Shown one piece after another: positions 1 through 64,000 of a stretch of DNA of 64,000 nucleotides. This stretch comes from Microbacterium sp. GTDB taxonomy: Bacteria; Actinomycetota; Actinomycetes; Actinomycetales; Microbacteriaceae. The stretch is from positions 1 through 64,000 of the forward strand of contig PNMM01000002.1 of assembly GCA_013823625.1 (NCBI GenBank), given 5' to 3'. The notes under the pieces were generated by a model. It was not told the origin of the DNA. It saw only the letters and a program-made list of their open reading frames with translations, and searched no databases. Every line of letters begins with the position of its first letter. The first letter of the stretch is position 1. The position numbers and the translations under genes are program-made.

Positions 1-883
1 TGAGACCCTGCTCACCTTGAAGGCCCTGAATACCTTGCGGACCCTGCGGCCCAACAGGACCAGCCGGTCCGGCGGGACCAACAGCACCCGTCGCACCCGT
101 CGCACCGGTAGCACCAGTCAGACCCTGCTCGCCCTGAATTCCTTGCGGACCAGCAGCACCGGTAGCACCGGTGGCACCCGTCGCGCCAGTGGCGCCAGTC
201 GCACCCGTGAGACCCTGCTCACCCTGAAGACCTTGCGGACCCTGCGGCCCAACAGGACCAGCCGGCCCAGCGGGACCAACAGCACCCGTCGCACCAGTGG
301 CACCAGTCAGACCCTGCTCGCCCTGAATTCCTTGCGGACCAACAGCACCAGTCGCACCGGTGGCGCCAGCAGCACCAGTGGCGCCGGTGGCACCCGTGAG
401 ACCCTGCTCACCCTGAAGACCCTGAAGACCTTGCGGCCCAACAGGACCAACCGGCCCAGCGGGACCAACAGCACCCGTCGCACCGTCAGCGCCATTCAGG
501 CCAGGAAGACCAGCAACACCAGGAATACCCTGCACGCCTTGAATACCCTGCGGGCCGATCGGGCCAGCCGGACCAGCCGGACCAGCAGCGCCCGTAGCAC
601 CGGTCGCGCCTGTAGCCCCCGTCGCACCCGTAGCGCCGGTAGCCCCCGTGGCACCTGCTGGGCCTTGCACCCCTTGCGGGCCTTGTGTCTCAGGGTTGCT
701 CAGGGTGGGCAGCTGACCACTGTCGTCGTTGACGATCAGCGGGCCGAAGACACCTGACGGCGAATCAACGGCCGGGGGACGAGTCGGCCCGGGCACAGCA
801 ACAGCGACGCCGAATCCCAGCTGAGTCCCCACAGCGATCGCTGCCGCGAGCGCTACGGCACGAAGAGTTCGCCCGGCGATCAT
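1..883 (-). CDS. Collagen-like secreted repeat protein, 3' end outside window
   Basis: This is a minus-strand reading frame that runs off the left edge, so only the first 294 codons are visible. It starts with a likely signal peptide ([19 protein letters not shown], cleavage after an A-V-A region near residue 29). A short non-repetitive stretch follows to about residue 65, then uninterrupted Gly-X-Y triplets to the edge ([28 protein letters not shown]). Gly-X-Y repeats of this kind fold as a collagen triple helix in bacterial surface proteins. The triplets are arranged in blocks of roughly 190-200 bp that are nearly identical at DNA level. The ATG overlaps the stop of the upstream membrane-protein gene (ATGA), so translation is probably coupled. 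Role is inferred to be extracellular or surface structure. How it is anchored lies outside the window. Confidence 0.9.
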
Positions 884-1452
884 TGGAGTATCTCCACCGT
901 GCCGTCTTCAACGAGGGAGAACGATTCGCCTTCACCGGGCGCGTAGACCTCGACCTGGAATCCGAGACCTTCAAAACTGAAGTAGGTCGAGAGAGGCGCT
1001 TCGGGAGTCGTGACGATCAACGCACCACCCTGAGTGACGGTCGATGTCGCGCCTTCGCGCACTCCCGCCTGAACCAGGTTGTCGTAGCCATCAATGTTCG
1101 GGTAGGTCGCGACCGTCAGGAAGTCATCGCTCGGCTCGCCGAGCTCGGCACCGGCGGGCAAGTATCGAACGTAGAAGACTCCGGTGTCGGTGATGGTCAA
1201 CTCGTATTGAACGCCGTCTCGGGGACCTGCCCAATAGACCGGTCCGTTCGCGGCGCCAAACACGCGCAACTCTTCTTCCGTCACGATTCGCGGCCACGAA
1301 ACCGCTGCCGTCTGCTCAACGTCGGGCGTGCTGGGAGTCGTGGGGTTGAGCGCCTGCCACGCAAAGAATCCTCCGACGCCGAGTGCGGCGACCACGAGAG
1401 TGCCGATGACGACACCAAGAACGCGCGATCGGGTAGAAGAAGAGCGGGCCAC
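880..1452 (-). CDS. Single-pass membrane protein upstream of the collagen-like gene
   Basis: I do not recognise the family. From the GTG at 1452 it is 190 residues: a short basic cytoplasmic N-terminus, one membrane segment (about residues 12-32, [20 protein letters not shown]), then an extracellular domain without Cys or known motifs. The GTG is preferred because AGGAAA lies a few bases before it. A longer frame with a TTG start at 1521 is also open. The stop codon overlaps the start of the collagen-like gene by four bases, so the two are made together, and a role in display or assembly of the collagen-like protein is an inference from that coupling only. Confidence 0.72.
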
Positions 1453-1642
1453 GGGTTTCCTAACATCGGGTATGTCAGAGTGCGCAGTCAAGACACGGGA
1501 ACGTCGGACAGGGGTCTCCAACGTGAACTTGTCAGAGTTTGTACGAATTTAGCGCGAATTCACCGACAATGGCGACTAATCCTTGGCCCCTATTCGGGCG
1601 ACGCTGGGGAGCGGGCCACGTGATAGGCATCGGCGCAGCGAA

Positions 1643-2167
1643 CTAGCCGTGCAGCTTACGTACCAGCGTGAGCAGAAAGAGTCGGGCGGTGCGCCCCGAG
1701 TCGCGCTCGTAGGCTCGATACTCGGGCCACTGTGACTCGAGGTGGCGCCACACACGATCTCGAGCATCCCCGTCGATGACGGATGCCCGCACAACGTAAC
1801 GCCGCCCCCGCACCGTGATCTCGGCCTCGGGGTGGGCGAGCAAGTTGTACGTCCATGCCGGATGGCTCGGCGCAGCCCAGTTCGTGCCGGCGACGATCGC
1901 CCGACCGTAGCCGTCGGCCGTGTACATGAGCACGGTGTCGCGCGCGAGCCCGCTCTTGGCGCCGCGGGTCGTGAGAATGAGCGAGGGCACGAACACGCTG
2001 CTGATTTGCATGCGGCCGCCGGTGACGTCGGCGAGCATCCGTTCGATGGGGGGCATGACGCGCGGAGCCGCCCAGCGCCACACACTCGTGCGCGTGATCG
2101 CCGAAACGACGATGCGCACACCGCGCACGACGGGGTCGGCGGAGGGCAGCGGTCGAAGGTCAGCCAC
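1643..2167 (-). CDS. DUF385/Ddn-like nitroreductase-family protein, copy 1
   Basis: The protein has 174 residues and the hallmarks of the deazaflavin (F420)-dependent nitroreductase/DUF385 split-barrel family: a basic amphipathic N-terminus, the core motif LILTTRGAKSG near residue 65, PAWTYNLLAHPEAEITV and a C-terminal aromatic-rich helix. Family members reduce quinones or other substrates with F420H2, though substrates are usually unknown. It is the last gene of a four-gene minus-strand operon. Its GTG start overlaps the stop of the neighbouring paralogue by eight bases. It is clearly related to that neighbour over its whole length, so the pair arose by tandem duplication. Family assignment is firm; cofactor and substrate are inferred. 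Confidence 0.85.
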   Translation of the reverse strand: MADLRPLPSADPVVRGVRIVVSAITRTSVWRWAAPRVMPPIERMLADVTGGRMQISSVFVPSLILTTRGAKSGLARDTVLMYTADGYGRAIVAGTNWAAPSHPAWTYNLLAHPEAEITVRGRRYVVRASVIDGDARDRVWRHLESQWPEYRAYERDSGRTARLFLLTLVRKLHG

Positions 2168-2699
2168 GAGGTACTCCTGCCGGATCGAGTTCGTTGGTCA
2201 AGGTCAGCAAGAACAGCCGCACAACGCGACCCGACTCGCGCTCGTAGGCGCGATAACCGGGCCACTGGCGCTGAATCAGCACCCACGCTGCCTCGCGCGC
2301 TTCGCGCTCGATGACGGATGCCCGCACCGCGTATCGCCGCCCCCGCACACTGATCTCGGCCTCGGGGTGGGCGAGCAGGTTGTAGGTCCAGGCAGGGTGC
2401 TGCTCGCGCCCGAAGCTCGTGCCGGCGATGATGGCGCGGCCGTCGCCGTTGGCCGTGTACATGAGCACCGAATCGCGCGGCACACCGCTCTTGGCCCCCG
2501 TGGTGGTGAGAATGAGCGAGGGCACGAGCAGCCCACTCAGTTGCACACTGCGTCCGGTCAGTGCCGCAATCGCGCGTTCGACGGGTGGCATTGCCCGCGG
2601 CGCCGCCCAGCGAAAAACTCGCGTGCGCGTGACGGGCGCGACGACGGCACGCACTGCGCGCACGACGGGGTCGGGCCGTTGCCCGCCGCCCGCGATCAT
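2160..2699 (-). CDS. DUF385/Ddn-like nitroreductase-family protein, copy 2
   Basis: A 179-residue paralogue of the downstream gene with the same motifs (LILTTTGAKSG, PAWTYNLLAHPEAEISV, RAYERESGR). The ATG at 2699 is chosen because AGGCGGGG stands just before it and because a longer frame would run deep into the upstream DUF2461 gene. It begins about 20 bp after that gene. Differences between copies cluster in the middle (for example GTSFGREQ versus GTNWAAPS), close to where substrate and cofactor bind in this family, which would fit divergence in substrate. Function beyond F420-type redox chemistry cannot be told from sequence. Confidence 0.83.
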   Translation of the reverse strand: MIAGGGQRPDPVVRAVRAVVAPVTRTRVFRWAAPRAMPPVERAIAALTGRSVQLSGLLVPSLILTTTGAKSGVPRDSVLMYTANGDGRAIIAGTSFGREQHPAWTYNLLAHPEAEISVRGRRYAVRASVIEREAREAAWVLIQRQWPGYRAYERESGRVVRLFLLTLTNELDPAGVPRG

Positions 2700-2718
2700 C
2701 GCCCCGCCTCGAGCTCGC

Positions 2719-3378
2719 TCATCGACTCGCCTCGACGGCAGTCGGCAGGTTCTCGGCGATCCAGTCGTTCCACACTCGAACCGTACGCCAGCCTGTCCGC
2801 ACGCGGTCGACGAGTTCTGGGCCGTGCATCCACGGGGCCGGTGCGTGTTGCGCGCTGATAGCCAGGTGCTTGAGGCGCAGCAGCTCGATTTTGGGGTGAT
2901 CGATGCGGAAGCCACGCGGTGCCGTCGCAAGGGCGTTGTCGGTCATGATCGTGAATCCGCTCTCGCCCGCTTCGTCGAGCGTTGCCTCGAGGTCGCCGAC
3001 GAGGCGGTTGTCGTCGACGATCTCGCGAAAGCGCGCAAGCTGTTCGCGCGCCGGTTGATAGAGCCCGCCCGCGAGCATGAGGCCGTGCTGCGACACCTGC
3101 AGGTAGTAGCTTGCCGCCGAGTCGTCAGCGGTCACGAGACCGAGGTGATCTTTGTAGGGGCGCTTGTCTGCGCTAAATCGCACATCTTTGTAGGGTCGAA
3201 AGATCTTGAGCGGCCCGAATTCGCCGCCGAGTTCGTCGACGAGCCGCTCGATCGGCGCCCGCACGCGGTCGTCGTACCGCTGCTTGTTCGCGAGCCACCA
3301 CTCTTTGTTCTGGTTCTGCTCGAGCTCCGCGTAGAACGCGAAGGCGTCGGGGTCAAGACCGCTGAATGCGTCGGTCAC
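2719..3378 (-). CDS. DUF2461 (TIGR02453) family protein
   Basis: A 219-residue protein with the typical DUF2461 layout: a helical start (FYAELEQNQNKEWW), then FRPYKDVRFSADKRPYKDH, a YYLQVSQHGLMLAGGLY strand region and a C-terminal basic helix. The family is widespread but its function is unknown. The GTG start overlaps the stop of the preceding gene by four bases, placing it second in a four-gene operon followed by two DUF385 genes. The conserved RPYKDVRFS and KRPYK segments are fully present, so the gene looks intact. Confidence 0.88.
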   Translation of the reverse strand: MTDAFSGLDPDAFAFYAELEQNQNKEWWLANKQRYDDRVRAPIERLVDELGGEFGPLKIFRPYKDVRFSADKRPYKDHLGLVTADDSAASYYLQVSQHGLMLAGGLYQPAREQLARFREIVDDNRLVGDLEATLDEAGESGFTIMTDNALATAPRGFRIDHPKIELLRLKHLAISAQHAPAPWMHGPELVDRVRTGWRTVRVWNDWIAENLPTAVEASR

Positions 3379-3926
3379 GGATGCTCGCTCTCTGCTCGCG
3401 TGGCACTCAGGGCGCCCAGGGCCAAGTCGAGCCGCTCGGCAAGGTAGTCGTCGAGGGGGCGCAGCGCCGAGTCGGGAGCCGTCGGCATCCAGCGCACGAG
3501 CACACCGTCGTCGCTCAGCACGAGTGGGCCCTGCTCGGCGGCCATCGCGGCCGCATCGTCGAGCGGCAGGGGCCGGGAGTCGATCACCACCGTGCTGCCC
3601 TCGGGCAGGCGCCCGTCGAGCAACCGCTGGCGTAGCTCACGCCGTGCCCGCGCACTCTCTGACTGGTGGCCCGGCAGAACTTGCCGGCTGGCACGCGCGA
3701 TGCGCCCCGGCTCTGCGACGTCTCCGCTCGCGGTGACGAGCAACGCGCCGATGACGAATCCTTCGCCGGTGCGCCGAAAGCTCTCGCGGCGCGGAATCAC
3801 ACCAAGCACGCGGTGCGCCGGCACCGTGACGACGAGCTGCTCGGGCGTGGCGCCCGCTCGCGCGAGTCGCTCGGCGGCCGCGGCGAGCGCGGCTCGGGCG
3901 TTGGCGAGCGCGCGGTCAGCATCCAC
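3375..3926 (-). CDS. Conserved hypothetical protein, first gene of DUF2461-DUF385 operon
   Basis: About 183 residues, mostly soluble, with an Ala/Arg-rich first helix (LANARAALAAAAERLARAGA) and no motif I can name. The start is uncertain. GTG at 3926 is given; an in-frame GTG at 3944 lies closer to a possible -10 element. A start much further upstream would overlap the divergent FAD oxidoreductase gene. The stop overlaps the start of the DUF2461 gene. The central VLGVIPRRESFRRTGEGFVIG and GSTVVIDSRPLP stretches look like beta strands of a folded domain. No function is proposed. Confidence 0.65.
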   Translation of the reverse strand: MDADRALANARAALAAAAERLARAGATPEQLVVTVPAHRVLGVIPRRESFRRTGEGFVIGALLVTASGDVAEPGRIARASRQVLPGHQSESARARRELRQRLLDGRLPEGSTVVIDSRPLPLDDAAAMAAEQGPLVLSDDGVLVRWMPTAPDSALRPLDDYLAERLDLALGALSATRAESEHP

Positions 3927-4025
3927 GGCCCTATCGTGCCCCACGCGGCTGGGTAACGCAGCGTGAGAGCTGCTCGTTGTCCGCTGGGCCAACAAGCGGC
4001 TAGCGTGCAGGAGGAGGCCCTCGCC

Positions 4026-6497
4026 ATGGACAGACTTGCCGATCGCTCGCTCGGAGCACACCTGTTTGCCCCGGAGGCGGCCGCGGGAGCACCGCCGAGC
4101 AGGGCTGGCACGGTGATCGTGGGCGGCGGCATCATCGGCTCAAGCATCGCTCTGCACCTCGCCGAGGCGGGAGAGACCGAGGTGCTGCTGCTCGAGCGCT
4201 CGGTGCTCACGAGCGGTACGACCTGGCATGCCGCTGGGCTCGTCGCGGGAGCGCGTGGGTCGACCGCCATGACACAGCTGTCGTCGTATGGCTTGGCGTT
4301 CTATGCCGAGCTCGAAGAGCGCTCGGGGCTCGACGTGTCGTTCGAGCGCTGCGGCTCACTCAGTCTCGCGCGCACGCCGGGGCGCGTGGACGAGTTGCTC
4401 TATGCGCGCGACGTCGCCGCGCAGAACGACATCGACGTGCGCTCGGTCGACGCGGCCACCGTCGCCGAACTCTGGCCGATCGCATCCACCGACGGCGTGC
4501 TGGCGGGCGTGCACTTTGCCAACGACGGGTACGTGAACCCCGGTTACGCCGCGGCCGCGATCGCGAAGCTCGCGCATGAGGCCGGCGTGAGCATCCGCGA
4601 GGGCGTCACGGTCACGGCGATTCTGCACGAGCACGGGCGCGCGACCGGCGTCGAGACCAACCAGGGCACCGTGCTCGCCGACCGCGTCGTGATCGCCGGC
4701 GGGCTGTGGAGTCGCGACCTCGCGGCGACCGCGGGCGTGCACCTGCCGCTGTACGCAGCCGAGCACGTGCACGTGCGCTCGAACCCCATCGACGGCGCGA
4801 CGCCCCGCTTGCCGGTGCTGCGTGATGTCGACAACAGCTACTACATCCGCCACGAGGCCGGGCGGCTGTTGGTCGGCGCGTTCGAGCCCAACGGCATCCC
4901 GCGCGCGGTGAGCGAGATCACGACCGAAGGGTTCGCGACGTTCGCCAACGACGACGACCACTTCGCCCCCGTTCGCACGGCCGCCGAGCGCACGGTGCCC
5001 GCTCTCGGCGCGGCCGGCTACGACCGCTTCATCACCGCGCCCGAGAGTTTCACGCCCGACACCTCGTTCTTGCTCGGCGAGACGGCCGAGGTCGAGCAGT
5101 TGTTCGTCGCGGCGGGCCTCAACTCGCAAGGCATCATTTACGCCCCCGGCATCGGTCGCGAGCTTGCGCGCTGGATTCTCACCGGCACCCCGCAGTTCGA
5201 CTCCGCCTCGGTCGACGTGCAGCGCTTCTCACGTCACCAGAGCAACACGCGCTACCTGCACGCGCGCACGACCGAGAGCCTCGGGCGGCTCTATGCGATG
5301 CACTGGCCGCACCTGCAGTCAGAGACCGCGCGCAACGTGCGGCGCACTCCCCTGCACTCAAGGCTTGCTGAGTTGGGCGCGCGATTCGGCGAGCTCAACG
5401 GCGGCGAGCGCGCCAATTGGTACGGCGGGCCGACCGCGGCCGAGGGCTACAGCTACGGCAAGCCCGGCTGGTTCGACCAGGTCGCGGCCGAGCATCAGGC
5501 AGCCCGCGAGGGGGTTGCCCTCTTCGATCTCAGTTGGTTCGCCAAGTTCGAAATCGTGGGGGCGGATGCTCTCGCCGTCGTTCAGCACGCCGCGACGAAC
5601 GACGTTGATGTGTCGGTGGGGCAGGCCGTGTACACCCTGTTTCTCAACCGCAACGGCGGCATCGAGCTCGACGGAACCGTCACGCGCCTCGCCCCCGACC
5701 GCTTTCTCGTCGTCACGCCCTCGACGAGCCACCAAAAGTCGCTCGGGTTGCTGCGCCGGGCCGCGCGCGGTCACTCGGCGGCCGTGGTCGACGTGACGGC
5801 CACGTTCGCGACAATCGGTGTGATGGGTCCGCGCAGCCGCGAGCTGCTCGCGCGCGTGTCACCGGCCGACTGGTCGGATGCCGCTCAGCCCTACACGACG
5901 GGCCGCGAGATCGAGGTGGCCGACGGCTTCGCCTACTGCTTGCGCATCAGCTTCGTCGGCGAGCTGGGCTTCGAGCTCTACCCCACCGCCGATCTCGCGC
6001 TCAACGTCTTTGACGCGCTGTGGGAGGCCGGGCAGAATCTCGGCGTGCACATGGCGGGCTATCACGCGCTCGACACGTTGCGTAGCGAAAAGGGTTACCG
6101 GCACCTCGGCCACGACATCGGTGCGAGCGACGACCCCTACGCGGCCGGCCTCGGCTTCACGGTCGCGCTCGACAAGCCCGGCGGCTTCATGGGACGCGAT
6201 GCCGTGGCCGCGCTCGACCCGGCCGCGCCGAAACACCGCACGGTGTACGTCACGCTCGACGACCCCGAGCACGTGTTTGTGCACGACGAAACCGTCTTCG
6301 CCGACGGCATCGCGGTGGGGCGGATGACGAGCGGCGCCTACGGCCACACCCTCGGCCGTGCCGTGGGCATCGCGGCCATCTCGCCTGAGGTTCCGCTCGA
6401 TTCGAGCTTCACGGTCGAATGCAAGGGAGTGCGCGTGCCCGCGACCGTTTCGCGGCGCCCGTTCTACGACCCGCGCGGAGAGCGGCTGCGCGGCTAA
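4026..6497 (+). CDS. FAD-dependent dimethylglycine/sarcosine dehydrogenase-like oxidoreductase with GcvT domain
   Basis: An 823-residue two-part enzyme. Residues about 28-400 form a DAO-type FAD domain: GGGIIG dinucleotide loop near residues 33-38, Glu57 in LLLER for the adenosine ribose, and TWHAAGL in which His68 matches the histidine that carries covalent FAD in dimethylglycine and sarcosine dehydrogenases. The second half (from about 430) is a GcvT/aminomethyltransferase-type folate domain (ALFDLSWFAKFEI, GELGFELY, KGYRHLGHDI). Such enzymes demethylate N-methylglycines and pass the one-carbon unit to tetrahydrofolate. ATG at 4026 is supported by GAGGAGG seven bases upstream. It stands alone, convergent with the next gene. 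Exact substrate is not determined by sequence. Confidence 0.9.
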   Translation: MDRLADRSLGAHLFAPEAAAGAPPSRAGTVIVGGGIIGSSIALHLAEAGETEVLLLERSVLTSGTTWHAAGLVAGARGSTAMTQLSSYGLAFYAELEERSGLDVSFERCGSLSLARTPGRVDELLYARDVAAQNDIDVRSVDAATVAELWPIASTDGVLAGVHFANDGYVNPGYAAAAIAKLAHEAGVSIREGVTVTAILHEHGRATGVETNQGTVLADRVVIAGGLWSRDLAATAGVHLPLYAAEHVHVRSNPIDGATPRLPVLRDVDNSYYIRHEAGRLLVGAFEPNGIPRAVSEITTEGFATFANDDDHFAPVRTAAERTVPALGAAGYDRFITAPESFTPDTSFLLGETAEVEQLFVAAGLNSQGIIYAPGIGRELARWILTGTPQFDSASVDVQRFSRHQSNTRYLHARTTESLGRLYAMHWPHLQSETARNVRRTPLHSRLAELGARFGELNGGERANWYGGPTAAEGYSYGKPGWFDQVAAEHQAAREGVALFDLSWFAKFEIVGADALAVVQHAATNDVDVSVGQAVYTLFLNRNGGIELDGTVTRLAPDRFLVVTPSTSHQKSLGLLRRAARGHSAAVVDVTATFATIGVMGPRSRELLARVSPADWSDAAQPYTTGREIEVADGFAYCLRISFVGELGFELYPTADLALNVFDALWEAGQNLGVHMAGYHALDTLRSEKGYRHLGHDIGASDDPYAAGLGFTVALDKPGGFMGRDAVAALDPAAPKHRTVYVTLDDPEHVFVHDETVFADGIAVGRMTSGAYGHTLGRAVGIAAISPEVPLDSSFTVECKGVRVPATVSRRPFYDPRGERLRG

Positions 6498-6512
6498 CCC
6501 GTTCGCGCGCGC

Positions 6513-7274
6513 TCAGTCGATTCCGGCAATCCGTTCGAGAGCACCCTGCAGAATCACTTGCGCGGGGTGGGCGAGCACGTGGTGGTTGAGGTAGACGCCT
6601 TCGAGCCACGAGGTGACCTCTGCAGCGGGCATCCCCACCGCGGTCCAGTCGATGCCCGGCTCGGCTGCGGCGCGCGGCGCCTGGGTGCGCGCATCGAGCC
6701 ACGCACGCGCGATGCGGATGCTCGGTTCTTCGCCCCGCGGATCCCACAGCAACTCGATCGGGTGGTGATCCCCGTCGATGTGCTCGTGTTCGACGCTGCC
6801 GCTGCCGAGCCACGGCAGCAGCATGAGCTCGCCCTCGAGTTCGACTTCGATGATCTCGAGCGGCACGGGGCCGGTCTCGCGCGCGAACACCCGGAGCCCG
6901 GCCGCGTGCCACTCCGCCGCCTCTTCGGCATCGGCCATGAGGTCGGGAACAACGGGCAGCGCTCGAGCCGCGAACTGACGCGCCCAGGCGAGCAGGGCTT
7001 CGGTCGGCTCGCGCTTCCACGGACTGCCGTTGACGTCACGGCCGTCGGCGGCGTGGAAGTGATGCTCCATGCCCTCGTCGGTGACGTCGAGGTGCAGCTG
7101 ACCGGTCGGAAAGTGCACGAAAAGACTGACCGTGCCGCTCTCTTCGTCGAACTCGGCGTCGAGCTCGGGTCGCCCGAGACCGCGGGGAAGCGGCGGCACT
7201 GAACCGATGCCGTCACCGAGATCGAGAACGGCCCGGAAGGTCTGGGTGGGCAGCCGGAGCGTGGGGTCGGTCAC
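6513..7274 (-). CDS. Hypothetical protein
   Basis: A 253-residue soluble, acidic protein, convergent with the FAD oxidoreductase gene 15 bp away. I recognise no domain. It is rich in Glu/Asp and Trp, with a His-rich stretch (EGMEHHFHAADG, about residue 69; SVEHEHIDGDHH, about residue 165) that could bind metal, although that is only a composition argument. No signal peptide or membrane segment. Codon choice and third-position GC match its neighbours, so it is a genuine gene. Confidence 0.75.
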   Translation of the reverse strand: MTDPTLRLPTQTFRAVLDLGDGIGSVPPLPRGLGRPELDAEFDEESGTVSLFVHFPTGQLHLDVTDEGMEHHFHAADGRDVNGSPWKREPTEALLAWARQFAARALPVVPDLMADAEEAAEWHAAGLRVFARETGPVPLEIIEVELEGELMLLPWLGSGSVEHEHIDGDHHPIELLWDPRGEEPSIRIARAWLDARTQAPRAAAEPGIDWTAVGMPAAEVTSWLEGVYLNHHVLAHPAQVILQGALERIAGID

Positions 7275-7305
7275 CGCATCACCCTAAGCGTTCAGCGCAG
7301 AAGGT

Positions 7306-7731
7306 TCAGCCGATGAGCCCGACGACCAGGCCCGCCAAGGTGAGACCCACGATGTCGCCGCCGACCTCGATCGCCCACACCTTGAATCCGTCGCCGCCAA
7401 AGAGGCGGTGCGACAGCGAGCTCGCGGCGGCGAACCCGACGCCGACGAGCAATCCGGCGAGCGCGCCGCCGAGCGGCCCGACCGGGCCCTGGGCTTCAGC
7501 CACGAACCACAGCACACTCGCGAGCGCGATGACTTGCACGAGGGCGCCGAGAGCGGTCATCCCGAACACAACAGCCATGCTGTGCGTGCCGGGTGGGGTG
7601 GCGGGGTCGTGGCCTTTGGCGCGCATCCATGCGGGGTAGAAGGTCTTGGGGCCGAACCAGAGGGCGCCCGAGATGAAGTAGACGACAAAGCCGGCCAGCA
7701 CGCCCAGCCAGTTCAGTTCGAGAAGAAACAT
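7306..7731 (-). CDS. DUF1761 family membrane protein
   Basis: A 141-residue protein with four predicted membrane segments. The N-terminal pattern (NWLGVLAGFVVYFISGALWFGPKTFYPAWMRA) is typical of DUF1761 proteins, where a helix with a conserved WFGP motif is followed by a charged loop. Function of the family is unknown. The ATG at 7731 is chosen because it gives the family's usual length; a longer open frame extends into the divergent gene and is not credible. Adjacent to a divergent membrane-protein gene with about 100 bp between. Confidence 0.84.
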   Translation of the reverse strand: MFLLELNWLGVLAGFVVYFISGALWFGPKTFYPAWMRAKGHDPATPPGTHSMAVVFGMTALGALVQVIALASVLWFVAEAQGPVGPLGGALAGLLVGVGFAAASSLSHRLFGGDGFKVWAIEVGGDIVGLTLAGLVVGLIG

Positions 7732-7834
7732 GGCGGCGACGCTACTCCCGACGCGGCTGTCTTCGCGACCCCCTGCTCGGCTAGGCTCTCGCCCAGTATT
7801 TGATTGCCCCACCCCGAACCGAGAGGCCACTCCC

Positions 7835-8752
7835 ATGGCAGAACGCAAGACCACGAAGAAGGTCGTCCGAGTCGAGGTCGACGAGACAGCGGCCGAGCGC
7901 GCCGAGTCGACCGAGGCGGGCGCGTCGACCGACTGGAAGCCGACGGCTGAGGCGAAGAGCCAGGCCACTGGTTTGCGGTGGGGCGCGTGGGGCTTCTGGG
8001 CGGGTGCGCTCATCGGCGAGGCTCTCGCTATCTACTGGCTGTTGTGGCTCGAGCCCTTCAAGCCCGCCGTGTCGGCTCCGTGGTTTGTCAACTCTGAGAC
8101 CGCGCTGTGGCTGTTGCTCGGCATGCTGCTGGGCATCGGCTTGCTCGCCGTCGCCGGTTCGCAGTTGTGGAAGAAGGCGAACCGCCTCGACCCGGCCAAG
8201 AAGTCGGAGCCGTTCCGCTTCTTCGTGCAGAACCAGCTGGGCGCCATCATCACGATGATCGCGTTCTTGCCGCTCATCATTCTGATCTTCCTCAACAAAG
8301 ACATGGACGGAAAGCAGAAGGGCATCGCGGGTGCCGTGGGCATCGTCGTGCTCATCGTCGCGACCCTGCTCGGTGCCTCGTTCAACCCGCCGTCGGTCGA
8401 GCAGTACGCCAACGAAGGCCAGATCCCCGAGTACACGGCGATCGTCGAAGAGCTCACGGGTCAGGACTACGTCACGTGGACCCAGAGCGGCAGCGTCTAC
8501 CACCTCTGCCTCGACGCTTCGGCTGTCAACCGCGTCTCGGCTGACGGTGCCATTTACGAGGGAACCGTGGATGCTGCGCACGCCGATGGCAAAGAGGGCC
8601 TGACCCTGCAGGTCGAGCAAGAGCTCGGCGAGTGCGGTCTGCCCGAGCCCGAGAACCTCAGCGACCTCGAGACGGAGATTCGCGAGCTGCGCGAGACCGT
8701 CGACGTGGACAACGCGCCGGCCGACGCTCCGGCCGAAGAGCCCGCGGGCTAA
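7835..8752 (+). CDS. Four-helix membrane protein with acidic C-terminal tail
   Basis: 305 residues. A charged N-terminal region (KTTKKVVRVEVDE, then Ala/Glu-rich) precedes four predicted membrane helices between about residues 50 and 195. An extracytoplasmic domain follows (about 200-275) with two Cys residues (YHLCLDAS and GECGLPE) that could form a disulfide, then an acidic low-complexity tail (DNAPADAPAEEPAG). No family recognised. ATG at 7835 follows GAGAGGCCA at a normal distance. A perfect 17-bp hairpin just downstream probably ends its transcript. A TAGGCT hexamer at 7792-7797 may be its -10 box. Confidence 0.8.
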   Translation: MAERKTTKKVVRVEVDETAAERAESTEAGASTDWKPTAEAKSQATGLRWGAWGFWAGALIGEALAIYWLLWLEPFKPAVSAPWFVNSETALWLLLGMLLGIGLLAVAGSQLWKKANRLDPAKKSEPFRFFVQNQLGAIITMIAFLPLIILIFLNKDMDGKQKGIAGAVGIVVLIVATLLGASFNPPSVEQYANEGQIPEYTAIVEELTGQDYVTWTQSGSVYHLCLDASAVNRVSADGAIYEGTVDAAHADGKEGLTLQVEQELGECGLPEPENLSDLETEIRELRETVDVDNAPADAPAEEPAG

Positions 8753-8769
8753 GCGCTGCAGTTTTTCTG

Positions 8770-8809
8770 ACGAACGGGGCGGGGCGTGTGTGCGCCCCGC
8801 CCCGTTCGT
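8770..8809 (+). terminator. Perfect 17-bp GC-rich hairpin
   Basis: Two perfectly complementary 17-base arms (8770-8786 and 8793-8809) enclose a six-base TGTGTG loop, 17 bp after the stop of the four-helix membrane protein. There is no clear U-run after it, so it may act as a U-less terminator or RNA-stabilising hairpin. Confidence 0.75.
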
Positions 8810-8879
8810 TGTGTGCGGGCGTGCAGAGTGAGCTGTGCGGCGTGTGCTGGGCGCTTGGCGCTGCGGGCGGTTTGCTATG

Positions 8880-8927
8880 TGCGCAGTGTGCCTCTCGCGG
8901 CACATGCCGCGTGCGGCACACTCCGCA
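8880..8927. repeat. Nested imperfect palindrome in intergenic region
   Basis: Outer arms TGCGCAGTGTGCC (8880-8892) and GGCACACTCCGCA (8915-8927) pair at 12 of 13 positions. Inside them a second perfect hairpin, GCGGCA/TGCCGC around a two-base centre, spans 8897-8910. It lies in the 241-bp gap between 8753 and 8993, which otherwise holds only the hairpin at 8770 and the promoter of the next gene. Confidence 0.55.
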
Positions 8928-8981
8928 GAGAGCAAGCGCCGAGCTGACCACCCCGACGTGACGCAGGGCATCGCCGCACCG

Positions 8982-8987
8982 TACTGT
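8982..8987 (+). promoter_or_regulatory. -10 box TACTGT of leaderless acyltransferase mRNA
   Basis: TACTGT is followed by six bases and then the ATG at 8994, with no Shine-Dalgarno sequence between, so transcription probably starts at or next to the A of the start codon. Confidence 0.55.
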
Positions 8988-8993
8988 TGACGC

Positions 8994-9569
8994 ATGTTTC
9001 TTCGCCGCATGGTCGCGCGCATCTTCTGGGCTTTCAGTTCGTGGCGAATGGTGTCTGAGCCGGCGCCCGATCGACCAACGGTGTTGATCGGGGCGCCGCA
9101 CACCTCGAACTGGGACTTCGTCTTCATGCTCGCCATCGCGTGGAAGCTCGACATGCGCTTTCGCTGGCTCGGCAAGAAGAGTCTGTTCAAGGGATGGCGC
9201 GGGCCGATCATGCGCGGCCTCGGCGGCATCGCCGTTGATCGGGATGCGCCCAGCGCCGTGGTCGGCGAAGTGCTTGCGCGCATCGAGTCGGGCGACGTGT
9301 TCGGCCTCGTCGTCACCCCCGACGGCACCCGCAAGGGCCACACCCACTGGAAGTCGGGCTTCTACCGCATCGCGCGCGAAGCCGGATTGCCCGTAACCCT
9401 CGGCTACGTCGACCGCACGACGAAGACCACCGGGCTCGGCCCCACGATCGACCTCACGGGCAATGTGTCGACCGACATGGACGTCATCCGCGCCTTCTAC
9501 GCCGACAAGTCCGGCGTGAAGCCCGAGCACCGCGTCGAGCCGCGCCTGCGCGAAGAGCTCGCCGGTTAG
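8994..9569 (+). CDS. PlsC-like 1-acylglycerol-3-phosphate acyltransferase
   Basis: A 191-residue member of the LPLAT/PlsC superfamily. The catalytic HxxxxD motif is PHTSNWD (His36, Asp41), followed by the glycerophosphate-binding region GGIAVDRD (about 79-86) and the VTPDGTRK motif (about 107-114) equivalent to FPEGTRS. Such enzymes move acyl chains to lysophospholipids at the membrane. The protein is shorter than classical PlsC and the HTSNWDF form is typical of an actinobacterial and proteobacterial subgroup of unknown acceptor. It is followed 13 bp later by a small membrane-associated gene, probably co-transcribed. Confidence 0.86.
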   Translation: MFLRRMVARIFWAFSSWRMVSEPAPDRPTVLIGAPHTSNWDFVFMLAIAWKLDMRFRWLGKKSLFKGWRGPIMRGLGGIAVDRDAPSAVVGEVLARIESGDVFGLVVTPDGTRKGHTHWKSGFYRIAREAGLPVTLGYVDRTTKTTGLGPTIDLTGNVSTDMDVIRAFYADKSGVKPEHRVEPRLREELAG

Positions 9570-9582
9570 GACACCTGCTCGC

Positions 9583-10023
9583 GTGAGCTTCTTCCTTGCG
9601 CTGATCTTCGATCTATTGTTCGGGTGGCTCTGGTGGGTCATCCCCGACGAAGTCCAACGCCGAAACGATCGCAAGCGATTCCTCGAGGGCGAGGTGCGGT
9701 GCGCACTCCGGGCCGTGAAAGGGCGCGTGCTCAACATCGGCACCGAGTGGAGCGTGGGCGTCGCGCAGATTTCGCCCGGGATGCTGCACTTCACACCAGC
9801 GATCGGCATCGTCGGCACGCGCGAGGTGCGGGTGTTGAGCATCCGTGACCGCGACGATTCGATCGGGCCGAGCAAACACGAGTATCCGGTCGGCGCTTGG
9901 CTCGACTTCGTCGTCACGACCGCGGCCGGCGAGCTCGTGGTGCGGTTCCCCCTCGAGGTGGGCGACGCAGCCGCCGAAGTGCTGAGCCCTTCCAACCATT
10001 CCGACCACGACAGTGGCACGTAG
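9583..10023 (+). CDS. Small membrane-anchored protein, possibly DUF2550-like
   Basis: 146 residues with one N-terminal membrane helix (FFLALIFDLLFGWLWWVI) and a soluble beta-rich domain (GEVRCALRAVKGRVLNIG, WSVGVAQISPGMLHFTP). The layout of one helix followed by a basic linker and a small beta domain resembles actinobacterial DUF2550 proteins, but the match is by impression only. It starts with GTG 13 bp behind the acyltransferase and is likely in the same transcript. Confidence 0.6.
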   Translation: MSFFLALIFDLLFGWLWWVIPDEVQRRNDRKRFLEGEVRCALRAVKGRVLNIGTEWSVGVAQISPGMLHFTPAIGIVGTREVRVLSIRDRDDSIGPSKHEYPVGAWLDFVVTTAAGELVVRFPLEVGDAAAEVLSPSNHSDHDSGT

Positions 10024-10048
10024 GCCTTCCCAGCGAGTCGCCGCGAAA

Positions 10049-10084
10049 AGGGTTTGACCCTCCCCCGCGGCAACCTTCTACAGT
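10049..10084 (+). promoter_or_regulatory. MerR-type promoter with long spacer and AGGGT inverted repeat
   Basis: TTGACC (10054-10059) and TACAGT (10079-10084) are separated by 19 bases, the long spacer that MerR-family proteins act on. A perfect inverted repeat AGGGT-TTG-ACCCT (10049-10061) overlaps the -35 box. It stands directly before the MerR regulator gene and suggests autoregulation. Confidence 0.5.
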
Positions 10085-10092
10085 CGACAACC

Positions 10093-10923
10093 ATGGAGCA
10101 ACGGCGGCACTACACGGTCGGAGAGGTTGCGCGTCTGTCGGGTCTCACCCCGAAGGCGCTGCGGCACTACGACCAGCGCGGGTTGCTTGTTCCGGTCAGT
10201 AGTTCGCCCACGGGCTATCGGCTCTACAGCGACGAGCAGGTCGCGCTCGCTCGACGAATCGCGCGGCTTCGCGATGTTGAGCTTCCGCTCGAGACGATCA
10301 GCACGATCATCACTCACGATGACGACCTCGACGTTCGGCGGCTGCTCGCGGCCCACCGCACGCGGCTGCAGTCACGTGGCGAGCGCATCCGTCATTCGAT
10401 TCACGCCCTCACTCACCTCATCGACGACACCCCTGGAGTGCTCATGACCCTCGATCACACGCCCGCCGAACCCGCCGACGACGAGCGGGCCCTCGCTGCT
10501 CGTCTCTACAACGAGACCTGGAGCTTGCTGCAGAACGAAGAGCGAACGGCGCGCGACGACGACCGCATGCTGCACATGGCGCACGCGTCGCGGTTTCACT
10601 GGGACAACGTCGGCACCGATCAGCACCGCTCAATCGGTGAGTGGCAGATTTCCCGTGTGCACGCCGCCCTCGGTCGTGGTCCGAGCGCTGTCTTTCACGC
10701 GGAGCGGGCCGTCGACTACGCCCAGACATCCACTGTCGAAGACTGGGTTCGCGCCAGCGCGCGCGAAGGCCTCGCCCGAGCACACGCCGTGGCCGGCAAT
10801 CTCGAAGCAGCACGGCAGGCCCGCGACGAAAGCCTCGCCCTCCTCGACGCCATCAGCGATGAAGATGACCGGCAGGTTATCGCGGCCGACATCGAGTCAC
10901 TGCCCCTGACGCTCGACGACTGA
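10093..10923 (+). CDS. MerR family transcriptional regulator with helical C-terminal domain
   Basis: 276 residues. The first 75 are a classic MerR winged-helix (HYTVGEVARLSGLTPKALRHYDQ, GYRLYSDEQV), followed by the dimerisation helix (about 85-118). The remaining 150 residues are a helical, possibly TPR-like domain (ALGRGPSAVFHAERAVDYAQ, EGLARAHAVAGNLEAARQARDE) in place of a small metal- or drug-binding loop. No Cys ligands for metals are present. ATG at 10093 is chosen because the MerR core begins there and the promoter ends nine bases earlier. Neighbours do not reveal its target; it may regulate itself. Confidence 0.88.
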   Translation: MEQRRHYTVGEVARLSGLTPKALRHYDQRGLLVPVSSSPTGYRLYSDEQVALARRIARLRDVELPLETISTIITHDDDLDVRRLLAAHRTRLQSRGERIRHSIHALTHLIDDTPGVLMTLDHTPAEPADDERALAARLYNETWSLLQNEERTARDDDRMLHMAHASRFHWDNVGTDQHRSIGEWQISRVHAALGRGPSAVFHAERAVDYAQTSTVEDWVRASAREGLARAHAVAGNLEAARQARDESLALLDAISDEDDRQVIAADIESLPLTLDD

Positions 10924-10967
10924 TCGACATTGTGGGCCTTCTCAAGGCCGAGCCGCATTCAGGAATC

Positions 10968-11552
10968 TCACTTCAGAGGAGCAGGTCCCGCAACGGCGGT
11001 GAGTGCTTCCAGGTACCGCGTCTCGACATGAACGGCCGAGACTGCCTTGAGCTTGTAGCCCAAAGGCTCGTCGTGCCACGTTCCGTCGGGGCGAACCTCG
11101 TGAAGGTAGACGTGACGATCAAGGATCTCGTCGAACATCCCGACCCAGAACGCACTGCGCTCGCGCTCCTTTTCAACGCCGATGAGGGCTCCCCTTCTGC
11201 CGAGGTCGGCGAGCACGCCCCGAGTGCGGTCAAGGTCGAGTTCGTGTGCGTACTGACGTGGCCAGTCCGGTTGCGACTTCGCGAACGTGGTCGCAATGGT
11301 GCGGTCAGGCTCTACTCGCGCCACGTCGCCCACTCGAAAGGCCACGAAACCGTCGGCGTAGCCGCCCTCCGAGACCTGGGCCATGAGGGCCCACTTGGCG
11401 CCGATTCGAACGACGAAACCGTAGATCGGCTCGGCGTACGTGGGCTTTCGATCGACCCGCACCACCACGTTCTCGGCTACGGCCGCAAGCAACCTCTCCC
11501 GCTTACTCATCGCTCGTGGTGCCGTCACGGCACGAAGCTTGGGCGAGCTCAT
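10968..11552 (-). CDS. Hypothetical protein
   Basis: 194 residues, no membrane segment, no domain I can name. The middle part (ENVVVRVDRKPTYAEPIYGFVVRIG, GGYADGFVAFRVGDVARVEPD) looks like a small beta-barrel, and the rest is mixed. It is convergent with the MerR gene. A TATGTT hexamer six bases before the ATG supports the start at 11552 as a leaderless mRNA. Confidence 0.68.
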   Translation of the reverse strand: MSSPKLRAVTAPRAMSKRERLLAAVAENVVVRVDRKPTYAEPIYGFVVRIGAKWALMAQVSEGGYADGFVAFRVGDVARVEPDRTIATTFAKSQPDWPRQYAHELDLDRTRGVLADLGRRGALIGVEKERERSAFWVGMFDEILDRHVYLHEVRPDGTWHDEPLGYKLKAVSAVHVETRYLEALTAVAGPAPLK

Positions 11553-11558
11553 TTCCCG

Positions 11559-11564
11559 AACATA
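11559..11564 (-). promoter_or_regulatory. -10 box TATGTT before the hypothetical gene at 11552
   Basis: On the minus strand TATGTT is followed by CGGGAA and then the ATG, the same six-base spacing seen at other leaderless starts in the window. Confidence 0.45.
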
Positions 11565-11585
11565 ACTCTCTGTGCACTCGCCGCC

Positions 11586-12467
11586 CTACTGCTGTGACGG
11601 AGACAGCTCGCCCAGTCGCCCCGCGACGATTTCTGCGAAGTCAGCCACGTCTTGTTCGAGGATGCGACCGTCGGTGAGCACCCGCACTTGCACGACGAGG
11701 TTGCCGCGCTGGAGGTCCCAGACGTAAGAGCGCCAACGAGGCCCGGGAGTCCCCTCACGAACCCAGCCCACCGCGGCCACGTCGTCCGGCACGTCGATGG
11801 CCGCTTGCGCGGTGATCTCCACGAGAGTCGAGTCGAGGCCTCCCGCGCTGGGAATCTGCAAGTCTTGCCACGCGCACTGAGGCACGCGCTCGTGAATGTC
11901 GAGCATGAAAGCACTCGCCTCTTCTGTCGTCGAGAAGGTGCGCGCCGCGACATCCATCATTTCGGAGTCGGTCTCCCAGGTCTGGAGCCACATCATCGGG
12001 TCGAGCGACGTGTCGTCAGACCCGAGAGGTATGTATGGCGCGTTCGCGATTAGGAATGCGCACTGCTCATCGCCACCAATGCTCACCCAGTCCTCACCAA
12101 CGGCCGGAGCGATATCCCCAACGGACGCGGGCTCGAAGGCTCCCACCTCGTGAATCTCGTCCTCGATGGCGAGCATCGAGAGATCGGCACCCGACACCGC
12201 CAAAGCGTTTGCATCGTCGAGATCGAAACACTCATCAGGGCACAGCAACGGAGACATTGCTCGCGGCTGCTGCGGCCCGCCCTCAAGGAAAGCCTGATCA
12301 GGGCTGGTTTCCGCAATGCTGTGGGAGACGTAGGCACTGAACCCGATAACCATCAGCGCGACGAACGCGACTACGGCGAGTAGCCCGACGACTGCTGTTG
12401 CGATCAGGCTCCACGCCCACCAGGGAAGGCCGCGCTTCTTGGCGGGGGGCGGGTAGGTCGTGGTCAT
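11586..12467 (-). CDS. Membrane-anchored extracytoplasmic protein
   Basis: 293 residues: a Pro-rich cytoplasmic start (TTTYPPPAKKRGLPWW), one membrane helix (about residues 16-40), then a long acidic extracytoplasmic domain with four Cys (LLCPDECFDL, GDEQCAFL, VPQCAWQD) that may form two disulfides. The C-terminal part (VVQVRVLTDGRILEQDVADFAEIV) resembles the end of sensor-domain or DUF3558-like lipoproteins, but I would not assign a family. It lies 34 bp upstream of the 11552 gene on the same strand. Confidence 0.72.
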   Translation of the reverse strand: MTTTYPPPAKKRGLPWWAWSLIATAVVGLLAVVAFVALMVIGFSAYVSHSIAETSPDQAFLEGGPQQPRAMSPLLCPDECFDLDDANALAVSGADLSMLAIEDEIHEVGAFEPASVGDIAPAVGEDWVSIGGDEQCAFLIANAPYIPLGSDDTSLDPMMWLQTWETDSEMMDVAARTFSTTEEASAFMLDIHERVPQCAWQDLQIPSAGGLDSTLVEITAQAAIDVPDDVAAVGWVREGTPGPRWRSYVWDLQRGNLVVQVRVLTDGRILEQDVADFAEIVAGRLGELSPSQQ

Positions 12468-12526
12468 GCCTCATCTTTGCATGCACTCGTCGCCCGGCGG
12501 CAGTCCATATGTCCGTGCGCATCTTC

Positions 12527-12532
12527 TACGCT
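12527..12532 (+). promoter_or_regulatory. -10 box TACGCT before the gamma-glutamylcyclotransferase-like gene
   Basis: TACGCT is followed by GACACC and the GTG at 12539. This spacing is the main reason for preferring that GTG over the in-frame ATG at 12509. Confidence 0.5.
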
Positions 12533-12538
12533 GACACC

Positions 12539-12913
12539 GTGACTGATGCCCTCACCCCGCCGTCGGCGACGGATGCTCCCCCGCGCCTCTTCGTCTACGG
12601 CACCCTCGCGCCCGGGCGCCCGAACGAGCACGTGCTCGCCGACCTCGAGGCCACGTGGACTCCGGCGCAGGTGCGCGGGCACCTCGTCGCGCAAGGGTGG
12701 GGAGCCGCGCTCGGCCACCCAGGCCTCACGCCCGACGACTCCGCTCCCTGGGTCGACGGGCTGCTCTTCGAGAGCGCCGAACTGCCGGACCACTGGAGCC
12801 GCCTCGACGACTTCGAAGGCCCCGGCTACGAGCGCGTGCTCGTGTCGGCGCAGCTCGCCGATGGCAGCACGGTTTCGACCTACGTCTACGCGATCCGGCC
12901 CGCGAACGACTAG
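12539..12913 (+). CDS. Gamma-glutamylcyclotransferase-like (AIG2 family) protein
   Basis: 124 residues with the AIG2/GGCT-like signature FVYGTLAPGRPNEH (about residues 18-31) that forms the substrate loop, and RLDDFEGPGYER (about 90-101), which holds the conserved Glu used as acid/base in this fold. These enzymes release 5-oxoproline from gamma-glutamyl amines or peptides, but many small bacterial members have no known substrate. An ATG at 12509 would add ten residues (SVRIFYADTV) that look unlike the family start. Confidence 0.82.
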   Translation: MTDALTPPSATDAPPRLFVYGTLAPGRPNEHVLADLEATWTPAQVRGHLVAQGWGAALGHPGLTPDDSAPWVDGLLFESAELPDHWSRLDDFEGPGYERVLVSAQLADGSTVSTYVYAIRPAND

Positions 12914-12964
12914 CCGCGGCCTCCTCCACAACCTTTGAGGCGATCGCACAAGCAGTGCGCGTTT

Positions 12965-12982
12965 GTCATACACGTCATACAC
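12965..12982 (+). promoter_or_regulatory. Tandem GTCATACAC repeat before antitoxin gene
   Basis: Two perfect head-to-tail copies of the 9-mer GTCATACAC (12965-12973 and 12974-12982) lie 19 bp before the antitoxin start. Ribbon-helix-helix antitoxins commonly bind paired short repeats at their own promoter, and CATACA/CATACT within the repeat resembles a -10 box. Confidence 0.5.
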
Positions 12983-13001
12983 TGGTGGCAGGGAGGCCAG
13001 A

Positions 13002-13208
13002 ATGCTGTCCGTGCGACTGAGTGCAGAACAGGATGCGATGCTTGAGCGTCTCGCGCGCGAGACGGGCCGCAGCAAGAGCTACTACGTCAAGCGAGCTCTC
13101 GACGACTTTCTTGCCGACCGCGCCGATTACCTGCTCGCAATCGCGGCGCTTGAACGCGAAGAGCCCCGTTACTCGGCCGCCGAGGTGAGGCGCGAACTTG
13201 GCCTGTGA
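13002..13208 (+). CDS. CopG/RHH family antitoxin (orphan)
   Basis: 68 residues. MLSVRLSAEQDAMLERLARE is the beta strand and first helix of a ribbon-helix-helix fold, followed by GRSKSYYVKRALDDFL and a C-terminal toxin-binding helix (EREEPRYSAAEVRRELGL). This is the usual architecture of the antitoxin of RelE/ParE modules. ATG at 13002 follows GGGAGG. The expected toxin gene would begin at the overlapping TTG/GTG and only a stub of it is visible, so the antitoxin appears orphaned. Confidence 0.85.
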   Translation: MLSVRLSAEQDAMLERLARETGRSKSYYVKRALDDFLADRADYLLAIAALEREEPRYSAAEVRRELGL

Positions 13209-13233
13209 GGTCGAGTACACCGCGTACGCGTTC
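13198..13233 (+). pseudogene. Stub of RelE/ParE-type toxin
   Basis: Overlapping the antitoxin stop in the +1 frame, a TTG opens a frame reading M-A-C-E-V-E-Y-T-A-Y-A. This resembles the first strand of RelE/ParE toxins (A-W-x-V-E-x-T), and such toxins normally start in exactly this overlap. After about 12 codons similarity stops and the sequence enters the end of the convergent RhuM-Fic gene. I read it as the remnant of a deleted toxin gene. The match is short. Confidence 0.45.
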
Positions 13234-13262
13234 GGTGCGAGAAGAGTTGCACCATCGCGCCA

Positions 13263-14207
13263 CTATTTCGACGCGTCGGCCAGCATGCTCATGACGAGCG
13301 CGATCATTAACTCTTTCTCCCTGGGGTCGCTCATGGCGACCATCAGGGTGATGGCGGCAAGCGCATTATTGGAGATAAGGCTTGAGCCACCGCGGTCCGA
13401 GAGGGCACTGTTGCGCTGAAGGAAGTGGACGAACAATGCAGCAGCGCTGCGTTTGTTGCCATCAGTGAGCGGGTGGTCCTTGATCACGAGGTACAGCAGG
13501 TTCGCTGCTTTGGACTGCACCGTCGGGTAGAGTTCAACGCCTCCGAAGCCCTGGTAAATGGTGGCGATAACGCCACGCAGTGAACCGCCGCGCTCGCCGC
13601 CAAAGAGAGCGTCTGCCGGAAACTTAGCTGCAACTTGATCGATCACTGATCGAGCTTCTTCGTAGGTCAGCTGCCACGTCGGAGCCGTGCCTGGCGGCTC
13701 GTCGATCTTCCCATTGTCGTAGTCGCGGAGGGTGCGGAGGCTCGGCAAGTAGCGGTCGACGACCTCAGCGACGCCCGCGACGAGTTCGTCTGACGAACGC
13801 GACAGCACCTGCACGATCGAGCCAAGCTCTTGTAGCCGTCGTTCATTGAGGGCGGTGCCTTCGAGCACATAGCGGCGAAGAACGTCATTCGCCCACCGGC
13901 GAAAGTGCACGCCTTCGGCTGACTTGACTCGATACCCGACCGACAGAACCATGTCGATGTTGTAATGCTCAACTTGGTACGACTTGCCATCGGCGGCAGT
14001 TGTCGCAAATTTTGCGACAACTGGAAGCCCTTCGAGCTCCTCCCGCCGAGCATTGGCGAGGTGCTTTCCTATTGTCTTTACGTCGCGATCGAACAGCGTT
14101 GCGAGTTGAGCCCGCGATAGCCAGACGGTTTCCCCGTCGGAGAGAACGGCAAGCTCGAAGCCGCCGGAGGCGGATCGATACAACTCGACACCCGGAGTTT
14201 CAGACAT
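13263..14207 (-). CDS. RhuM-type protein with C-terminal Fic/DOC domain
   Basis: 314 residues. The N-terminal two thirds match virulence RhuM proteins: a KilA-N/ANT-like DNA-binding part (VWLSRAQLATLFDRDVKTIGKHL, VEHYNIDMVLSVGYRVKS, VHFRRWANDVLRRYV). The C-terminal part is a Fic/DOC domain with HPLTDGNKR at residues 245-253, which is the catalytic motif. The Lys in place of the glycine-linked Arg region (GNKR rather than GNGR) is the form found in DOC kinases and many RhuM-Fic proteins. These modify targets with AMP or phosphate, and here the target is unknown. It sits in an accessory stretch with an orphan antitoxin. Confidence 0.9.
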   Translation of the reverse strand: MSETPGVELYRSASGGFELAVLSDGETVWLSRAQLATLFDRDVKTIGKHLANARREELEGLPVVAKFATTAADGKSYQVEHYNIDMVLSVGYRVKSAEGVHFRRWANDVLRRYVLEGTALNERRLQELGSIVQVLSRSSDELVAGVAEVVDRYLPSLRTLRDYDNGKIDEPPGTAPTWQLTYEEARSVIDQVAAKFPADALFGGERGGSLRGVIATIYQGFGGVELYPTVQSKAANLLYLVIKDHPLTDGNKRSAAALFVHFLQRNSALSDRGGSSLISNNALAAITLMVAMSDPREKELMIALVMSMLADASK

Positions 14208-14394
14208 GGACCACCATCCAGATCAAGAGACCATCCCCGGCAGAAAGGCTGCGCCCTCGCGCGTGGCCCACGCTACCCCGCGCCACCGACATCCGAGCTC
14301 TCCCGCAAGCGCGCGTTCCTCGCCGAACCACAATTCGCAATCGGTTCACTCGTCGTTCGTCGCAGATGCTTGAGCACAGTGATGTAGTCGAAGC

Positions 14395-14613
14395 ATGGAC
14401 ATCGTCAAGATCGAGAAGAAGCAGACCCTGAGCCGGGAAGAGGCCGCTCACCAACTCCGCGCGATCGCGGACGAGCTGGCGTCGGGCAACGGCATCCTCA
14501 TGGAGCGCGACGGCCTGCGGGTCACCGTCAAGGTTCCCGACGAGGTCACCATGGAGGTCGAGGTCGAGATCGAGCACGACGAGCGCGAGTTCGAGATCAC
14601 GCTCTCCTGGTAG
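14395..14613 (+). CDS. Amphi-Trp domain-containing protein
   Basis: 72 residues: a helical start (KKQTLSREEAAHQLRAIADELASG) and a strand-rich end (VTVKVPDEVTMEVEVEIEH, EFEITLSW) finishing in the conserved Trp that gives the amphi-Trp family its name. Members are small and of unknown function, often with alternating hydrophobic residues that could bind a partner. It is divergent from the RhuM-Fic gene with about 190 bp between, and a TGTAGT hexamer lies six bases before the ATG. Confidence 0.8.
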   Translation: MDIVKIEKKQTLSREEAAHQLRAIADELASGNGILMERDGLRVTVKVPDEVTMEVEVEIEHDEREFEITLSW

Positions 14614-14707
14614 TCGCGGCGCCAGGTCTGCTCGGGGCATTGGGCCGACTAACGCGCCCAAGCACCTAGTGACTTCACCGACCGCGACGAAGTAACCTCG
14701 AGCGCTC

Positions 14708-15163
14708 TCATCGAGCTGGCCGGCGGCGGCTCACGACTTGGTCGCGCAAGGACCGCCAGAGCGGCCGCACGGGAATCGGCCCCGCACCGGTCCTCGTCGA
14801 CGTGTACACGACGCCGCGATCGTCAACGATCGAGACGCGACATCGGACGACGACTGTCCGTCGTGCCGCGCCGTCAGACACCCACAGCTCGACTGAGGCG
14901 CCCGACACCCAATCGACGGCCATCTTCCGGGCGACCAGATGCCGTTCGAGGTCTCCGACCACTTGCGCGGCAAGTCGATCTAGGCGTGTCGATGATGGAG
15001 TCACGGTGCCATTGGCGAGATCGATTGTGAACTCTCGCTCACCGCTCTCATCGAAAGCTCTGCCGACCTCGCCGATCGGCCATTGGCGATCCCATGGGGT
15101 GTCTCGCACTATGTGACCGATGATCCCGTCAGCGATATCGGCCAGTTGCCGTCGACGCGCCAT
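14708..15163 (-). CDS. Hypothetical protein
   Basis: 151 residues, basic, no membrane segment. Strand-rich middle (EREFTIDLANGTVTP, VVRCRVSIVDDRGVVYTSTR). No family recognised. First (3'-most on the plus map it is the last) of a run of unrelated small minus-strand genes up to 17.3 kb whose sizes and lack of homology signals resemble immunity-type or other accessory proteins. That likeness is an inference. Confidence 0.6.
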   Translation of the reverse strand: MARRRQLADIADGIIGHIVRDTPWDRQWPIGEVGRAFDESGEREFTIDLANGTVTPSSTRLDRLAAQVVGDLERHLVARKMAVDWVSGASVELWVSDGAARRTVVVRCRVSIVDDRGVVYTSTRTGAGPIPVRPLWRSLRDQVVSRRRPAR

Positions 15164-15210
15164 CGAACGTAGATCCTCCCGCTAGGTCACGACACAAACA
15201 ACAGAGAGCG

Positions 15211-15705
15211 TCACATGGCGCCTTTGGCCGCGTAAGGGGTAAAGGTATGGCGCTTTCCCCACCGCTGCCAGCCAGGGGCCGGGATCAAACCCCACAGGCT
15301 CTCTTGACCTCGCCGTGACCACAGGTCTCCGCGAAGAGTCGAGACCCGCACGCGCGAGCGCCCGAAGGCTCGGAACTCCGTGGCGCCACCTTCGATGACC
15401 CCTCTCACGAGGTCGCCGACTGAGGCCGTGTGGTCGTCAGAGTAGGTCAGCTCCCACCTGCTGTTGCTATCCGTGCCCACCTGGATGTCAATCCACTCTG
15501 TTGCGACGACCCACACGGGCGCGGCAGTGTCGAAAACAGGGACCAGAGAGAGGACGACGCTGTCGCCTTCCTGCGAGACGGTCACCGTTCCTGCCCGACC
15601 CACCCACACCCGCGCTTTGTCGGCGAGAGCCTCGATGAACTCGCGACGGCGATCAACCGGAATCGGCACGAGATCACGAGACAGATGATTGGGAACGTCG
15701 TCCAT
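15211..15705 (-). CDS. Hypothetical protein
   Basis: 164 residues, soluble. Beta-rich (VTVSQEGDSVVLSLVPVFD, WELTYSDDHTASVGDLVRGVIEGG) with a C-terminal Trp/Arg-rich tail. No recognisable domain. Separated from neighbours by about 50 bp on each side and in the same orientation, so a shared transcript is possible. Confidence 0.6.
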   Translation of the reverse strand: MDDVPNHLSRDLVPIPVDRRREFIEALADKARVWVGRAGTVTVSQEGDSVVLSLVPVFDTAAPVWVVATEWIDIQVGTDSNSRWELTYSDDHTASVGDLVRGVIEGGATEFRAFGRSRVRVSTLRGDLWSRRGQESLWGLIPAPGWQRWGKRHTFTPYAAKGAM

Positions 15706-15764
15706 GTACGTGGCCTTTCTGGTTACGCACAGATCCGGATGTCGACAGGATCGCAGCTCAGGAG

Positions 15765-16142
15765 CTAGTCGACCAACTGGTCAAGTCGTGGAAGCGAGTC
15801 TGGCATTTCATCGGTCACCCAGTAGTACTCCATCGCTGTCAAACGACCGTCGCGAAGCCACAGGAAGATCTCGCCGATGTAGTTGGCATCGCTATCGGGC
15901 TTGGCCCCGTCGACGCGAACCGAGCAACCCGGCCCAATCTGTCGCCCATCGGAAAGCAAGCGACCAGCAAAGTACTCAGGAGCGTGATCCGGGGTGGCGA
16001 TATCGAAACTTTGGGACCCTTCGAACCACCAGCCATCGTGCTCAGCAAGTGCTACTTGAGCCAAGAGGAGTCCCGCATCCGGGGCTGCCGATGCAAGCCG
16101 CTGAAGCAGCACACGCTCAGCGTCACTGAACGGTCGTGACAT
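15765..16142 (-). CDS. Hypothetical protein
   Basis: 125 residues from the ATG at 16142 (an ATG at 16163 would add seven). Reads MSRPFSDAERVLLQRLASAAPD, then Trp- and acid-rich sequence (GWWFEGSQSFDIATPDHAPE, NYIGEIFLWLRDGRLTAMEYYWVTDEMP). The ending around a Trp- and Tyr-rich strand followed by PDSLPRLDQL is reminiscent of small immunity or antitoxin-like proteins. No assignment is made. Confidence 0.6.
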   Translation of the reverse strand: MSRPFSDAERVLLQRLASAAPDAGLLLAQVALAEHDGWWFEGSQSFDIATPDHAPEYFAGRLLSDGRQIGPGCSVRVDGAKPDSDANYIGEIFLWLRDGRLTAMEYYWVTDEMPDSLPRLDQLVD

Positions 16143-16184
16143 CGCGCCTCCCCAGGTGTCCACATTTGCCGGATCTCTCCAACC

Positions 16185-16475
16185 TCACAAACCACGATCT
16201 CGCAAGACGTGATCAGACTCGAGATCGTGGAAGTGCTCGTCGATGAAGGCGCGGAGCTCGCTCGACGGTATCCACTCAATCGCCCACTCGTCGAGTGCCG
16301 CGTTCAATTCTTCGTCACCGGGCCAAAAGGAGTCGGTGCACTCGGCGCCTGGCTCGTCCCACGGGACATCATGCACCTCCCAGAACGACGGGGAGAGCAG
16401 CACGAGCAAGACTGCTCGGCCGGCAAGGTCGCCGGCCGTAGCGCGGCCTCCTCGAACACTTGAGTCGAGAAGCAT
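16185..16475 (-). CDS. Hypothetical acidic protein
   Basis: 96 residues, strongly acidic and Trp-rich (SFWEVHDVPWDEPGAECTD, LDEWAIEWIPSSELRAFIDEHF). Acidic, small and lying beside similar orphan genes, it has the look of an immunity protein, but no motif supports a name. The start could also be one of the later in-frame GTG codons. Confidence 0.5.
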   Translation of the reverse strand: MLLDSSVRGGRATAGDLAGRAVLLVLLSPSFWEVHDVPWDEPGAECTDSFWPGDEELNAALDEWAIEWIPSSELRAFIDEHFHDLESDHVLRDRGL

Positions 16476-16531
16476 CAGACCGTCCGCCCTTCTGCACTAC
16501 GCGCTAAAGCGGAACTGGACCACTTGATCGT

Positions 16532-16825
16532 TCATCGTCTCGTGCCTCGACTTGTTCGCGGCCATTTGCGCAGCAACGACCGAATCGACAGGGCCACAGT
16601 CACTGAGAGCATGACAATCGCCGTGCCTAACGCCGCGACCGCTGAGCCGAGCGTACCTTCGCCCCATCGACCCCCTAATTCGATCGGAGCGCTCATGTTC
16701 CCACCCGACTCGATCCAGAGCGTCGCGAGGATGCTGACCACCACGGTGAGCACGACGGCGAGGACGGCTGCACCGGCGAGTTCACCCCACGGTTTCCGGT
16801 GCGGTTTGCGCCGAGGTCTACCCAC
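16532..16825 (-). CDS. Small two-helix membrane protein
   Basis: 97 residues with a very basic N-terminus (GRPRRKPHRKPWGE), two predicted membrane helices (AGAAVLAVVLTVVVSILATL and GSAVAALGTAIVMLSVTVAL) and a basic C-terminus, so both ends face the cytoplasm. No family recognised. Confidence 0.6.
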   Translation of the reverse strand: MGRPRRKPHRKPWGELAGAAVLAVVLTVVVSILATLWIESGGNMSAPIELGGRWGEGTLGSAVAALGTAIVMLSVTVALSIRSLLRKWPRTSRGTRR

Positions 16826-16910
16826 AGACGGACTCCTCGTTTGAAGACGACGTAACTATGGCGGACCTCGACCACGTTGCCGTTCTGGCCTTGCTGATTC
16901 GCTGCCTCAT

Positions 16911-17285
16911 TCACAACTCCCACGGCTCGACTCGGTCGCGGCCGAAAGCGAAGAGTCGATCCAGCCAACCCCGCCGAAAGCCATGGTGAGCGATCGCGAG
17001 AATCTTGCCAGTGACAAGCTCGATGTGCTCAGCCTCCGAGCCTGAGAACTGCTCCATCTCGCAAACCTTGAAGCGACCGACGTCAAGGTCAAAAGACCAG
17101 TCGTAGGCGGCAACCAATTCAACTGCCGCTCCCCGTCGGTTCGGAGGGCGGAATCGGGCCGTCGTCACGTGCCACTCTGGACCTCCGTCTGCGACGGCGA
17201 TGGACGTGCGAGGAAACCGTTGTGCGACTCTGCTCACAACCGACTCCACGAGTTGCCGCCCGCGATCGTCCTCGTTGATCGACAA
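16911..17285 (-). CDS. Hypothetical protein downstream of ychF
   Basis: 124 residues assuming the TTG at 17285 as start; no ATG or GTG is available upstream before the end of ychF 15 bp away, and GGCGAGGC precedes the TTG. An internal GTG would shorten it by 17 residues. The sequence contains WHVTTARFRPPNRRGAAVEL and EHIELVTGKILAIAHHGFRRGW. No family recognised. It may be co-transcribed with ychF. Confidence 0.55.
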   Translation of the reverse strand: MSINEDDRGRQLVESVVSRVAQRFPRTSIAVADGGPEWHVTTARFRPPNRRGAAVELVAAYDWSFDLDVGRFKVCEMEQFSGSEAEHIELVTGKILAIAHHGFRRGWLDRLFAFGRDRVEPWEL

Positions 17286-17299
17286 AGCCTCGCCCGCCG

Positions 17300-18373
17300 C
17301 TACACGTTGAAGCGGAACTCGACCACGTCGCCGTCTTGCATGACGTAGTCCTTGCCCTCGATGCGGGCCTTGCCCTTCGCGCGGGCCTCGGCGACCGAGC
17401 CGCAGGCGACGAGGTCGTCGAAGCCGACGACCTCGGCCTTGATGAAGCCGCGCTCGAAGTCGGTGTGGATGACACCCGCGGCTTGCGGGGCCTTCCAGCC
17501 CTTGCCGATGGTCCACGCGCGCGACTCTTTGGGTCCGGCGGTGAGGTAGGTCTGCAGCCCGAGGGTGTCGAAGCCGATGCGAGCCAACTGCGCGAGTCCG
17601 CTCTCGCTTTGACCGGTCGAGGCGAGGAGTTCGGCGGCGTCGGCGGCATCCATGCCGATCAGTTCGCTCTCGATCTTGGCGTCGAGGAAGACGGCCTTGG
17701 CGGGGGCGACGAGCGCGGCAAGCTCGGCCATGCGGGCGCTGTCGCCGAGCACGCCCTCGTCGACGTTGAACACATAGATGAAGGGCTTCGCGCTCAGGAG
17801 GCCGAGCTCGCGGATCGGCGAAGCGTCAAACCCGGCGGAGGAGAGGGTGGTGCCGGCGGAGAGCAGGGCCTGAGCATCCAGTGCCGCCTGAAGAACCGAG
17901 GGGTCTGCCTTCTTGCCCTTGACCTCTTTTTCGTAGCGCGGAATCGCCTTCTCGAGCGTCTGCAGGTCGGCGAGCATGAGCTCGGTGTTGATGGTCTCCA
18001 TGTCGCTGGCGGGGTCGACGGCTCCGGCGACGTGCACGACGTCGCTGTCGGTGAAGGCGCGCACGACCTGGGCGATCGCATCGGATTCGCGGATGTTCGC
18101 CAAGAACTGGTTGCCGAGGCCCTCGCCCTCGCTCGCACCCTTGACGATGCCCGCGATGTCGACGAACGACACGGCGGCGGGGAGGATGCGCTCGCTGCCG
18201 AAGATCTCGGCGAGAACCTTCAGGCGCTCGTCGGGCAACTCGACGACTCCGACGTTGGGCTCGATCGTGGCGAACGGGTAGTTCGCCGCGAGCACGTCGT
18301 TTTCGGTGAGCGCGTTGAAGAGGGTGGACTTGCCGACGTTGGGCAGGCCGACGATGCCGATAGTGAGAGCCAC
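17300..18373 (-). CDS. ychF: YchF/Obg-family ATPase
   Basis: 357 residues. G1 loop GLPNVGKST (about 9-17), DIAGIVKGASEGEG (G3 region, about 69-82) and the YchF-specific NVDE in place of NKxD (in FNVDEG), which switches preference from GTP to ATP. A C-terminal TGS domain follows (TYLTAGPKESRAWTIGKG ... GKDYVMQDGDVVEFRFNV). YchF binds ribosomes and acts in stress and redox response. GTG at 18373 is chosen because the family begins M-A-L-T-I; an ATG two codons earlier is possible. TAGACT eight bases upstream may be the -10 box, back to back with the alpha-galactosidase promoter. Confidence 0.96.
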   Translation of the reverse strand: MALTIGIVGLPNVGKSTLFNALTENDVLAANYPFATIEPNVGVVELPDERLKVLAEIFGSERILPAAVSFVDIAGIVKGASEGEGLGNQFLANIRESDAIAQVVRAFTDSDVVHVAGAVDPASDMETINTELMLADLQTLEKAIPRYEKEVKGKKADPSVLQAALDAQALLSAGTTLSSAGFDASPIRELGLLSAKPFIYVFNVDEGVLGDSARMAELAALVAPAKAVFLDAKIESELIGMDAADAAELLASTGQSESGLAQLARIGFDTLGLQTYLTAGPKESRAWTIGKGWKAPQAAGVIHTDFERGFIKAEVVGFDDLVACGSVAEARAKGKARIEGKDYVMQDGDVVEFRFNV

Positions 18374-18402
18374 GAGCATCTAGTCTAGGCGCGCCGCAAA
18401 GG

Positions 18403-18408
18403 TATGAT
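18403..18408 (+). promoter_or_regulatory. -10 box TATGAT of leaderless alpha-galactosidase mRNA
   Basis: TATGAT is followed by CTAAAGC and the ATG at 18416. The same TATGAT-N7-ATG arrangement occurs at the phytanoyl-CoA dioxygenase gene. Confidence 0.6.
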
Positions 18409-18415
18409 CTAAAGC

Positions 18416-20305
18416 ATGCCCCACGGCTTTGAGCGCATCGTCGCGCACCCCGAGCGTCTTGCCCACTCCGTCGAGTTGCCCGGCGACACGATCGTCGCGC
18501 GCCTGCGACTCGACGGCTGGCACGACGTGACCGTGCGGGTCCTGCATCCCTTCACGTGGGATGCGAAGTTTCGCGGCTTCCGCATCGACGAGCTCGCCAT
18601 CAGCCCCGCCCGGCCGCGCACGCTCGTGAGCGGCGCCTACTCGGTCGCCGACGCAGCCGCGCTCAACCACGACGCGGCGCACGGCACGCGCACGCCCTTC
18701 GACTTTCCCGAGGGCGAGATGCACGACGGCGTGCTCTACCGCACAGTCGGGCACTCCCCCGAGGCCCACGAGCGCTACCACGACGCCGCCGGATGGTGCA
18801 CGGTCGCGGGCCTCGACACCGACGGTCGGCGGGTCGCGCTCGCGACGGCGCTCAACCGGAGCGACTGCGTGCTGCTCGACCTGATGGCCGACGACCACGG
18901 ACTCACCGTGCAGACGCGCTTGCCGTGGCAAACCTTCCACCCCGCTGAGCTTCCGGCGACGGATTCCCTGCCGGGCCTGCTCGTGCGCCACGGTCTCGGC
19001 GACCACGAGACCGCCGAGGCCTGGCTGCGCGAGCTGCTCGCGGCGACGGTGCCGAGCCGCGCATCCGTCGCCCCGCCGCCCCTCATTGCCGATACCTGGG
19101 GATTCGGCACCGACATCGACGCGGACCGCGTGACGGCGTTCTTCGACGTGGCCGCGTCGCTCGGTGTCGAGGTCGTGACGATCGACAAGGGCTGGGAAGA
19201 CCACGTGGGCGACTGGTACGCGCAATCGGGATACGCAGGCGGAGTCGCCGGCATCGCCGCGCTCGCGCACGATCGCGGCATGCGCCTCGGCCTGTGGGTG
19301 GGCGCGGGCAACGCCTCGCCCGAGTCAGTGGTCGCAACCGCGCACCCCGACTGGCTCGCCACCTGGAACGGTCGGCACCAGATGGTCTCGCACCGCAACC
19401 ACTCGCTGTGCCTGGGGCACGAGCCCGCTCGCGATCACGTGCTCGCGTGCCTCGACCGACTCGTGCGCGACGGCGTCGACTGGCTGCTGCATGACTTCGA
19501 GACGATCAGCCGCTGCGACTCCGCGCACCACACGCACGACCCCGGAGCGGGCGAGGCGGCAGGAGTCGCCGGCTGGTACTCGGTGCTCGCGGCCCTGCGC
19601 GAGGCGCATCCCGACCTGCTCATCGAGAACTGCTGGAACGGCGGCAAACCCCTCGACCTGCAGATGATCGCGCACCACGACACCACGATCGGCGACGACT
19701 GGTGCCGCTCCGAAGAGAACCGGCTCGCGGCCCTCGGACTCGGCGTCTACCTGCCCTCGTCGTGGACGAGCAAGTACATGGGCGACGAGCCGCACCTGCC
19801 GCTGCGTGCCCAACTCGCCCCCTACCTCGTGGGCGGCCCATGGATTCTCATGGGCGACCTGCCGGGCTGGCCGGCTGAACAGCTCGCCGAGATGCAACGC
19901 GCGATCGCGATCTACCGCGCCTGGCGCACGACGGCGCTGGATGCTCACGCAGTGCCTCCCGTGCTCTCGAGCCTTCACGGCGCGGGTTCGGGGTCGCCCG
20001 TCGGACTCACGTCGGCGGGTGCTGCGGTGCCGGGCGCTGTCGCGGGTGTCACGGGCCTCGCGCTCACGCCCGGGCCGCGCGGCGAGCAGCTCGCCACGTT
20101 CGCGGTCTCTGAGGCCGGGGTCGGGCAGCTCGTGCGCTGGCATCCTGTGCTCGACGCGAGCGGCGCGGCCGGCGTCGAAACGTGGATCGTGCGGGACGAG
20201 TGGAGCGGCACCGAGCGCGACGTTGCCCGCGCTGAGCTTGAGGCGGGCATCCCGCTCGAGACGGCGAGCGCCGACGGGCTCGCGCTCAGCGTGCGCCCCG
20301 CATAG
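18416..20305 (+). CDS. GH36-type alpha-galactosidase/melibiase-like protein
   Basis: 629 residues. An N-terminal beta-sandwich (to about 210) is followed by a TIM barrel with the GH36/melibiase layout: DKGWEDHVGDWY, GLWVGAGNASPESV, WLLHDFETISRC (nucleophile-strand position, Asp in HDFE), LLIENCWNGGKPLDL (the EGCASGG-like strand) and TTIGDDWCRSEEN with the Asp pair expected for the acid/base. A C-terminal beta domain closes it. Hydrolysis of alpha-galactosides is likely, but the catalytic strand reads HDFE rather than the usual KWDxN, so the exact sugar is uncertain. No sugar transporter is adjacent. It lacks a signal peptide and is probably cytoplasmic. Confidence 0.82.
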   Translation: MPHGFERIVAHPERLAHSVELPGDTIVARLRLDGWHDVTVRVLHPFTWDAKFRGFRIDELAISPARPRTLVSGAYSVADAAALNHDAAHGTRTPFDFPEGEMHDGVLYRTVGHSPEAHERYHDAAGWCTVAGLDTDGRRVALATALNRSDCVLLDLMADDHGLTVQTRLPWQTFHPAELPATDSLPGLLVRHGLGDHETAEAWLRELLAATVPSRASVAPPPLIADTWGFGTDIDADRVTAFFDVAASLGVEVVTIDKGWEDHVGDWYAQSGYAGGVAGIAALAHDRGMRLGLWVGAGNASPESVVATAHPDWLATWNGRHQMVSHRNHSLCLGHEPARDHVLACLDRLVRDGVDWLLHDFETISRCDSAHHTHDPGAGEAAGVAGWYSVLAALREAHPDLLIENCWNGGKPLDLQMIAHHDTTIGDDWCRSEENRLAALGLGVYLPSSWTSKYMGDEPHLPLRAQLAPYLVGGPWILMGDLPGWPAEQLAEMQRAIAIYRAWRTTALDAHAVPPVLSSLHGAGSGSPVGLTSAGAAVPGAVAGVTGLALTPGPRGEQLATFAVSEAGVGQLVRWHPVLDASGAAGVETWIVRDEWSGTERDVARAELEAGIPLETASADGLALSVRPA

Positions 20306-20603
20306 TTTGGGGGCCACTAGCGTCATGCGGTGAGTCTGCCGCCTCAGGATCGTCACTTGCCCCGCAATGTGTGTCCTTCGCACAAGATTCGGCGGTGCAC
20401 GCGCTACTTCAGTAGGACCTCTATCGGGGGGACGGCCTCCTCGTCCGCCCGCGTCGTGCCACGCGACAATGTCGATTGGACGATCCAACTGCTCAGCGAA
20501 AAGATGAACCAACCGGGGAAGCTCCGACGACTCGAATCAGCCGCGAGCCAAGAATCCATTGCAAGCGCCAGACTTGAAGGAAAAGCCGTCGACGGTAGCC
20601 GAG
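20306..20603. other. 298-bp gap between alpha-galactosidase and SEC-C gene
   Basis: Lower GC than its surroundings. The first 150 bases hold nothing I can support. The last 100 contain a short plus-strand frame described separately. No terminator with a clear stem was seen. Confidence 0.4.
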
Positions 20604-20632
20604 CTAGGGTCTCTTGCGCTTCGGCATCGTGA
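20504..20632 (+). CDS. Small ORF with Fic-antitoxin-like motif, doubtful
   Basis: 42 codons from the ATG at 20504 (longer with an upstream GTG at 20330). It contains E-S-I-A-S-A-R-L-E-G-K, which fits the S/T-x-x-x-E-G/N inhibitory helix of Fic antitoxins such as VbhA and the common R-L-E-G ending of small antitoxins. The first half of any longer frame does not look coding, and the 3' end overlaps the convergent SEC-C gene by 29 bases. It may be an antitoxin fragment left by a rearrangement, or chance. Confidence 0.25.
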   Translation: MNQPGKLRRLESAASQESIASARLEGKAVDGSRARVSCASAS

Positions 20633-22121
20633 ACAGGAAGGCTGCCTCTCTTCGCTGGTTCAGACGTTCCCCGATGGCAGGGCTTATGGAGCCCAGCAGG
20701 CCCAAGGCGCCGGCGGCGATTCCGGCGACACCGCCGGCAGAACCCACCATCAGACCGAGTCCACCTGCTACGGCGGGCGCCGCGAACCCCAGAGCGCGAG
20801 ACGTCCGCATTCGTCTCTCGAGTACCCGGGAGGCCTGTTCGATGTCCGCGGCAACCGCGCGGATCGAGGAGATCTGCGTAGGGAAGTCCGGTGCAGCTTC
20901 CATAGCGATGCGGACGCGCGCGCGAAGGTCCTCAACCGCTTCTTCCGCCGACAACATGCGCGCAAGATCTTTCGCCCCCAGGTTGGACAGTTCCGGGACG
21001 CCAGCCCACAGGGTCGCGTTGACCAAACTGGGTTCGTGTAGGCCCCTACGCTGAAGCACGCGCGCCTCGAAAGGCGAGGCGGCCACGTACTCGGCCCCAA
21101 GCACATCAGCGACAACGAGCCGTTGCTCGGTGCGCTGGAGGTAAGTAGCCAGGGCGCGATCGGTCTCCTGCCGAATCCAAGCTGAATAGTCATGTGCGGG
21201 GTCGTAAGGCTGGAGCATTCGAAAGCCGACCCTACGGTCGTCGACGGCGCCCGACGATGGATCGAAGTGGCCGTAGAACCACATGTGTTGAACGGTGTCG
21301 AAGTCATCGATTGCGTTGATGAACAAGACCTCGCGGGCCGATGGCCCTTCGACAACCAACTGTGATCGGACAAACTGCACAAGGCTCTCGTTGGCGAGCG
21401 CCCGTTTAGCTGCTTTCTGGATCGAGTCGCCGCCGATGTACTGCGCCACACCGTCGGGTACGGGGATCACGTGACCCGCACCAATGAGGTGCTCGTACTC
21501 GAGTTCTTCGAGAGCTAGCGCTCGCAGTCTTCGGGCAGTCGGTTCTGAGCGCAGCGCGTCGACGAGGCGGTCGGGGTACAGCACATGGTCCGCGAGAAGC
21601 AGAGTGCGACCGATGAGCTGATTGACCGGTAACTCCTCGTTCCAAATGATGGTGCGTCGCGGGGTCGACTGACGAAGAGCGGCAGAGGTCTTCCAAGCAT
21701 CGACCGCGAAAACAGCGACTGCCGCGGCCACGTTGTCGTTGAGGGGCCGTTCCGAGTCAGGAAGTGCCGCCAGCTCACGCAACAGAGCAAGCCGCGCGCG
21801 TCCGAGCTCGGGCGCTGTCGCGGACTCTTCATCTGGGGTCGATGACGCCACGGCACGATCAAAGGCGCTTGCACTAAGCGGTCGGGGCGTGGGCCCCTTC
21901 GGCGGCAGGGAAAGGGGTGTGCCAGCAGGCATCATCGAAGGAATGGCCGCCCTTGCGAGCCGGACATCGGGGCTCAGGCTGATGAACTCGTCGTCGTCCG
22001 GGCTCACAGGTGCTCCTGGCTGGTGACGCGGCGACGCGAAACGCTCATGGCAGAGTCGATACGCCTTGCCGGAACCGCACCAACACGGGTCTTGCCGATC
22101 GAACGGCGCAAGCGGATCCAC
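20604..22121 (-). CDS. SEC-C motif protein with C-terminal hydrophobic domain
   Basis: 505 residues. A SEC-C zinc motif stands at the very N-terminus (DPCWCGSGKAYRLCH; ligands Cys13, Cys15, Cys24, His25), as found in SecA tails and many stand-alone proteins. The middle 350 residues match nothing I know. Near the C-terminus a helical region (EEAVEDLRARVRIAMEAAPD) is followed by two Gly/Ala-rich hydrophobic stretches (GFAAPAVAGGLGLMVGSAGG and VAGIAAGALGLLGSISPAIG) like those of membrane-active proteins, then a basic end. Codon use is less GC-biased than in housekeeping neighbours, in keeping with acquired DNA. Role unknown. Confidence 0.78.
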   Translation of the reverse strand: MDPLAPFDRQDPCWCGSGKAYRLCHERFASPRHQPGAPVSPDDDEFISLSPDVRLARAAIPSMMPAGTPLSLPPKGPTPRPLSASAFDRAVASSTPDEESATAPELGRARLALLRELAALPDSERPLNDNVAAAVAVFAVDAWKTSAALRQSTPRRTIIWNEELPVNQLIGRTLLLADHVLYPDRLVDALRSEPTARRLRALALEELEYEHLIGAGHVIPVPDGVAQYIGGDSIQKAAKRALANESLVQFVRSQLVVEGPSAREVLFINAIDDFDTVQHMWFYGHFDPSSGAVDDRRVGFRMLQPYDPAHDYSAWIRQETDRALATYLQRTEQRLVVADVLGAEYVAASPFEARVLQRRGLHEPSLVNATLWAGVPELSNLGAKDLARMLSAEEAVEDLRARVRIAMEAAPDFPTQISSIRAVAADIEQASRVLERRMRTSRALGFAAPAVAGGLGLMVGSAGGVAGIAAGALGLLGSISPAIGERLNQRREAAFLFTMPKRKRP

Positions 22122-22239
22122 TCCCTCAGGCTACCCACTCAGGCGTTCGCGTTCGAGATTCCTTCATTCACTGAGGACACATTGCCCGTGAGTCCCGCAG
22201 CGTCTCGCACTGGTCTGCCGCGCGGCGAGTTGCGCACCC

Positions 22240-23277
22240 CTAGGCGAGCGAGGGCACGACCTCTGCGTCGACCACGGGCATCACGTGCTTCACGATCGCC
22301 TCGAGAATGCGAGCGTTGAACTCGACGCCGAGTTGGTTGGGCACCGTGACGAGCAGCGTGTCAGCATCCCGAACCGCCGCATCGCGCGCGAGCTCGGCGG
22401 CGATCACGTCGGGCTCGCCGATGTATGAGCGGCCGAAGCGCGATTGCGCTCCGTCGAGCATGCCCACCTGGTCGCGCTGCGGCCCCTGCGCTTGCACGCC
22501 GAAGTAGTACTGCGTCTCGTCGTCGATGATGGGCAGGATGCTCCGGCTCACCGACACCCGCGGCGCACGCGTGTGCCCGGCTGCAGCCCACGCTGACCGG
22601 AACATCGCGATTTGCTCGGCCTGCAGCTCATCGAACGGCACGCCCGTGTCTTCTGTCAGCAGCGTCGAGCTCATGAGGTTCATGCCCTGCTCGGCGGTCC
22701 ACGCGGCGGTGGCGCGCGTTCCGGCACCCCACCAGATGCGGTCGGCGAGGCCCGGCGACTGCGGGGTCACCGACTGAGGTTTATCCGTACCGATTGCGCG
22801 CGGGTTGCCCGGGGCGAATCCTTCGCCGTCGATCGCGCGGCGGAACAGCTCGGTGTGCTCGCGGGCCATGTCGGCATCACTCTGCCCTTCAGCGGGCGCG
22901 TAGCCGAACGAGCGCCAGCCGTCGATGACGTTCTCGGGTGACCCCCGACTGATGCCGAGTTGCAGTCGGCCGCCGCTGATGAGGTCGGTCGCTCCGGCTT
23001 GCTCGGCGAGCGCCCACGGGTTTTCGTAGCGCATGTCGATGACGCCCGTGCCGAGCTCGATGCGGCTCGTGCGGGCCGCCGCCGCCGCCATCATCGGGAA
23101 CGGGTTCGAGTGGTTCTGGGCGAAGTGGTGCACGCGATAGAACGCGCCGTCGACGCCGACCTCTTCGGCGGCGACCGCGAGCTCGACGCCCTGCAGCAGA
23201 GCCTCGCCGCCCGTGCGCGTGCGCGAGCCGGTGACGCCCATCCAGTTGCCGAACGACAAGAACCCGAGCTTCGTCAT
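22240..23277 (-). CDS. LLM class (luciferase-like) flavin-dependent oxidoreductase
   Basis: 345 residues with the bacterial luciferase-like TIM barrel: LGFLSFGNWMGVTGS at the start, GVDGAFYRVHHFAQNHSNPF (His pair), RIELGTGVIDMRYENPWALAEQAGATDLISGGRLQLGISRGSP and RYIGEP-type phosphate loop (FGRSYIGEPDVIAAEL). Such enzymes use FMNH2 (or F420) to oxidise alkanes, sulfonates or other small molecules, and the substrate cannot be told here. ATG at 23277 gives the family start. It is the second gene after EamA on the same strand, 28 bp downstream. Confidence 0.88.
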   Translation of the reverse strand: MTKLGFLSFGNWMGVTGSRTRTGGEALLQGVELAVAAEEVGVDGAFYRVHHFAQNHSNPFPMMAAAAARTSRIELGTGVIDMRYENPWALAEQAGATDLISGGRLQLGISRGSPENVIDGWRSFGYAPAEGQSDADMAREHTELFRRAIDGEGFAPGNPRAIGTDKPQSVTPQSPGLADRIWWGAGTRATAAWTAEQGMNLMSSTLLTEDTGVPFDELQAEQIAMFRSAWAAAGHTRAPRVSVSRSILPIIDDETQYYFGVQAQGPQRDQVGMLDGAQSRFGRSYIGEPDVIAAELARDAAVRDADTLLVTVPNQLGVEFNARILEAIVKHVMPVVDAEVVPSLA

Positions 23278-23305
23278 GCTCAGGTCAATGCGTGTGCATG
23301 CAGAA

Positions 23306-24256
23306 CTATTCCCTCGCGGGAGCCTCGGCAGCAGCATCCGTCGCCGCCACCTTCAAGGCCTGAACCTCGTCAGCCGTGATCGTCGCCCCGGGCCGCGTCG
23401 TGAGGTAGACGCCCGCGAGAACGATGAGCCCGCCGATGACCTGCCAGATGGTGAGCGCGTCACCGAGCGCGACCGCGATGATCGCCGTGAAGACGGGCAG
23501 CAGGTTGAGGAAAACGCCCGTGCGCGAGGGGCCGAGCTGCGTGACGGCGACGTTCCACAGCAGGTAGGCGAGCGCGCTCGGGAACACGATGATGATCGCG
23601 AGCCCCCACCAGCCTTCAGCCGAGGGCTGAGCCTGAATCCCCACGAGAGCCATGACGGGCGCGAGCATGAGCGCGCTCATGCCCACTTGCACAGTGGTCG
23701 CCGTGATCGGCGGCGTCTGGATGCGCCGGCTGATGATCACATAGGCCGTCCACGCGAGAATCGCCCCGAGAATGAGCAGGTCACCGACCGCGACACTCAC
23801 GTCGGCGAGACCGCCCGAGCCGCCGAGCAGCACGACAATCACGACGCCGACGAACGAGATGGCGATGCCGAGCACTCCGCCACGACGGATGCGCTCCCCC
23901 AGCACCACGACCGCCGCGAGCGCAATGACCGCCGGGTTGATGGCGCTGATCACACTCGCGTTGACCGGCGAGGTGGTGTCGAGCGCTGCGTACAGCAGCA
24001 GGGTGTAGCCGACCATGCCCAGCACGGCCTGGACAATGTGAATCCACCACTCCCGCGCCGCGAGCTTCCACTTGTCGAGGCGGTCGCGCTCGATCCACAG
24101 GGTGATGACGAGCAGAATCGGAAAGGCTCCGAGCCACCGGAAGAACGTGAGCTCAAGCGGCGTGAACTCGGCAATGACGCGGTCGCCGACGACAAAGTTC
24201 ATCGCCCAGAAGAGCTGGGCGAGCACGGCGGGCGAATAGCGTCGGAGCAAGTGCAC
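23306..24256 (-). CDS. EamA/DMT-superfamily transporter
   Basis: 316 residues with ten predicted membrane helices in two EamA repeats (first around AQLFWAMNFVVGDRVIAEF, second around GDLLILGAILAWTAYVIISR), ending in a cytoplasmic Ala-rich tail. Members export metabolites such as amino acids or nucleosides. GTG start at 24256 is backed by TAGCCT six bases upstream. Divergent from the exonuclease gene and upstream of the flavin oxidoreductase. Confidence 0.9.
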   Translation of the reverse strand: MHLLRRYSPAVLAQLFWAMNFVVGDRVIAEFTPLELTFFRWLGAFPILLVITLWIERDRLDKWKLAAREWWIHIVQAVLGMVGYTLLLYAALDTTSPVNASVISAINPAVIALAAVVVLGERIRRGGVLGIAISFVGVVIVVLLGGSGGLADVSVAVGDLLILGAILAWTAYVIISRRIQTPPITATTVQVGMSALMLAPVMALVGIQAQPSAEGWWGLAIIIVFPSALAYLLWNVAVTQLGPSRTGVFLNLLPVFTAIIAVALGDALTIWQVIGGLIVLAGVYLTTRPGATITADEVQALKVAATDAAAEAPARE

Positions 24257-24262
24257 GTCACC

Positions 24263-24268
24263 AGGCTA
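24263..24268 (-). promoter_or_regulatory. -10 box TAGCCT before EamA gene
   Basis: Minus-strand TAGCCT, then GGTGAC, then the GTG at 24256. Confidence 0.5.
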
Positions 24269-24323
24269 GGCCCGCGCGGCGTGCCCGAGGGCCCGCGTCG
24301 GCGGCTCATGCGAGCATCATGAC

Positions 24324-24917
24324 GTGCCCCTGAACTTCACCGCCATCGACTTCGAGACCGCCAACAACCACGCGGCCTCAGCGTGCTCGGTGGGGCTCGT
24401 GAAGGTGCGCGACGGCAAGGTCGTTGATCGGGCGGGCTGGCTCATTCGCCCGCCGTTCGGCTTCGACGACATGCTCGAGTGGAACACGCGCATCCACGGC
24501 ATCACCGCCGACGACATCATCGACGCGCCCCTGTGGGCCGATCAGGTGGATGCCCTCATCGCGTTCGTCGACGGCGACACCCTCGCGGCTCACAACGCGG
24601 GGTTCGACATGGGCGTGTTGAGCGCGGCGCAGCAGGCGAGCGCGCTCGAAGTGCCGAGCCTTTCGTACGTGTGCAGTCTGCGGATTGCCCGCAAGACCTA
24701 CCACCTCGACTCCTACCGCCTGCCGGTTGCCGCGATGGCGGCGGGCTTCGAAGACTTCGCGCACCACGATGCCCTCGCCGACGCTGAGGCGTGTGCCGCG
24801 ATCATCGTGCACGCGGCGAAGCGGCACGACGTCACCGAACTGGCCGAGCTCGCGCGCGCGTGCGGCACGAGCCTCGGCCGCACGGGCGCGCCGGCGACAG
24901 CCGACGCGACGGGCTAG
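24324..24917 (+). CDS. DnaQ-like DEDDh 3'-5' exonuclease
   Basis: 197 residues. The DEDDh catalytic set is visible: FTAIDFET (Asp9, Glu11), LAAHNAGFDMGV (Asp of Exo II), and HHDALADAEA (His and Asp of Exo III). Length and sequence fit stand-alone epsilon-like exonucleases rather than the DNA polymerase III subunit with its long C-terminus. It probably trims DNA or RNA in repair. GTG start. The stop overlaps the end of the convergent lipoprotein gene by four bases. Confidence 0.88.
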   Translation: MPLNFTAIDFETANNHAASACSVGLVKVRDGKVVDRAGWLIRPPFGFDDMLEWNTRIHGITADDIIDAPLWADQVDALIAFVDGDTLAAHNAGFDMGVLSAAQQASALEVPSLSYVCSLRIARKTYHLDSYRLPVAAMAAGFEDFAHHDALADAEACAAIIVHAAKRHDVTELAELARACGTSLGRTGAPATADATG

Positions 24918-25573
24918 CCGCCGACCACCGCCTCGTAGGTGTCAACGAGCAAGTCGCGATACTCGGGTTTCACACCGTTGATGATGTCGGTGATGCTCAC
25001 CTCAATGAGCAGGTTGCCGTTGCGCACAATCAGCAGCTCACTGAGGTTCTGCGGGGTTCCGACGAGCTCGGCTTTCGTGAGAATGCCGGCCTCTTCACCC
25101 ACGCCGGAGACGGGCTCGATGAGCTGGCCGCCCTCGCCGTCGAACTCCGCCCCGCTGAGGGCGTCGGCGAAGTACCGAGTGGGGCCGTCGGGCGATACGT
25201 ACTCGCGAATGTCGACGCCGACGGTCAACCCCGTGCCGTCATCGCTTTGGTTGTAATCGCAGCCGTAGAGGATGCCGCCGACACCGCCGGCCTCGATGAC
25301 CATCGAGATGTCGAGGTCCACCACGTCGAAGCCCCAGATGGCGGCGACCTGGTCGTCGGCGAGGAAGGAGCAATCGGTGTCAGCGCCCACGGTCTGGCCT
25401 GGCAGGCCGAGGTCTGACCCGCCGTCGGCGGGCGCCGGCGCCTCGGCCCCCGTGCCGGTCGACTCTCCCGTTGTGCCTGAACCATCAGCAGCAGGTGCGG
25501 AGCAGCCGGCCAGCAGGGCTGCGCTGAGCAGAATGGCGGCAGGGGTCAAGAGGGTGATCGCACGCGAAGTCAT
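24914..25573 (-). CDS. Lipoprotein, DUF3558-like, in the LuxR regulon
   Basis: 219 residues. A lipoprotein signal (LLSAALLAGCSAPAA, Cys at residue 24) is followed by a Gly/Thr/Ala-rich linker and an extracytoplasmic domain beginning TDCSFLADDQVAAIWGF, with a second Cys in LYGCDYNQSD; the Cys pair and order resemble DUF3558 lipoproteins. TAGTGT stands six bases before the ATG, and an 18-bp GC-rich palindrome ends 35 bp before it, matching the operator before the other lipoprotein gene at 27378. I infer joint control. Ligand and role are unknown. Confidence 0.82.
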   Translation of the reverse strand: MTSRAITLLTPAAILLSAALLAGCSAPAADGSGTTGESTGTGAEAPAPADGGSDLGLPGQTVGADTDCSFLADDQVAAIWGFDVVDLDISMVIEAGGVGGILYGCDYNQSDDGTGLTVGVDIREYVSPDGPTRYFADALSGAEFDGEGGQLIEPVSGVGEEAGILTKAELVGTPQNLSELLIVRNGNLLIEVSITDIINGVKPEYRDLLVDTYEAVVGG

Positions 25574-25579
25574 GCTCGA

Positions 25580-25585
25580 ACACTA
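25580..25585 (-). promoter_or_regulatory. -10 box TAGTGT before lipoprotein gene
   Basis: Minus-strand TAGTGT, then TCGAGC, then the ATG at 25573. The operator palindrome at 25609-25626 starts 23 bp upstream of it, covering the -35 region. Confidence 0.5.
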
Positions 25586-25608
25586 GGCACCCACGCACCC
25601 GGGGTTCG

Positions 25609-25626
25609 ATGGGGAAAATCCCCCAT
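25609..25626. promoter_or_regulatory. Operator palindrome A, ATGGGGAAAATCCCCCAT
   Basis: 18 bp with seven-base arms (ATGGGGA and CCCCCAT, six of seven paired) around a four-base AT-rich centre. A second site with the same plan is at 27326. The GGGRAWWTCCC-like core resembles sites of PAS-LuxR activators such as PimM, and a LuxR-type gene lies next to it. Confidence 0.6.
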
Positions 25627-25637
25627 GTGGCTAGTAC

Positions 25638-26366
25638 TCAGCCGTTCAATCGGTGCAGCGCCGCCGTACGGCTCGACACACCCAGCCGGCGATAGATGGC
25701 CTGGAGATGGTTCTCAAGGGTCTTCTCGCTAATGCTCAACGCGGTCGCCGCCTGGCGAACCGTCGCCCCCGACTCAAGCTGCGCGAGCACTTGGCGCTGG
25801 CGTGAGGTGAGCAGCCCGCGCGCATCGCGCGCCGCCGCCGCTCGCAACCGAGCGAGCGTGGCCCGCACGTGGCGCGCGAACTCTTCAACCATGGCGAGTT
25901 CACGATCGGTGAAGTCGCTATCGGCCCGAAACACCGCGAGCGTCTCGACAAGGCCCTGATCAACCTCGAGCAGAGTACCGATTTGGTACTCGCCACCGAG
26001 GGGGCGGTACACCTGGGCATACAGCGGTCGAGCATGCCACTGCTCGGGCGTCAAGGTGTCGCTGATGCGCAGTGACCCGGGCACGGGCGCCTCGAGCAAC
26101 TCCGCGACCATCGGCACCTCGCTCAAGACGCGCGGCATCAACGGGATCACAAACGGAATCGGTTCAGGAAGGTGGTTGCCACTCATCGCTCCCGTCGTGA
26201 GGTCGATCGACACCCAGCCGGCGCGCGTCGAGGGCACGAGCGAATAGAGAATCTCGACTGCTTCTTGCCGCAACGTAGCGGTAGACGCGATCGGGGCGAG
26301 CTGCGCAGCGGCATCGAGCAACACCTGCAGATCGGGGGCCCGCAACGACTTCACTCGCGAGATCAT
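25638..26366 (-). CDS. LuxR-type transcriptional regulator with GAF-like sensor domain
   Basis: 242 residues. Residues about 15-175 look like a GAF-type sensory domain (STRAGWVSIDLTTGAMSG, YQIGTLLEVDQGLVETLAVFR), followed by a LuxR/NarL winged helix (LTSRQRQVLAQLESGATVRQAATALSISEKTLENHLQAIYRRLGV). There is no receiver domain with a phosphorylated Asp, so it probably senses a ligand directly. The gene is 39 bp downstream of the phytanoyl-CoA dioxygenase gene on the same strand and is likely in its transcript, which would make it autoregulated through the palindrome at 27326. Confidence 0.9.
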   Translation of the reverse strand: MISRVKSLRAPDLQVLLDAAAQLAPIASTATLRQEAVEILYSLVPSTRAGWVSIDLTTGAMSGNHLPEPIPFVIPLMPRVLSEVPMVAELLEAPVPGSLRISDTLTPEQWHARPLYAQVYRPLGGEYQIGTLLEVDQGLVETLAVFRADSDFTDRELAMVEEFARHVRATLARLRAAAARDARGLLTSRQRQVLAQLESGATVRQAATALSISEKTLENHLQAIYRRLGVSSRTAALHRLNG

Positions 26367-26405
26367 AGCGATCTCACAGGGTTCATAGGGCCCCGCAACG
26401 ACGAA

Positions 26406-27293
26406 CTAGCGGTCGCAGCCTCCCGACTTATCGGCGCGCGAGCCTGGCGTGCTGAGGTCGCGCAATCCCTTGTACGCGTAAGGGTCTTCTCCGGCGACCA
26501 TCACGATGTCGCGAAAGTCGTATTCGGCGAAGTACCGCCCTTCGCTGTTCTGCCACGGCAGCAGCGACTCGGCGCTCATGTAGTGATTGACGAGTGCGCG
26601 ACGATAGCCGTGCTTGCCGCTGTTCTCGAGCGAGCGGTGCAGCAGGTAGCCATTGAAGAACAGGGCCGCACCGGCGGGCACTTCCACCGCGATCGCGTCA
26701 TCGTCGGTGTACGGAAACCCGAAGGCCTCATCGGTGCAGTCGAAGCGCTCGTCGGTCTGCTCGCGGTCGGGGTAGAGCACCCCGCGCGCCTGCGATCCGG
26801 GCAGCACCCAGAGGCAGCCGTTCTCGGTCGTCGCGTCGTCGAGGGCGATCCACACTCCGCAGAGAGAGCGGTCGCGCGTCGGAATGAAGTGCTCGTCTTG
26901 GTGCCAGGCCTGACCCGGCTTGCCCTCCGACTTGATGAACAGCATCGACTGCATGGCCTTGACGTTCGGGCCGATCACGCGCGTGAGGCCGTCGACGATC
27001 CGAGGGTGTCGCATGATGTGCCGGGCCACCTCGCTGATCTTGTGCGGGTGGTGGATGCACAAGTACTGCCGCAGCACGTCGGCGTCGCTCTGCCCCGGGT
27101 GGGCATCCACCACCGAATCGCCGGGGTTCAAGCCTGCTCGGCAGATGCGCAGGGCCTCGGAGTTGACCGCAGCCACCTCGGCCGGGGTGAGGGCGCCGCG
27201 CAGCACAGCGAACCCGTCGCGCGCGTACTGGGCAACGAAGGCCTCGTCGATGGCGTCGTGCATGACGAGCGGTGCGTGAACAGCGATGGTCAT
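26406..27293 (-). CDS. Phytanoyl-CoA dioxygenase (PhyH) family Fe(II)/2-oxoglutarate oxygenase
   Basis: 295 residues. Iron ligands are WHQDEHF (His131, Asp133) and LLHRSLENS (His219), with Arg231/232 placed to hold 2-oxoglutarate. These enzymes hydroxylate lipids, antibiotics or small metabolites; here the substrate is not known. ATG at 27293 is chosen because TATGAT lies seven bases before it; an in-frame ATG at 27305 lies inside that hexamer. The upstream palindrome at 27326 is shared with the divergent lipoprotein gene, and the LuxR gene follows. This arrangement suggests a ligand-induced oxidation system. Confidence 0.9.
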   Translation of the reverse strand: MTIAVHAPLVMHDAIDEAFVAQYARDGFAVLRGALTPAEVAAVNSEALRICRAGLNPGDSVVDAHPGQSDADVLRQYLCIHHPHKISEVARHIMRHPRIVDGLTRVIGPNVKAMQSMLFIKSEGKPGQAWHQDEHFIPTRDRSLCGVWIALDDATTENGCLWVLPGSQARGVLYPDREQTDERFDCTDEAFGFPYTDDDAIAVEVPAGAALFFNGYLLHRSLENSGKHGYRRALVNHYMSAESLLPWQNSEGRYFAEYDFRDIVMVAGEDPYAYKGLRDLSTPGSRADKSGGCDR

Positions 27294-27300
27294 GGCAAAG

Positions 27301-27306
27301 ATCATA
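27301..27306 (-). promoter_or_regulatory. -10 box TATGAT before PhyH gene
   Basis: Minus-strand TATGAT, then CTTTGCC, then the ATG at 27293. The palindrome at 27326-27343 ends 19 bp upstream. Confidence 0.55.
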
Positions 27307-27325
27307 CCTAAAGGATCACGGGGGC

Positions 27326-27343
27326 ATAGGGGAGAACCCCCAT
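27326..27343. promoter_or_regulatory. Operator palindrome B, ATAGGGGAGAACCCCCAT
   Basis: 18 bp with arms ATAGGGG and CCCCCAT (six of seven paired) around AGAA, the same plan as palindrome A. It lies between the divergent PhyH and lipoprotein genes, 34 bp before the lipoprotein ATG. Confidence 0.6.
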
Positions 27344-27377
27344 TGCTGGGCAGTGACCAGCGCGCCACAGTGGAGCC

Positions 27378-28061
27378 ATGCTCAGTCGAATTCTGCCTCT
27401 TGCTCTGATCGCAACGCTGGCACTCTCGGCGTGCTCCACCCCCGTGCCGGTCGCCTCGCCCTCGGCCGCCGCAGCGAGCAGCTCAGCCACGCCCTCCCCC
27501 ACCTCAACGCCCGAGCCCGAGCCGGTGCCGGCCGAGCTCGTGGTGCTCAACGTGGGCGTTCAGCTCTATGACTCCGAGGGCACCGAGATCGGAGCGTTCG
27601 CGTGGGCCGACGAAGCACCGCGCGCGCTGAGCGTGCTCGAGATCGCTTTCGGAGCACCCACCGCGACTGGCTTCATTCCCGGAGAAGGTGCTCACACCGC
27701 AGACTACGAGACCTACACGTTTGAGGGCGGGCTGACCTACTTCACCGCCGTCAACCTCGAGAAGCCGCGCAACGAGTTTCACGCACCCTCAGCCGTGCGC
27801 ATCGACCCGAGTTCTGACGATGTCGACGTGACCATTCGCACCCCGCAAGGCCTCGAAGTAGGAGGAACCCAGGCTGAGGTTCTCGCTCTCTCCCCCGTGG
27901 CGAACCGACTGCACATGCTGGGCACGGTCTACATGGTCGACCCCGTCGACCCGAGCATCGTGGGAGCGGCCGAAGACTCGACCGACACGATCGGCATCGT
28001 CGTTGACGCGGCAGGAGTCATCGTAGAAATCATGTCGCCGTATCCGACGAACCCGCTCTAG
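27378..28061 (+). CDS. Lipoprotein in the LuxR regulon
   Basis: 227 residues. Lipoprotein signal ending LATLALSAC (Cys19), a Ser/Pro/Thr-rich linker (about 20-50), then a beta-rich domain (LVVLNVGVQLYDSEGTEIGAF, YETYTFEGGLTYFTAVN, LGTVYMVDPVDPS). No Cys beyond the lipid anchor, and no similarity I can see to the other lipoprotein. CACAGT lies six bases before the ATG, and operator B 34 bp before it. A GC-rich hairpin follows the stop. Role unknown; the context suggests sensing or binding of the compound acted on by the dioxygenase. Confidence 0.8.
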   Translation: MLSRILPLALIATLALSACSTPVPVASPSAAAASSSATPSPTSTPEPEPVPAELVVLNVGVQLYDSEGTEIGAFAWADEAPRALSVLEIAFGAPTATGFIPGEGAHTADYETYTFEGGLTYFTAVNLEKPRNEFHAPSAVRIDPSSDDVDVTIRTPQGLEVGGTQAEVLALSPVANRLHMLGTVYMVDPVDPSIVGAAEDSTDTIGIVVDAAGVIVEIMSPYPTNPL

Positions 28062-28086
28062 GGCCTACGCCGACCGACGGATGCTC

Positions 28087-28125
28087 GCGCGGGCCGCACG
28101 GCGCTCAAGCGTGCCCGGCCCGCGC
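28087..28125. terminator. Bidirectional GC-rich terminator hairpin
   Basis: Arms GCGCGGGCC (28087-28095) and GGCCCGCGC (28117-28125) pair perfectly; an inner GCACG/CGTGC pair extends the stem across a two-base bulge. It separates the convergent lipoprotein and mmsA genes. Confidence 0.7.
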
Positions 28126-28131
28126 GCCGCT

Positions 28132-29619
<1,488 letters not shown>

Positions 29620-29688
29620 GATGTGCTCCTTCGCTCAACGATTCGTGCTCAGTCTGCGGTCTCGCGGCTCTGCGATCAAGCACCATCG

Positions 29689-29707
29689 GTGCACAGTGAA
29701 TGTGCAC
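29689..29707. promoter_or_regulatory. Palindromic operator GTGCACA-N5-TGTGCAC upstream of mmsA
   Basis: Perfect seven-base arms around GTGAA, in the 97-bp gap between the regulator stop and the mmsA start, 70 bp before the ATG. A further GTGCG/TGTGC copy follows within 10 bp. Confidence 0.5.
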
Positions 29708-29716
29708 AAACGCACA

Positions 29717-30634
29717 TCAAGGCGAGGGCAAGAGTTCGTCGCGCCGCTCGGCGACCTCGCGCCGCAGCGCGTCGCGCACGATCGCCACAGCGTCGACCGC
29801 GGGGCTGTCGCTGCGTTGCGACAGCATGAAGGGCAGCCGAAAGTCGATCGCGCGCGGCAGCACCGGCTCGAGCCCCGCGGCACCCTCGCCCATGAAGGCG
29901 TGCAACAGGCCGATTCCCGCTCCGGCTCGCGTGGCTTCGAGCTGCGCAAACACGTTCGTTGAGCCGAAGCCGAGCCGCATGCCCTCGAGCTCGGGAGCGA
30001 GATCGAGTTCGCGCACCGTGAGCAGGGCATCCACATAGAAAACGAGGTCGTGGCCCTCGAGGTCGGCGGGCGTTCGAATCGCGGGCCGCGCGGCGAGATA
30101 GCTCGGCGCGGCGTACAACCGCAGGGCGTACTCGGTGAGCAGCTCGGCCGCCACGCGCGAACCGGCAGGCGAGCCGACAGTCACGGCGAGGTCGAAGCCC
30201 GAGCCTCGCAGGCTCAGCGGGCGCGTCGAGGTGACGAGTTCGAGAGCGATTCCGGGATGCTCGGCCCGCACCCGCGCGAGCGCCGGCGCCGCAAACAGCG
30301 AGCCGAACCCCTCGGGTGCTGCCATGCGCACGGTGCCCCGCACAGCGTCGGTACCGGACGCGGCCGCCGCCACCACTTGCTCCATGAGCCCCTCGAGGGG
30401 TGCCGCGCGCTCAACGACATCGCGCCCAATGGCCGTGAGTTGCCAGCCGTCGGCACCACGGTCGAGCAAACGAGCACCCAGGGCGGCCTCGAGTCGATCG
30501 AGGCGCCGACGCACGGTCGTGTGGTCGACCCCGAGTAGCGCGGCTGCCGAGACGAGCCGGCCGACGCGCGCGACCGCGAGCAAGTAGCGCACGTCGTCGG
30601 CGCTCACCTCGTGCGGATCAGGGCCGGTACTCAT
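29717..30634 (-). CDS. LysR family transcriptional regulator
   Basis: 305 residues. N-terminal LysR-type helix-turn-helix (SADDVRYLLAVARVGRLVSAAALLGVDHTTVRRRLDRLEAALGARLLDR) and a C-terminal substrate-binding fold (GTVRMAAPEGFGSLFAAPALA, GFDLAVTVGSPAG, GIGLLHAFMGEG). ATG at 30634 is supported by TACGCT six bases upstream. It is encoded just before mmsA on the same strand, so it is a good candidate to control mmsA through the palindrome at 29689. Effector unknown. Confidence 0.9.
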   Translation of the reverse strand: MSTGPDPHEVSADDVRYLLAVARVGRLVSAAALLGVDHTTVRRRLDRLEAALGARLLDRGADGWQLTAIGRDVVERAAPLEGLMEQVVAAAASGTDAVRGTVRMAAPEGFGSLFAAPALARVRAEHPGIALELVTSTRPLSLRGSGFDLAVTVGSPAGSRVAAELLTEYALRLYAAPSYLAARPAIRTPADLEGHDLVFYVDALLTVRELDLAPELEGMRLGFGSTNVFAQLEATRAGAGIGLLHAFMGEGAAGLEPVLPRAIDFRLPFMLSQRSDSPAVDAVAIVRDALRREVAERRDELLPSP

Positions 30635-30640
30635 GCGCCC

Positions 30641-30646
30641 AGCGTA
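30641..30646 (-). promoter_or_regulatory. -10 box TACGCT before LysR gene
   Basis: Minus-strand TACGCT, then GGGCGC, then the ATG at 30634. Confidence 0.55.
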
Positions 30647-30682
30647 GGGCTGACGTCGGTGGCGACTGGCACACTGAGCGGC

Positions 30683-32026
30683 ATGGACTTCGTGCTTCCG
30701 CTCGTGATCGGTCTGCTGATCGGCGCCGTGCTCGGCGCGCTGCTCGGGCTCGTGCTCGCGCGGCGTTCGTCGGGCGGCGACCCCGCCGTGGCCGAGGCCC
30801 GCCACCAGACCGCCATCGCTGAGATTCGCGCCGAAGAGGCGCAGCACCGCGCGCAACTCTCGACCGAGCTTGCGGCCCTTCAGGCCACCGCGGCGGGCTT
30901 GCGCGAGCAGATCGCCACGGCGCAAGAGCAGTACCGCGACCTCGTTGAGCGCGTGCGCACCGAGCAGGCGGCTCAGGTCGAGCGCGAACGTGCTGAAAGC
31001 AAGGTGTTGCAGCAACTCGCGCCCGTGCAAGAGACCTTGCGATCGATGCAGGCCAAGGTCACCGAGCTCGAAACGCAGCGCAGCCTGCAGCATGGCGAGC
31101 TCACCCAGCAACTCAAGTCGGCAACCGAGGCCGAAGAGCGCTTGCGCGCCACGGCCGAGTCGCTCGCCGGCGCTTTGCGAAGCAACTCAACGCGCGGCGT
31201 GTGGGGCGAGACCCAATTGCGGCGCGTCGTCGAAGCCGCCGGGCTCATTGAGCGCGTCGACTTCGACGTGCAGTGGAGCGTGAGCTCTGACGCCGGAGCG
31301 GGTCGCCCCGACATGGTCATTCACTTGCCCGGCGGCAAGCACATTCCCGTCGACGCCAAAGTGCCGTTCGACGCCTACCTGGCCGCGAGCCAAATTGCGA
31401 TTACCGCAACGGGCGAAGAGGGTGACCGCCGCAAGCGGCTGCTCAACGACCATGTCAAGGCCGTGCGCGCGCACATCGACGCCCTCGGCTCGAAGGCCTA
31501 CTGGGCCGGGCTCGGCACCTCACCCGAGATGGTCATTGCCTTTATTCCGAGCGAATCGCTCGTGTCGTCGGCGATGGAAGCCGACCCGGGCATCATGGAC
31601 TACGCGTTTTCCAAGCGCGTCGCGCTCGCGTCTCCGGTCACCCTGTGGTCGGTGCTCAAGACCGTGGCGTTCTCGTGGCAGCAAGACGTGCTCACGGCCG
31701 ACGCTCAAGTGCTCTTCGACCTCAGCCGCGAACTGTATTCGCGGCTCTCGACAATGGCCGGGCACGTTGAGAAGCTCGGTCGCGCGATCGAAAGCACCAT
31801 CAAGAACTACAACGGCTTCGTCGGCTCGCTCGAGCGGCAAGTGCTGCCCACGGCTCGCAAGTTGCAGAAGCTCGACGAGTCGACCGTGCTCGGCCCGCTC
31901 GCGGCGATCGAAGACTCGACGCGCGATCTCACGGCGATGGAACTCGTTGCCGACCTCGAAGAAACCACCCCGCCCACCCCCGAGCTCGAGTTCAGCACTC
32001 TCGACGAGAGCGACGCACGCGAGTAG
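30683..32026 (+). CDS. rmuC: DNA recombination protein RmuC
   Basis: 447 residues. One N-terminal membrane helix (FVLPLVIGLLIGAVLGALLGLVLA), a long coiled coil (about 35-165, Glu/Gln/Arg-rich) and the RmuC nuclease-like domain (RGVWGETQLRRVVEAAGLIERVDF, GRPDMVIHLPGGKHIPVDAKVPFDAY, AFIPSESLVSSA). RmuC limits rearrangement at inverted repeats and is related to PD-(D/E)XK nucleases; the D-x(n)-D-A-K motif is visible. ATG at 30683 follows CACACT by seven bases. The VOC gene starts 10 bp after its stop. Confidence 0.94.
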   Translation: MDFVLPLVIGLLIGAVLGALLGLVLARRSSGGDPAVAEARHQTAIAEIRAEEAQHRAQLSTELAALQATAAGLREQIATAQEQYRDLVERVRTEQAAQVERERAESKVLQQLAPVQETLRSMQAKVTELETQRSLQHGELTQQLKSATEAEERLRATAESLAGALRSNSTRGVWGETQLRRVVEAAGLIERVDFDVQWSVSSDAGAGRPDMVIHLPGGKHIPVDAKVPFDAYLAASQIAITATGEEGDRRKRLLNDHVKAVRAHIDALGSKAYWAGLGTSPEMVIAFIPSESLVSSAMEADPGIMDYAFSKRVALASPVTLWSVLKTVAFSWQQDVLTADAQVLFDLSRELYSRLSTMAGHVEKLGRAIESTIKNYNGFVGSLERQVLPTARKLQKLDESTVLGPLAAIEDSTRDLTAMELVADLEETTPPTPELEFSTLDESDARE

Positions 32027-32036
32027 CGTGCCCCGC

Positions 32037-32426
32037 ATGGTCGACTACACCTTCGTCTTCAGCGGTTTCGCCGTCACTGACATCGACGCCGCCCGCACCT
32101 TCTACCGAAACACCGTGGGCCTCACGGTCAACGACGAGTCAATGGGCCTTCTGTCGATCGACCTTCCGGCCGGTGGCTTCGTGCTCGTGTATCCGAAACC
32201 CGACCACGTCGCGGCCAGTTACACGATGCTCAATCTCGAAGTGCGAGACATCGATGCCGCGGTCGACGAGCTCACCAGTCGCGGAGCAACCATGCTGCGT
32301 TACGACGGCATCGAGCACGACGAGCGCGGCATTTCTCGCGGCATCGCCGCTCGGCAAGGCCCCGACATCGCGTGGTTTGCCGACCCCTCGGGCAACATCA
32401 TCTCGGTCTTGCAAAACGCCGACTAG
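32037..32426 (+). CDS. VOC (glyoxalase/dioxygenase) family protein
   Basis: 129 residues with two beta-alpha-beta-beta-beta units: TFVFSGFAVTDIDAARTFYRNTVGLTV and YTMLNLEVRDIDAAVDELTSRGATM, ending FADPSGNIISVLQ. Potential metal ligands are few (no His at the first strand), so it may be a binding or resistance-type VOC protein rather than an enzyme. Likely co-transcribed with rmuC. Confidence 0.88.
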   Translation: MVDYTFVFSGFAVTDIDAARTFYRNTVGLTVNDESMGLLSIDLPAGGFVLVYPKPDHVAASYTMLNLEVRDIDAAVDELTSRGATMLRYDGIEHDERGISRGIAARQGPDIAWFADPSGNIISVLQNAD

Positions 32427-32471
32427 GCGGCTGCACAGCATTCGCCCCTCGCCCCCAGGGTTGTGCCGGGA

Positions 32472-32488
32472 TAAGCTGAAGCCAGCTT
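32472..32488. promoter_or_regulatory. AAGCTG-AAGC-CAGCTT palindrome over the fatty acyl-CoA ligase promoter
   Basis: A perfect six-base inverted repeat (32473-32488) overlaps a possible -10 box TAAGCT, 52 bp before the ligase ATG. TetR- or GntR-type repressors of fatty acid genes bind sites of this kind, but no such regulator is adjacent. Confidence 0.35.
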
Positions 32489-32540
32489 CACCAACGTCGG
32501 CGAATCCGTCGACGCACCGACCCCCGGCGAAAGATCGACG

Positions 32541-34283
32541 ATGACCACACGCCCTTGGAGTACCCACTACGCCGACGACGTCGCGCCCGAGTTGGGCGAG
32601 ATTCCGTTCGCGCACTTGCCTGCCCTCGTGCGGGCATCGACGGCCGACTACGGCAGCACGATCGCGTTCACGCAGTGCATGCCCAACGGCATGAACGGCT
32701 CACTCACCTACGACCGCATTGACGCGATGTCTGACGAGTTCGCCACGTACCTGCGTGAGGTCGTCGGGCTCAGCGCCGGTGACCGCGTCGCCGTGCAGAT
32801 GCCGAACTGCCTGAGCTACCCCATCGTCGCGTTCGGCATCCTCAAGGCCGGGTGCGTGCTCGTCAACACCAACCCGCTCTACACGGCCACCGAGATGGTG
32901 CACCAGTTCAGCGACTCGGGCGCCAAGGCTCTCGTCGTCATCGACATGTTCGCTGACCGTCTTCCTGAGGTGCTGCCGAAGACCTCGATCGAGACCGTCG
33001 TGACCGTGCGCATCTCTGAGTTCTTCCCTCCCGTCATCGCGGGAGTCATCCGCGGGGTGCAGAAGGTCTGGAGCCGCTCGCTGCCGAAGATCACGGTGGC
33101 CCACACGCCTCTCAAGGCAGCGTTGAGCGCCGGGCGCGCGGCGAAGTCGGCCGACAAGCTTGAGGCGTATGTCGCTGGCCTCGGCCCCGACTCGCTCGCT
33201 GCCCTGCAGTACACGGGTGGCACGACGGGTGTGTCGAAGGGCGCCATGCTCTCGCACGGCAACCTCGTAGCCAACACGCTGCAGATGATTCAGATGTGCG
33301 GCGGCTACATGCGACCCGGCACCGAAGTGGTGTTGACCGCCCTGCCGCTGTACCACATCTTCGCCTTCACGGTGAATCTGCTCGGCTTCTACCGCCTCGG
33401 CGCGCGCAACATCTTGGTGCCTTCGCCGCGTCCGCCGAGCAACCTCAAGCGAGCGTTCGAGAACTACAAGATCACGTGGGTCACGGGCGTCAACACGCTC
33501 TTCAACGCCCTGCTCAACGAGCGCTGGTTCCTCGACAGCCCGCCGCGCCACTTGCGCGCCTCGGCCGCTGGCGGAATGGCGCTGCACGAGTCGGTGGCCG
33601 CACACTGGCGCGAGGTCACGGGCACTCCGATCGTTGAGGGCTATGGCCTCACCGAGACCTCGCCGGTGCTGAGCTTCAACCCATTCGGCCCCTCGGCAAA
33701 AGACGGCACGATCGGCATTCCGGTGCCCTCGACCGAACTGCGCTGCATCGACGAAAAGGGCAAAGAGGTCAAGCCCGGCACGCCTGGCGAGATCGCGGCC
33801 AAGGGCCCGCAGATCATGCTCGGCTACTGGCAACGGCCTGACGACACGGCGGCGAGCATCGTTGATGGTTGGTTCCGCACGGGCGACGTCGCCGAAATGG
33901 ATGCCGATGGCTTCTTCACGATTGTCGATCGCAAGAAAGACATGATTCTCGTGAGCGGCTTCAACGTGTACCCCAACGAGATCGAAGAGCGCATCGCATC
34001 GCTTCCCGGCGTGCTCGAGGTCGGCGTCGTCGGAATCCCCGACGACAAGTCGGGCGAGTCGGTGCGCGCCTACATTGTGGCGGGCACGGATGCTCCCACC
34101 GAAGCTGCCGTGCTCGAGCACTGCCGCGAGACGCTCGCTGCGTACAAGGTGCCGAAGTCGGTGCGATTTGTCGACGAGCTGCCCAAGAGCCCCATCGGCA
34201 AGATTCTGCGGCGCGAGCTGCGAGCCGAAGCGGTCACCTCTGCTACCGCCAGTATCGAGACCCAAGGAAGGGAACTCTCGTGA
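32541..34283 (+). CDS. fadD: Long-chain fatty acid-CoA ligase
   Basis: 580 residues of the ANL superfamily. ATP/AMP motifs: YTGGTTGVSKGAML (about 226-239), GYGLTETSP and GWFRTGDVAEMDADGFFTIVDRKKDMI, and the C-terminal catalytic Lys in SPIGKILRREL. The N-terminal region and the VNTNPLYTATEM stretch are those of FadD-type enzymes that activate medium- to long-chain fatty acids. The stop overlaps the GTG of the next gene, so it is made with a bile-acid-type transporter, which hints that the substrate may be an imported carboxylic acid. Symbol is by family resemblance. Confidence 0.92.
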   Translation: MTTRPWSTHYADDVAPELGEIPFAHLPALVRASTADYGSTIAFTQCMPNGMNGSLTYDRIDAMSDEFATYLREVVGLSAGDRVAVQMPNCLSYPIVAFGILKAGCVLVNTNPLYTATEMVHQFSDSGAKALVVIDMFADRLPEVLPKTSIETVVTVRISEFFPPVIAGVIRGVQKVWSRSLPKITVAHTPLKAALSAGRAAKSADKLEAYVAGLGPDSLAALQYTGGTTGVSKGAMLSHGNLVANTLQMIQMCGGYMRPGTEVVLTALPLYHIFAFTVNLLGFYRLGARNILVPSPRPPSNLKRAFENYKITWVTGVNTLFNALLNERWFLDSPPRHLRASAAGGMALHESVAAHWREVTGTPIVEGYGLTETSPVLSFNPFGPSAKDGTIGIPVPSTELRCIDEKGKEVKPGTPGEIAAKGPQIMLGYWQRPDDTAASIVDGWFRTGDVAEMDADGFFTIVDRKKDMILVSGFNVYPNEIEERIASLPGVLEVGVVGIPDDKSGESVRAYIVAGTDAPTEAAVLEHCRETLAAYKVPKSVRFVDELPKSPIGKILRRELRAEAVTSATASIETQGRELS

Positions 34284-35248
34284 TCACCCCGCTCATCATT
34301 GCCACACAGGCGGTCGTCAACGAGCAAGACGTCGTCACGCCCTTCGAGCAGAACCTGCTCGTCGGTCTTGTGTTCGTCATCATGTTTGGTCTCGGCGCCG
34401 GCCTCACGCCGCGCGACTTCAAGCTCGCGATCAAGCGCCCCTCGGGCCTCATCATCGGCTTCGTGACCCAGTTCGGCATCATGCCGCTCCTGGCCTACGT
34501 GCTGTGCCTTGTGTTCTTGTTCCAGCTCGCTCCTGAGATCGCGGTCCCGCTGTCGATCGGTGCGCTGCTCATGGGCGCGGTGCCCGCCGGAACCACGTCG
34601 AACATGTTCACGTACTTCTCGAAGGGCAACCTCGCGTTGAGCGTCATGATGACGACCAACTCCACCCTGTGGGCGATCATCATGACGCCCCTGGCTCTCG
34701 CGATCTTCGGCAACCTGCTGTTCGCCGGCGAGAACTCCGAGTACCAGATCCCGATCACGAACATCGTTGTGACGCTCGCGATCCTGCTGATCCCGGTGGT
34801 TCTGGGCATGACGATCCGGCGCTACAGCGCCAACATCGGTGCCGTGCTCGAGCTCTTGGGCGGCTTCTTCGGGCTGTTCTTCATCGTGTTCCTTGTGGCC
34901 ACCTGGGTTCCGCGCAACTGGGCGCTGCTCACCTCGACGGCGTGGCAGACGTACGTCGTCGCGATCGGGCTCGGCCTGTTCGGCATCGCGATCGCGTACG
35001 GCATCGCGAAGGCCATCCGCTTGCACCCCGCGAACGCCCGCACGATTGCACTTGAGACGGGCATCCAGAACGGCCCGCTCGCGATCGCGATCATCTTGCT
35101 GACGTTCAGCGGCAACCCCGACATCGGTCTCATCTTGATCGTGCCGGCGCTGTACTCGCTGTTCATCGTGTTGATCTCGACGGTCGTGACCTTCATCTTC
35201 CGTCGCGCCAACACTGCGGCTGAGCAGAAGATCCCCAACCTGCTGTAA
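34280..35248 (+). CDS. BASS family (bile acid:sodium symporter-like) transporter
   Basis: 322 residues with about nine membrane helices. Matches the SBF/BASS family: MFGLGAGLTPRDFKLAIKRP, AVPAGTTSNMFTYFSKGNLALSVMMTT (the crossover region), and ALETGIQNGPLAIAI near the C-terminus, which forms the substrate and sodium site. Start is the GTG overlapping the ligase stop by four bases, so the two are coupled. BASS proteins import organic acids with sodium; together with the acyl-CoA ligase this suggests uptake and activation of one acid. Two hairpins follow the gene. Confidence 0.92.
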   Translation: MITPLIIATQAVVNEQDVVTPFEQNLLVGLVFVIMFGLGAGLTPRDFKLAIKRPSGLIIGFVTQFGIMPLLAYVLCLVFLFQLAPEIAVPLSIGALLMGAVPAGTTSNMFTYFSKGNLALSVMMTTNSTLWAIIMTPLALAIFGNLLFAGENSEYQIPITNIVVTLAILLIPVVLGMTIRRYSANIGAVLELLGGFFGLFFIVFLVATWVPRNWALLTSTAWQTYVVAIGLGLFGIAIAYGIAKAIRLHPANARTIALETGIQNGPLAIAIILLTFSGNPDIGLILIVPALYSLFIVLISTVVTFIFRRANTAAEQKIPNLL

Positions 35249-35258
35249 CTCGGGGGGC

Positions 35259-35296
35259 ACAACGGGGGCGGGGCCACACGGCTCCGCCCCCGTTGT
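35259..35296 (+). terminator. Hairpin 1 after the BASS gene
   Basis: 17-base arms (35259-35275, 35280-35296) pair at 16 positions, the other being a G-T wobble, around an ACAC loop, 11 bp after the stop codon. Confidence 0.75.
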
Positions 35297-35324
35297 CGTT
35301 GGCGGGGCCACACCTCGTACCGAC

Positions 35325-35364
35325 AACGACTCCTCGCACGTTTCGTTCCGTGCGAGGCGTCGTT
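35325..35364 (+). terminator. Hairpin 2 after the BASS gene
   Basis: AACGAC-T-CCTCGCACG pairs with CGTGCGAGG-C-GTCGTT (one mismatch) around an eight-base loop and is followed by TT, a good intrinsic terminator. GTTGTCG at 35292-35298 can also pair with CGACAAC at 35321-35327, linking both hairpins. Confidence 0.7.
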
Positions 35365-35416
35365 TTCTGTGAGAAACGAGCGGATGCTCGGCGCGGGGCA
35401 ACGCGGTGCGCCGACA

Positions 35417-35518
35417 TACGCCTCGCCCACGGGCGCGGCACTGTGCTTGCTACGCCTCGCCTGCCGGCGCCGCACTGTGCCTGCTACGCGTCGCCCACGG
35501 GCGCCGCGAACTGCGCCT
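35417..35518. repeat. Three 34-bp tandem repeats spanning an ABC gene stop codon
   Basis: Copies begin at 35417, 35451 and 35485. The third is the coding 3' end of the ABC exporter gene (minus strand, residues AAPVGDA), whose stop codon abuts it at 35484. The other two are non-coding copies beyond the stop with several substitutions each. Confidence 0.75.
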
Positions 35519-37382
35519 CGTAGAGTCGCGCGTAAGCGCCGGGCTTGGCGAGCAATTGCTCGTGCGTGCCCTGCTCGACGATGCGGCCCGACTCCATGAC
35601 GAGAATCAGGTCGGCGTCGCGGATGGTCGAGAGGCGGTGCGCGATCACGAAGCTCGTGCGGTCGCGGCGCAGCGCCGCCATGGCGTGCTGCACGAGCACC
35701 TCGGTGCGCGTGTCGACCGAGCTCGTCGCCTCGTCGAGAATCAGCACGCTCGGGCGCGCGAGGAAGGCGCGCGCGATCGTTAGCAGCTGCTTCTCGCCGG
35801 CACTCACGTTCGAGCCGTCATCATCGAGCACGGTGTCGTACCCGTCGGGCAGAGCGCCGACGAAGCGGTCGACGTAGGTGGCGCGGGCCGCGTCGAGAAT
35901 CTCCTCCTCGGTCGCGTCGGGCCGACCGTACGCGATGTTGTCGCGAATCGTGCCGCCGAACAGCCAGGTGTCTTGCAGCACCATGCCCATGCGCGAACGC
36001 AGGTCGTCGCGCGTCATCGCGGCGATGTCGACGCCGTCGAGCGTGATGCGCCCGCCGTCGAGCTCGTAGAACCGCATCATGAGGTTGACGAGGGTCGTTT
36101 TGCCGGCGCCTGTCGGGCCCACGATCGCGATCGTCTGCCCGGGCTCGGCCACGAGCGAGAGCCCGTCGATGAGCGGCACCTCGGGGTCGTATCGGAACGA
36201 CACGTTCTCGAAGACCAACCGGCCCGTGGTGGCATCGGGGGTCGCCGCAGGTGACGGGTCGGGGGTTTGCTCGGGCGCATCCATCAGTTCAAAAACGCGC
36301 TCGGCACTCGCGACACCCGATTGCAACAGGTTTGCCATCGAGCCGAGCTGGCTGAGCGGCTGCGTGAACTGGCGCGAGTACTGAATGAAGGCCTGCACGC
36401 CACCGATCGTCATCGAGCCCGTCGTGACGAGCAGGCCGCCGACGACCGCGATGGCAACGTAGACGAGGTTTCCGACGAACATGATCGCGGGCATGATGAT
36501 GCCGCTCACGAACTGCGCGCCGAAGCTTGCGGTGTAGAGCTGCTCGTTCTTCTCGAGGAACCGCTGCTCGACCTCGCGCTGCCGGCCGAACACCTTGACG
36601 AGCGCGTGGCCCGTGAAGGTCTCTTCGATCTGCGCGTTGAGCTCACCAGTGTGGGCCCACTGCGCCACGAAGAGCTTCTGCGAGCGCTTGGCGATGACCG
36701 CCGTGATGACGAGCGTGAGCGGCACGGTGATGAGCGAGACGAGCGCCAAGATCGGCGAGATCACGAACATCATGACGATGACGCCGATGACCGTCAGCAG
36801 TGAGGTCAGCAACTGGCTCAGGGTCTGCTGCAGGCTCTGCGAGATGTTGTCGACGTCGTTGGTCACGCGGCTCAGCACCTCGCCGCGCTGCACCTTGTCG
36901 AAGTAGGTGAGCGGCAGGCGGTTGAGCTTGCCCTGCACCTCTTCGCGCAAGCGGTAGACCGTGCGCTGCGTCACGCCGTTCAGCAGGTAAGCCTGCAGCC
37001 ACGAGAAGACCGACGAGAACACGTAGACCAGCAAGACGATGCCGAGCAGCACGTGAAGCGCGTCGAAGTCAATGCCGGCTCCCGCCCCGGCCTGACCCGC
37101 GCCGTCGCCATTGCCGAACACGCCGTCGACGATGATGTTCGTCGCCATGCCGAGCAAGGCGGGGCCCACGACGCTCAAGAGCACGCTCACAACACCGAGG
37201 GCGATCACGAGGTAGACGAGCCCGCGCTCAGGTGCGAGGCGCCCGATGAGCCGCTTGGCCGACGGCCCAAAAGTCATGGCCTTTTCGGCGGGCATTCCCA
37301 TGCCGCCGCCCATGGGTCCGCCCATGGGCCCGCGGCGCACTCCCCCGGGAGGGCCGACCGGTCGTGCGGGTGCCGTGCTCAT
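35484..37382 (-). CDS. ABC exporter subunit with canonical Walker B, heterodimer partner 2
   Basis: 632 residues. A Gly/Met/Pro-rich N-terminal tail (MGGPMGGGMGMP) precedes six membrane helices (about 45-340) and a nucleotide-binding domain: Walker A GPTGAGKTT, signature NVSAGEKQ (degenerate, normally LSGGQ), Walker B VLILDEATS with the catalytic Glu, and H-loop IAHR. Its ATG overlaps the stop of the preceding ABC gene. The pair has complementary defects, so it forms one active and one inactive ATP site, like TM287/TM288 and other multidrug or lipid exporters. The 3' end is tandemly repeated beyond the stop. Confidence 0.94.
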   Translation of the reverse strand: MSTAPARPVGPPGGVRRGPMGGPMGGGMGMPAEKAMTFGPSAKRLIGRLAPERGLVYLVIALGVVSVLLSVVGPALLGMATNIIVDGVFGNGDGAGQAGAGAGIDFDALHVLLGIVLLVYVFSSVFSWLQAYLLNGVTQRTVYRLREEVQGKLNRLPLTYFDKVQRGEVLSRVTNDVDNISQSLQQTLSQLLTSLLTVIGVIVMMFVISPILALVSLITVPLTLVITAVIAKRSQKLFVAQWAHTGELNAQIEETFTGHALVKVFGRQREVEQRFLEKNEQLYTASFGAQFVSGIIMPAIMFVGNLVYVAIAVVGGLLVTTGSMTIGGVQAFIQYSRQFTQPLSQLGSMANLLQSGVASAERVFELMDAPEQTPDPSPAATPDATTGRLVFENVSFRYDPEVPLIDGLSLVAEPGQTIAIVGPTGAGKTTLVNLMMRFYELDGGRITLDGVDIAAMTRDDLRSRMGMVLQDTWLFGGTIRDNIAYGRPDATEEEILDAARATYVDRFVGALPDGYDTVLDDDGSNVSAGEKQLLTIARAFLARPSVLILDEATSSVDTRTEVLVQHAMAALRRDRTSFVIAHRLSTIRDADLILVMESGRIVEQGTHEQLLAKPGAYARLYEAQFAAPVGDA

Positions 37383-39112
37383 GCGCCCACCTCCGCTCGC
37401 AACTGACTATTGACGATCTCGGCGTAGGTCTCGTTGCTCGCGAGCAACTCCGCGTGCGTGCCGCGGCCGACCACCCGGCCGCGGTCGAGCACGATGATTT
37501 GGTCGGCATCCTGCACCGTGGCCACCCGCTGGGCCACGACGATGAGGGTGGCGTCGGTGACCTCGCGGCGCAGGGCGGCTCGCAGGCGAGCATCCGTCGC
37601 CGTATCGAGGGCCGAGAAGGAGTCGTCAAAGACGTAGATCTCGGGTCGCTTCACGAGTGCGCGCGCGATGGCGAGACGTTGCCGCTGGCCGCCCGAGACG
37701 GTCGTGCCGCCCTGGGCGATGGGGGCGTCGAGCTGCTCGGGCATCTCGCGCACGAAGTCGGCCGCTTGTGCGATCTCGAGCGCGGCCCACAGTTCATCGT
37801 CGGTGGCGTCTGGCTTGCCGAAGCGCAAGTTCGTCGCGACCGTGCCCGAGAACAAGTAGGGGCGTTGCGGCACGAGGCCCATGCGGCTCCACAGCAGGTC
37901 GGCGTCGAGCTCGCGTACGTCGACGTCGTCAACGAGCACCGATCCCCCGGTCGCGTCGAAGAGTCGCGGCAACAGGCTGATGAGCGTCGTCTTGCCCGCA
38001 CCCGTACTGCCGATGATCGCCGTCATCTTTCCGCGCTCGGCCACCAGGCTGACGCCGTCGAGCACCGGATGCTCCGCCCCCGGGTACGCAAACGTCACGT
38101 CGCGCAGCTCAACGCGGCCGCTCGCGGTCACCGTCATCACGGGGTTCTGCGGCAACACCACCGAGGAAGGCGTCTCAAGCACCTCGCCGATGCGGTCGGC
38201 CGAGACGGCCGCCCGCGGCAGCAGCACGGCAATAAACGTCGCCATGAGCACGGCCATCAAGATCTGGATGAGGTACGTGAGAAAGGCCGTGAGCGCACCG
38301 ACCTGCATGAGCCCCGACTCGATGCGGTAGGCGCCAAACCACAGCACGGCCACGCTCGAGACGTTGAGCACGAGCAGCACGATCGGGAACATCAGCGCAA
38401 AGAGTCGGCCCGCCCGCAGCGCCGTGTCGGTGAGTTGCGCGTTCGCGTCGGCGAAGCGCTCGACCTCTTGCCGCTCGCGCACGAACGCGCGCACAACGCG
38501 CATGCCGGTCAGTTGCTCGCGCAACACGCGGTTGACGGTGTCGATGCGCTCTTGCATGACGCGGAACAGCGGCACGGTGCGCACGATGATCGCGCTCACG
38601 GCGATGAGCAGCACGGGAATCGCGACGGCCATGATGAGCGAGAGTTCGAGGTCTTGCTGCAGCGCCATGATGACGCCGCCGATCGCGAGAATCGGCGCGC
38701 TCACGAGCATCGTGCTCGTCATGAGCACGAGCATTTGCACTTGCTGCACGTCGTTGGTCGTGCGCGTGATGAGCGAGGGGGCGCCAAAGCGGCTCACTTC
38801 GCGCTCCGAGAAGGTGCCGACGTGCGCGAACACCGCGCCGCGCAAGTCGCGCCCGAGCGCCATCGCGACGCGAGCGCCGAAGTAGACAGCGGTGATGGCG
38901 CACGCAATCTGCACCAGGGTGATCGCGAGCATCGCGCCGCCCACTTGCAGAATGTAGGCCGTGTCGCCCGTGGCAATGCCGCGGTCGATGATCGCCGCGT
39001 TGAGCGCGGGCAAGAAGAGCGAGGCGACGGCTTGAGCAAGCTGAAAGACGACGACGCCCGCGATGAGCAGCCCGTAGGGCTTCAAGTACCGCCGGAGAAT
39101 GAGTGCAAGCAT
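37379..39112 (-). CDS. ABC exporter subunit with degenerate catalytic residues, heterodimer partner 1
   Basis: 577 residues: six membrane helices (about 15-290) and an ATPase domain with Walker A GSTGAGKTT, intact signature VSGGQRQR, Walker B IYVFDDSFS (Asp where the catalytic Glu should be) and AQR in place of the H-loop His. These two changes are those of the TM287-type half. Its intact signature completes the active site of the partner, whereas its own site pairs with the partner's NVSAGEKQ. ATG at 39112 is preferred over an upstream start because the family begins near ALILRRYLKPY. Substrate unknown. Confidence 0.93.
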   Translation of the reverse strand: MLALILRRYLKPYGLLIAGVVVFQLAQAVASLFLPALNAAIIDRGIATGDTAYILQVGGAMLAITLVQIACAITAVYFGARVAMALGRDLRGAVFAHVGTFSEREVSRFGAPSLITRTTNDVQQVQMLVLMTSTMLVSAPILAIGGVIMALQQDLELSLIMAVAIPVLLIAVSAIIVRTVPLFRVMQERIDTVNRVLREQLTGMRVVRAFVRERQEVERFADANAQLTDTALRAGRLFALMFPIVLLVLNVSSVAVLWFGAYRIESGLMQVGALTAFLTYLIQILMAVLMATFIAVLLPRAAVSADRIGEVLETPSSVVLPQNPVMTVTASGRVELRDVTFAYPGAEHPVLDGVSLVAERGKMTAIIGSTGAGKTTLISLLPRLFDATGGSVLVDDVDVRELDADLLWSRMGLVPQRPYLFSGTVATNLRFGKPDATDDELWAALEIAQAADFVREMPEQLDAPIAQGGTTVSGGQRQRLAIARALVKRPEIYVFDDSFSALDTATDARLRAALRREVTDATLIVVAQRVATVQDADQIIVLDRGRVVGRGTHAELLASNETYAEIVNSQLRAEVGA

Positions 39113-39204
39113 GGCCTGCTCATTCTTCACCCGTGCGGGCCGCACTCATGACACGAGCGTGCCGCTCTCAGCGAACGCGGGGGCGACAGATGCTGCGCTC
39201 GCGC

Positions 39205-40197
39205 TCAGTGGTCGAGCCACTTGTTCTCGAGGTGGTCGGCCGTCACCCGGCGAATCGTGCCCGAGCGTGAGCGCAGCACGATCGACTCAGTCGTGATGAT
39301 GCCGCGCTCGCGCCGCACGCCCCGCACGAGCTCGCCGTCGGTCACGCCGGTGGCGACGAAGAAGGTGTTGTCGCTGCGCACGAGCTCGTCAGCCTCGTAG
39401 ACGTAGTCGAACTTCAGGCCCGCGGCCGCGCCGCGGGTGCGCTCGTCTTCGCTTCCGGGGGCGAGGCGCCCCTGAATGAAGCCACCGAGCGCCTTGACGG
39501 CGCACGCCGTCGCCACGCCCTCGGGGCTACCGCCCGTGCCGACCGCGAGGTCGATGCGGCTGTCGTGGCGCGCGGCGTTGATTCCCGCGGCGACGTCGCC
39601 GTCGAGGATGAGCCGCGTGCCCGCGCCCGTCGCGCGAATCTCGGCGATGAGCCCTTCGTGACGAGGCCGGTCGAGCACCGCGATGCGCATCTCATCGACG
39701 GGCTTCTTCTTGACAGCCGCGAGCGCGCGAATGTTCTCGGCGATCGACTGGCGAATGTCGAGCACCCCGATGCCCTCCCACCCCGCCACGAGCTTCTCCA
39801 TGTAGAACACACTCGAGGCGTCGAGCATCGAGCCGCGGTCGGCGACGGCGATCATCGAGATCGCGTGGCCGCGGCCTGCCGCCGTGAGCGACGTGCCATC
39901 GATGGGGTCGACGGCGATGTCGCACGCGGGGCCCTGGCCGTTCCCGACGACCTCACCGTTGTAGAGCATCGGCGCGTTGTCTTTCTCGCCCTCGCCGATG
40001 ACGACGAGGCCGCTGAAGTTCACGGTTCCGAGAAACTTGCGCATGGCATCCACCGCCGCCCCATCGGCCGCGAGTTTGTCGCCCTTGCCGATGAAGGGGG
40101 CTGAGCGAATCGCGGCCGCCTCGGTGGCACGCACGAGCTCCATGGCGAGGTTGCGGTCGGGGTGCAGGAAGAGGGTTCCGGTCTCAGTGGTCACCAC
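39205..40197 (-). CDS. glpX: Class II fructose-1,6-bisphosphatase
   Basis: 330 residues of the GlpX family: VVIGEGEKDNAPMLYNGE, the metal site VDPIDGTSLTAAGR, AVLDRPRHEGLIAEIRATGA and DLAVGTGGSPEGV. It removes the 1-phosphate in gluconeogenesis. GTG start preceded by GGAAAGGA. It points away from fba with 156 bp between, so two gluconeogenic enzymes share one control region. In many actinobacteria glpX lies beside DUF4245; here it is 8 kb away from it. Confidence 0.95.
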   Translation of the reverse strand: MVTTETGTLFLHPDRNLAMELVRATEAAAIRSAPFIGKGDKLAADGAAVDAMRKFLGTVNFSGLVVIGEGEKDNAPMLYNGEVVGNGQGPACDIAVDPIDGTSLTAAGRGHAISMIAVADRGSMLDASSVFYMEKLVAGWEGIGVLDIRQSIAENIRALAAVKKKPVDEMRIAVLDRPRHEGLIAEIRATGAGTRLILDGDVAAGINAARHDSRIDLAVGTGGSPEGVATACAVKALGGFIQGRLAPGSEDERTRGAAAGLKFDYVYEADELVRSDNTFFVATGVTDGELVRGVRRERGIITTESIVLRSRSGTIRRVTADHLENKWLDH

Positions 40198-40353
40198 AAG
40201 GGCGTCCTTTCCGTGAGAGATCGAGCGGAATCAAGGACGCGCCGGGTGGTAGATCAGCGCACAGCCAGACTAGCGGCGCTCGAGAGCCCGCGGTGCGCTC
40301 GCTGGTTAGACTCGAAGGGCATCCACCACCACGTTTACGCACTGAGGAGAGTC

Positions 40354-41382
40354 ATGCCTGTCGCCACCCCTGAGCAGTACGCCGAAATGCTCGACAAGGC
40401 TAAGAAGGGCGGATTCGCCTACCCCGCCATCAACGTGTCGTCGTCGTCGACGATCAACTCGGTGCTGCAGGGCTTGAGCGAAGCCGGCTCTGACGGCATT
40501 CTGCAGGTGACCACGGGCGGCGCCGACTACTTCGCCGGCCAGACCGTCAAGGCCCGCGCCTCGGGCGCCCTCGCCTTCGCCGCGTTCGCCACCGAGGTCG
40601 CGAAGAACTACCCCGTCACGGTCGCGCTGCACACCGACCACTGCCCCAAAGACGCGCTCGACGGCTTCGTCATGCCGCTCATCGCCGCGAGCGAGGCCGA
40701 GGTCAAGGCCGGCCGCAACCCGATCTTCCAGTCGCACATGTGGGACGGCTCGGCCGTGCCGCTCGCCGAGAACCTCGAGATCGCGCGCGACCTCCTCCCC
40801 CGCATGAAGGCCATCCACGCCATTCTCGAGGTCGAGATCGGCGTCGTCGGCGGCGAAGAAGATGGCGTTCAGCACGAGGGCTCGAACGATGCGCTTTACA
40901 CGACCCTCGGCGACGTCACGGCCGCGGTCGAAGCGCTCGGCCTCGGCGAGCAGGGTCGCTACATGGCCGCGCTGACCTTCGGCAACGTGCACGGCGTCTA
41001 CAAGCCGGGCAACGTCAAGCTGCGCCCTGAACTGCTCGCCGACATTCAGGCCGGCATTCAGGCGAAATATGGCACGGATGCCCTCCCGCTCGACCTCGTC
41101 TTCCACGGTGGCTCGGGCTCGACCGACGACGAGATCTCGACGGCCGTCAAGAACGGCGTCATCAAGATGAACATCGACACCGACACGCAGTACGCATTCA
41201 GCCGCTCGGTGGCCGACTCGGTTCTGAAGAACTACGACGGCTTCTTGAAGGTCGACGGCGAGATGGGCAACAAGAAGGTCTACGACCCGCGCGCCTGGGG
41301 CAAGACCGCCGAGTCGGCGATGGCCAAGCGCGTTGTTGAAGCGACGCAGCAGCTCGGCTCGGCCGGCCACTCCGGCCGCTAA
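40354..41382 (+). CDS. fbaA: Class II fructose-bisphosphate aldolase
   Basis: 342 residues. Zinc-enzyme signatures: HTDHCPKD (catalytic Asp95, ligand His96), EVEIGVVGGEEDGV, FGNVHGVYKPG and VFHGGSGSTDDE (ligand His and phosphate loop), and NIDTDTQYAF. It cleaves fructose 1,6-bisphosphate reversibly in glycolysis. ATG at 40354 follows GAGGAGA; TAGACT about 45 bp upstream could be its -10 box. A long stem-loop between 41387 and 41436 ends the transcript. Confidence 0.96.
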   Translation: MPVATPEQYAEMLDKAKKGGFAYPAINVSSSSTINSVLQGLSEAGSDGILQVTTGGADYFAGQTVKARASGALAFAAFATEVAKNYPVTVALHTDHCPKDALDGFVMPLIAASEAEVKAGRNPIFQSHMWDGSAVPLAENLEIARDLLPRMKAIHAILEVEIGVVGGEEDGVQHEGSNDALYTTLGDVTAAVEALGLGEQGRYMAALTFGNVHGVYKPGNVKLRPELLADIQAGIQAKYGTDALPLDLVFHGGSGSTDDEISTAVKNGVIKMNIDTDTQYAFSRSVADSVLKNYDGFLKVDGEMGNKKVYDPRAWGKTAESAMAKRVVEATQQLGSAGHSGR

Positions 41383-41386
41383 CCAC

Positions 41387-41436
41387 ACGCCCGGCAGGGC
41401 CCGGTCGCGTTAGCGCGCGACGGGCCCGCCGGGCGT
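41387..41436. terminator. Long bidirectional terminator between fba and the membrane protein
   Basis: ACGCCCGGC-GGGCCCG-TCGCG arms pair over 21 bases with two single-base bulges around a small loop, five bases after the fba stop. The stem includes the last codons of the convergent gene. Confidence 0.75.
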
Positions 41437-42603
41437 TCCTTCGTCGGGAGTGCGCAGCACCGGCATGCGCGATCGCGAGGCGCCTGCCACCTCGAATTCG
41501 ACGGCCGTCACGGGCCCCGTGCGCCACCGCAGGTTTTCGACGCTCGATTGCAAACTCACGTAGTAGGGCGCCAAGAACGTCTCACGACGGCCTTCGGGCA
41601 GCGTGCTCAGAATGCGCAAGGCCACGGCGATGGCACCGCTCTCGGTGCGACGCAGCTCCACTCGCGCTGATCCGACCGGCGAGTCGGTGTGGCCCAACAG
41701 AGCATCGAGCAACGCGCGCATGACCGTTCGCTGAGCGAGGTCGAGTTGTTCGGCCAACCGCTCGGGGTCATCCACCGTCAAGGCACGGCCTCGCGCGACG
41801 CGCTCGATCCAGGTGCGATCAATCTCTCCCGTGAGTTCGGCGCGAAGGCGTTGAGCGAGAGCCCCCGCTCGCACCGCATCGCCGGCGCTCACCGCACCAC
41901 GATCAAGAACGGACGCGATAAACGCCGTAGCGGGCGCGATACGGATGCGCGTCTCATCATCAATCGCCACCGCAAGGTCGTCGGCACCCGAGTCGACTCC
42001 CGGAACATCGAGCGGCCGCTCACTCCACCGAGCCAGACCACTCGTGATGGATCGGATCATCACGACTCCTCCGACCATGCCGATGATGATCGGAAAGAGT
42101 GTGATAGCCACGGCAGACAAGGGCGGCCATGTGGGGTCGTCTGGCACGACGAAGACGAGTGTCGCAGCGGCACTGACCGCCACGAGCACGACGCCGGCAA
42201 CCAAGAGTCGAGCCGCCGAGGAGTAGGGAACCATCGCGAGAAGCACGAGCGAGGCTGAGAGGGGCGCCCACCACAACTCAACCGCGAAGGTCTCTCCCGA
42301 GTACCCCATCGCCGACATCACGACACCGGCGCCCGAGAGGGCAACGGCGACGAGCGCACGCATGATCGTGAACGCCCCTCGGCGAGGCCGGGTAGCCACG
42401 TGCACCCAGACCATCGCGAGCACCGAGAGCCCGAGGGCCGCCACCTGTACGAGTGGTCGAGAACCCGCCTGGCCAGCAGGGCCGAGCACGAGCACTCCGT
42501 GCACGAGGGTCATCGCGGCAGCAGCGAGGGGCAAGTTCGGGGTCGTGAACCAACTGAGCGGGTCGGCATCCCAGGGGCTTACGCGCCATGACCGGCCGCT
42601 CAT
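41410..42603 (-). CDS. Membrane protein, degenerate kinase-like partner
   Basis: 397 residues. Six or so membrane helices fill the first 190 residues (LPLAAAAMTLVHGVLVLG, PLVQVAALGLSVLAMVWVHV, ALVAVALSGAGVVMSAMG, LVLLAMVPYSSAARLLVAG, AVAITLFPIIIGMVGGVVMI). The cytoplasmic part has an amphipathic helical region (RTWIERVARGRALTVDDPERLAEQLDLAQRTV cut by me into pieces) and a beta-rich end (ARVELRRTESGAIAVALRI), the layout of a histidine kinase but without N, G1 or G2 boxes. Its ATG overlaps the stop of the true kinase gene. I infer an inactive or sensory partner. Confidence 0.72.
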   Translation of the reverse strand: MSGRSWRVSPWDADPLSWFTTPNLPLAAAAMTLVHGVLVLGPAGQAGSRPLVQVAALGLSVLAMVWVHVATRPRRGAFTIMRALVAVALSGAGVVMSAMGYSGETFAVELWWAPLSASLVLLAMVPYSSAARLLVAGVVLVAVSAAATLVFVVPDDPTWPPLSAVAITLFPIIIGMVGGVVMIRSITSGLARWSERPLDVPGVDSGADDLAVAIDDETRIRIAPATAFIASVLDRGAVSAGDAVRAGALAQRLRAELTGEIDRTWIERVARGRALTVDDPERLAEQLDLAQRTVMRALLDALLGHTDSPVGSARVELRRTESGAIAVALRILSTLPEGRRETFLAPYYVSLQSSVENLRWRTGPVTAVEFEVAGASRSRMPVLRTPDEGTPGGPVAR

Positions 42604-43796
42604 GCCTCGGCCCTCTCAATCGAGCCCTCGATCGGAACCGCCACCATGACCGTCGTTCCTTCGGGCCCAGACCAGATTCTCACTCGGCCACCCGCCTGGG
42701 CGATGCGCTGCTCGATCGACATCCTGATGCCCAAACGATCGTGAGCAACCTCGTCGACCGCGAAACCGCGACCGTCGTCGACGACGAGCACGCTGAGCAC
42801 ACCGTCTCGAATGCCGGCAACAAGTTCAGCGCGATCGGTTCCCGCGTGTTTCACGACGTTGTCGAGGGCTGCCCGCACGGCACCGACGACAGCATGCCGT
42901 GTCGAGGCCGACACCTCAACGTCCAGAAGCTCCGTGCCGCTTACGTCAACGCGCACGCCGCTCCACTGATACTCGTGGGCGAGCTCGAGAAAGGCCCGGC
43001 GAAGTGCACTCGCGCTCGTCGTCCGTGGGGCTTCATCGGCCACGGTCATGGCCGACATCGCGGCAAGGTGCTCTGTCAACACTGTTCTGGTGCGGTCAGA
43101 GAGCACGCCCGGCGACCGAGCGAGAGCACTGAGGTCAGCCAGCACGGTGTCGTGCACGACGGCAGCCGCACGCTGCTCAAGCACGCGGCGGCGATCGGCA
43201 TCGACGAGCTCGGCGGTGGCCGACGTAAGCGATTGCAGTTGCCTTTCGGCCTGGCGTTGAGCAAGCGCAAGAGTCAGGTACGACACAAGAGAAATGCCGA
43301 AGACGATCGCGGGCCCCATGCCGGGCTGAACGCTACTGCCCGCGATCATGAGTCCGACAAAAAGACTCGATTGAGCAACGACGAACGCGATAATCGACCA
43401 CCACACACCGTTGATGGCACGGCCCGTGACCGCCCCGACGAGACACAGAGCGGTCGGAATGCGATTCAGCAGATAAGGGCCCGCATCGTCGAACTGCGGG
43501 TCAACCGCAAGAGCGATGATCGGAAAGACGATGGTGAGAACGGCACCGACGCCGACGAAAAGCGCTGCCGTCATCACCCCGGGGCGCCACAGCAACAGGA
43601 GGGCAAGGGCACCAATGCCGACGACAGGCGAGACGACGAGCAGCGCCTGCTCACCCAGGCCGCTCTCGATGAGCACGTCGACCACGATCGCGGCTACGAC
43701 GAGCGCACCAGTGGCTGCGATGACCCGCTGAGTGGTCGCTAGGGCGGAGACCGTCACGCGAGCCGCGACGGCACGAGGCAGGGCGACGCTGGTCAT
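42600..43796 (-). CDS. Membrane sensor histidine kinase (HisKA_3/HATPase), no adjacent regulator
   Basis: 398 residues. About six membrane helices to residue 185, a phosphoacceptor-like helix with AAAVVHDTVLADLSALA (His in VVHD, as in NarL-type kinases), then a HATPase fold: AALDNVVKHAGTD (N box) and VVDDGRGFAVD (G1), with GIRMSIEQRIAQAGG (G2-like). Kinases of this type phosphorylate LuxR-type response regulators, but none is encoded beside it: the neighbours are ispH and the coupled membrane protein. SD sequence GGGGGA precedes the ATG. Confidence 0.82.
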   Translation of the reverse strand: MTSVALPRAVAARVTVSALATTQRVIAATGALVVAAIVVDVLIESGLGEQALLVVSPVVGIGALALLLLWRPGVMTAALFVGVGAVLTIVFPIIALAVDPQFDDAGPYLLNRIPTALCLVGAVTGRAINGVWWSIIAFVVAQSSLFVGLMIAGSSVQPGMGPAIVFGISLVSYLTLALAQRQAERQLQSLTSATAELVDADRRRVLEQRAAAVVHDTVLADLSALARSPGVLSDRTRTVLTEHLAAMSAMTVADEAPRTTSASALRRAFLELAHEYQWSGVRVDVSGTELLDVEVSASTRHAVVGAVRAALDNVVKHAGTDRAELVAGIRDGVLSVLVVDDGRGFAVDEVAHDRLGIRMSIEQRIAQAGGRVRIWSGPEGTTVMVAVPIEGSIERAEA

Positions 43797-43834
43797 GCGA
43801 TCCCCCGGTTCATGCCGCGTCGTCGATTCCGGTG

Positions 43835-44911
43835 CTAGCTGCTGAGGCGTCCGCCGAGCGCTCGCTCGTCCATGTTGCCGTCTTTGTCGCGCCGCAGTTC
43901 TTTCGGCAGCGAGAACTGCAGGTCTTCTTCCGCTGTTTTGACCTCTTCAACGGCGTCGAATCCGGCGTCGCGCAAGTCGGCCAGCACTTGCTCAACGAGC
44001 ACTTCGGGCACACTGGCGCCACTCGTCACGCCAACGGATGCCACGCCCTCGAGCCACTCTTGCTTGATTTCGCTCGCGTAGTCGATGCGATACGCGGCCT
44101 TCGCGCCGTACTCCAGAGCGACCTCGACGAGGCGCACGCTGTTCGAGCTGTTGGCCGAGCCGACAACGATCACGAGATCGGTCTCGGGTGCGACCTTCTT
44201 GATGGCGACTTGGCGATTCTGCGTGGCATAGCAAATGTCATCGCTCGGGGGGTCTTGCAAGTGCGGGAATCGCGCGCGCAGGCGTCGCACGGTCTCCATG
44301 GTTTCGTCGACACTCAAGGTGGTCTGCGACAGCCAGATGAGTTCTTCGCCCTCGGGCACCTCAACGGTGTCGGCTTCTTCAGGGGTGCCGATGAGGATCA
44401 TGCGCTCGGGCGCGTGCCCCATCGTGCCCTCGACCTCTTCGTGACCCTCGTGGCCGATCAGCAAGATGCGGTAGTCCTGCTTCGAGAATCGCACGGCTTC
44501 GCGGTGCACCTTCGTCACGAGCGGGCACGTGGCATCGATCGCCTGCAGGTCACGGTCGGCGGCGCCCTGAACCACGGCGGGGCTCACGCCGTGCGCCGAA
44601 AAGACGATGTGTGACCCCGGAGGAACCTCGCCAACCTCGTCAACGAAGATCGCCCCCTGCTTCTCGAGCTCACTCACGACGTGCACGTTGTGCACGATTT
44701 GCTTGCGCACATAGACGGGAGCGCCGTATTGCTCGAGCGCTTTCTCGACGGCGATGACCGCGCGGTCAACGCCCGCGCAATAGCCGCGGGGCGCAGCCAG
44801 CAGAACGCGCTTGGGTCGGTCAACGGCCACGGGGACGAGTCGCTCGCGCCGCTGGGGAATGACGGGCGCGGTCAGGGTCGAGCCCAGGGCGCCGTTCGAG
44901 ATCGTGCTCAC
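43835..44911 (-). CDS. ispH: 4-hydroxy-3-methylbut-2-enyl diphosphate reductase
   Basis: 358 residues. The three cluster cysteines are in [10 protein letters not shown] (Cys45), DATCPLV (Cys129) and [11 protein letters not shown] (Cys227), with FSAHGVS (His) and HEEVEGTMG (catalytic Glu) in place. It makes IPP and DMAPP in the last step of the MEP pathway. GTG start with TAGACT six bases upstream. The N-terminus (about 30 residues, before [13 protein letters not shown]) is longer than in E. coli, as in other actinobacteria. Confidence 0.96.
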
Positions 44912-44917
44912 GCCCCC

Positions 44918-44923
44918 AGTCTA
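44918..44923 (-). promoter_or_regulatory. -10 box TAGACT before ispH
   Basis: Minus-strand TAGACT, then GGGGGC, then the GTG at 44911. Confidence 0.55.
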
Positions 44924-44965
44924 CGAGGGGCAGTCTGCGTATGCGCTTCGGCTGCGACGATTGCG

Positions 44966-45817
44966 CTATTCGACGTCGCGCCGCATCGTCGTGAGTGACG
45001 CCGCGACGATGAGCACGGCGGCGAGCGTCGCGAGCACGAGGCCGCCCTGCCACCAGAGCAAAGCATCCACGGTGGCCGAGGGCACGCTCGGGTCAAGAGC
45101 ACCTAGTGAACTGAGGATGCCCGCGCCGACGAGCGCGTCGGTCGCCGACCCCGGCAAGAAGCGACCGATCGAGGCCGACCACTCCCACACGCTGGCCACG
45201 AGGCGCAGAATCGGCTCGACGAACTGTGTAAAGGCGAGCACGATGACGATCGCCGCAATCTGGCTCGTGAGCAGCGCCCCGAGGCCGAGGCCCAGCAGCG
45301 ACCACAACGCCGTCGCCAACAGCGTGCGCAGCAGCACCGCAATCACTTCGGGCTCGCCGAGCGCTGTGGGCTCGCCGAGGGCAGCAAGCACGGGCGCCCC
45401 GAGGCCCACCGAGCCCACGAGCCCCACGACGCCGTAAACGACGCCCATGGCGGCGGCAACGATGGCCTTCGCGGCGAGCACGATTCCGCGCCGCGGTTGC
45501 GCGAGCACCGTGGAGGTGAGCGTGCCGTGGCGCCACTCGGTTGTCGCCAGCAGCGCGCCAAACAACAGCGGAATCACGAGGCCCACGGCCGTCACACTGC
45601 TGTAGACAAGGTTGGCGGCGACAACCGGGTCAAGCTCGGGCGCCGGAGCACCCGTGCCGGCACCCGCGAGTTGCGCGCCGAGATCGCTGAAGAAGAACGC
45701 GAGCGCAGCAGCCGTGAAGCCCACGTAGACGACCATGATGAGGGCGAGCAGCCACCACGAGTTCAGCGAAAAGACCTTGGAGAACTCTGACGCCGTGGCA
45801 CGCAGTAGGGCGGTCAT
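44966..45817 (-). CDS. ABC-2 type transporter permease
   Basis: 283 residues with six predicted helices: one near the N-terminus (WWLLALIMVVYVGFTAAALAF), then a large extracytoplasmic loop with Ala/Gly/Pro, and five more toward the C-terminus (IPLLFGALLATTEWRHGTL is the conserved TEWRHGT stretch of ABC-2 permeases). Paired with the ATPase gene just upstream, whose stop overlaps its ATG. Probably exports a peptide, antibiotic or lipid. Confidence 0.9.
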   Translation of the reverse strand: MTALLRATASEFSKVFSLNSWWLLALIMVVYVGFTAAALAFFFSDLGAQLAGAGTGAPAPELDPVVAANLVYSSVTAVGLVIPLLFGALLATTEWRHGTLTSTVLAQPRRGIVLAAKAIVAAAMGVVYGVVGLVGSVGLGAPVLAALGEPTALGEPEVIAVLLRTLLATALWSLLGLGLGALLTSQIAAIVIVLAFTQFVEPILRLVASVWEWSASIGRFLPGSATDALVGAGILSSLGALDPSVPSATVDALLWWQGGLVLATLAAVLIVAASLTTMRRDVE

Positions 45818-46743
45818 GCGGCACTCCCCTCGGCCGCGGCGGGCGCCGGTGGTGCTTCATCCGCCGTGAGCGAGAGAAACACCGACTCGAGGCCGTCAGA
45901 CTCGTCACTCAAGTGCGTGAGCGCGAGGCCCGCGTCACGCGCAACCTCCCCCGTTCGCACAACGTCGAGGCCGAGCACCACGAGACCCGCGCTGCCGAGC
46001 TCGACCGTGGCGCCGGCGCGCGTGAGGGCATCCGTCAGCGCGGCACGATCGGAGGCATCGACGCGCACGCGCGATGTTCCGCTCTCGAGGGTCGCGAGCG
46101 GCCCGTCAAAAACGACGCGGCCATGACGGATGACCACGACATCATCAACCGTCTGCTGCACTTCGCTCAGCACGTGTGACGAGAGCAGCACGGTGCGGCC
46201 TTCGGCGGCGAGCGAGCGCAGCAGCGAGCGCATCCAGCGAATGCCATCAGGGTCGAGCCCGTTGATGGGTTCATCGAGCACGAGCGCATCAGGATTGCCC
46301 AGCAGAGCGCTCGCGAGCCCGAGTCTCTGCCGCATGCCGAGCGAATAGCCGCCCACAGCGCGCCGACCCGCCTCGCTGAGCCCCACCATGTCGAGCACGG
46401 TGTCAACGCGAGCGCGACTGATGCCCGCCGAGATCGCGAGGGTCAGAAGATGGTTGCGACCGCTGCGGCCGGGGTGAAAGACGTCGGCTGACAACGAACT
46501 GCCCACCCGATGGAAAGGGGCGTCGAGGTCACGGTAGCGCTGGCCGTCGACGAGAGCAGAACCCGCCGTGGCGCGATTGAGGCCCAGCAGAATGCGCAAC
46601 GTTGAGGTCTTGCCGGCTCCGTTCGGGCCGAGAAAGCCCGTGACGCGCCCGGGCGATGCCTGAAACGAAACGTCGCGCAACGCGGTGACGTCGCCGTAGA
46701 CCTTCGTGAGCGAGTCGATCGTGAGCGGAGTAGGCGTGACCAT
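45814..46743 (-). CDS. ABC transporter ATP-binding protein
   Basis: 309 residues. Walker A GPNGAGKTS (about 36-44), signature YSLGMRQRLG (about 141), Walker B ALVLDEPINGLDPDG and H-loop LLSSHVLSEV, of the DRA/ABC-2 ATPase class. The C-terminal 80 residues (RVRVDASDRAALTDALTRAG) form the usual regulatory extension. Divergent from xseA with 83 bp between; an SD (AGGAG) precedes the ATG. Confidence 0.93.
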   Translation of the reverse strand: MVTPTPLTIDSLTKVYGDVTALRDVSFQASPGRVTGFLGPNGAGKTSTLRILLGLNRATAGSALVDGQRYRDLDAPFHRVGSSLSADVFHPGRSGRNHLLTLAISAGISRARVDTVLDMVGLSEAGRRAVGGYSLGMRQRLGLASALLGNPDALVLDEPINGLDPDGIRWMRSLLRSLAAEGRTVLLSSHVLSEVQQTVDDVVVIRHGRVVFDGPLATLESGTSRVRVDASDRAALTDALTRAGATVELGSAGLVVLGLDVVRTGEVARDAGLALTHLSDESDGLESVFLSLTADEAPPAPAAAEGSAA

Positions 46744-46826
46744 GAGGCTCCTGAGCTACGCGCGCCGCGGTATCGGCGCTGTCGACTACCCTGGCGAAGG
46801 CCGCCGATCGACGCAAGGAGGGCACC

Positions 46827-48065
46827 GTGACTGACGCTCCGTCAAGCGCCGATTCCCCCTGGGCCGTCGGGCAGCTGTCGACCAAGATCAAGGAGTACAT
46901 CGACCGACTCGGTCAGGTGTGGGTCGAGGGCGAGATCGCTCAGTGGGGCGTCTCGGGCGGCAACGTCTACGGCAAGCTCAAAGACGTCAGTGACGATGCG
47001 ACCGTGTCGTTCGTCATCTGGTCGTCAGTGCGCTCGACCTTGCCTGACGGGCTTGGTCAGGGCGACCGCGTCACGGCGCTCGTCAAGGCCAACTGGTGGG
47101 TCAAGGGCGGCACGCTCACGATGCAGGTCTCGCAGATGCGGCGCGTCGGCCTCGGCGATTTGCTCGAACGGATCGAACGGCTGCGCGCCACGCTCGCCGC
47201 CGAAGGCCTCTTCGCGCCGGAGCGCAAGAAGCCCCTGCCGTTCTTGCCCCAGTGCATCGGCCTCGTGACCGGTAAAGACAGCGACGCCGAGAAAGACGTC
47301 ATCCGCAACGCTCAGTTGCGCTGGCCCTCGGTGCAGTTTCGGGTTGTGCACGCTGCCGTGCAGGGCGACAAGGCGGTTGCCGAGGTTACGGCGGGCATCC
47401 GTCAGCTCGATGCTGACCCCGAGGTCGACGTCATCATCGTTGCGCGCGGGGGTGGCGACTTTCAGAACCTGCTGCCATTCAGCGACGAGAGCCTCGTGCG
47501 GGCCGCGGCCACGTGCGAGACGCCCCTCGTGAGCGCTATCGGGCACGAGAATGACCGACCCCTGCTCGACGAGGTTGCCGATCTTCGTGCCTCGACGCCG
47601 ACCGATGCTGCCAAGCGCGTGGTTCCTGACGTGAGCGACGAGCTCGCCCGCGTGCAGCAAGTGCGAGCACGCATGCTCACGCGCGTGACGGGAGCGATTG
47701 CAACCGAGGTTGATCGCTTGGCCTCGATTCGGTCGCGGCCCGCCCTCGCCTCAGCCGACTGGATTATCGAGTCGCGCGCCGACGAGCTCACGCGCTCTGT
47801 TGCCCGTGGTGTCGAACTGACGACGCGCCTGCTCGAGCGCGCCCATCTCGAGACCGACGAGCGACGACGGCAGCTTCGCGCGCTCTCTCCGCAACGCACG
47901 CTCGACCGTGGCTATGCCATCGCGCAGACGGCCACGGGTGACATCGTGCGATCGGCAGCCCTCGTCAACCCGGGCACCGCTCTCGTGCTCACGCTCGCCG
48001 ACGGTCGACTCGCGGCGACGGCCGACGGCCTCGCTCCCACGCAGTCTGAAGAAAGGCCCGCTTAA
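46827..48065 (+). CDS. xseA: Exodeoxyribonuclease VII large subunit
   Basis: 412 residues. N-terminal OB fold ([22 protein letters not shown]), then the catalytic domain with [36 protein letters not shown] and [28 protein letters not shown], and a C-terminal coiled coil that binds XseB. GTG start behind AAGGAGG. ExoVII degrades single-stranded DNA from both ends. xseB begins one base after its stop. Confidence 0.96.
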
Positions 48066-48066
48066 C

Positions 48067-48294
48067 ATGAGTGACATGACCGCCTCTGACTCGCCCCCCG
48101 TCGCTGACTTGAGCTACGAGCAAGCGCGCGACGAACTCGTGCGAGTGGTGACCGAGCTCGAGCAGGGCGGGGCCACGCTCGAGCAGTCCATCGCGCTGTG
48201 GGAGCGCGGCGAGGCCCTTGCCCGGCGCTGCGAAGAGTGGCTCATCGGCGCGAAAGAGCGCCTCGACGCGGCCCGCGCTGCTGCCGAAGGCTGA
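48067..48294 (+). CDS. xseB: Exodeoxyribonuclease VII small subunit
   Basis: 75 residues, the normal length. [39 protein letters not shown] contains the family pattern SFEEALxELExIVxxLExGxLxLExSLxxxExG. It wraps around the XseA coiled coil. Located directly behind xseA and five bases before the DUF4245 gene. Confidence 0.96.
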
Positions 48295-48299
48295 GCAAA

Positions 48300-48914
48300 A
48301 TGACCAACTCGCCCTCCGAACCCGGCGCCGAAACCCCGCAGCAAAAGGCCGACCGCATCGCCGAGGCTCGTCGCACGCGCCGTGCCAACCAGACCGTGCG
48401 CAACCTCATCGGTTCGCTCATTGCGTCTCTCGCCATCGTGCTGTTTCTCGTGCTCGTGGTCGTTCGGCCTGATCCGGCGCCACTCACCGTCGACTACCTC
48501 GCTGCCGCCGCCGAGGCTGAAGCAAGTTTGGGCACCGCGGTCATCGCCCCCATCGTGCCCCCGACGTGGAGCGCGAATCGCGCCGAGCTCGCCGGCTCGG
48601 GGGGCGTCGACGAGTGGGCCGTGGGGTTCATCACCGAGAACCGCACTTTTCTGGGTCTATTGCAGGGCTTCACCGACGAGCAGAGTTGGCTGCGCGATGC
48701 GCTGCGCGACCCCGGCGAAGGGGAAAGTGTGCGTATCGCCGGTGTTGAGTGGCAGCGGTACGACCGACGCGGCGTCGAGGGCGTGGGCTTGCGCGAGATC
48801 GCACTCGTGACGAGCACGGCCGACAGCACGGTCGTGCTCTACGGCACCGCGAGCGACGCCGACCTTGAGGTGCTCGCGAACGCCGTCGCGGCCGAGTTAC
48901 CCGCGGCTGACTAG
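48300..48914 (+). CDS. DUF4245 family membrane protein
   Basis: 204 residues: basic N-terminus, one membrane helix (about 39-59, IGSLIASLAIVLFLVLVVV) and an extracytoplasmic domain (PPTWSANRAELAGSGGV, WAVGFITENRTFLGLLQG, VEWQRYDRR). DUF4245 genes usually follow xseAB in actinobacteria, as here. Function unknown. Confidence 0.92.
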   Translation: MTNSPSEPGAETPQQKADRIAEARRTRRANQTVRNLIGSLIASLAIVLFLVLVVVRPDPAPLTVDYLAAAAEAEASLGTAVIAPIVPPTWSANRAELAGSGGVDEWAVGFITENRTFLGLLQGFTDEQSWLRDALRDPGEGESVRIAGVEWQRYDRRGVEGVGLREIALVTSTADSTVVLYGTASDADLEVLANAVAAELPAAD

Positions 48915-48922
48915 GCGCAGAC

Positions 48923-48952
48923 TACGCTCGGGGATGCACTTCTCACCCCGAG
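48923..48952 (+). promoter_or_regulatory. Promoter and inverted repeat before carbonic anhydrase gene
   Basis: A possible -10 box TACGCT (48923-48928) overlaps a perfect inverted repeat, CTCGGGG (48927-48933) and CCCCGAG (48946-48952), 16 bp before the ATG. It could be an operator or an early hairpin in the leader. Confidence 0.35.
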
Positions 48953-48968
48953 TCCGCCCAGGAGCCCC

Positions 48969-49628
48969 ATGCCCACCGAACGCCGCACTCCCGACCAGGT
49001 CTGGCGTGAGATGCAGCGGGGCAACGCGCGATTCGTGTCGGGTGAGCCACAGCATCCCCGACAAGATGTCGACCGGCGCGCCGAGCTTGCCGGGCACCAG
49101 TCACCGCACGCGGCGCTGTTTGGCTGCAGCGACTCGAGACTCGCGGCCGAGATCATCTTCGACAAGGGCTTGGGCGACCTCTTCGTGGTGCGCAACGCCG
49201 GTCAGGTCATCAGCGACAGCGTCATCGGTTCACTGGAATACGCGGTGGCCGTCTTGAAGGTTCCGCTCATTCTCGTGCTGGGCCACGATGAGTGCGGGGC
49301 CGTTGACGCCGCCATCGCGGCCGATGATCCTGACGTTGCACCGCTGCCCCCGCACATTCACCGCCTCGTCGAGCAGATCATGCCCGCCGTCGAGCGCGTG
49401 CGGCACGCTGGGCTCGCGAGCGGCAACAAGACGATCGACCCGCTCGAAGTGGCTCGTGAACACTTGCGTGACACCGTCAGCGCGCTCTTTACGGCGAGCG
49501 AGCTCATCAGTGATGAGGTTGCGGCCGGTACGCTGGCCGTTGTTGGGGCGAACTACCGTCTTCGTGAGGGCAGAGTCGTTCCCGATGTCGTCGTCGGCCA
49601 GCTGTCGACCGCACCCGGTGCGGCGTGA
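48969..49628 (+). CDS. Beta-class carbonic anhydrase
   Basis: 219 residues. Zinc ligands and the catalytic dyad are in GCSDSRL (Cys53, Asp55, Arg57) and LGHDECGAV (His106, Cys109). The RNAGQVIS and [10 protein letters not shown] regions are typical of beta-CAs. It interconverts CO2 and bicarbonate. No signal peptide, so cytoplasmic. Between DUF4245 and fumC, as often seen in Microbacteriaceae-type neighbourhoods. Confidence 0.95.
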
Positions 49629-49698
49629 GCGGGTCGCCCGCCACCGCGACCTCCCCGTGACCCTGCACCACCACCGTGAGATTCGAAGGACACCTCTC

Positions 49699-51096
49699 GT
49701 GAGCACTGACGCCGACTTCCGCATCGAACACGACACCATGGGCGAGGTGCGCGTACCGCGCAGCGCTCTGTATCGCGCGCAAACGCAGCGCGCCGTCGAG
49801 AACTTTCCCATCTCGGGCTCGGGCCTCGAGAGCGGCCAGATCGTCGCTCTCGCCCAGATCAAGCGCGCGGCGGCCATCGTCAACGCCGAATTGGGCATTC
49901 TCGACGCAGCGCTCGCCCAGGCCATCGTGGGTGCCGCCGACCAGATCATTGGCGGAGCACACCACGACCAATTTCCGGTCGACACCTACCAGACCGGTTC
50001 GGGCACCTCATCGAACATGAACATGAACGAGGTGCTCGCGACGCTCGCGACGACGGATGCCCTCGCCGTGCACCCCAACGACCACGTCAACGCCTCGCAG
50101 TCGTCGAACGATGTCTTTCCGACGTCGGTACACCTCGCAGTGACCTCGGCGCTGCTGAGCGACCTCATTCCCGCGCTCGAGCACCTCGCTGACGCCCTCG
50201 AGGTCAAAGCCGAGCTGTGGAAGACGGCCGTCAAGGCGGGCCGCACCCACTTGATGGACGCCACCCCCGTCACGCTCGGCCAAGAGTTCGCGGGCTACGC
50301 CCGCCAGGTTCGCTTGGGCATTGCGCGCGTGCAGTCGACGATCGAGCGCGTCGCCGAAGTACCGCTCGGTGGCACCGCCACGGGAACGGGCATCAACACT
50401 CCGCTCGGGTTCTCGCAGAAGGTCATTGCCGAACTCGCACACTCGACCGGCCTCCCCATCACCGAGGCGCTCGACCACTTCGAAGCCCAGGGCGCGCGCG
50501 ACGGCCTCGTCGAGGCATCCGGTGCGCTCCGCGTGCTTGCGGTGTCGCTCACCAAGATCTGCAACGACATTCGCTGGATGGGCTCGGGCCCCAACACGGG
50601 CCTTGCCGAACTGCACATTCCCGACCTTCAGCCCGGCTCATCGATCATGCCCGGCAAGGTCAACCCCGTCGTGCCCGAGGCCGTGCTCATGGTCTGCGCG
50701 CGCGTGATCGGCAACGATGCGACCATCGCGTGGGCGGGGGCCTCGGGTTCGTTCGAGCTCAACGTCGCGATTCCCGTTATGGGCACGTCGCTTCTCGAGT
50801 CGATTCGTTTGCTCGCGAACTCCACGCGCGTACTTGCCGACAAGACGGTGACCGGTCTCGAAGCCAATCTCGATCGTGCCCGTTCGCTCGCCGAGAGTTC
50901 TCCGGCGATCGTCACGCCCCTCAACCGAGTGATCGGCTACGAGGCCGCGGCCAAGATCGCCAAGCACTCGGTCGCCAAGGGCATGACGATTCGCGAGGCG
51001 GTCATTGACCTCGGTTTCGTCGAGCGCGGGGACGTCACGCTCGAGCAGCTCGACAGCGCGCTTGACGTGCTGAAGATGACCGCGCCGGGCCTCTAG
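49699..51096 (+). CDS. fumC: Class II fumarate hydratase
   Basis: 465 residues. Signatures: [36 protein letters not shown] (His of the B site region), [17 protein letters not shown] and [12 protein letters not shown], the loop carrying the catalytic Ser. It converts fumarate to malate in the TCA cycle. GTG start preceded by GAAGGA. The Gly-Ser-Ser-x-x-Met-Pro-x-Lys signature is intact. Confidence 0.97.
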
Positions 51097-51190
51097 CCTC
51101 GGGGCATGCACGAGGCCACGGGAGTGGCCCGAGCGACGAGCGCATGGCCGTGTGCCGATGGGAACGTCTCCTGAGGGCTCGCACCCCGCG

Positions 51191-51196
51191 TACAGT
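51191..51196 (+). promoter_or_regulatory. -10 box TACAGT before winged-helix gene
   Basis: TACAGT, then GGGCGC, then the GTG at 51203. Confidence 0.55.
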
Positions 51197-51202
51197 GGGC
51201 GC

Positions 51203-51484
51203 GTGGCTGAGTGGACCTTTTTGACCAATCACTCGCACGTGCTCGTGTGCCTTGCCGACGACCCCGCGTTGCGCATTCGCGACATCGCCGTGCGCGTGGG
51301 AATCACCGAGCGCGCCACGCAGCGCATCGTGGCCGAGCTCGTCGCGAGCGGCTATCTCGAGAAAGAGCGCGATGGGCGCCGGAATCGCTATCGCGTCGCG
51401 ACCGATCGGCCCCTGCGGCACCCGCTCGAGCGCTCACACACCATCGGCGATTTGCTCTCTGCCGTCGCCGAGCGCACCGACTAA
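51203..51484 (+). CDS. Small winged-helix (ArsR/MarR-like) transcriptional regulator
   Basis: 93 residues, almost all winged helix: FLTNHSHVLVCLADDPALRIRDIAVRVGITERATQRIVAELVASGYLEKERDGRRNRYRV. The wing is complete, and a short C-terminal helix follows. No effector domain and no metal-binding Cys. It may regulate itself or a distant gene; it stands alone, convergent with phoH across 85 bp. Confidence 0.84.
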   Translation: MAEWTFLTNHSHVLVCLADDPALRIRDIAVRVGITERATQRIVAELVASGYLEKERDGRRNRYRVATDRPLRHPLERSHTIGDLLSAVAERTD

Positions 51485-51569
51485 CGCAGCACGTTGCCGC
51501 GGCGCTAGCCGCGTGGCCCGAGCGCCGCGACGCCAGCCGCTCAGCACCAGCGCCGCGGCGACGGATGCT

Positions 51570-52922
51570 CTACGCCAGCTCGTTGCCCTCGAGCAGCTCG
51601 GTCACGAGCGCGGCAATCGCACTGCGCTCAGAGCGCGTGAGCGTCATGTGCCCGAACAGAGCGTGGCCCTTGAGCGTCTCGATCACGCTCGCAACGCCGT
51701 CGTGGCGCCCCACGCGCAGATTGTCGCGCTGAGCAACGTCGTGCGTCAGCACGACCTTCGAGTTCTGGCCGATGCGGCTCAGCACGGTCAACAGCACGTT
51801 GCGCTCAAGCGACTGCGCTTCGTCAACGATCACGAAGGCGTCGTGCAATGACCGACCGCGAATGTGCGTGAGCGGCAAAACCTCGAGCAACCCGCGGTCG
51901 ATGACCTCGTCGAGCACGTTCTGCGACACGACCGAGCCGAGCGTGTCGAACGTGGCTTGCGCCCAGGGGTTCATCTTCTCGCTCGCATCACCCGGCAGGT
52001 ACCCGAGCTCTTGGCCGCCCACCGCGTACAGCGGGCGGAACACCATGATCTTGCGCTGCTGCTGCCGCTCAAGAACGGCCTCGAGGCCCGCACACAGCGC
52101 GAGCGCCGACTTGCCCGTGCCGGCGCGGCCACCGAGCGAGACGATGCCGACCTGGGGGTCCATGAGCAAGTCGATCGCGAGGCGCTGCTCGGCTGAGCGG
52201 CCGTGCAAGCCGAAGATGTCGCGATCCCCGCGCACGAGAGCGATTTCGTCGTCACCGACGACACGACCGAGGGCCGAGCCACGGTCACTGTGGATCACGA
52301 GAGAGGTGTTGATGGGCAGTTCGCGCACCACGGGCGACCGCAACACCTCGCGGTCGTAGAGCGTGGCCATTTCGTCGCTCGAGAGGCGAACATCCGCCAT
52401 GCCCGTCCAGCCACTGTCGACCGCGAGCTCGGCGCGGTACTCCTCGGCGGCAAGGCCGAGCGAGGCGGCCTTGACCCGCAGCGGTAGGTCTTTCGACACC
52501 ACCGTCACGTCGAGGCCTTCGGCCGCGAGATTCATGGCGACCGCGAGAATGCGCGAGTCGTTGTCGTTCAGCTGCAGGCCGCTCGGCAAGACGGCCTGAC
52601 TCGAGTGGTTGAGCTCAACGCGCAACGAGCCTCCGGCCTCGCCGACCGAGATCGGAAAGTCGAGACGCTCGTGCTGCACGCGCAAGTCATCGAGGTTGCG
52701 CAAGGCCTTGCGCGCGAAGTACCCAATCTCGGGGTCGTTGCGTTTCGCCTCAAGCTCGGCAATCACGACAACCGGCAGCACAACCGCGTGCTCAGCGAAA
52801 CGGAAGAGCGCCGTCGGATCACTCAGTAGAACCGAGGTATCGAGCACATACGTGCGCTGCGCGACCTCGCTCTCGTCACTCGTGTTCGACGGGTTCTGAC
52901 GGGAGGTCTTCGCAGCGGCCAC
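51570..52922 (-). CDS. PIN-PhoH family ATPase/ribonuclease
   Basis: 450 residues. An N-terminal PIN domain ([50 protein letters not shown] with the acidic nuclease residues) is joined to a PhoH RecA-like ATPase ([12 protein letters not shown] Walker [11 protein letters not shown] Walker B). PhoH2 proteins of this plan act as ATP-dependent RNA helicase-ribonucleases. GTG start. A structured leader lies upstream. In mycobacteria a small antitoxin ORF precedes phoH2; here only a 24-codon frame is seen. Confidence 0.94.
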
Positions 52923-53117
52923 CGGTGCTCCATCCCCGGGGACGCGGGCGGCCCCGGACCTGTTGAGTGCGGATTGGCCGGGAGTCTCAGGACGATCGTT
53001 CCGGCCGCCCCGATCAGGCGCGATGCCTGATGAGCGACACGCTATGCCTCGAGCGGCGCTCGGCCGGGAGCGACACGCGCGCGTTCATCGAGCCGACACA
53101 AACAGCCGGTCGGCGCG
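52923..53117 (-). promoter_or_regulatory. Structured leader region of the PIN-PhoH gene
   Basis: On the minus strand TAGCGT (about 53048) could be a -10 box. The following 120 bases can form three hairpins: ATCAGGC-GCGAT-GCCTGAT (53013-53031, perfect), GGCCGG...CCGGCC, and CCGGGG...CCCCGG next to the ribosome site GGATGGAG. A frame of 24 codons (ATG at 53088, stop at 53014) overlaps the first hairpin. I see no known riboswitch. Confidence 0.4.
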
Positions 53118-54239
53118 CTAGACGTGAGCGAGTCGCGTGAACTCGGCGAGCGCCGATCGCAGCATCGCGAACGTCTCATCGTCGGTCGAGACGTGCGCGC
53201 TCAGGCGCACGCGGCCCGAGCGCACGGTGGCCGAGACCCCGTGATTGTGCAACGCCGCGGCGAGCGCACCCACAAACTCGGGGTGAGGCTCGAGCGTCAC
53301 GATGCCCGCGCGCTCGGCGTCGTTGCGCGGCGAGACCACCTCAATGCCCGCTTCGTCGGCGATCTCGATGAGGTGTGCCGTGTGTTCGAGAATGCGCGAA
53401 CGGATGCTCGCCACCCCCGCGGCCATGACAGCGTCAACGGCGCCGGTCAGCCGCGCTTGCGCGAACGTGTCGGCGTAGCCCACCCGAAACGCCGAGGCGT
53501 CGGATGCGGGCTCGAGCACCTCGTGGTGCAGCTCGAGGGTGCCGTGCGCATTCCATCCCGACCACACGGGCGTGAGCTGCTCCCGAGCCCGATCGCTCAG
53601 AGCGAGAAAGCCGGTGCCCTGGCCGGCGCGCAGCCACTTTTGGCCGCCGGAGGCGATGACGTCGACGAGCTCCCAGGGGGCATCCACAATGCCCGCCCCT
53701 TGAATGGCGTCAACGACGAGCAAGCGGTCTCCGATGACCTGACGAATGCCATCGAGGTCGACGAGGTGGCCGGTGGCATAGTCGACGAGGCTCACGACAA
53801 CCGCAACCACTGATGAGCTCAGTTGGTCGCGCACGACGCCGGGAGTGACGCGCTCGTGTTCGGGCGTGATCGTGTGCGGCACAAGCACGCCGAGGGCCTG
53901 CGCAGCGCGCGTCATGGCATAGCCCACCGCCGGAAACTCTCCTGACGAGGCCGCAACGCCCCCCGTGAGGCCGAACATGACATGCATGAGCGCTTGGCTC
54001 GTGCTCGGCTGAAACACCACCTGTTCGGGCTCTCGCCGCACGAGCGCGGCCACCGAGGTGCGCACGCGCACGTCGTGGTCGTCGAGCGTCGCAAACGATC
54101 CGTAGCGCGCGTGCGAGAGCACGTCGGCCATCGCCCGCTCTTCGAAGAGCGCGTGCTCGCCAATGGGCGAAAGCCGCGCGTAGTCGAGATACCCCGGCTC
54201 TTCACCGAAGCCCGCGATGAAGTCGTCGATGCCCGCCAT
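53118..54239 (-). CDS. Class V aminotransferase (cysteine desulfurase-like)
   Basis: 373 residues, PLP-dependent fold type I. The lysine for PLP is in ASGGQKWLRAGQG; FQPSTSQALMHVMFGLTG and LLVVDAIQGAGIVDAPW supply the phosphate and Asp contacts. It lacks the mobile catalytic-Cys loop of NifS/IscS that I would expect, so it may be an aminotransferase or lyase rather than a desulfurase. Starts two bases after uppS stops, so it is co-transcribed with it. Confidence 0.86.
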   Translation of the reverse strand: MAGIDDFIAGFGEEPGYLDYARLSPIGEHALFEERAMADVLSHARYGSFATLDDHDVRVRTSVAALVRREPEQVVFQPSTSQALMHVMFGLTGGVAASSGEFPAVGYAMTRAAQALGVLVPHTITPEHERVTPGVVRDQLSSSVVAVVVSLVDYATGHLVDLDGIRQVIGDRLLVVDAIQGAGIVDAPWELVDVIASGGQKWLRAGQGTGFLALSDRAREQLTPVWSGWNAHGTLELHHEVLEPASDASAFRVGYADTFAQARLTGAVDAVMAAGVASIRSRILEHTAHLIEIADEAGIEVVSPRNDAERAGIVTLEPHPEFVGALAAALHNHGVSATVRSGRVRLSAHVSTDDETFAMLRSALAEFTRLAHV

Positions 54240-54241
54240 GC

Positions 54242-55027
54242 CTACTGCCCGAATCGACGTTGTCGGCGCGAGAAGTCGCGCAGAGCGCGCAAGAAGTCGA
54301 CCTCACGCAGGTCGGGGCCCAAAGCCTCGACAAAGTAGAACTCGCTGTGTGCGCTCTGCCACAGCATGAAGTCACTCAGCCGTTGTTCGCCCGAGGTGCG
54401 AATAACGAGGTCAGGGTCGGGCTGCCCGCCCGTGTAGAGGTGCTCGGCGATCTTCTCGGGAGTGACGAGTTCGGCCAACTCATCGAGCGTGCCGCCGCTT
54501 GACGCGTGGTGGTGCACGATCGCGCGCACGGCATCCGCGATTTCACGCCGACCGCCGTAGCCCACCGCGAGGTTGATGTGGAGACCGGATGCCTCGACAC
54601 CTCGCGCCTCGGCCGCGTCGAGTTCGGCCAACAGCCCCTCGGGCAGCCCGTCGCGACTCCCCACGTGCTGCACGCGCCAATCTTTGATCGACGACAGGTC
54701 GGCGGCGAGGTCACCGATGATCTGGATGAGCTCCCGCAGTTCGTCGCTGTCGCGGCCCGTGAGGTTGTCGGTTGACAGCAAGTAGAGGGTGACGACGCCG
54801 ATGCCGGCTTCGTCGCACCAGCGCAAGAACTCCACGATCTTCTCGGCGCCCGCGCGGTGCCCGTGGGCCGTTGTGCCGCCCACACGCAATCGGGCCCAGC
54901 GACGGTTGCCGTCGAGGATCATGGCAACGTGACGCGGGTGGGTCGCGTCGGCCAACTGCCGACGCAAGCGGCGCATGTAGAGCTGATACAGCAGGCCGCG
55001 ACCCCGGGGAGTTCTCGACGATCGCAC
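54242..55027 (-). CDS. uppS: Isoprenyl transferase (cis-prenyl diphosphate synthase)
   Basis: 261 residues. Conserved regions: HVAMILDGNRRWA (Asp39, region I), GHRAGAEK, LYLLSTDNLTGR (region III, with Asn where many have FSxENW), LAVGYGGRREI and DLVIRTSGEQRLSDFMLWQSAHSEFYF. It condenses IPP onto an allylic diphosphate for wall lipid carriers. The TDN form of region III is typical of short-chain (Z-FPP) synthases of actinobacteria, so product length is uncertain. GTG start with TACCGT six bases upstream. Confidence 0.93.
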   Translation of the reverse strand: MRSSRTPRGRGLLYQLYMRRLRRQLADATHPRHVAMILDGNRRWARLRVGGTTAHGHRAGAEKIVEFLRWCDEAGIGVVTLYLLSTDNLTGRDSDELRELIQIIGDLAADLSSIKDWRVQHVGSRDGLPEGLLAELDAAEARGVEASGLHINLAVGYGGRREIADAVRAIVHHHASSGGTLDELAELVTPEKIAEHLYTGGQPDPDLVIRTSGEQRLSDFMLWQSAHSEFYFVEALGPDLREVDFLRALRDFSRRQRRFGQ

Positions 55028-55033
55028 ACATCA

Positions 55034-55039
55034 ACGGTA
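55034..55039 (-). promoter_or_regulatory. -10 box TACCGT before uppS
   Basis: Minus-strand TACCGT, then TGATGT, then the GTG at 55027. Confidence 0.5.
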
Positions 55040-55100
55040 GTCCACCGGGCTCATGTTGTGGCGGGCATCCAACGAACACCCCAGGTTGTGTGCGCTCACG

Positions 55101-55106
55101 TATCAT
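55101..55106 (+). promoter_or_regulatory. -10 box TATCAT before the hemolysin III family gene
   Basis: TATCAT, then CGCGAC, then the ATG at 55113, back to back with the uppS promoter. Confidence 0.55.
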
Positions 55107-55112
55107 CGCGAC

Positions 55113-55865
55113 ATGACCTCTGCCACAGCACCGGAGCCCACCTCGGCCAACGTCGATCGCGAGCCCTCGGTTGACATCCCGAACATTCCGTTGCTCGACG
55201 AGGCGATCGAGTTCCGGGCCCTCGACGTCAAGCCCACGTGGCGCGGGTGGATTCACGCCGTCACGTTCCCGACCGCGATCATCCTGGGCCTCGTGCTCAT
55301 TGCTTTGGGCGCCAACCCCGCGGCCCGCTGGTCGAGCGCTGTCTTCGTGCTGTCGTCACTGTTGCTCTTCGGCATCTCGGCGACCTACCACCGCTTCAAC
55401 TGGAGCGAGCGGGCGCGCGTCATGCTCAAGCGCCTGGACCACGCCAACATCTTCTTGCTCATCGCGGGCACCTACACGCCGCTCGCGATCATGGCGTTGC
55501 CGCCCGAGAAGGGGTACCTGCTGCTCGTTCTGGTCTGGACGGGCGCGCTCATCGGCATCGGCTTCCGCGTGTTCTGGATCAACGCTCCGCGCTGGGCCTA
55601 CGTGCCGCTCTACGTCATGCTCGGCTGGGCTGCCGTGCTGTACATCGTCGATCTGTTCAACGCCAACGCGGCCATGATGGTGCTCGTCATCGTGGGTGGC
55701 CTGGCCTATACGGCCGGCGCCGTGGTGTACGGCCTCAAGAAGCCCAACCCCGTGCCGGGAGTATTCGGCTTCCACGAGATCTTCCACACCCTGACCGTCG
55801 TGGCGTTCTTGTGCCACTGGACGGGCGTCTTGCTCGTCGCGCTCGACCCGCCCTTCGGCGGCTAA
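55113..55865 (+). CDS. trhA: Hemolysin III/TrhA (PAQR-type) membrane protein
   Basis: 250 residues with seven membrane helices. Family motifs: RGWIHAVTFPTAIILGLVL, SATYHRFNWSERARVMLKRLDHANIFLLIAGTYTP (Ser-x-x-x-His and Asp for the metal site) and FGFHEIFHTLTVVAFLCHW (the two His). PAQR/TrhA proteins influence membrane energetics and fluidity. ATG at 55113 is supported by the -10 box. The stop codon lies within the first copy of a 22-bp duplication shared with the convergent gene. Confidence 0.94.
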   Translation: MTSATAPEPTSANVDREPSVDIPNIPLLDEAIEFRALDVKPTWRGWIHAVTFPTAIILGLVLIALGANPAARWSSAVFVLSSLLLFGISATYHRFNWSERARVMLKRLDHANIFLLIAGTYTPLAIMALPPEKGYLLLVLVWTGALIGIGFRVFWINAPRWAYVPLYVMLGWAAVLYIVDLFNANAAMMVLVIVGGLAYTAGAVVYGLKKPNPVPGVFGFHEIFHTLTVVAFLCHWTGVLLVALDPPFGG

Positions 55866-55902
55866 CGCTCGGTCGGCTGCCGGCTAACGCTCGGTCGGCT
55901 GC
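55859..55902. repeat. Perfect 22-bp tandem duplication spanning two convergent stop codons
   Basis: CGGCTAACGCTCGGTCGGCTGC occurs at 55859-55880 and again at 55881-55902 with no mismatch (written here as one 22-base unit shortened to its ends: CGGCTAACGC...GTCGGCTGC). The first copy contains the trhA stop, the second the stop and last codons (PTER) of the minus-strand gene. Confidence 0.9.
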
Positions 55903-56189
55903 TCGGGCTCGGGCTCGGCGGGTCCGCCTTCGGCGATCATCGCTTGCTCGGCCTCGAGCCGCTCGCGCACTTCGCCGCGGTACCGCACGCGGCGAATGCG
56001 GCGCGTCATGTCAACGAGCAAGAAGATCGTCGCGATCGCCACGAGGGCGATGGCCACAAAACCCGCGACGCCGGGGGTCACCGTGTTGGGGTCGAACCCG
56101 GGAGGCGTGGTCGGTTCGACCGGGTTGGGGCCGATGCCCATCGAGTGCAAGCTCGCTGCGAGGGTGTAGACGATCACGGGATGCTCCAA
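55884..56189 (-). CDS. Small single-pass membrane protein
   Basis: 101 residues: a short extracytoplasmic start (MEHPVIVYTLAASLHSMGIGPNPVEP), one helix (about 41-60, GVAGFVAIALVAIATIFLLV) followed by basic residues (DMTRRIRRVRYRGEVRERLEAEQ) and an acidic end (AEPEPEQPTER). No family name. Conserved-looking neighbour between trhA and the DUF4307 gene. Confidence 0.75.
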   Translation of the reverse strand: MEHPVIVYTLAASLHSMGIGPNPVEPTTPPGFDPNTVTPGVAGFVAIALVAIATIFLLVDMTRRIRRVRYRGEVRERLEAEQAMIAEGGPAEPEPEQPTER

Positions 56190-56314
56190 GGCTGGTGAGA
56201 GAGAAACGACCGGCTGAGTAAACCCTCACCTCGGCGCTCTACGCTTGGGGCCAAGGGTAGCGATCGCACCTGAGCGACGCGCCCGCGCCGCGCTGAGAGA
56301 GGAAGCCCCGCACG

Positions 56315-56719
56315 ATGTCGACCCCGCAGCAGCGTCTCGACGAGCGCTACGGACGCACGCCCGGTTCAGAACGACGCACGCACACGCTCATGATCGTCGC
56401 GGGAGTCATCTTCGCCGTCGTCTTCACGGCCTGGGTGGTCTGGGGCGGGCTCTCGGGCACCAATGCCGAGCTCGAAACGCGCGACCTGGGCTACTCGAAC
56501 GTCACCGAGACCTCGATCGACGTGCGGTGGGAAGTCTCGGTGAACCCCGGCACCGAGGTGTCGTGCGCCATCCAAGCCCTCAACGAAAGTTTTGGCATCG
56601 TCGGCTGGAAAGTGGTCGAGTTGCCCCCGGTGACCGAGCGCACTCGCGTGTTCGTTGAGACCCTGCGCACCGCAGAACAAGCGGTCACCGGTTTGCCCTA
56701 CCGGTGTTGGCTCCCGTAG
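56315..56719 (+). CDS. DUF4307 family membrane protein
   Basis: 134 residues: basic cytoplasmic start (RLDERYGRTPGSERR), one helix (THTLMIVAGVIFAVVFTAWVVWG) and an extracytoplasmic domain with two Cys (EVSCAIQALNES and PYRCWLP). The pattern D-x-R-Y-G-R and the C-terminal Cys are those of DUF4307, which often lies beside greA in actinobacteria, as here. Function unknown. Confidence 0.9.
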   Translation: MSTPQQRLDERYGRTPGSERRTHTLMIVAGVIFAVVFTAWVVWGGLSGTNAELETRDLGYSNVTETSIDVRWEVSVNPGTEVSCAIQALNESFGIVGWKVVELPPVTERTRVFVETLRTAEQAVTGLPYRCWLP

Positions 56720-56738
56720 CATCGCCGCAATCGAGAGA

Positions 56739-56764
56739 CAGAACCGGCCCGCGGGCCGGTTCTG
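56739..56764. terminator. Perfect 26-bp palindrome between DUF4307 and greA
   Basis: CAGAACCGGCCCG is followed directly by its exact complement, giving an uninterrupted palindrome, 20 bp after the DUF4307 stop and nine bases before the greA ribosome site. It may terminate the first gene or act in the greA leader. Confidence 0.7.
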
Positions 56765-56784
56765 CTGTGTCAGGAGGCACTGTC

Positions 56785-57282
56785 ATGAACGACACCACGG
56801 GACCGGCCACGCAATGGCTCACGCAAGAGGCGCACGACCGCCTTTCTGCTGAGCTCGAAGCGCTCTCGACAACGGGCCGCACCGAGATCGCCAAGCGCAT
56901 CGAGGCGGCACGCGACGAGGGCGACCTCAAGGAAAACGGCGGGTACCACGCCGCGAAAGACGAGCAAGGCAAGATGGAGGCGCGCATCCGCACCCTCACT
57001 GAATTGCTGCGCACGGCGACCGTGGGTGTGGCGCCCGACGCGCACGGCGTCGTCGAGCCGGGTACCGTCGTCACCGCGACGATCATGGGCGACGACGAGC
57101 GGTTCTTGCTCGGCAGTCGCGAAATCGTCGGCGACGACAGTGACATCGACGTCTACAGCGAAGCAAGCCCGCTGGGCCAAGCGATTCTCGGCGCGAAGAT
57201 CGGTGACACCGTGAGTTACACCGCGCCCAACGGCCGCGAGATCTCCGTCACGATCGTCGACGTGAGCACGTACACCGGCTAG
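56785..57282 (+). CDS. greA: Transcription elongation factor GreA
   Basis: 165 residues. N-terminal coiled coil with the acidic tip EARDEGDLKENGGYHAAKDEQG (Asp and Glu that reach the polymerase active site) and a C-terminal FKBP-like domain (VTATIMGDDERFLLGS, SPLGQAILGAKIGDTVSYTAPNGREISVTIVDV). It rescues arrested RNA polymerase by transcript cleavage. ATG follows CAGGAGG. Convergent with ilvA across a repeat region. Confidence 0.96.
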   Translation: MNDTTGPATQWLTQEAHDRLSAELEALSTTGRTEIAKRIEAARDEGDLKENGGYHAAKDEQGKMEARIRTLTELLRTATVGVAPDAHGVVEPGTVVTATIMGDDERFLLGSREIVGDDSDIDVYSEASPLGQAILGAKIGDTVSYTAPNGREISVTIVDVSTYTG

Positions 57283-57292
57283 AGCTGCGTGG

Positions 57293-57441
57293 CGCGCGAA
57301 CGCTACGACTGGGTTCTCGGGTCGTATCCCGGAACGCGCCAGCGTTCCGCGCGAACGCTACAACTGCGTTCTCGGGTCGTAACCCGGAACGCGCCAGCGT
57401 TCCGCGCGAACGCTACAACTGCGTTCTCGGGTCGTAACCCG
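57293..57441. repeat. 55-bp tandem repeats including the ilvA stop codon
   Basis: Copies start at 57293, 57348 and 57403 (period 55). The first two differ at three positions; the third matches the second for 39 bases and is the coding 3' end and stop of ilvA. Each full copy ends in the hairpin GGAACGC-GCCA-GCGTTCC (57331-57348 and 57386-57403), so the probable terminator has been copied too. Confidence 0.9.
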
Positions 57442-58654
57442 CATCGCGCAACGCTGCCATCACCTGGTCGGCGTGCTCGGGGCCACGCGTCTCGATGTGC
57501 AGCTCGAGTTCGACCTGGCTGATCGCCAAGCCCGAACCGTGCCGCGTGTGCAGCACCTCGACGACGTTGGCGTTTTGGTCGGCGATGATCTCGCTCGTGC
57601 GGGCGAGCTGGCCAGGGCGGTCAGGCAACGGGATGCGCAGCTTGAGGTAGCGCTCTGAGGCAGCGAGCCCGTGCGCGATGACGCGCTCCATGATGAGTGG
57701 GTCGATGTTGCCGCCCGAGAGGATCACCACGGTGGGGCCGGAGGCCACGATCTTTCCGGTCAGGATGGCCGCGACGCCCACGGCTCCGGCGGGCTCAACC
57801 ACCATCTTCGCGCGCTCGAGCAGCACGAGCATCGCGCGTGCGATGTCATCGTCGTCGACCGTGACAACCTCGTCGACAGCATCCCGAACAATCTCGAAGT
57901 TGAGCGTGCCGGGCTTGGCCACCGCGATGCCGTCGGCGATCGTGGGCGAGATGGTGATCTCGGTGACGGCACCCGCCGCGAGTGACACGGGGTACGCAGC
58001 AGCGTTGGCGGCCTGGACTCCGATGACACGGATGCTGCGCCCTTGCTCGGCCGCGCGCCGCTTGAGCACGCTCGCCACGCCCGAGATGAGCCCGCCCCCG
58101 CCGATCGGAACGATGACGGTTTCGAGCTCGGGCACTTGATCGAGCATCTCGAGCCCGAGGGTTCCTTGACCGGCCACGACGTCGACGTGGTCAAAGGGAG
58201 GGATGTAGACGGCGCCCGTGCGCTCGGCAAACTCTTGCGCCGCGGCCAGGGGCTCGCTCACGGTGTGGCCGCGCAGCACGACCTCAGCGCCGTAGTGGCG
58301 CGTCGCCTGCAACTTGGGCAGGGCAACGCCGATGGGCATGAAGATCGTCGCGGCAATGCCCAGCTCGCGCGCGGCGAACGCCACACCTTGGGCGTGGTTG
58401 CCAGCGCTCGCGGCAACGACTCCGCGCGCCTTCTCGTCGTCGCTCAAGTGCGAAATGCGGTTGTAGGCGCCGCGAATCTTGTATGAGCCCGTGCGCTGCA
58501 GGTTTTCACACTTGAGGTGCACGGGCGCGCCGAGCAGGTCGCTCAAGTAGCGCGAGGTCTCCATAGGCGTGATCTCGGCGACGCGGCTGACGACGAGGCG
58601 CGCGGCCTCGACATCGGCAAGGCTCGGGCCGGCGATCGTGAGGGGGGCGGTCAT
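57413..58654 (-). CDS. ilvA: Threonine ammonia-lyase, biosynthetic/catabolic type with ACT domain
   Basis: 413 residues. PLP lysine in RTGSYKIRGAYN (Lys59), SAGNHAQGVAFAARE, GGGGLISGVAS and VILSGGNIDP. A single C-terminal ACT-like domain (LKLRIPLPDRPGQLARTSEIIADQNANVVEVLH). It deaminates threonine to 2-oxobutyrate for isoleucine. One ACT domain is the short form found in many actinobacteria. ATG overlaps the stop of the AI-2E transporter gene. Confidence 0.94.
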   Translation of the reverse strand: MTAPLTIAGPSLADVEAARLVVSRVAEITPMETSRYLSDLLGAPVHLKCENLQRTGSYKIRGAYNRISHLSDDEKARGVVAASAGNHAQGVAFAARELGIAATIFMPIGVALPKLQATRHYGAEVVLRGHTVSEPLAAAQEFAERTGAVYIPPFDHVDVVAGQGTLGLEMLDQVPELETVIVPIGGGGLISGVASVLKRRAAEQGRSIRVIGVQAANAAAYPVSLAAGAVTEITISPTIADGIAVAKPGTLNFEIVRDAVDEVVTVDDDDIARAMLVLLERAKMVVEPAGAVGVAAILTGKIVASGPTVVILSGGNIDPLIMERVIAHGLAASERYLKLRIPLPDRPGQLARTSEIIADQNANVVEVLHTRHGSGLAISQVELELHIETRGPEHADQVMAALRDAGYDPRTQL

Positions 58655-59808
58655 GAGCGCTCCTGTGAGGGTGGTGCTGGTGGTGGCTGAATGTCGCTGA
58701 GAGTTATGGGGTGCGGAATCACGCGCCATCGCCCGCTCGCGATGTAGCGCACGAAGACGTTCGAGAACGCGGCGATCGGCACAGCAAAGAGCGTGCCCGG
58801 GATGCCCGCGAGAAGTCCGCCCGTCGTGACAGCCAGCACCACCGCGAGTGGGTGCACCCGCACGGCCGGGCCCATGACGAGAGGTTGCAACACGTTGCCC
58901 TCGAGCTGCTGCACGAGCAGCACGCCGGCGAGCATGAGGAGGGCGATGAACGGCCCGTTGTAGATGAGCGCGATGACGACAGCGAGCGCGCCCGTCACGA
59001 GCGCACCGATGAAGGGCACGAAGCTCGCCAGGAACACCGCGACGCCGATCGGCAACGCGAGGGGCAAGCCGAGCCACCACGCGATGAGCCCGATACCGAC
59101 GCCGTCGACGAAGGCGACGAAGATCTGCACCTTCGAGAAGTTGGTGAGCGTGAGCCATCCGGCGCGCGCGGCTCCGTCAACAGCGGTGCGCGCTGAGCGA
59201 GGAAAGAGGCGCACGACGAATCGCCAGATGTTGGGGCCGTCGATCAAGAAGAACAAGAGCGAGAAGATGACGAGCACGGTGCCCGCGAGCAGCTCGAGCG
59301 CCGTGGTGCTGACCGAGAGCGCACCCGTGACGAGCGGACCCTGGGTCGAGAAATCGAGCTCGGCCACGATGCCGTCGACCCACGCAGTGATCTCTGCCGT
59401 GCTGAGGCCAAAGGTCGTGCTGAGCCACACGAGAAACTCGTCGAAGGCGTCGACCGAGCGATCTTGCAACGACGGCCAGCCCGCACGCACTTGGGCCACC
59501 ACGAGCCAAATGAGCGCCGTGACAACGGTCACGAGCGTGAGCATCGCCACGGCAACCGCGAGCCAGTGCGGAAACCGCAAACGGCTCTTGAGCCACGCCG
59601 CGTACGGAACGAGCAGCGCCGCCAGCAGCACACCAATCAGCAGCGGAATGACAATGAGCCGCAGCTGGATGATGAGAAAGATCAGCACCCCAACGGCGCC
59701 GGCAACAACCAGCAACCGCCACGACCAGGCCGCCGCCGTGCGCATCGCGGGCGCGACGGCATCGTCACCCGCCGCAGCGGGCGGGTCGGCCTTCGGTCGC
59801 CAGAACAT
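58651..59808 (-). CDS. AI-2E family transporter
   Basis: 385 residues with about eight helices. Family landmarks: LRLIVIPLLIGVLLAALLVPY near the start, FFLIDGPNIWRFVVRLFP, and the C-terminal GVAVFLASFVPFIGALVTGALAVVIALIYNGP and GNVLQPLVMGPAVRVHPLAVVLAVTTGGLLAGIPG regions. Despite the name most members are exporters or ion transporters of unknown substrate. TAGACT six bases before the ATG. Coupled to ilvA. Confidence 0.92.
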   Translation of the reverse strand: MFWRPKADPPAAAGDDAVAPAMRTAAAWSWRLLVVAGAVGVLIFLIIQLRLIVIPLLIGVLLAALLVPYAAWLKSRLRFPHWLAVAVAMLTLVTVVTALIWLVVAQVRAGWPSLQDRSVDAFDEFLVWLSTTFGLSTAEITAWVDGIVAELDFSTQGPLVTGALSVSTTALELLAGTVLVIFSLLFFLIDGPNIWRFVVRLFPRSARTAVDGAARAGWLTLTNFSKVQIFVAFVDGVGIGLIAWWLGLPLALPIGVAVFLASFVPFIGALVTGALAVVIALIYNGPFIALLMLAGVLLVQQLEGNVLQPLVMGPAVRVHPLAVVLAVTTGGLLAGIPGTLFAVPIAAFSNVFVRYIASGRWRVIPHPITLSDIQPPPAPPSQERS

Positions 59809-59814
59809 TGCGCC

Positions 59815-59820
59815 AGTCTA
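59815..59820 (-). promoter_or_regulatory. -10 box TAGACT before AI-2E transporter gene
   Basis: Minus-strand TAGACT, then GGCGCA, then the ATG at 59808. Confidence 0.55.
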
Positions 59821-59880
59821 CGAGTCTGAAGCCTTGCGCCCGCTGTCGGTCGTCACGCCCACTGCGTCGTCGCTCGGCGC

Positions 59881-59886
59881 TACGGT
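59881..59886 (+). promoter_or_regulatory. -10 box TACGGT before YcaQ-like gene
   Basis: TACGGT, then GAACGC, then the GTG at 59893. Confidence 0.5.
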
Positions 59887-59892
59887 GAACGC

Positions 59893-61110
59893 GTGACGAG
59901 ATTGACCGCCGCACAGGCGCGCCGCCTCGCGCTCGCCGCGCAGGGCTTCGACCGCGCGCATCCGCCGGTCGTGGGCGCGCGCCAGCTTTCGGCCACGATC
60001 GACCGGCTTCAGGTACTGCAGCTGGACTCGGTCAACGTCTTCGCGCGATCGCACTATCTGCCGCTCTTCGCGCGCCTCGGCGCCTACGACACCGCCGACC
60101 TCGATGCGCTCATCTTTACTCGCCGCGGCCGGTACACCGAGTACTGGGCGCACGAAGCGGCGATCATCCGTCGTGACGATTGGCCGCTCTGGCACTGGAA
60201 GCGCGAGGCCCTGCGGGCGCGCTACACCGACAAGAGCGCGTGGGTGCGCGAGAACCCCGCGATGCTCGACTGGCTGCTGCGCGAGCTCGCGTCGACCGGC
60301 CCCATGACGGTCAGCGACGTCGAGCATGACGCGACAGAGCGACGCGGCCCGTGGTGGGGCTGGAGCGACGTGAAAGAGGGCCTCGAATACCTCTTCGCGT
60401 TCGGCGACGTCGTGAGTGCCGGGCGCCGCGGCTTCTCACGGGTCTACGCGCTCCCCCACCAGGTGGGCCTCGAAGCGCTGCACGCGGTCGAGGTGCCGCG
60501 CGCCGAAGCCGAGCGCGAGCTCGTGCTGCGCAGCGTGCGGGCGCTCGGCGTGGGCACCGTGGGCGACATCGCTGACTACCACCGCCTCAAGATCGCGCCG
60601 ACGACGGATGCCCTCCGCGCGCTGCTCGCCGCCGGCGAGATCGAGCAGGTCGAGGTCGAGGGGTGGATGACAGCCGCGGGACGCCCGCTGCCCGCGTTCA
60701 TCATTCCGGGCGCGCGCATCCCGCGCCGCATCGAGACGACCGCCCTCCTCTCGCCCTTCGACCCCGTGGTGTGGAGCCGCGACCGCGCCCTCCGCCTCTT
60801 CGACTTTCACTACCGCATCGAGATCTACACGCCCGCCCCTAAGCGGCAGTTCGGCTACTACTCGTTGCCCGTGCTCGTTGACGACCGCGTTATCGGCCGC
60901 ATCGACCTCAAGAGTGACCGTCAGGCGGGGGTGCTGCGCGTGCAGAGCGCGTGGGTAGAGCCGGGCAGCTCACCCTCGGAACTCGCGGTTCGGGTGGCGC
61001 CGGTGTTGCGGCGAGCATCCGCGTGGCAAGGCCTCGGCGAGGTTGTCGTGGCTGAGCCGCTCTGGGGCGACGCTGCGGCGGCCGTGCGCGCCGCCCTTAA
61101 GACCGGCTAG
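59893..61110 (+). CDS. YcaQ/HTH_42-family DNA glycosylase-like protein
   Basis: 405 residues of the winged-helix DNA-binding family that includes E. coli YcaQ and actinobacterial AlkX. The catalytic Q-x-D motif is in VLQLDSVNVFARSHYLPLFARLGAYD; further family segments are YWAHEAAIIRRDDWPLW, LLSPFDPVVWSRDRALRLFDFHYRIEIY and KRQFGYYSLPVLVDDRVIGRIDLKSDR. These proteins remove bulky or crosslinked alkylated bases. Chemistry is established for a few members only. GTG start at 59893. Its stop is followed at once by a 68-bp hairpin element. Confidence 0.9.
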   Translation: MTRLTAAQARRLALAAQGFDRAHPPVVGARQLSATIDRLQVLQLDSVNVFARSHYLPLFARLGAYDTADLDALIFTRRGRYTEYWAHEAAIIRRDDWPLWHWKREALRARYTDKSAWVRENPAMLDWLLRELASTGPMTVSDVEHDATERRGPWWGWSDVKEGLEYLFAFGDVVSAGRRGFSRVYALPHQVGLEALHAVEVPRAEAERELVLRSVRALGVGTVGDIADYHRLKIAPTTDALRALLAAGEIEQVEVEGWMTAAGRPLPAFIIPGARIPRRIETTALLSPFDPVVWSRDRALRLFDFHYRIEIYTPAPKRQFGYYSLPVLVDDRVIGRIDLKSDRQAGVLRVQSAWVEPGSSPSELAVRVAPVLRRASAWQGLGEVVVAEPLWGDAAAAVRAALKTG

Positions 61111-61113
61111 CCC

Positions 61114-61181
61114 CGTTTGGTGCCCTTTTTCGCATTCGGCACGCGACGTTCTCGGCCACATGCGAAAAACCGCACCAAACG
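61114..61181. repeat. 68-bp hairpin element, copy 1
   Basis: Outer arms CGTTTGGTGC (61114-61123) and GCACCAAACG (61172-61181) and inner arms TTTTTCGCAT (61126-61135) and ATGCGAAAAA (61160-61169) are all perfect, separated only by CC/CC. The apical 24 bases start with GGC and end in GCC. It fills the gap between two convergent genes. A related 68-base copy lies at 62765. Confidence 0.85.
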
Positions 61182-61187
61182 CGCGCG

Positions 61188-62069
61188 CTAGAACCGCGTC
61201 GAGTTCTCGATGAGGCGCTTGACCCGCTCGGCGATGGGCGGGTGCGTCGCGAACATGCGGTCCATGACGCCCGGCTTCATCGGGTCGCTGATGTAGAGGT
61301 GCGCCATGGTCGAGTTTTGGCGACGCATGGGCTGCGCATAATCACCGAGCTTCTGCAGCGCGCTCGCGAGCGCCTCGGGGTCACGAGTCGTGAGGGCTCC
61401 CGTGGCGTCGGCGAGGTACTCGCGTTGCCGCGACACGGCGGCTTGCACGACGGCGGCAACGAGCGGCGCGATGACCATGGCGGCGAGACCGAGCACGAGC
61501 ATGATGGGGTTGCCGTTGTTGTTGCGGCTGCCGCCCCAAAACGCCATACGAAACAACATGTCGGCGATGAAGCCCACCGCCACCACGAGCCCGAAGACGA
61601 TCGTCGACACGCGAATGTCGTAGTTCTTGACGTGGCCGATCTCGTGCGCCATGACGCCCGCGAGCTCACGGTCGGTCATGAGCTCGAGCAAGCCCGTCGT
61701 CGCTGCAACGCTCGCGTGCTTGGGGTCTCGACCCGTCGCGAAGGCGTTGGGCGCCGGGTCATCAATCACATAGACGCGCGGCATCGGCAGGCCCTCGGTG
61801 ATCGCGAGGTTCTCGACGATGCGGTACAGCCGCGGGTTGTCAGCCTTCGTAATCGGATGCGCACCCGCGAGCCCGAGCGCCTGCGAACCCGCAGCGAAGT
61901 ACTGCACGAGCGTGTAAAGCGTGGCGCCTACCAATGTGCCGATGAAGATGGTCAAGTCGCCGCGGAAAAAGGCGAAGTCGGCGACGAGCCCCAGCAACCC
62001 GATGATGATGACGAACAACAGGATGATGAACACCGTGTTGCGCTTATTCGCCGCTATGGCGCGATACAC
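61188..62069 (-). CDS. htpX: Membrane metalloprotease HtpX
   Basis: 293 residues. Two N-terminal helices, the zinc motif MAHEIGHVKN (His142, Glu143, His146), a second pair of helices, and REYLADATGA with the third ligand Glu. It degrades misfolded membrane proteins. It lies 35 bp behind lemA on the same strand, a common pair. Confidence 0.95.
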   Translation of the reverse strand: MYRAIAANKRNTVFIILLFVIIIGLLGLVADFAFFRGDLTIFIGTLVGATLYTLVQYFAAGSQALGLAGAHPITKADNPRLYRIVENLAITEGLPMPRVYVIDDPAPNAFATGRDPKHASVAATTGLLELMTDRELAGVMAHEIGHVKNYDIRVSTIVFGLVVAVGFIADMLFRMAFWGGSRNNNGNPIMLVLGLAAMVIAPLVAAVVQAAVSRQREYLADATGALTTRDPEALASALQKLGDYAQPMRRQNSTMAHLYISDPMKPGVMDRMFATHPPIAERVKRLIENSTRF

Positions 62070-62104
62070 CTAGGCCTCCTGACGAAGGGTCGGGATGCGG
62101 TGGA

Positions 62105-62671
62105 TCAGAACTGCACGCGCGGCGGCTCAGCGATCGCCGCGGCGTCAGCCACCTCGAAGAAGTCGCGCTCGACGAAGCCCAGGCCGCGAACGAACAGCGT
62201 GTTCGGGAACTGCTTGATCTTCACGTTGAGCTCACGCACTCCGCCGTTGTAGAACCGGCGTGACGCCTGGATCTTGTCTTCGGTGTCGACGAGCTCGCCC
62301 TGCAGCTGCAAGAAGTTCTGGCTCGCCTGAAGCTGCGGGTACGCCTCCGCGACGGCGAAGATGCTCTTGAGCGCCTGCTGCATGTGACCTTCAGCGGCCG
62401 CAGCGTCGGCGGGGCCCTGAGCGCTGAGCGTCTCGGCACGCGCCTTGGTCACGGCCTCGAAGACCTGCTTCTCGTGCGCGGCGTAACCCTTGACGGCCTC
62501 GATGAGGTTCGGCAGAAGGTCGGCGCGGCGCTTGAGCTGCACCGTGATGTCGCTCCACGCCTCGTCAACGCGAACGTTGAGGGTGACGAGCGAGTTGTAC
62601 GTGGACCACAGGTAGATACCCGCGACGACCACGAGCAGAACGAGAACGCCAATGATGACCAAGAATTCCAT
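62105..62671 (-). CDS. lemA: LemA family protein
   Basis: 188 residues: one N-terminal membrane helix (MEFLVIIGVLVLLVVVAGIYLW), then the LemA helical domain (NSLVTLNVRVDEAWSDITVQLKRRADLLPNLIEAVKGYAAHE, LQASQNFLQLQGELVDTEDKIQASRRFYN, LNVKIKQFPNTLFV). Function unknown, often with htpX. ATG at 62671 is preferred because TATGCT lies seven bases before it; further in-frame starts exist upstream. Confidence 0.93.
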   Translation of the reverse strand: MEFLVIIGVLVLLVVVAGIYLWSTYNSLVTLNVRVDEAWSDITVQLKRRADLLPNLIEAVKGYAAHEKQVFEAVTKARAETLSAQGPADAAAAEGHMQQALKSIFAVAEAYPQLQASQNFLQLQGELVDTEDKIQASRRFYNGGVRELNVKIKQFPNTLFVRGLGFVERDFFEVADAAAIAEPPRVQF

Positions 62672-62678
62672 GACCGAC

Positions 62679-62684
62679 AGCATA
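62679..62684 (-). promoter_or_regulatory. -10 box TATGCT before lemA
   Basis: Minus-strand TATGCT, then GTCGGTC, then the ATG at 62671. Confidence 0.5.
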
Positions 62685-62764
62685 GAGCCGCCCCGCACCT
62701 CCCGACAGGGGGACTGCTGAGAGATTGGCCAGCGCGGCGCGGCGCGCCGCGGGCCGCGGCTTCG

Positions 62765-62832
62765 CGTTTGGCGCCCTGTTTCACGTTTGGCCGCGAACGT
62801 TCAGGGCCAAGCGTGAAGAACGCGGCCAATCG
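62765..62832. repeat. 68-bp hairpin element, copy 2
   Basis: It aligns without gaps to copy 1 over all 68 bases (about two thirds identical by eye, higher at both ends). The stem TTCACGTTTGGCC/GGCCAAGCGTGAA pairs at 12 of 13 positions. The right end (GGCCAAT) can also pair with ATTGGCC upstream near 62724. It lies in the 199-bp gap between lemA and the tRNA gene. Confidence 0.75.
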
Positions 62833-62870
62833 CGGGTGGATGCGGGGCGCGCCAGCGGCGCGCGTGAACG

Positions 62871-62946
62871 TGGTACCCCGGGTGGGGGTCGAACCCACAC
62901 TGTGGCGATTTTAAGTCGCCTGCCTCTGCCATTGGGCTACCGGGGC
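62871..62946 (-). tRNA. tRNA with UAA anticodon, short variable loop
   Basis: A complete 76-base cloverleaf on the minus strand: acceptor GCCCCGG paired with CCGGGGT (first pair G-U), TA, D arm, anticodon stem GGCGA/TCGCC with loop CTTAAAA (anticodon TAA), five-base variable loop ACAGT, T arm GTGGG-TTCGACC-CCCAC, A73 and an encoded CCA. The anticodon reads UUA (leucine), but leucine tRNAs in bacteria normally have a long variable arm, which this one lacks. Amino-acid identity is therefore open. Confidence 0.88.
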
Positions 62947-63031
62947 GTTGCGGCCAGCCTACGACGGCTGCGGGATGCTGTGCCGCGGTCGCGGGATGCG
63001 GCGAGCATCCCGAACCGAGCGAGCCGCCTCG

Positions 63032-63078
63032 CGTGCCGCCACGCACAACGAAGCCGGCCGTGCCGCCACACACAGCGA
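63032..63078. repeat. Two 20-bp direct repeats downstream of ndh
   Basis: Copies at 63032-63051 and 63059-63078 begin CGTGCCGCCAC and match at 18 of 20 positions. They lie just beyond the ndh terminator. Confidence 0.6.
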
Positions 63079-63110
63079 CACCCCGGCCGCTCGAGGCAAC
63101 CGGGGTGTCG
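63076..63110 (-). terminator. Terminator hairpin after the NADH dehydrogenase gene
   Basis: CGACACCCCGG (63076-63086) and CCGGGGTGTCG (63100-63110) are perfect 11-base arms, 10 bases after the stop codon in the minus direction. Confidence 0.75.
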
Positions 63111-63120
63111 ACGCTGCTGG

Positions 63121-64000
63121 CTACGCCTTGGGGCGCGAGGCGAACTCTTGGAAGTACGCCTGGGGCTTTTCGCGAGCCGAGAGGCTGACGTTGTCGCGAC
63201 CGAGGAAGAAGTGGCCGACCCAGCCGCCGACGACGCGCAGCTTGCGCTCCCACATGGGAATCGCGAGGCCGTGGTAGCCGCGGTGCATGAACCAGGCGAT
63301 GAGGCCCTTGAACGCGAATCGGCCCGACTGGAACACGCCGACGCCCACGCCGAGGCCCGCAACCGCGCCGAGGTTCTTGTGCACGTACTTCTGGGGCTCT
63401 TCGCCACGAAGGGCGGCCGTGAGGTTCTTGGCGAGCACCTTGCCCTGACGCACGGCGTGCTGCGCGTTGGGGACGCAGAAGCCGCCCACACCGCCGCCCG
63501 TGAGGTCGGGAACCGCGGCAACGTCGCCCGCTGCCCAGGCACCCTCGACGACAGCGCCGTTCTCGTCGACGATGCGCAACTCGGCCTGAGCGCGCAAACG
63601 GCCACGCTCTTCAATGGGAAGGTCGGTGCCGCGTACGACGGGGTTGGCCATGACGCCAGCCGTCCAGATGATGAGGTCGCTCTCGAAGCTCTCGCCCGTC
63701 GACAGCTCGATGACGCCGCCGACGGCGCTCGTCAGCTGCGTGTCGAGGTGCACCGTCGCGGCGCGCTGGGCGAGGTTCTTGAGCACCCAGTGGCTGGTCT
63801 TGAGCGAGACCTCGGGCATGATGCGGCCCATGGCCTCGATGAGGTGAAAGCGAGTGTCGTCGATCGAGAGGCCCGGGTACTCCTTGAGCAGGGCGCTCGC
63901 GAGACTGCGCAGTTCGGCAAAGGTCTCGATGCCGGCGAAGCCACCACCGACGACGACGACCGTAAGCAGGCGATCACGCTCGGGGCCCGCGGGCAGCAGC
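63121..64000 (-). CDS. ndh: Type II NADH dehydrogenase (NAD(P)/FAD-dependent oxidoreductase), 5' end outside window
   Basis: The C-terminal 292 residues are in the window; the N-terminus runs off the right edge. Visible are VVVVGGGFAGIETFAEL (NADH-binding dinucleotide fold), ESFESDLIIWTAGV, the second FAD segment WAAGDVAAVPDLTGGGVGGFCVPNAQHAVRQGKVLAKN (Asp that binds FAD), and the amphipathic C-terminal membrane-binding part (RFAFKGLIAWFMHRGYHGLAIPMWERKLRVVGGWVGHFFLGRD cut by its Trp and Phe repeats). It passes electrons from NADH to quinone without pumping protons. Confidence 0.93.
   Translation of the reverse strand, partial: LLPAGPERDRLLTVVVVGGGFAGIETFAELRSLASALLKEYPGLSIDDTRFHLIEAMGRIMPEVSLKTSHWVLKNLAQRAATVHLDTQLTSAVGGVIELSTGESFESDLIIWTAGVMANPVVRGTDLPIEERGRLRAQAELRIVDENGAVVEGAWAAGDVAAVPDLTGGGVGGFCVPNAQHAVRQGKVLAKNLTAALRGEEPQKYVHKNLGAVAGLGVGVGVFQSGRFAFKGLIAWFMHRGYHGLAIPMWERKLRVVGGWVGHFFLGRDNVSLSAREKPQAYFQEFASRPKA

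Follow-up and report, generated by a model that had tools for sequence, protein, structure and literature searches.

A helix-turn-helix of the GerE type is found in PimM, and lux boxes lie near −42.5. In the published account, PimM-type sites read CTVGGGAWWTCCCBAG, with the core GGGAWWTCCC, and the promoters they serve carry them in the −35 region (PMC9774167). The locus described here falls within the window, meaning the whole stretch of 64,000 nucleotides analysed. Its genes luxR and lipA probably form a two-gene module in which LuxR activates through a palindrome near −44, with lipA as the constant target and the neighbouring oxygenase gene PhyH as a bystander.

LuxR would act as a LuxR solo, built of a GAF-like sensor domain and a GerE helix-turn-helix, and would be gated by a ligand that serves as its signal. 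A dimer would bind the palindrome TRGGGG-N4-YCCCYAT, followed by CGA, with its centre near −44. From this position the dimer would activate, rather than repress, promoters in the class II manner, these promoters having a TANNNT −10 box and no recognisable −35 box. Just downstream of luxR, lipA would be the target held in common by all carriers. The LuxR proteins of the window genome and of G010 may also reach promoters of secreted CWB2 cell-wall proteins; in the former, lipB may be a further target, by way of a second palindrome denoted site B.

Two palindromes in the window

The sequence-only reading had described two similar palindromes ahead of lipoprotein genes, and both are present exactly where it placed them. 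The 18-mer ATGGGGAAAATCCCCCAT at 25609-25626 lies 35 bp before the ATG of lipA (24914-25573, minus strand), the lipoprotein partner of luxR, which resembles DUF3558 under the Pfam cut-off. On the minus strand the candidate operator reads ATGGGGGATTTTCCCCAT followed by CGA; denoted site A, it spans 25606-25626. The 18-mer ATAGGGGAGAACCCCCAT at 27326-27343 (plus strand, site B) stands 34 bp before the ATG of lipB (27378-28061, plus strand), which encodes a lipoprotein without known family and is a possible regulon member; the final base of site B opens a −35-like TTGCTG (27343-27348). Direct reading likewise bears out the hexamers ending six bases ahead of the respective ATGs, TAGTGT for lipA (25580-25585, minus strand, 23 nt past site A) and the −10-like CACAGT for lipB (27366-27371, plus strand, 22 nt past site B).

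The pattern ATNGGGN6CCCCAT occurs without mismatch in the window only at these two palindromes, where a Markov-3 model of the window predicts 0.005 such matches in 64 kb and 0.2 in 2.45 Mb. With up to two mismatches the window holds no excess (14 found vs 9.7 expected, with 16 of 100 shuffles equally high). Equal spacing had been taken as the sign of an activator, and this stands for the spacing to the −10 box. The spacing to the ATG is no such sign by itself, because the closeness of −10 box and ATG is the geometry of leaderless mRNAs and is shared by the palindrome-free lipB promoters of relatives.

Site A and its promoter

The comparison covered 26 genomes of the genus, the window genome being G000, and LipA was sought in 99 relatives. 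LuxR is present in 4 of the 26 genomes and in one further MAG, LipA adjoins it in all five, and site A is kept between the two genes each time. Across these five genomes, 14 of 18 positions of the footprint and all three of CGA are invariant (one gap was placed by hand in G010), as against 0 of 30 positions in the upstream flank and 1 of 20 between CGA and the −10 box, even though LipA identity to the G099 protein drops to 40-48%. The lipA −10 box of the four other genomes is TACACT, again 22-23 nt past the site. Counting the CWB2 promoters, a predicted −10 box of the form TANNNT follows at 22-23 nt in 8 of 8 sites, while TANNNT at that spacing is found for 0.14% of all window positions. This spacing places the lipA and CWB2 sites near −44, as in class II activation, and an operator overlapping the −35 region at a fixed distance from the predicted −10 box is the class II arrangement. 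Its retention between luxR and lipA in all five genomes makes it very likely that site A is a genuine operator.

An alternative is that the palindromes are RNA elements of the 3' ends of luxR, galE and cwb1, either hairpins or terminators, and every lipA and CWB2 site does come after the stop codon of a same-strand upstream gene. Folding is possible, and one of five sites reaches a z-score of −2.1; the remaining four, however, lie between −0.5 and −1.0, and no terminator-like site is found at A or B. Conservation of the letters themselves, the constant gap of 22-23 nt before the following −10 box and the location of site B in a divergent promoter region also speak against RNA hairpins, which we consider most improbable.

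The pairing of LuxR and LipA is close. Among the 99 relatives LipA is found in the same four genomes and otherwise as one weak partial match of 49 residues. In L193 the luxR-lipA pair lies in different surroundings with no PhyH alongside. Since the two proteins are always paired, co-occurrence reads equally as a site of LuxR and as a site of lipA. The operator could be read by another regulator, with LuxR merely a neighbour, as palindromes sharing this outer plan and spacing at type VII secretion loci of LuxR-less genomes would suggest. Those palindromes carry a different centre (AG-NN-CT), though, and the lipA-derived pattern, built from the sites concerned, matches without mismatch in only the 4 LuxR genomes of the 26. 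Another reader of the operator is unlikely, and LuxR is the binder that we infer.

The LuxR protein

The luxR gene (25638-26354, minus strand) encodes 238 aa from GTG 26354. This start is more likely than ATG 26366, because the ATG sits within TATGAT, 7 nt before the GTG, and relatives align from the GTG. Read directly, TATGAT (26362-26367, minus strand) is the probable luxR −10 box; a scan of the window shows no palindromic site at luxR's own promoter.

As the sequence-only reading had it, the protein is a LuxR-type regulator without receiver domain. The GerE domain PF00196 (E 2.7e-14, 52.9 bits vs a cut-off of 23.5) places it in the LuxR/GerE family with its NarL-type helix-turn-helix, and the domain search yields no receiver family of the kind that marks response regulators. 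Its assignment to the PAS-LuxR group fails. PAS families are absent from the matches of the whole protein (E up to 1) and from those of the sensor domain in four members (E up to 10), a search in which HMMER filters drop most weak matches. The sole family found there is GAF, weakly, in three of four members (best E 0.0011). The Pfam autoinducer-binding family, the sequence mark of AHL receptors, is not matched by the sensor domain.

Structure prediction from four sequences only was poor (pLDDT 51); with an input including L193 and four distant homologues, the model reached pLDDT 88.3. Its best Foldseek matches are QscR, RhlR and SdiA (E about 2e-8, TM 0.54-0.64, 12-17% identity), and the predicted overall fold of sensor and helix-turn-helix is that of the AHL-type quorum-sensing LuxR receptors. 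A distant LuxR in G013 (29-31%) was set aside; by our own reading it adjoins succinate-dehydrogenase genes, and it has no LipA.

Genome-wide searches and CWB2 promoters

The refined site has four exact occurrences in the window genome, namely sites A and B and two promoters of secreted cell-wall-binding (CWB2) proteins. Exact matches number 4 in G000, 2 in G010, 1 each in G017, G025 and G099, and 0 in G007, and simulated sequence (24 Mb) yields none. Because the refined pattern derives from the sites themselves, its exact matches are partly circular; independent of this circularity are the lack of any other genomic match, the finding of the CWB2 matches by the lipA-only pattern, and the spacing.

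Rarity relative to chance holds for the exact pattern and fails for loose ones. When up to three mismatches are allowed, the lipA-only pattern and its reversed control each give 14 matches across the 26 genomes. With up to one mismatch, strand matches of the refined pattern against control are 8 vs 4 in G000, 5 vs 4 in G010, 2 vs 4 in G017, 3 vs 2 in G025, 2 vs 0 in G007 and 5 vs 9 in G099; across the genus, loose patterns stay at or below control level among the matches listed, which do not extend to G000. Recurrence of the site in relatives, expected before PhyH, luxR and lipoprotein genes, is seen upstream of lipA in all five LuxR genomes, PhyH not being linked and the luxR promoter having no site.

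CWB2 sites occur in just two of the five LuxR genomes, the window genome and G010; G017 has LuxR and CWB2-like genes and no site at the latter. One more candidate of the window genome, at C1:1123926, was left out of the count as a fifth site; it has one mismatch, stands ahead of a lipoprotein gene and is followed by CACGCT at 23 nt. By our own reading it lies within an inverted repeat, rich in G+C, that is flanked by two tandem paralogues. The protein is unmatched in 24 of 26 genomes, and locus scans show no site of their own at the other G000 copy or the G007 copy. The other six one-mismatch matches, reverse strands of known sites excluded, were also rejected, five lying within genes and one having no candidate −10 box.

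PhyH and site B

The PhyH-family Fe(II)/2OG oxygenase gene (26406-27293, minus strand) is a neighbour, probably outside the regulon. The sequence-only reading had LuxR run PhyH and both lipoproteins as a sense-and-oxidise unit through sites A and B. The order LipA-LuxR-PhyH-LipB is indeed shared by G000, G010 and G017, and G025 has LipA-LuxR-PhyH on a contig that stops just past the lipB promoter; site B is, moreover, one of the four exact genome matches, 22 nt from the lipB −10-like box. Yet PhyH is found in 11 of the 26 genomes, 7 of them without LuxR, and luxR-lipA stands without PhyH in L193. The PhyH −10 box TATGAT (27301-27306, minus strand) falls outside the 22-23 nt register, at 19 nt from site B, and over eight genomes its distance from the element is 13, 16-21 or 31 nt. 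PhyH was rejected as a regulon member on this presence and absence and on the variable spacing, and the oxygenase link, attractive as it is, fails. With the site B palindrome missing from three LuxR-bearing relatives as well, we regard the full unit as very unlikely; of its parts, the lipA site remains tied to LuxR, the place of site B and lipB is weak, and PhyH falls away.

Only in the window genome is site B a good palindrome, an exact match to the refined pattern that stands in register with lipB. It is weakly supported as a LuxR site because the palindrome is not kept in those three relatives, and G007, which has no LuxR, nevertheless retains it with one mismatch. Site B may instead combine the lipB −35 box with the element of another activator, drifted to a palindrome in the window lineage, a reading compatible with the luxR-lipA module and one to which we give somewhat less than an even chance. 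The element and the following ATTG hold position in eight lipB promoters, LuxR present or absent, and of 11 dyad pairs, 6 match in G000, 5 in G007, 3 in those three relatives with LuxR and 1-2 in G012, G005 and G021. Against this, the half site TAGGGGAG is present in all four LuxR genomes and G007 and in none of the three other LuxR-less lipB promoters, and the window copy matches the refined pattern in register.

Comparison with known systems

The literature search found no paper on Microcella with LuxR, none joining LuxR, lipoprotein, Microbacteriaceae and regulon, and none on cell wall binding repeats with Microbacteriaceae. The locus offers a testable operator, with a regulator and a small surface-protein regulon in Microcella, that had no counterpart in that search.

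Within the genus, palindromes of the form TGGGGAG-NN-CTCCCCAT resemble the lipA site in half sites, length and the 22-23 nt to a YANNNT box, and CGA follows in five of seven. They differ in centre and in targets, which are type VII secretion genes, and belong to genomes without this LuxR. A more tentative and rather doubtful extension is that luxR-lipA is a portable cassette and that Microcella has a family of −44 operators, ATRGGG-N6-CCCYAT, whose regulator-specific centres let different regulators switch surface programmes (lipoproteins, CWB2, type VII secretion) on and off; LipA may then feed back on the LuxR signal.

Lux boxes differ in their letters from the LuxR-lipA site. The LuxR solos and quorum-sensing receptors SdiA, RhlR and QscR share with LuxR the whole-chain fold of sensor and helix-turn-helix and an operator over the −35 region, and are unlike it in the low identity noted above and in the autoinducer-binding family, which LuxR does not match.

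The PAS-LuxR regulators of PimM type are alike in the GerE helix-turn-helix. Their published sites resemble the lipA site in palindrome core and −35 position (PMC9774167). The likeness in core had been proposed from the window and is seen in GGGATTTCCC of G010 and G017, together with the position over the −35 region; the outer bases do not fit the CT/AG of the PimM sites. LuxR also shows no PAS domain in the searches above and has surface proteins, not antibiotic genes, as its putative targets. The comparison suggests that PimM-like palindromes at the −35 region find use beyond Streptomyces, with a LuxR solo of GAF type.

Palindromes and gene content around luxR

Two 18-bp palindromes lie in this region, with the positions and distances that a sequence-only reading had given, as direct checking of the sequence confirms. 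Site A (25609-25626) stands between luxR (25638..26354, minus strand) and the lipoprotein gene lipA (24914..25573, minus strand), and site B (27326-27343) lies upstream of the lipoprotein gene lipB (27378..28061, plus strand). They are the sole zero-mismatch places of ATNGGGN6CCCCAT in the 64-kb window; a Markov-3 model fitted to the same sequence expects 0.005 exact matches.

The luxR and lipA genes are accessory within the genus. A LuxR orthologue (72-100% identity) is present in 4 of 26 genus genomes, namely the window genome (G000; 2.45 Mb, four contigs), G010, G017, and G025; of the 19 genomes with at least 90% completeness, two carry it. LipA is found in the same four with 99 relatives searched, and otherwise as one weak 49-residue match (G087). 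When 84,980 species, each represented by a single genome, were scanned with the sensor domain, a method that detects close relatives only, 83 pattern matches came back, four of them encoding a relative: G010, G017, G025, and a new MAG, G099. LipA adjoins LuxR in all five genomes, and the 8.5-kb stretch of G099 (L193) holds the pair in other surroundings, without PhyH or LipB.

PhyH (26406..27293, minus strand; 90-97% identity) occurs in 11 of the 26 genus genomes, seven of which have no LuxR. The luxR-lipA pair is missing in G007 and G005, where the exonuclease-PhyH gap is 59 and 67 bp; the gap holds an OsmC-like gene, so identified from its sequence, in G016, G011, and G022, and G012 has several other genes there. 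Because the pair occurs without PhyH in L193 and PhyH so often without LuxR, PhyH lies outside the luxR-lipA unit. Its promoter points the same way, since the distance from the site B element to the PhyH -10 box varies among eight genomes (19, 20, 16, 13, 31, 18, 21, and 17 nt), which argues against PhyH control. The proposal that LuxR, PhyH, and two lipoproteins form a sense-and-oxidise regulon is not supported.

PhyH and a methylmalonate-semialdehyde dehydrogenase gene (window 26406-29619) are near neighbours in 10 of the 11 PhyH-bearing genus genomes, the exception being G025, whose contig stops before the dehydrogenase gene; around PhyH, by contrast, the presence of LipB and of the LuxR-LipA pair varies. 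G012 yields PhyH twice at equal score (L055 on G012:C4; L042 on G012:C3), with one copy on a 9.5-kb contig, possibly an assembly duplicate.

Conservation of sites A and B

Site A is kept between luxR and lipA in 5/5 LuxR genomes. The five sequences are identical at 14 of the 18 positions and throughout the CGA that follows, compared with 0/30 positions upstream and 1/20 between CGA and the -10 box, a stretch that is one base shorter in G010 and was gapped manually there. At the protein level, LipA identity to G099 is down to 40-48%.

In eight lipB promoters, 22-23 nt separate the site B element from a -10-like box downstream, and the TTG of a -35-like box comes after the element. Dyad pairs (of 11) number six in G000, five in G007, three in the LuxR-bearing relatives, and one or two in the rest, and only the window genome has a good palindrome. 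The half site TAGGGGAG is kept in the LuxR-bearing relatives and in G007, which is without LuxR and whose PhyH is the closest to that of the window genome (97%); it is missing in the other three LuxR-less lipB promoters. In the window species, site B is somewhat more likely than not to be a site for LuxR. The idea of twin operators stands in part: both are present in the window and site A is conserved, but site B is no conserved twin.

Genome-wide sites and the candidate regulon

A pattern built on the lipA sites of the four LuxR genomes among the 26, searched in all 26 with up to three mismatches, gave 14 matches, as did its reversed control. The four lipA sites match with zero mismatch; the remainder are three in LuxR genomes and seven in the other 22. 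Those three (G000:C1:135618, G000:C1:137118, and G010:C24:2746) are each directly upstream of a gene for a secreted protein with three cell-wall-binding repeat (CWB2) domains (PF04122, E 8e-48 to 3e-54), two after galE and one after the first of the CWB2 genes. The refined pattern TRGGGGWNNNYCCCYAT, built on all of these sites and hence not fully independent of them, matches exactly at four places in G000 (site A, site B, and two CWB2 sites), twice in G010, once each in G017, G025, and G099, and not in G007, with no further exact match in these six genomes and none in 24 Mb of simulated sequence. At one mismatch, strand and control matches are 8:4 in G000, 5:4 in G010, 2:4 in G017, 3:2 in G025, 2:0 in G007, and 5:9 in G099, not clearly above the reversed control.

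By eye, the 260 nt after galE in 23 genomes hold the site in G000 and G010 only. G017, which has LuxR, carries CWB2-like genes (judged by sequence) without the site; G025 (71% complete) has no galE match; and G099 has the exact site at lipA only. Sites thus occur at lipA in all and at CWB2 genes in two, which leaves lipA as the constant target and the CWB2 genes as, at most, a lineage-specific one. The evidence is against a wide regulon. What emerges, from sequence, is a conserved putative operator and a small candidate regulon of surface proteins under a LuxR solo.

Two lipoprotein paralogues stand in tandem at G000:C1:1123926 (L191, L207), where a one-mismatch site precedes the second copy and sits in a G+C-rich inverted repeat; the lipoprotein of that copy has a relative in G007 alone among the other 25 genus genomes. 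Another inverted repeat, GTGTCCC-N8-GGGACAC, lies after galE and before a secreted-protein-like gene in G004 and G001 (L151 and L153, respectively).

Promoter geometry

A TANNNT box lies 22-23 nt past the 18-mer end at 8/8 lipA and CWB2 sites, five of which, those at lipA, do not count as independent. The same spacing is found at 0.14% of window positions, a background over all, mostly coding, positions; the intergenic value may be higher. At lipA, 6 nt separate the -10 box from the ATG, a leaderless geometry, and the CWB2 genes, with starts chosen by the analyst, have leaders; what stays fixed is thus the spacing between site and -10 box. This places the middle of the site some 44 nt ahead of the predicted start, over the -35 region, and a consensus scan finds no sigma-70-type promoter in window 24800-28200. 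An operator near -44 over the -35 region is class II activation geometry, and LuxR would accordingly be expected to activate at these sites.

Seven exact palindromes TGGGGAG-NN-CTCCCCA occur in stretches of G018, G009, G013, and G019, all without an orthologue of this LuxR, mostly within or close to type VII secretion genes. These stretches were picked since loose searches showed such palindromes there, so seven is not a rate. At one in G018, an FtsK/SpoIIIE and FHA protein is Pfam-confirmed; the small WXG-like proteins, two of which have no Pfam match, and the other type VII loci were recognized by reading their sequences. In all seven cases, one strand shows a YANNNT box at a distance of 22-23 nt (2.4% of window positions per strand), which shows that the site-plus-box architecture is more general than this LuxR. 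It is chiefly because of such sites in LuxR-less genomes that the binder of site A is named with caution. In the form TGGGGAG-NN-CTCCCCAT (L170-L175), these palindromes have the outer plan of site A, and CGA follows in 5/7.

The LuxR regulator and known systems

The luxR gene probably starts at GTG 26354 rather than ATG 26366, which is inside a likely -10 box, TATGAT. Its product has a GerE helix-turn-helix by Pfam. Assignment to the PAS-LuxR group fails: no PAS match is found in the sensor domains of four members, and three of the four match GAF (best E 0.0011), whereas the sensor domain of the window's own LuxR has no match to any family. An AlphaFold2 model (9 sequences, pLDDT 88.3) has the quorum-sensing receptors QscR, RhlR, and SdiA as best Foldseek matches (E about 2e-8 and up, TM 0.54-0.64), and the protein is provisionally classed as a LuxR solo. 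Its predicted fold is like theirs, whereas identity is 12-17% and the autoinducer-binding Pfam family is unmatched. The PimM consensus CTVGGGAWWTCCCBAG, placed in the -35 region (PMC9774167), has core and position in common with the LuxR-lipA site, but the outer bases differ.
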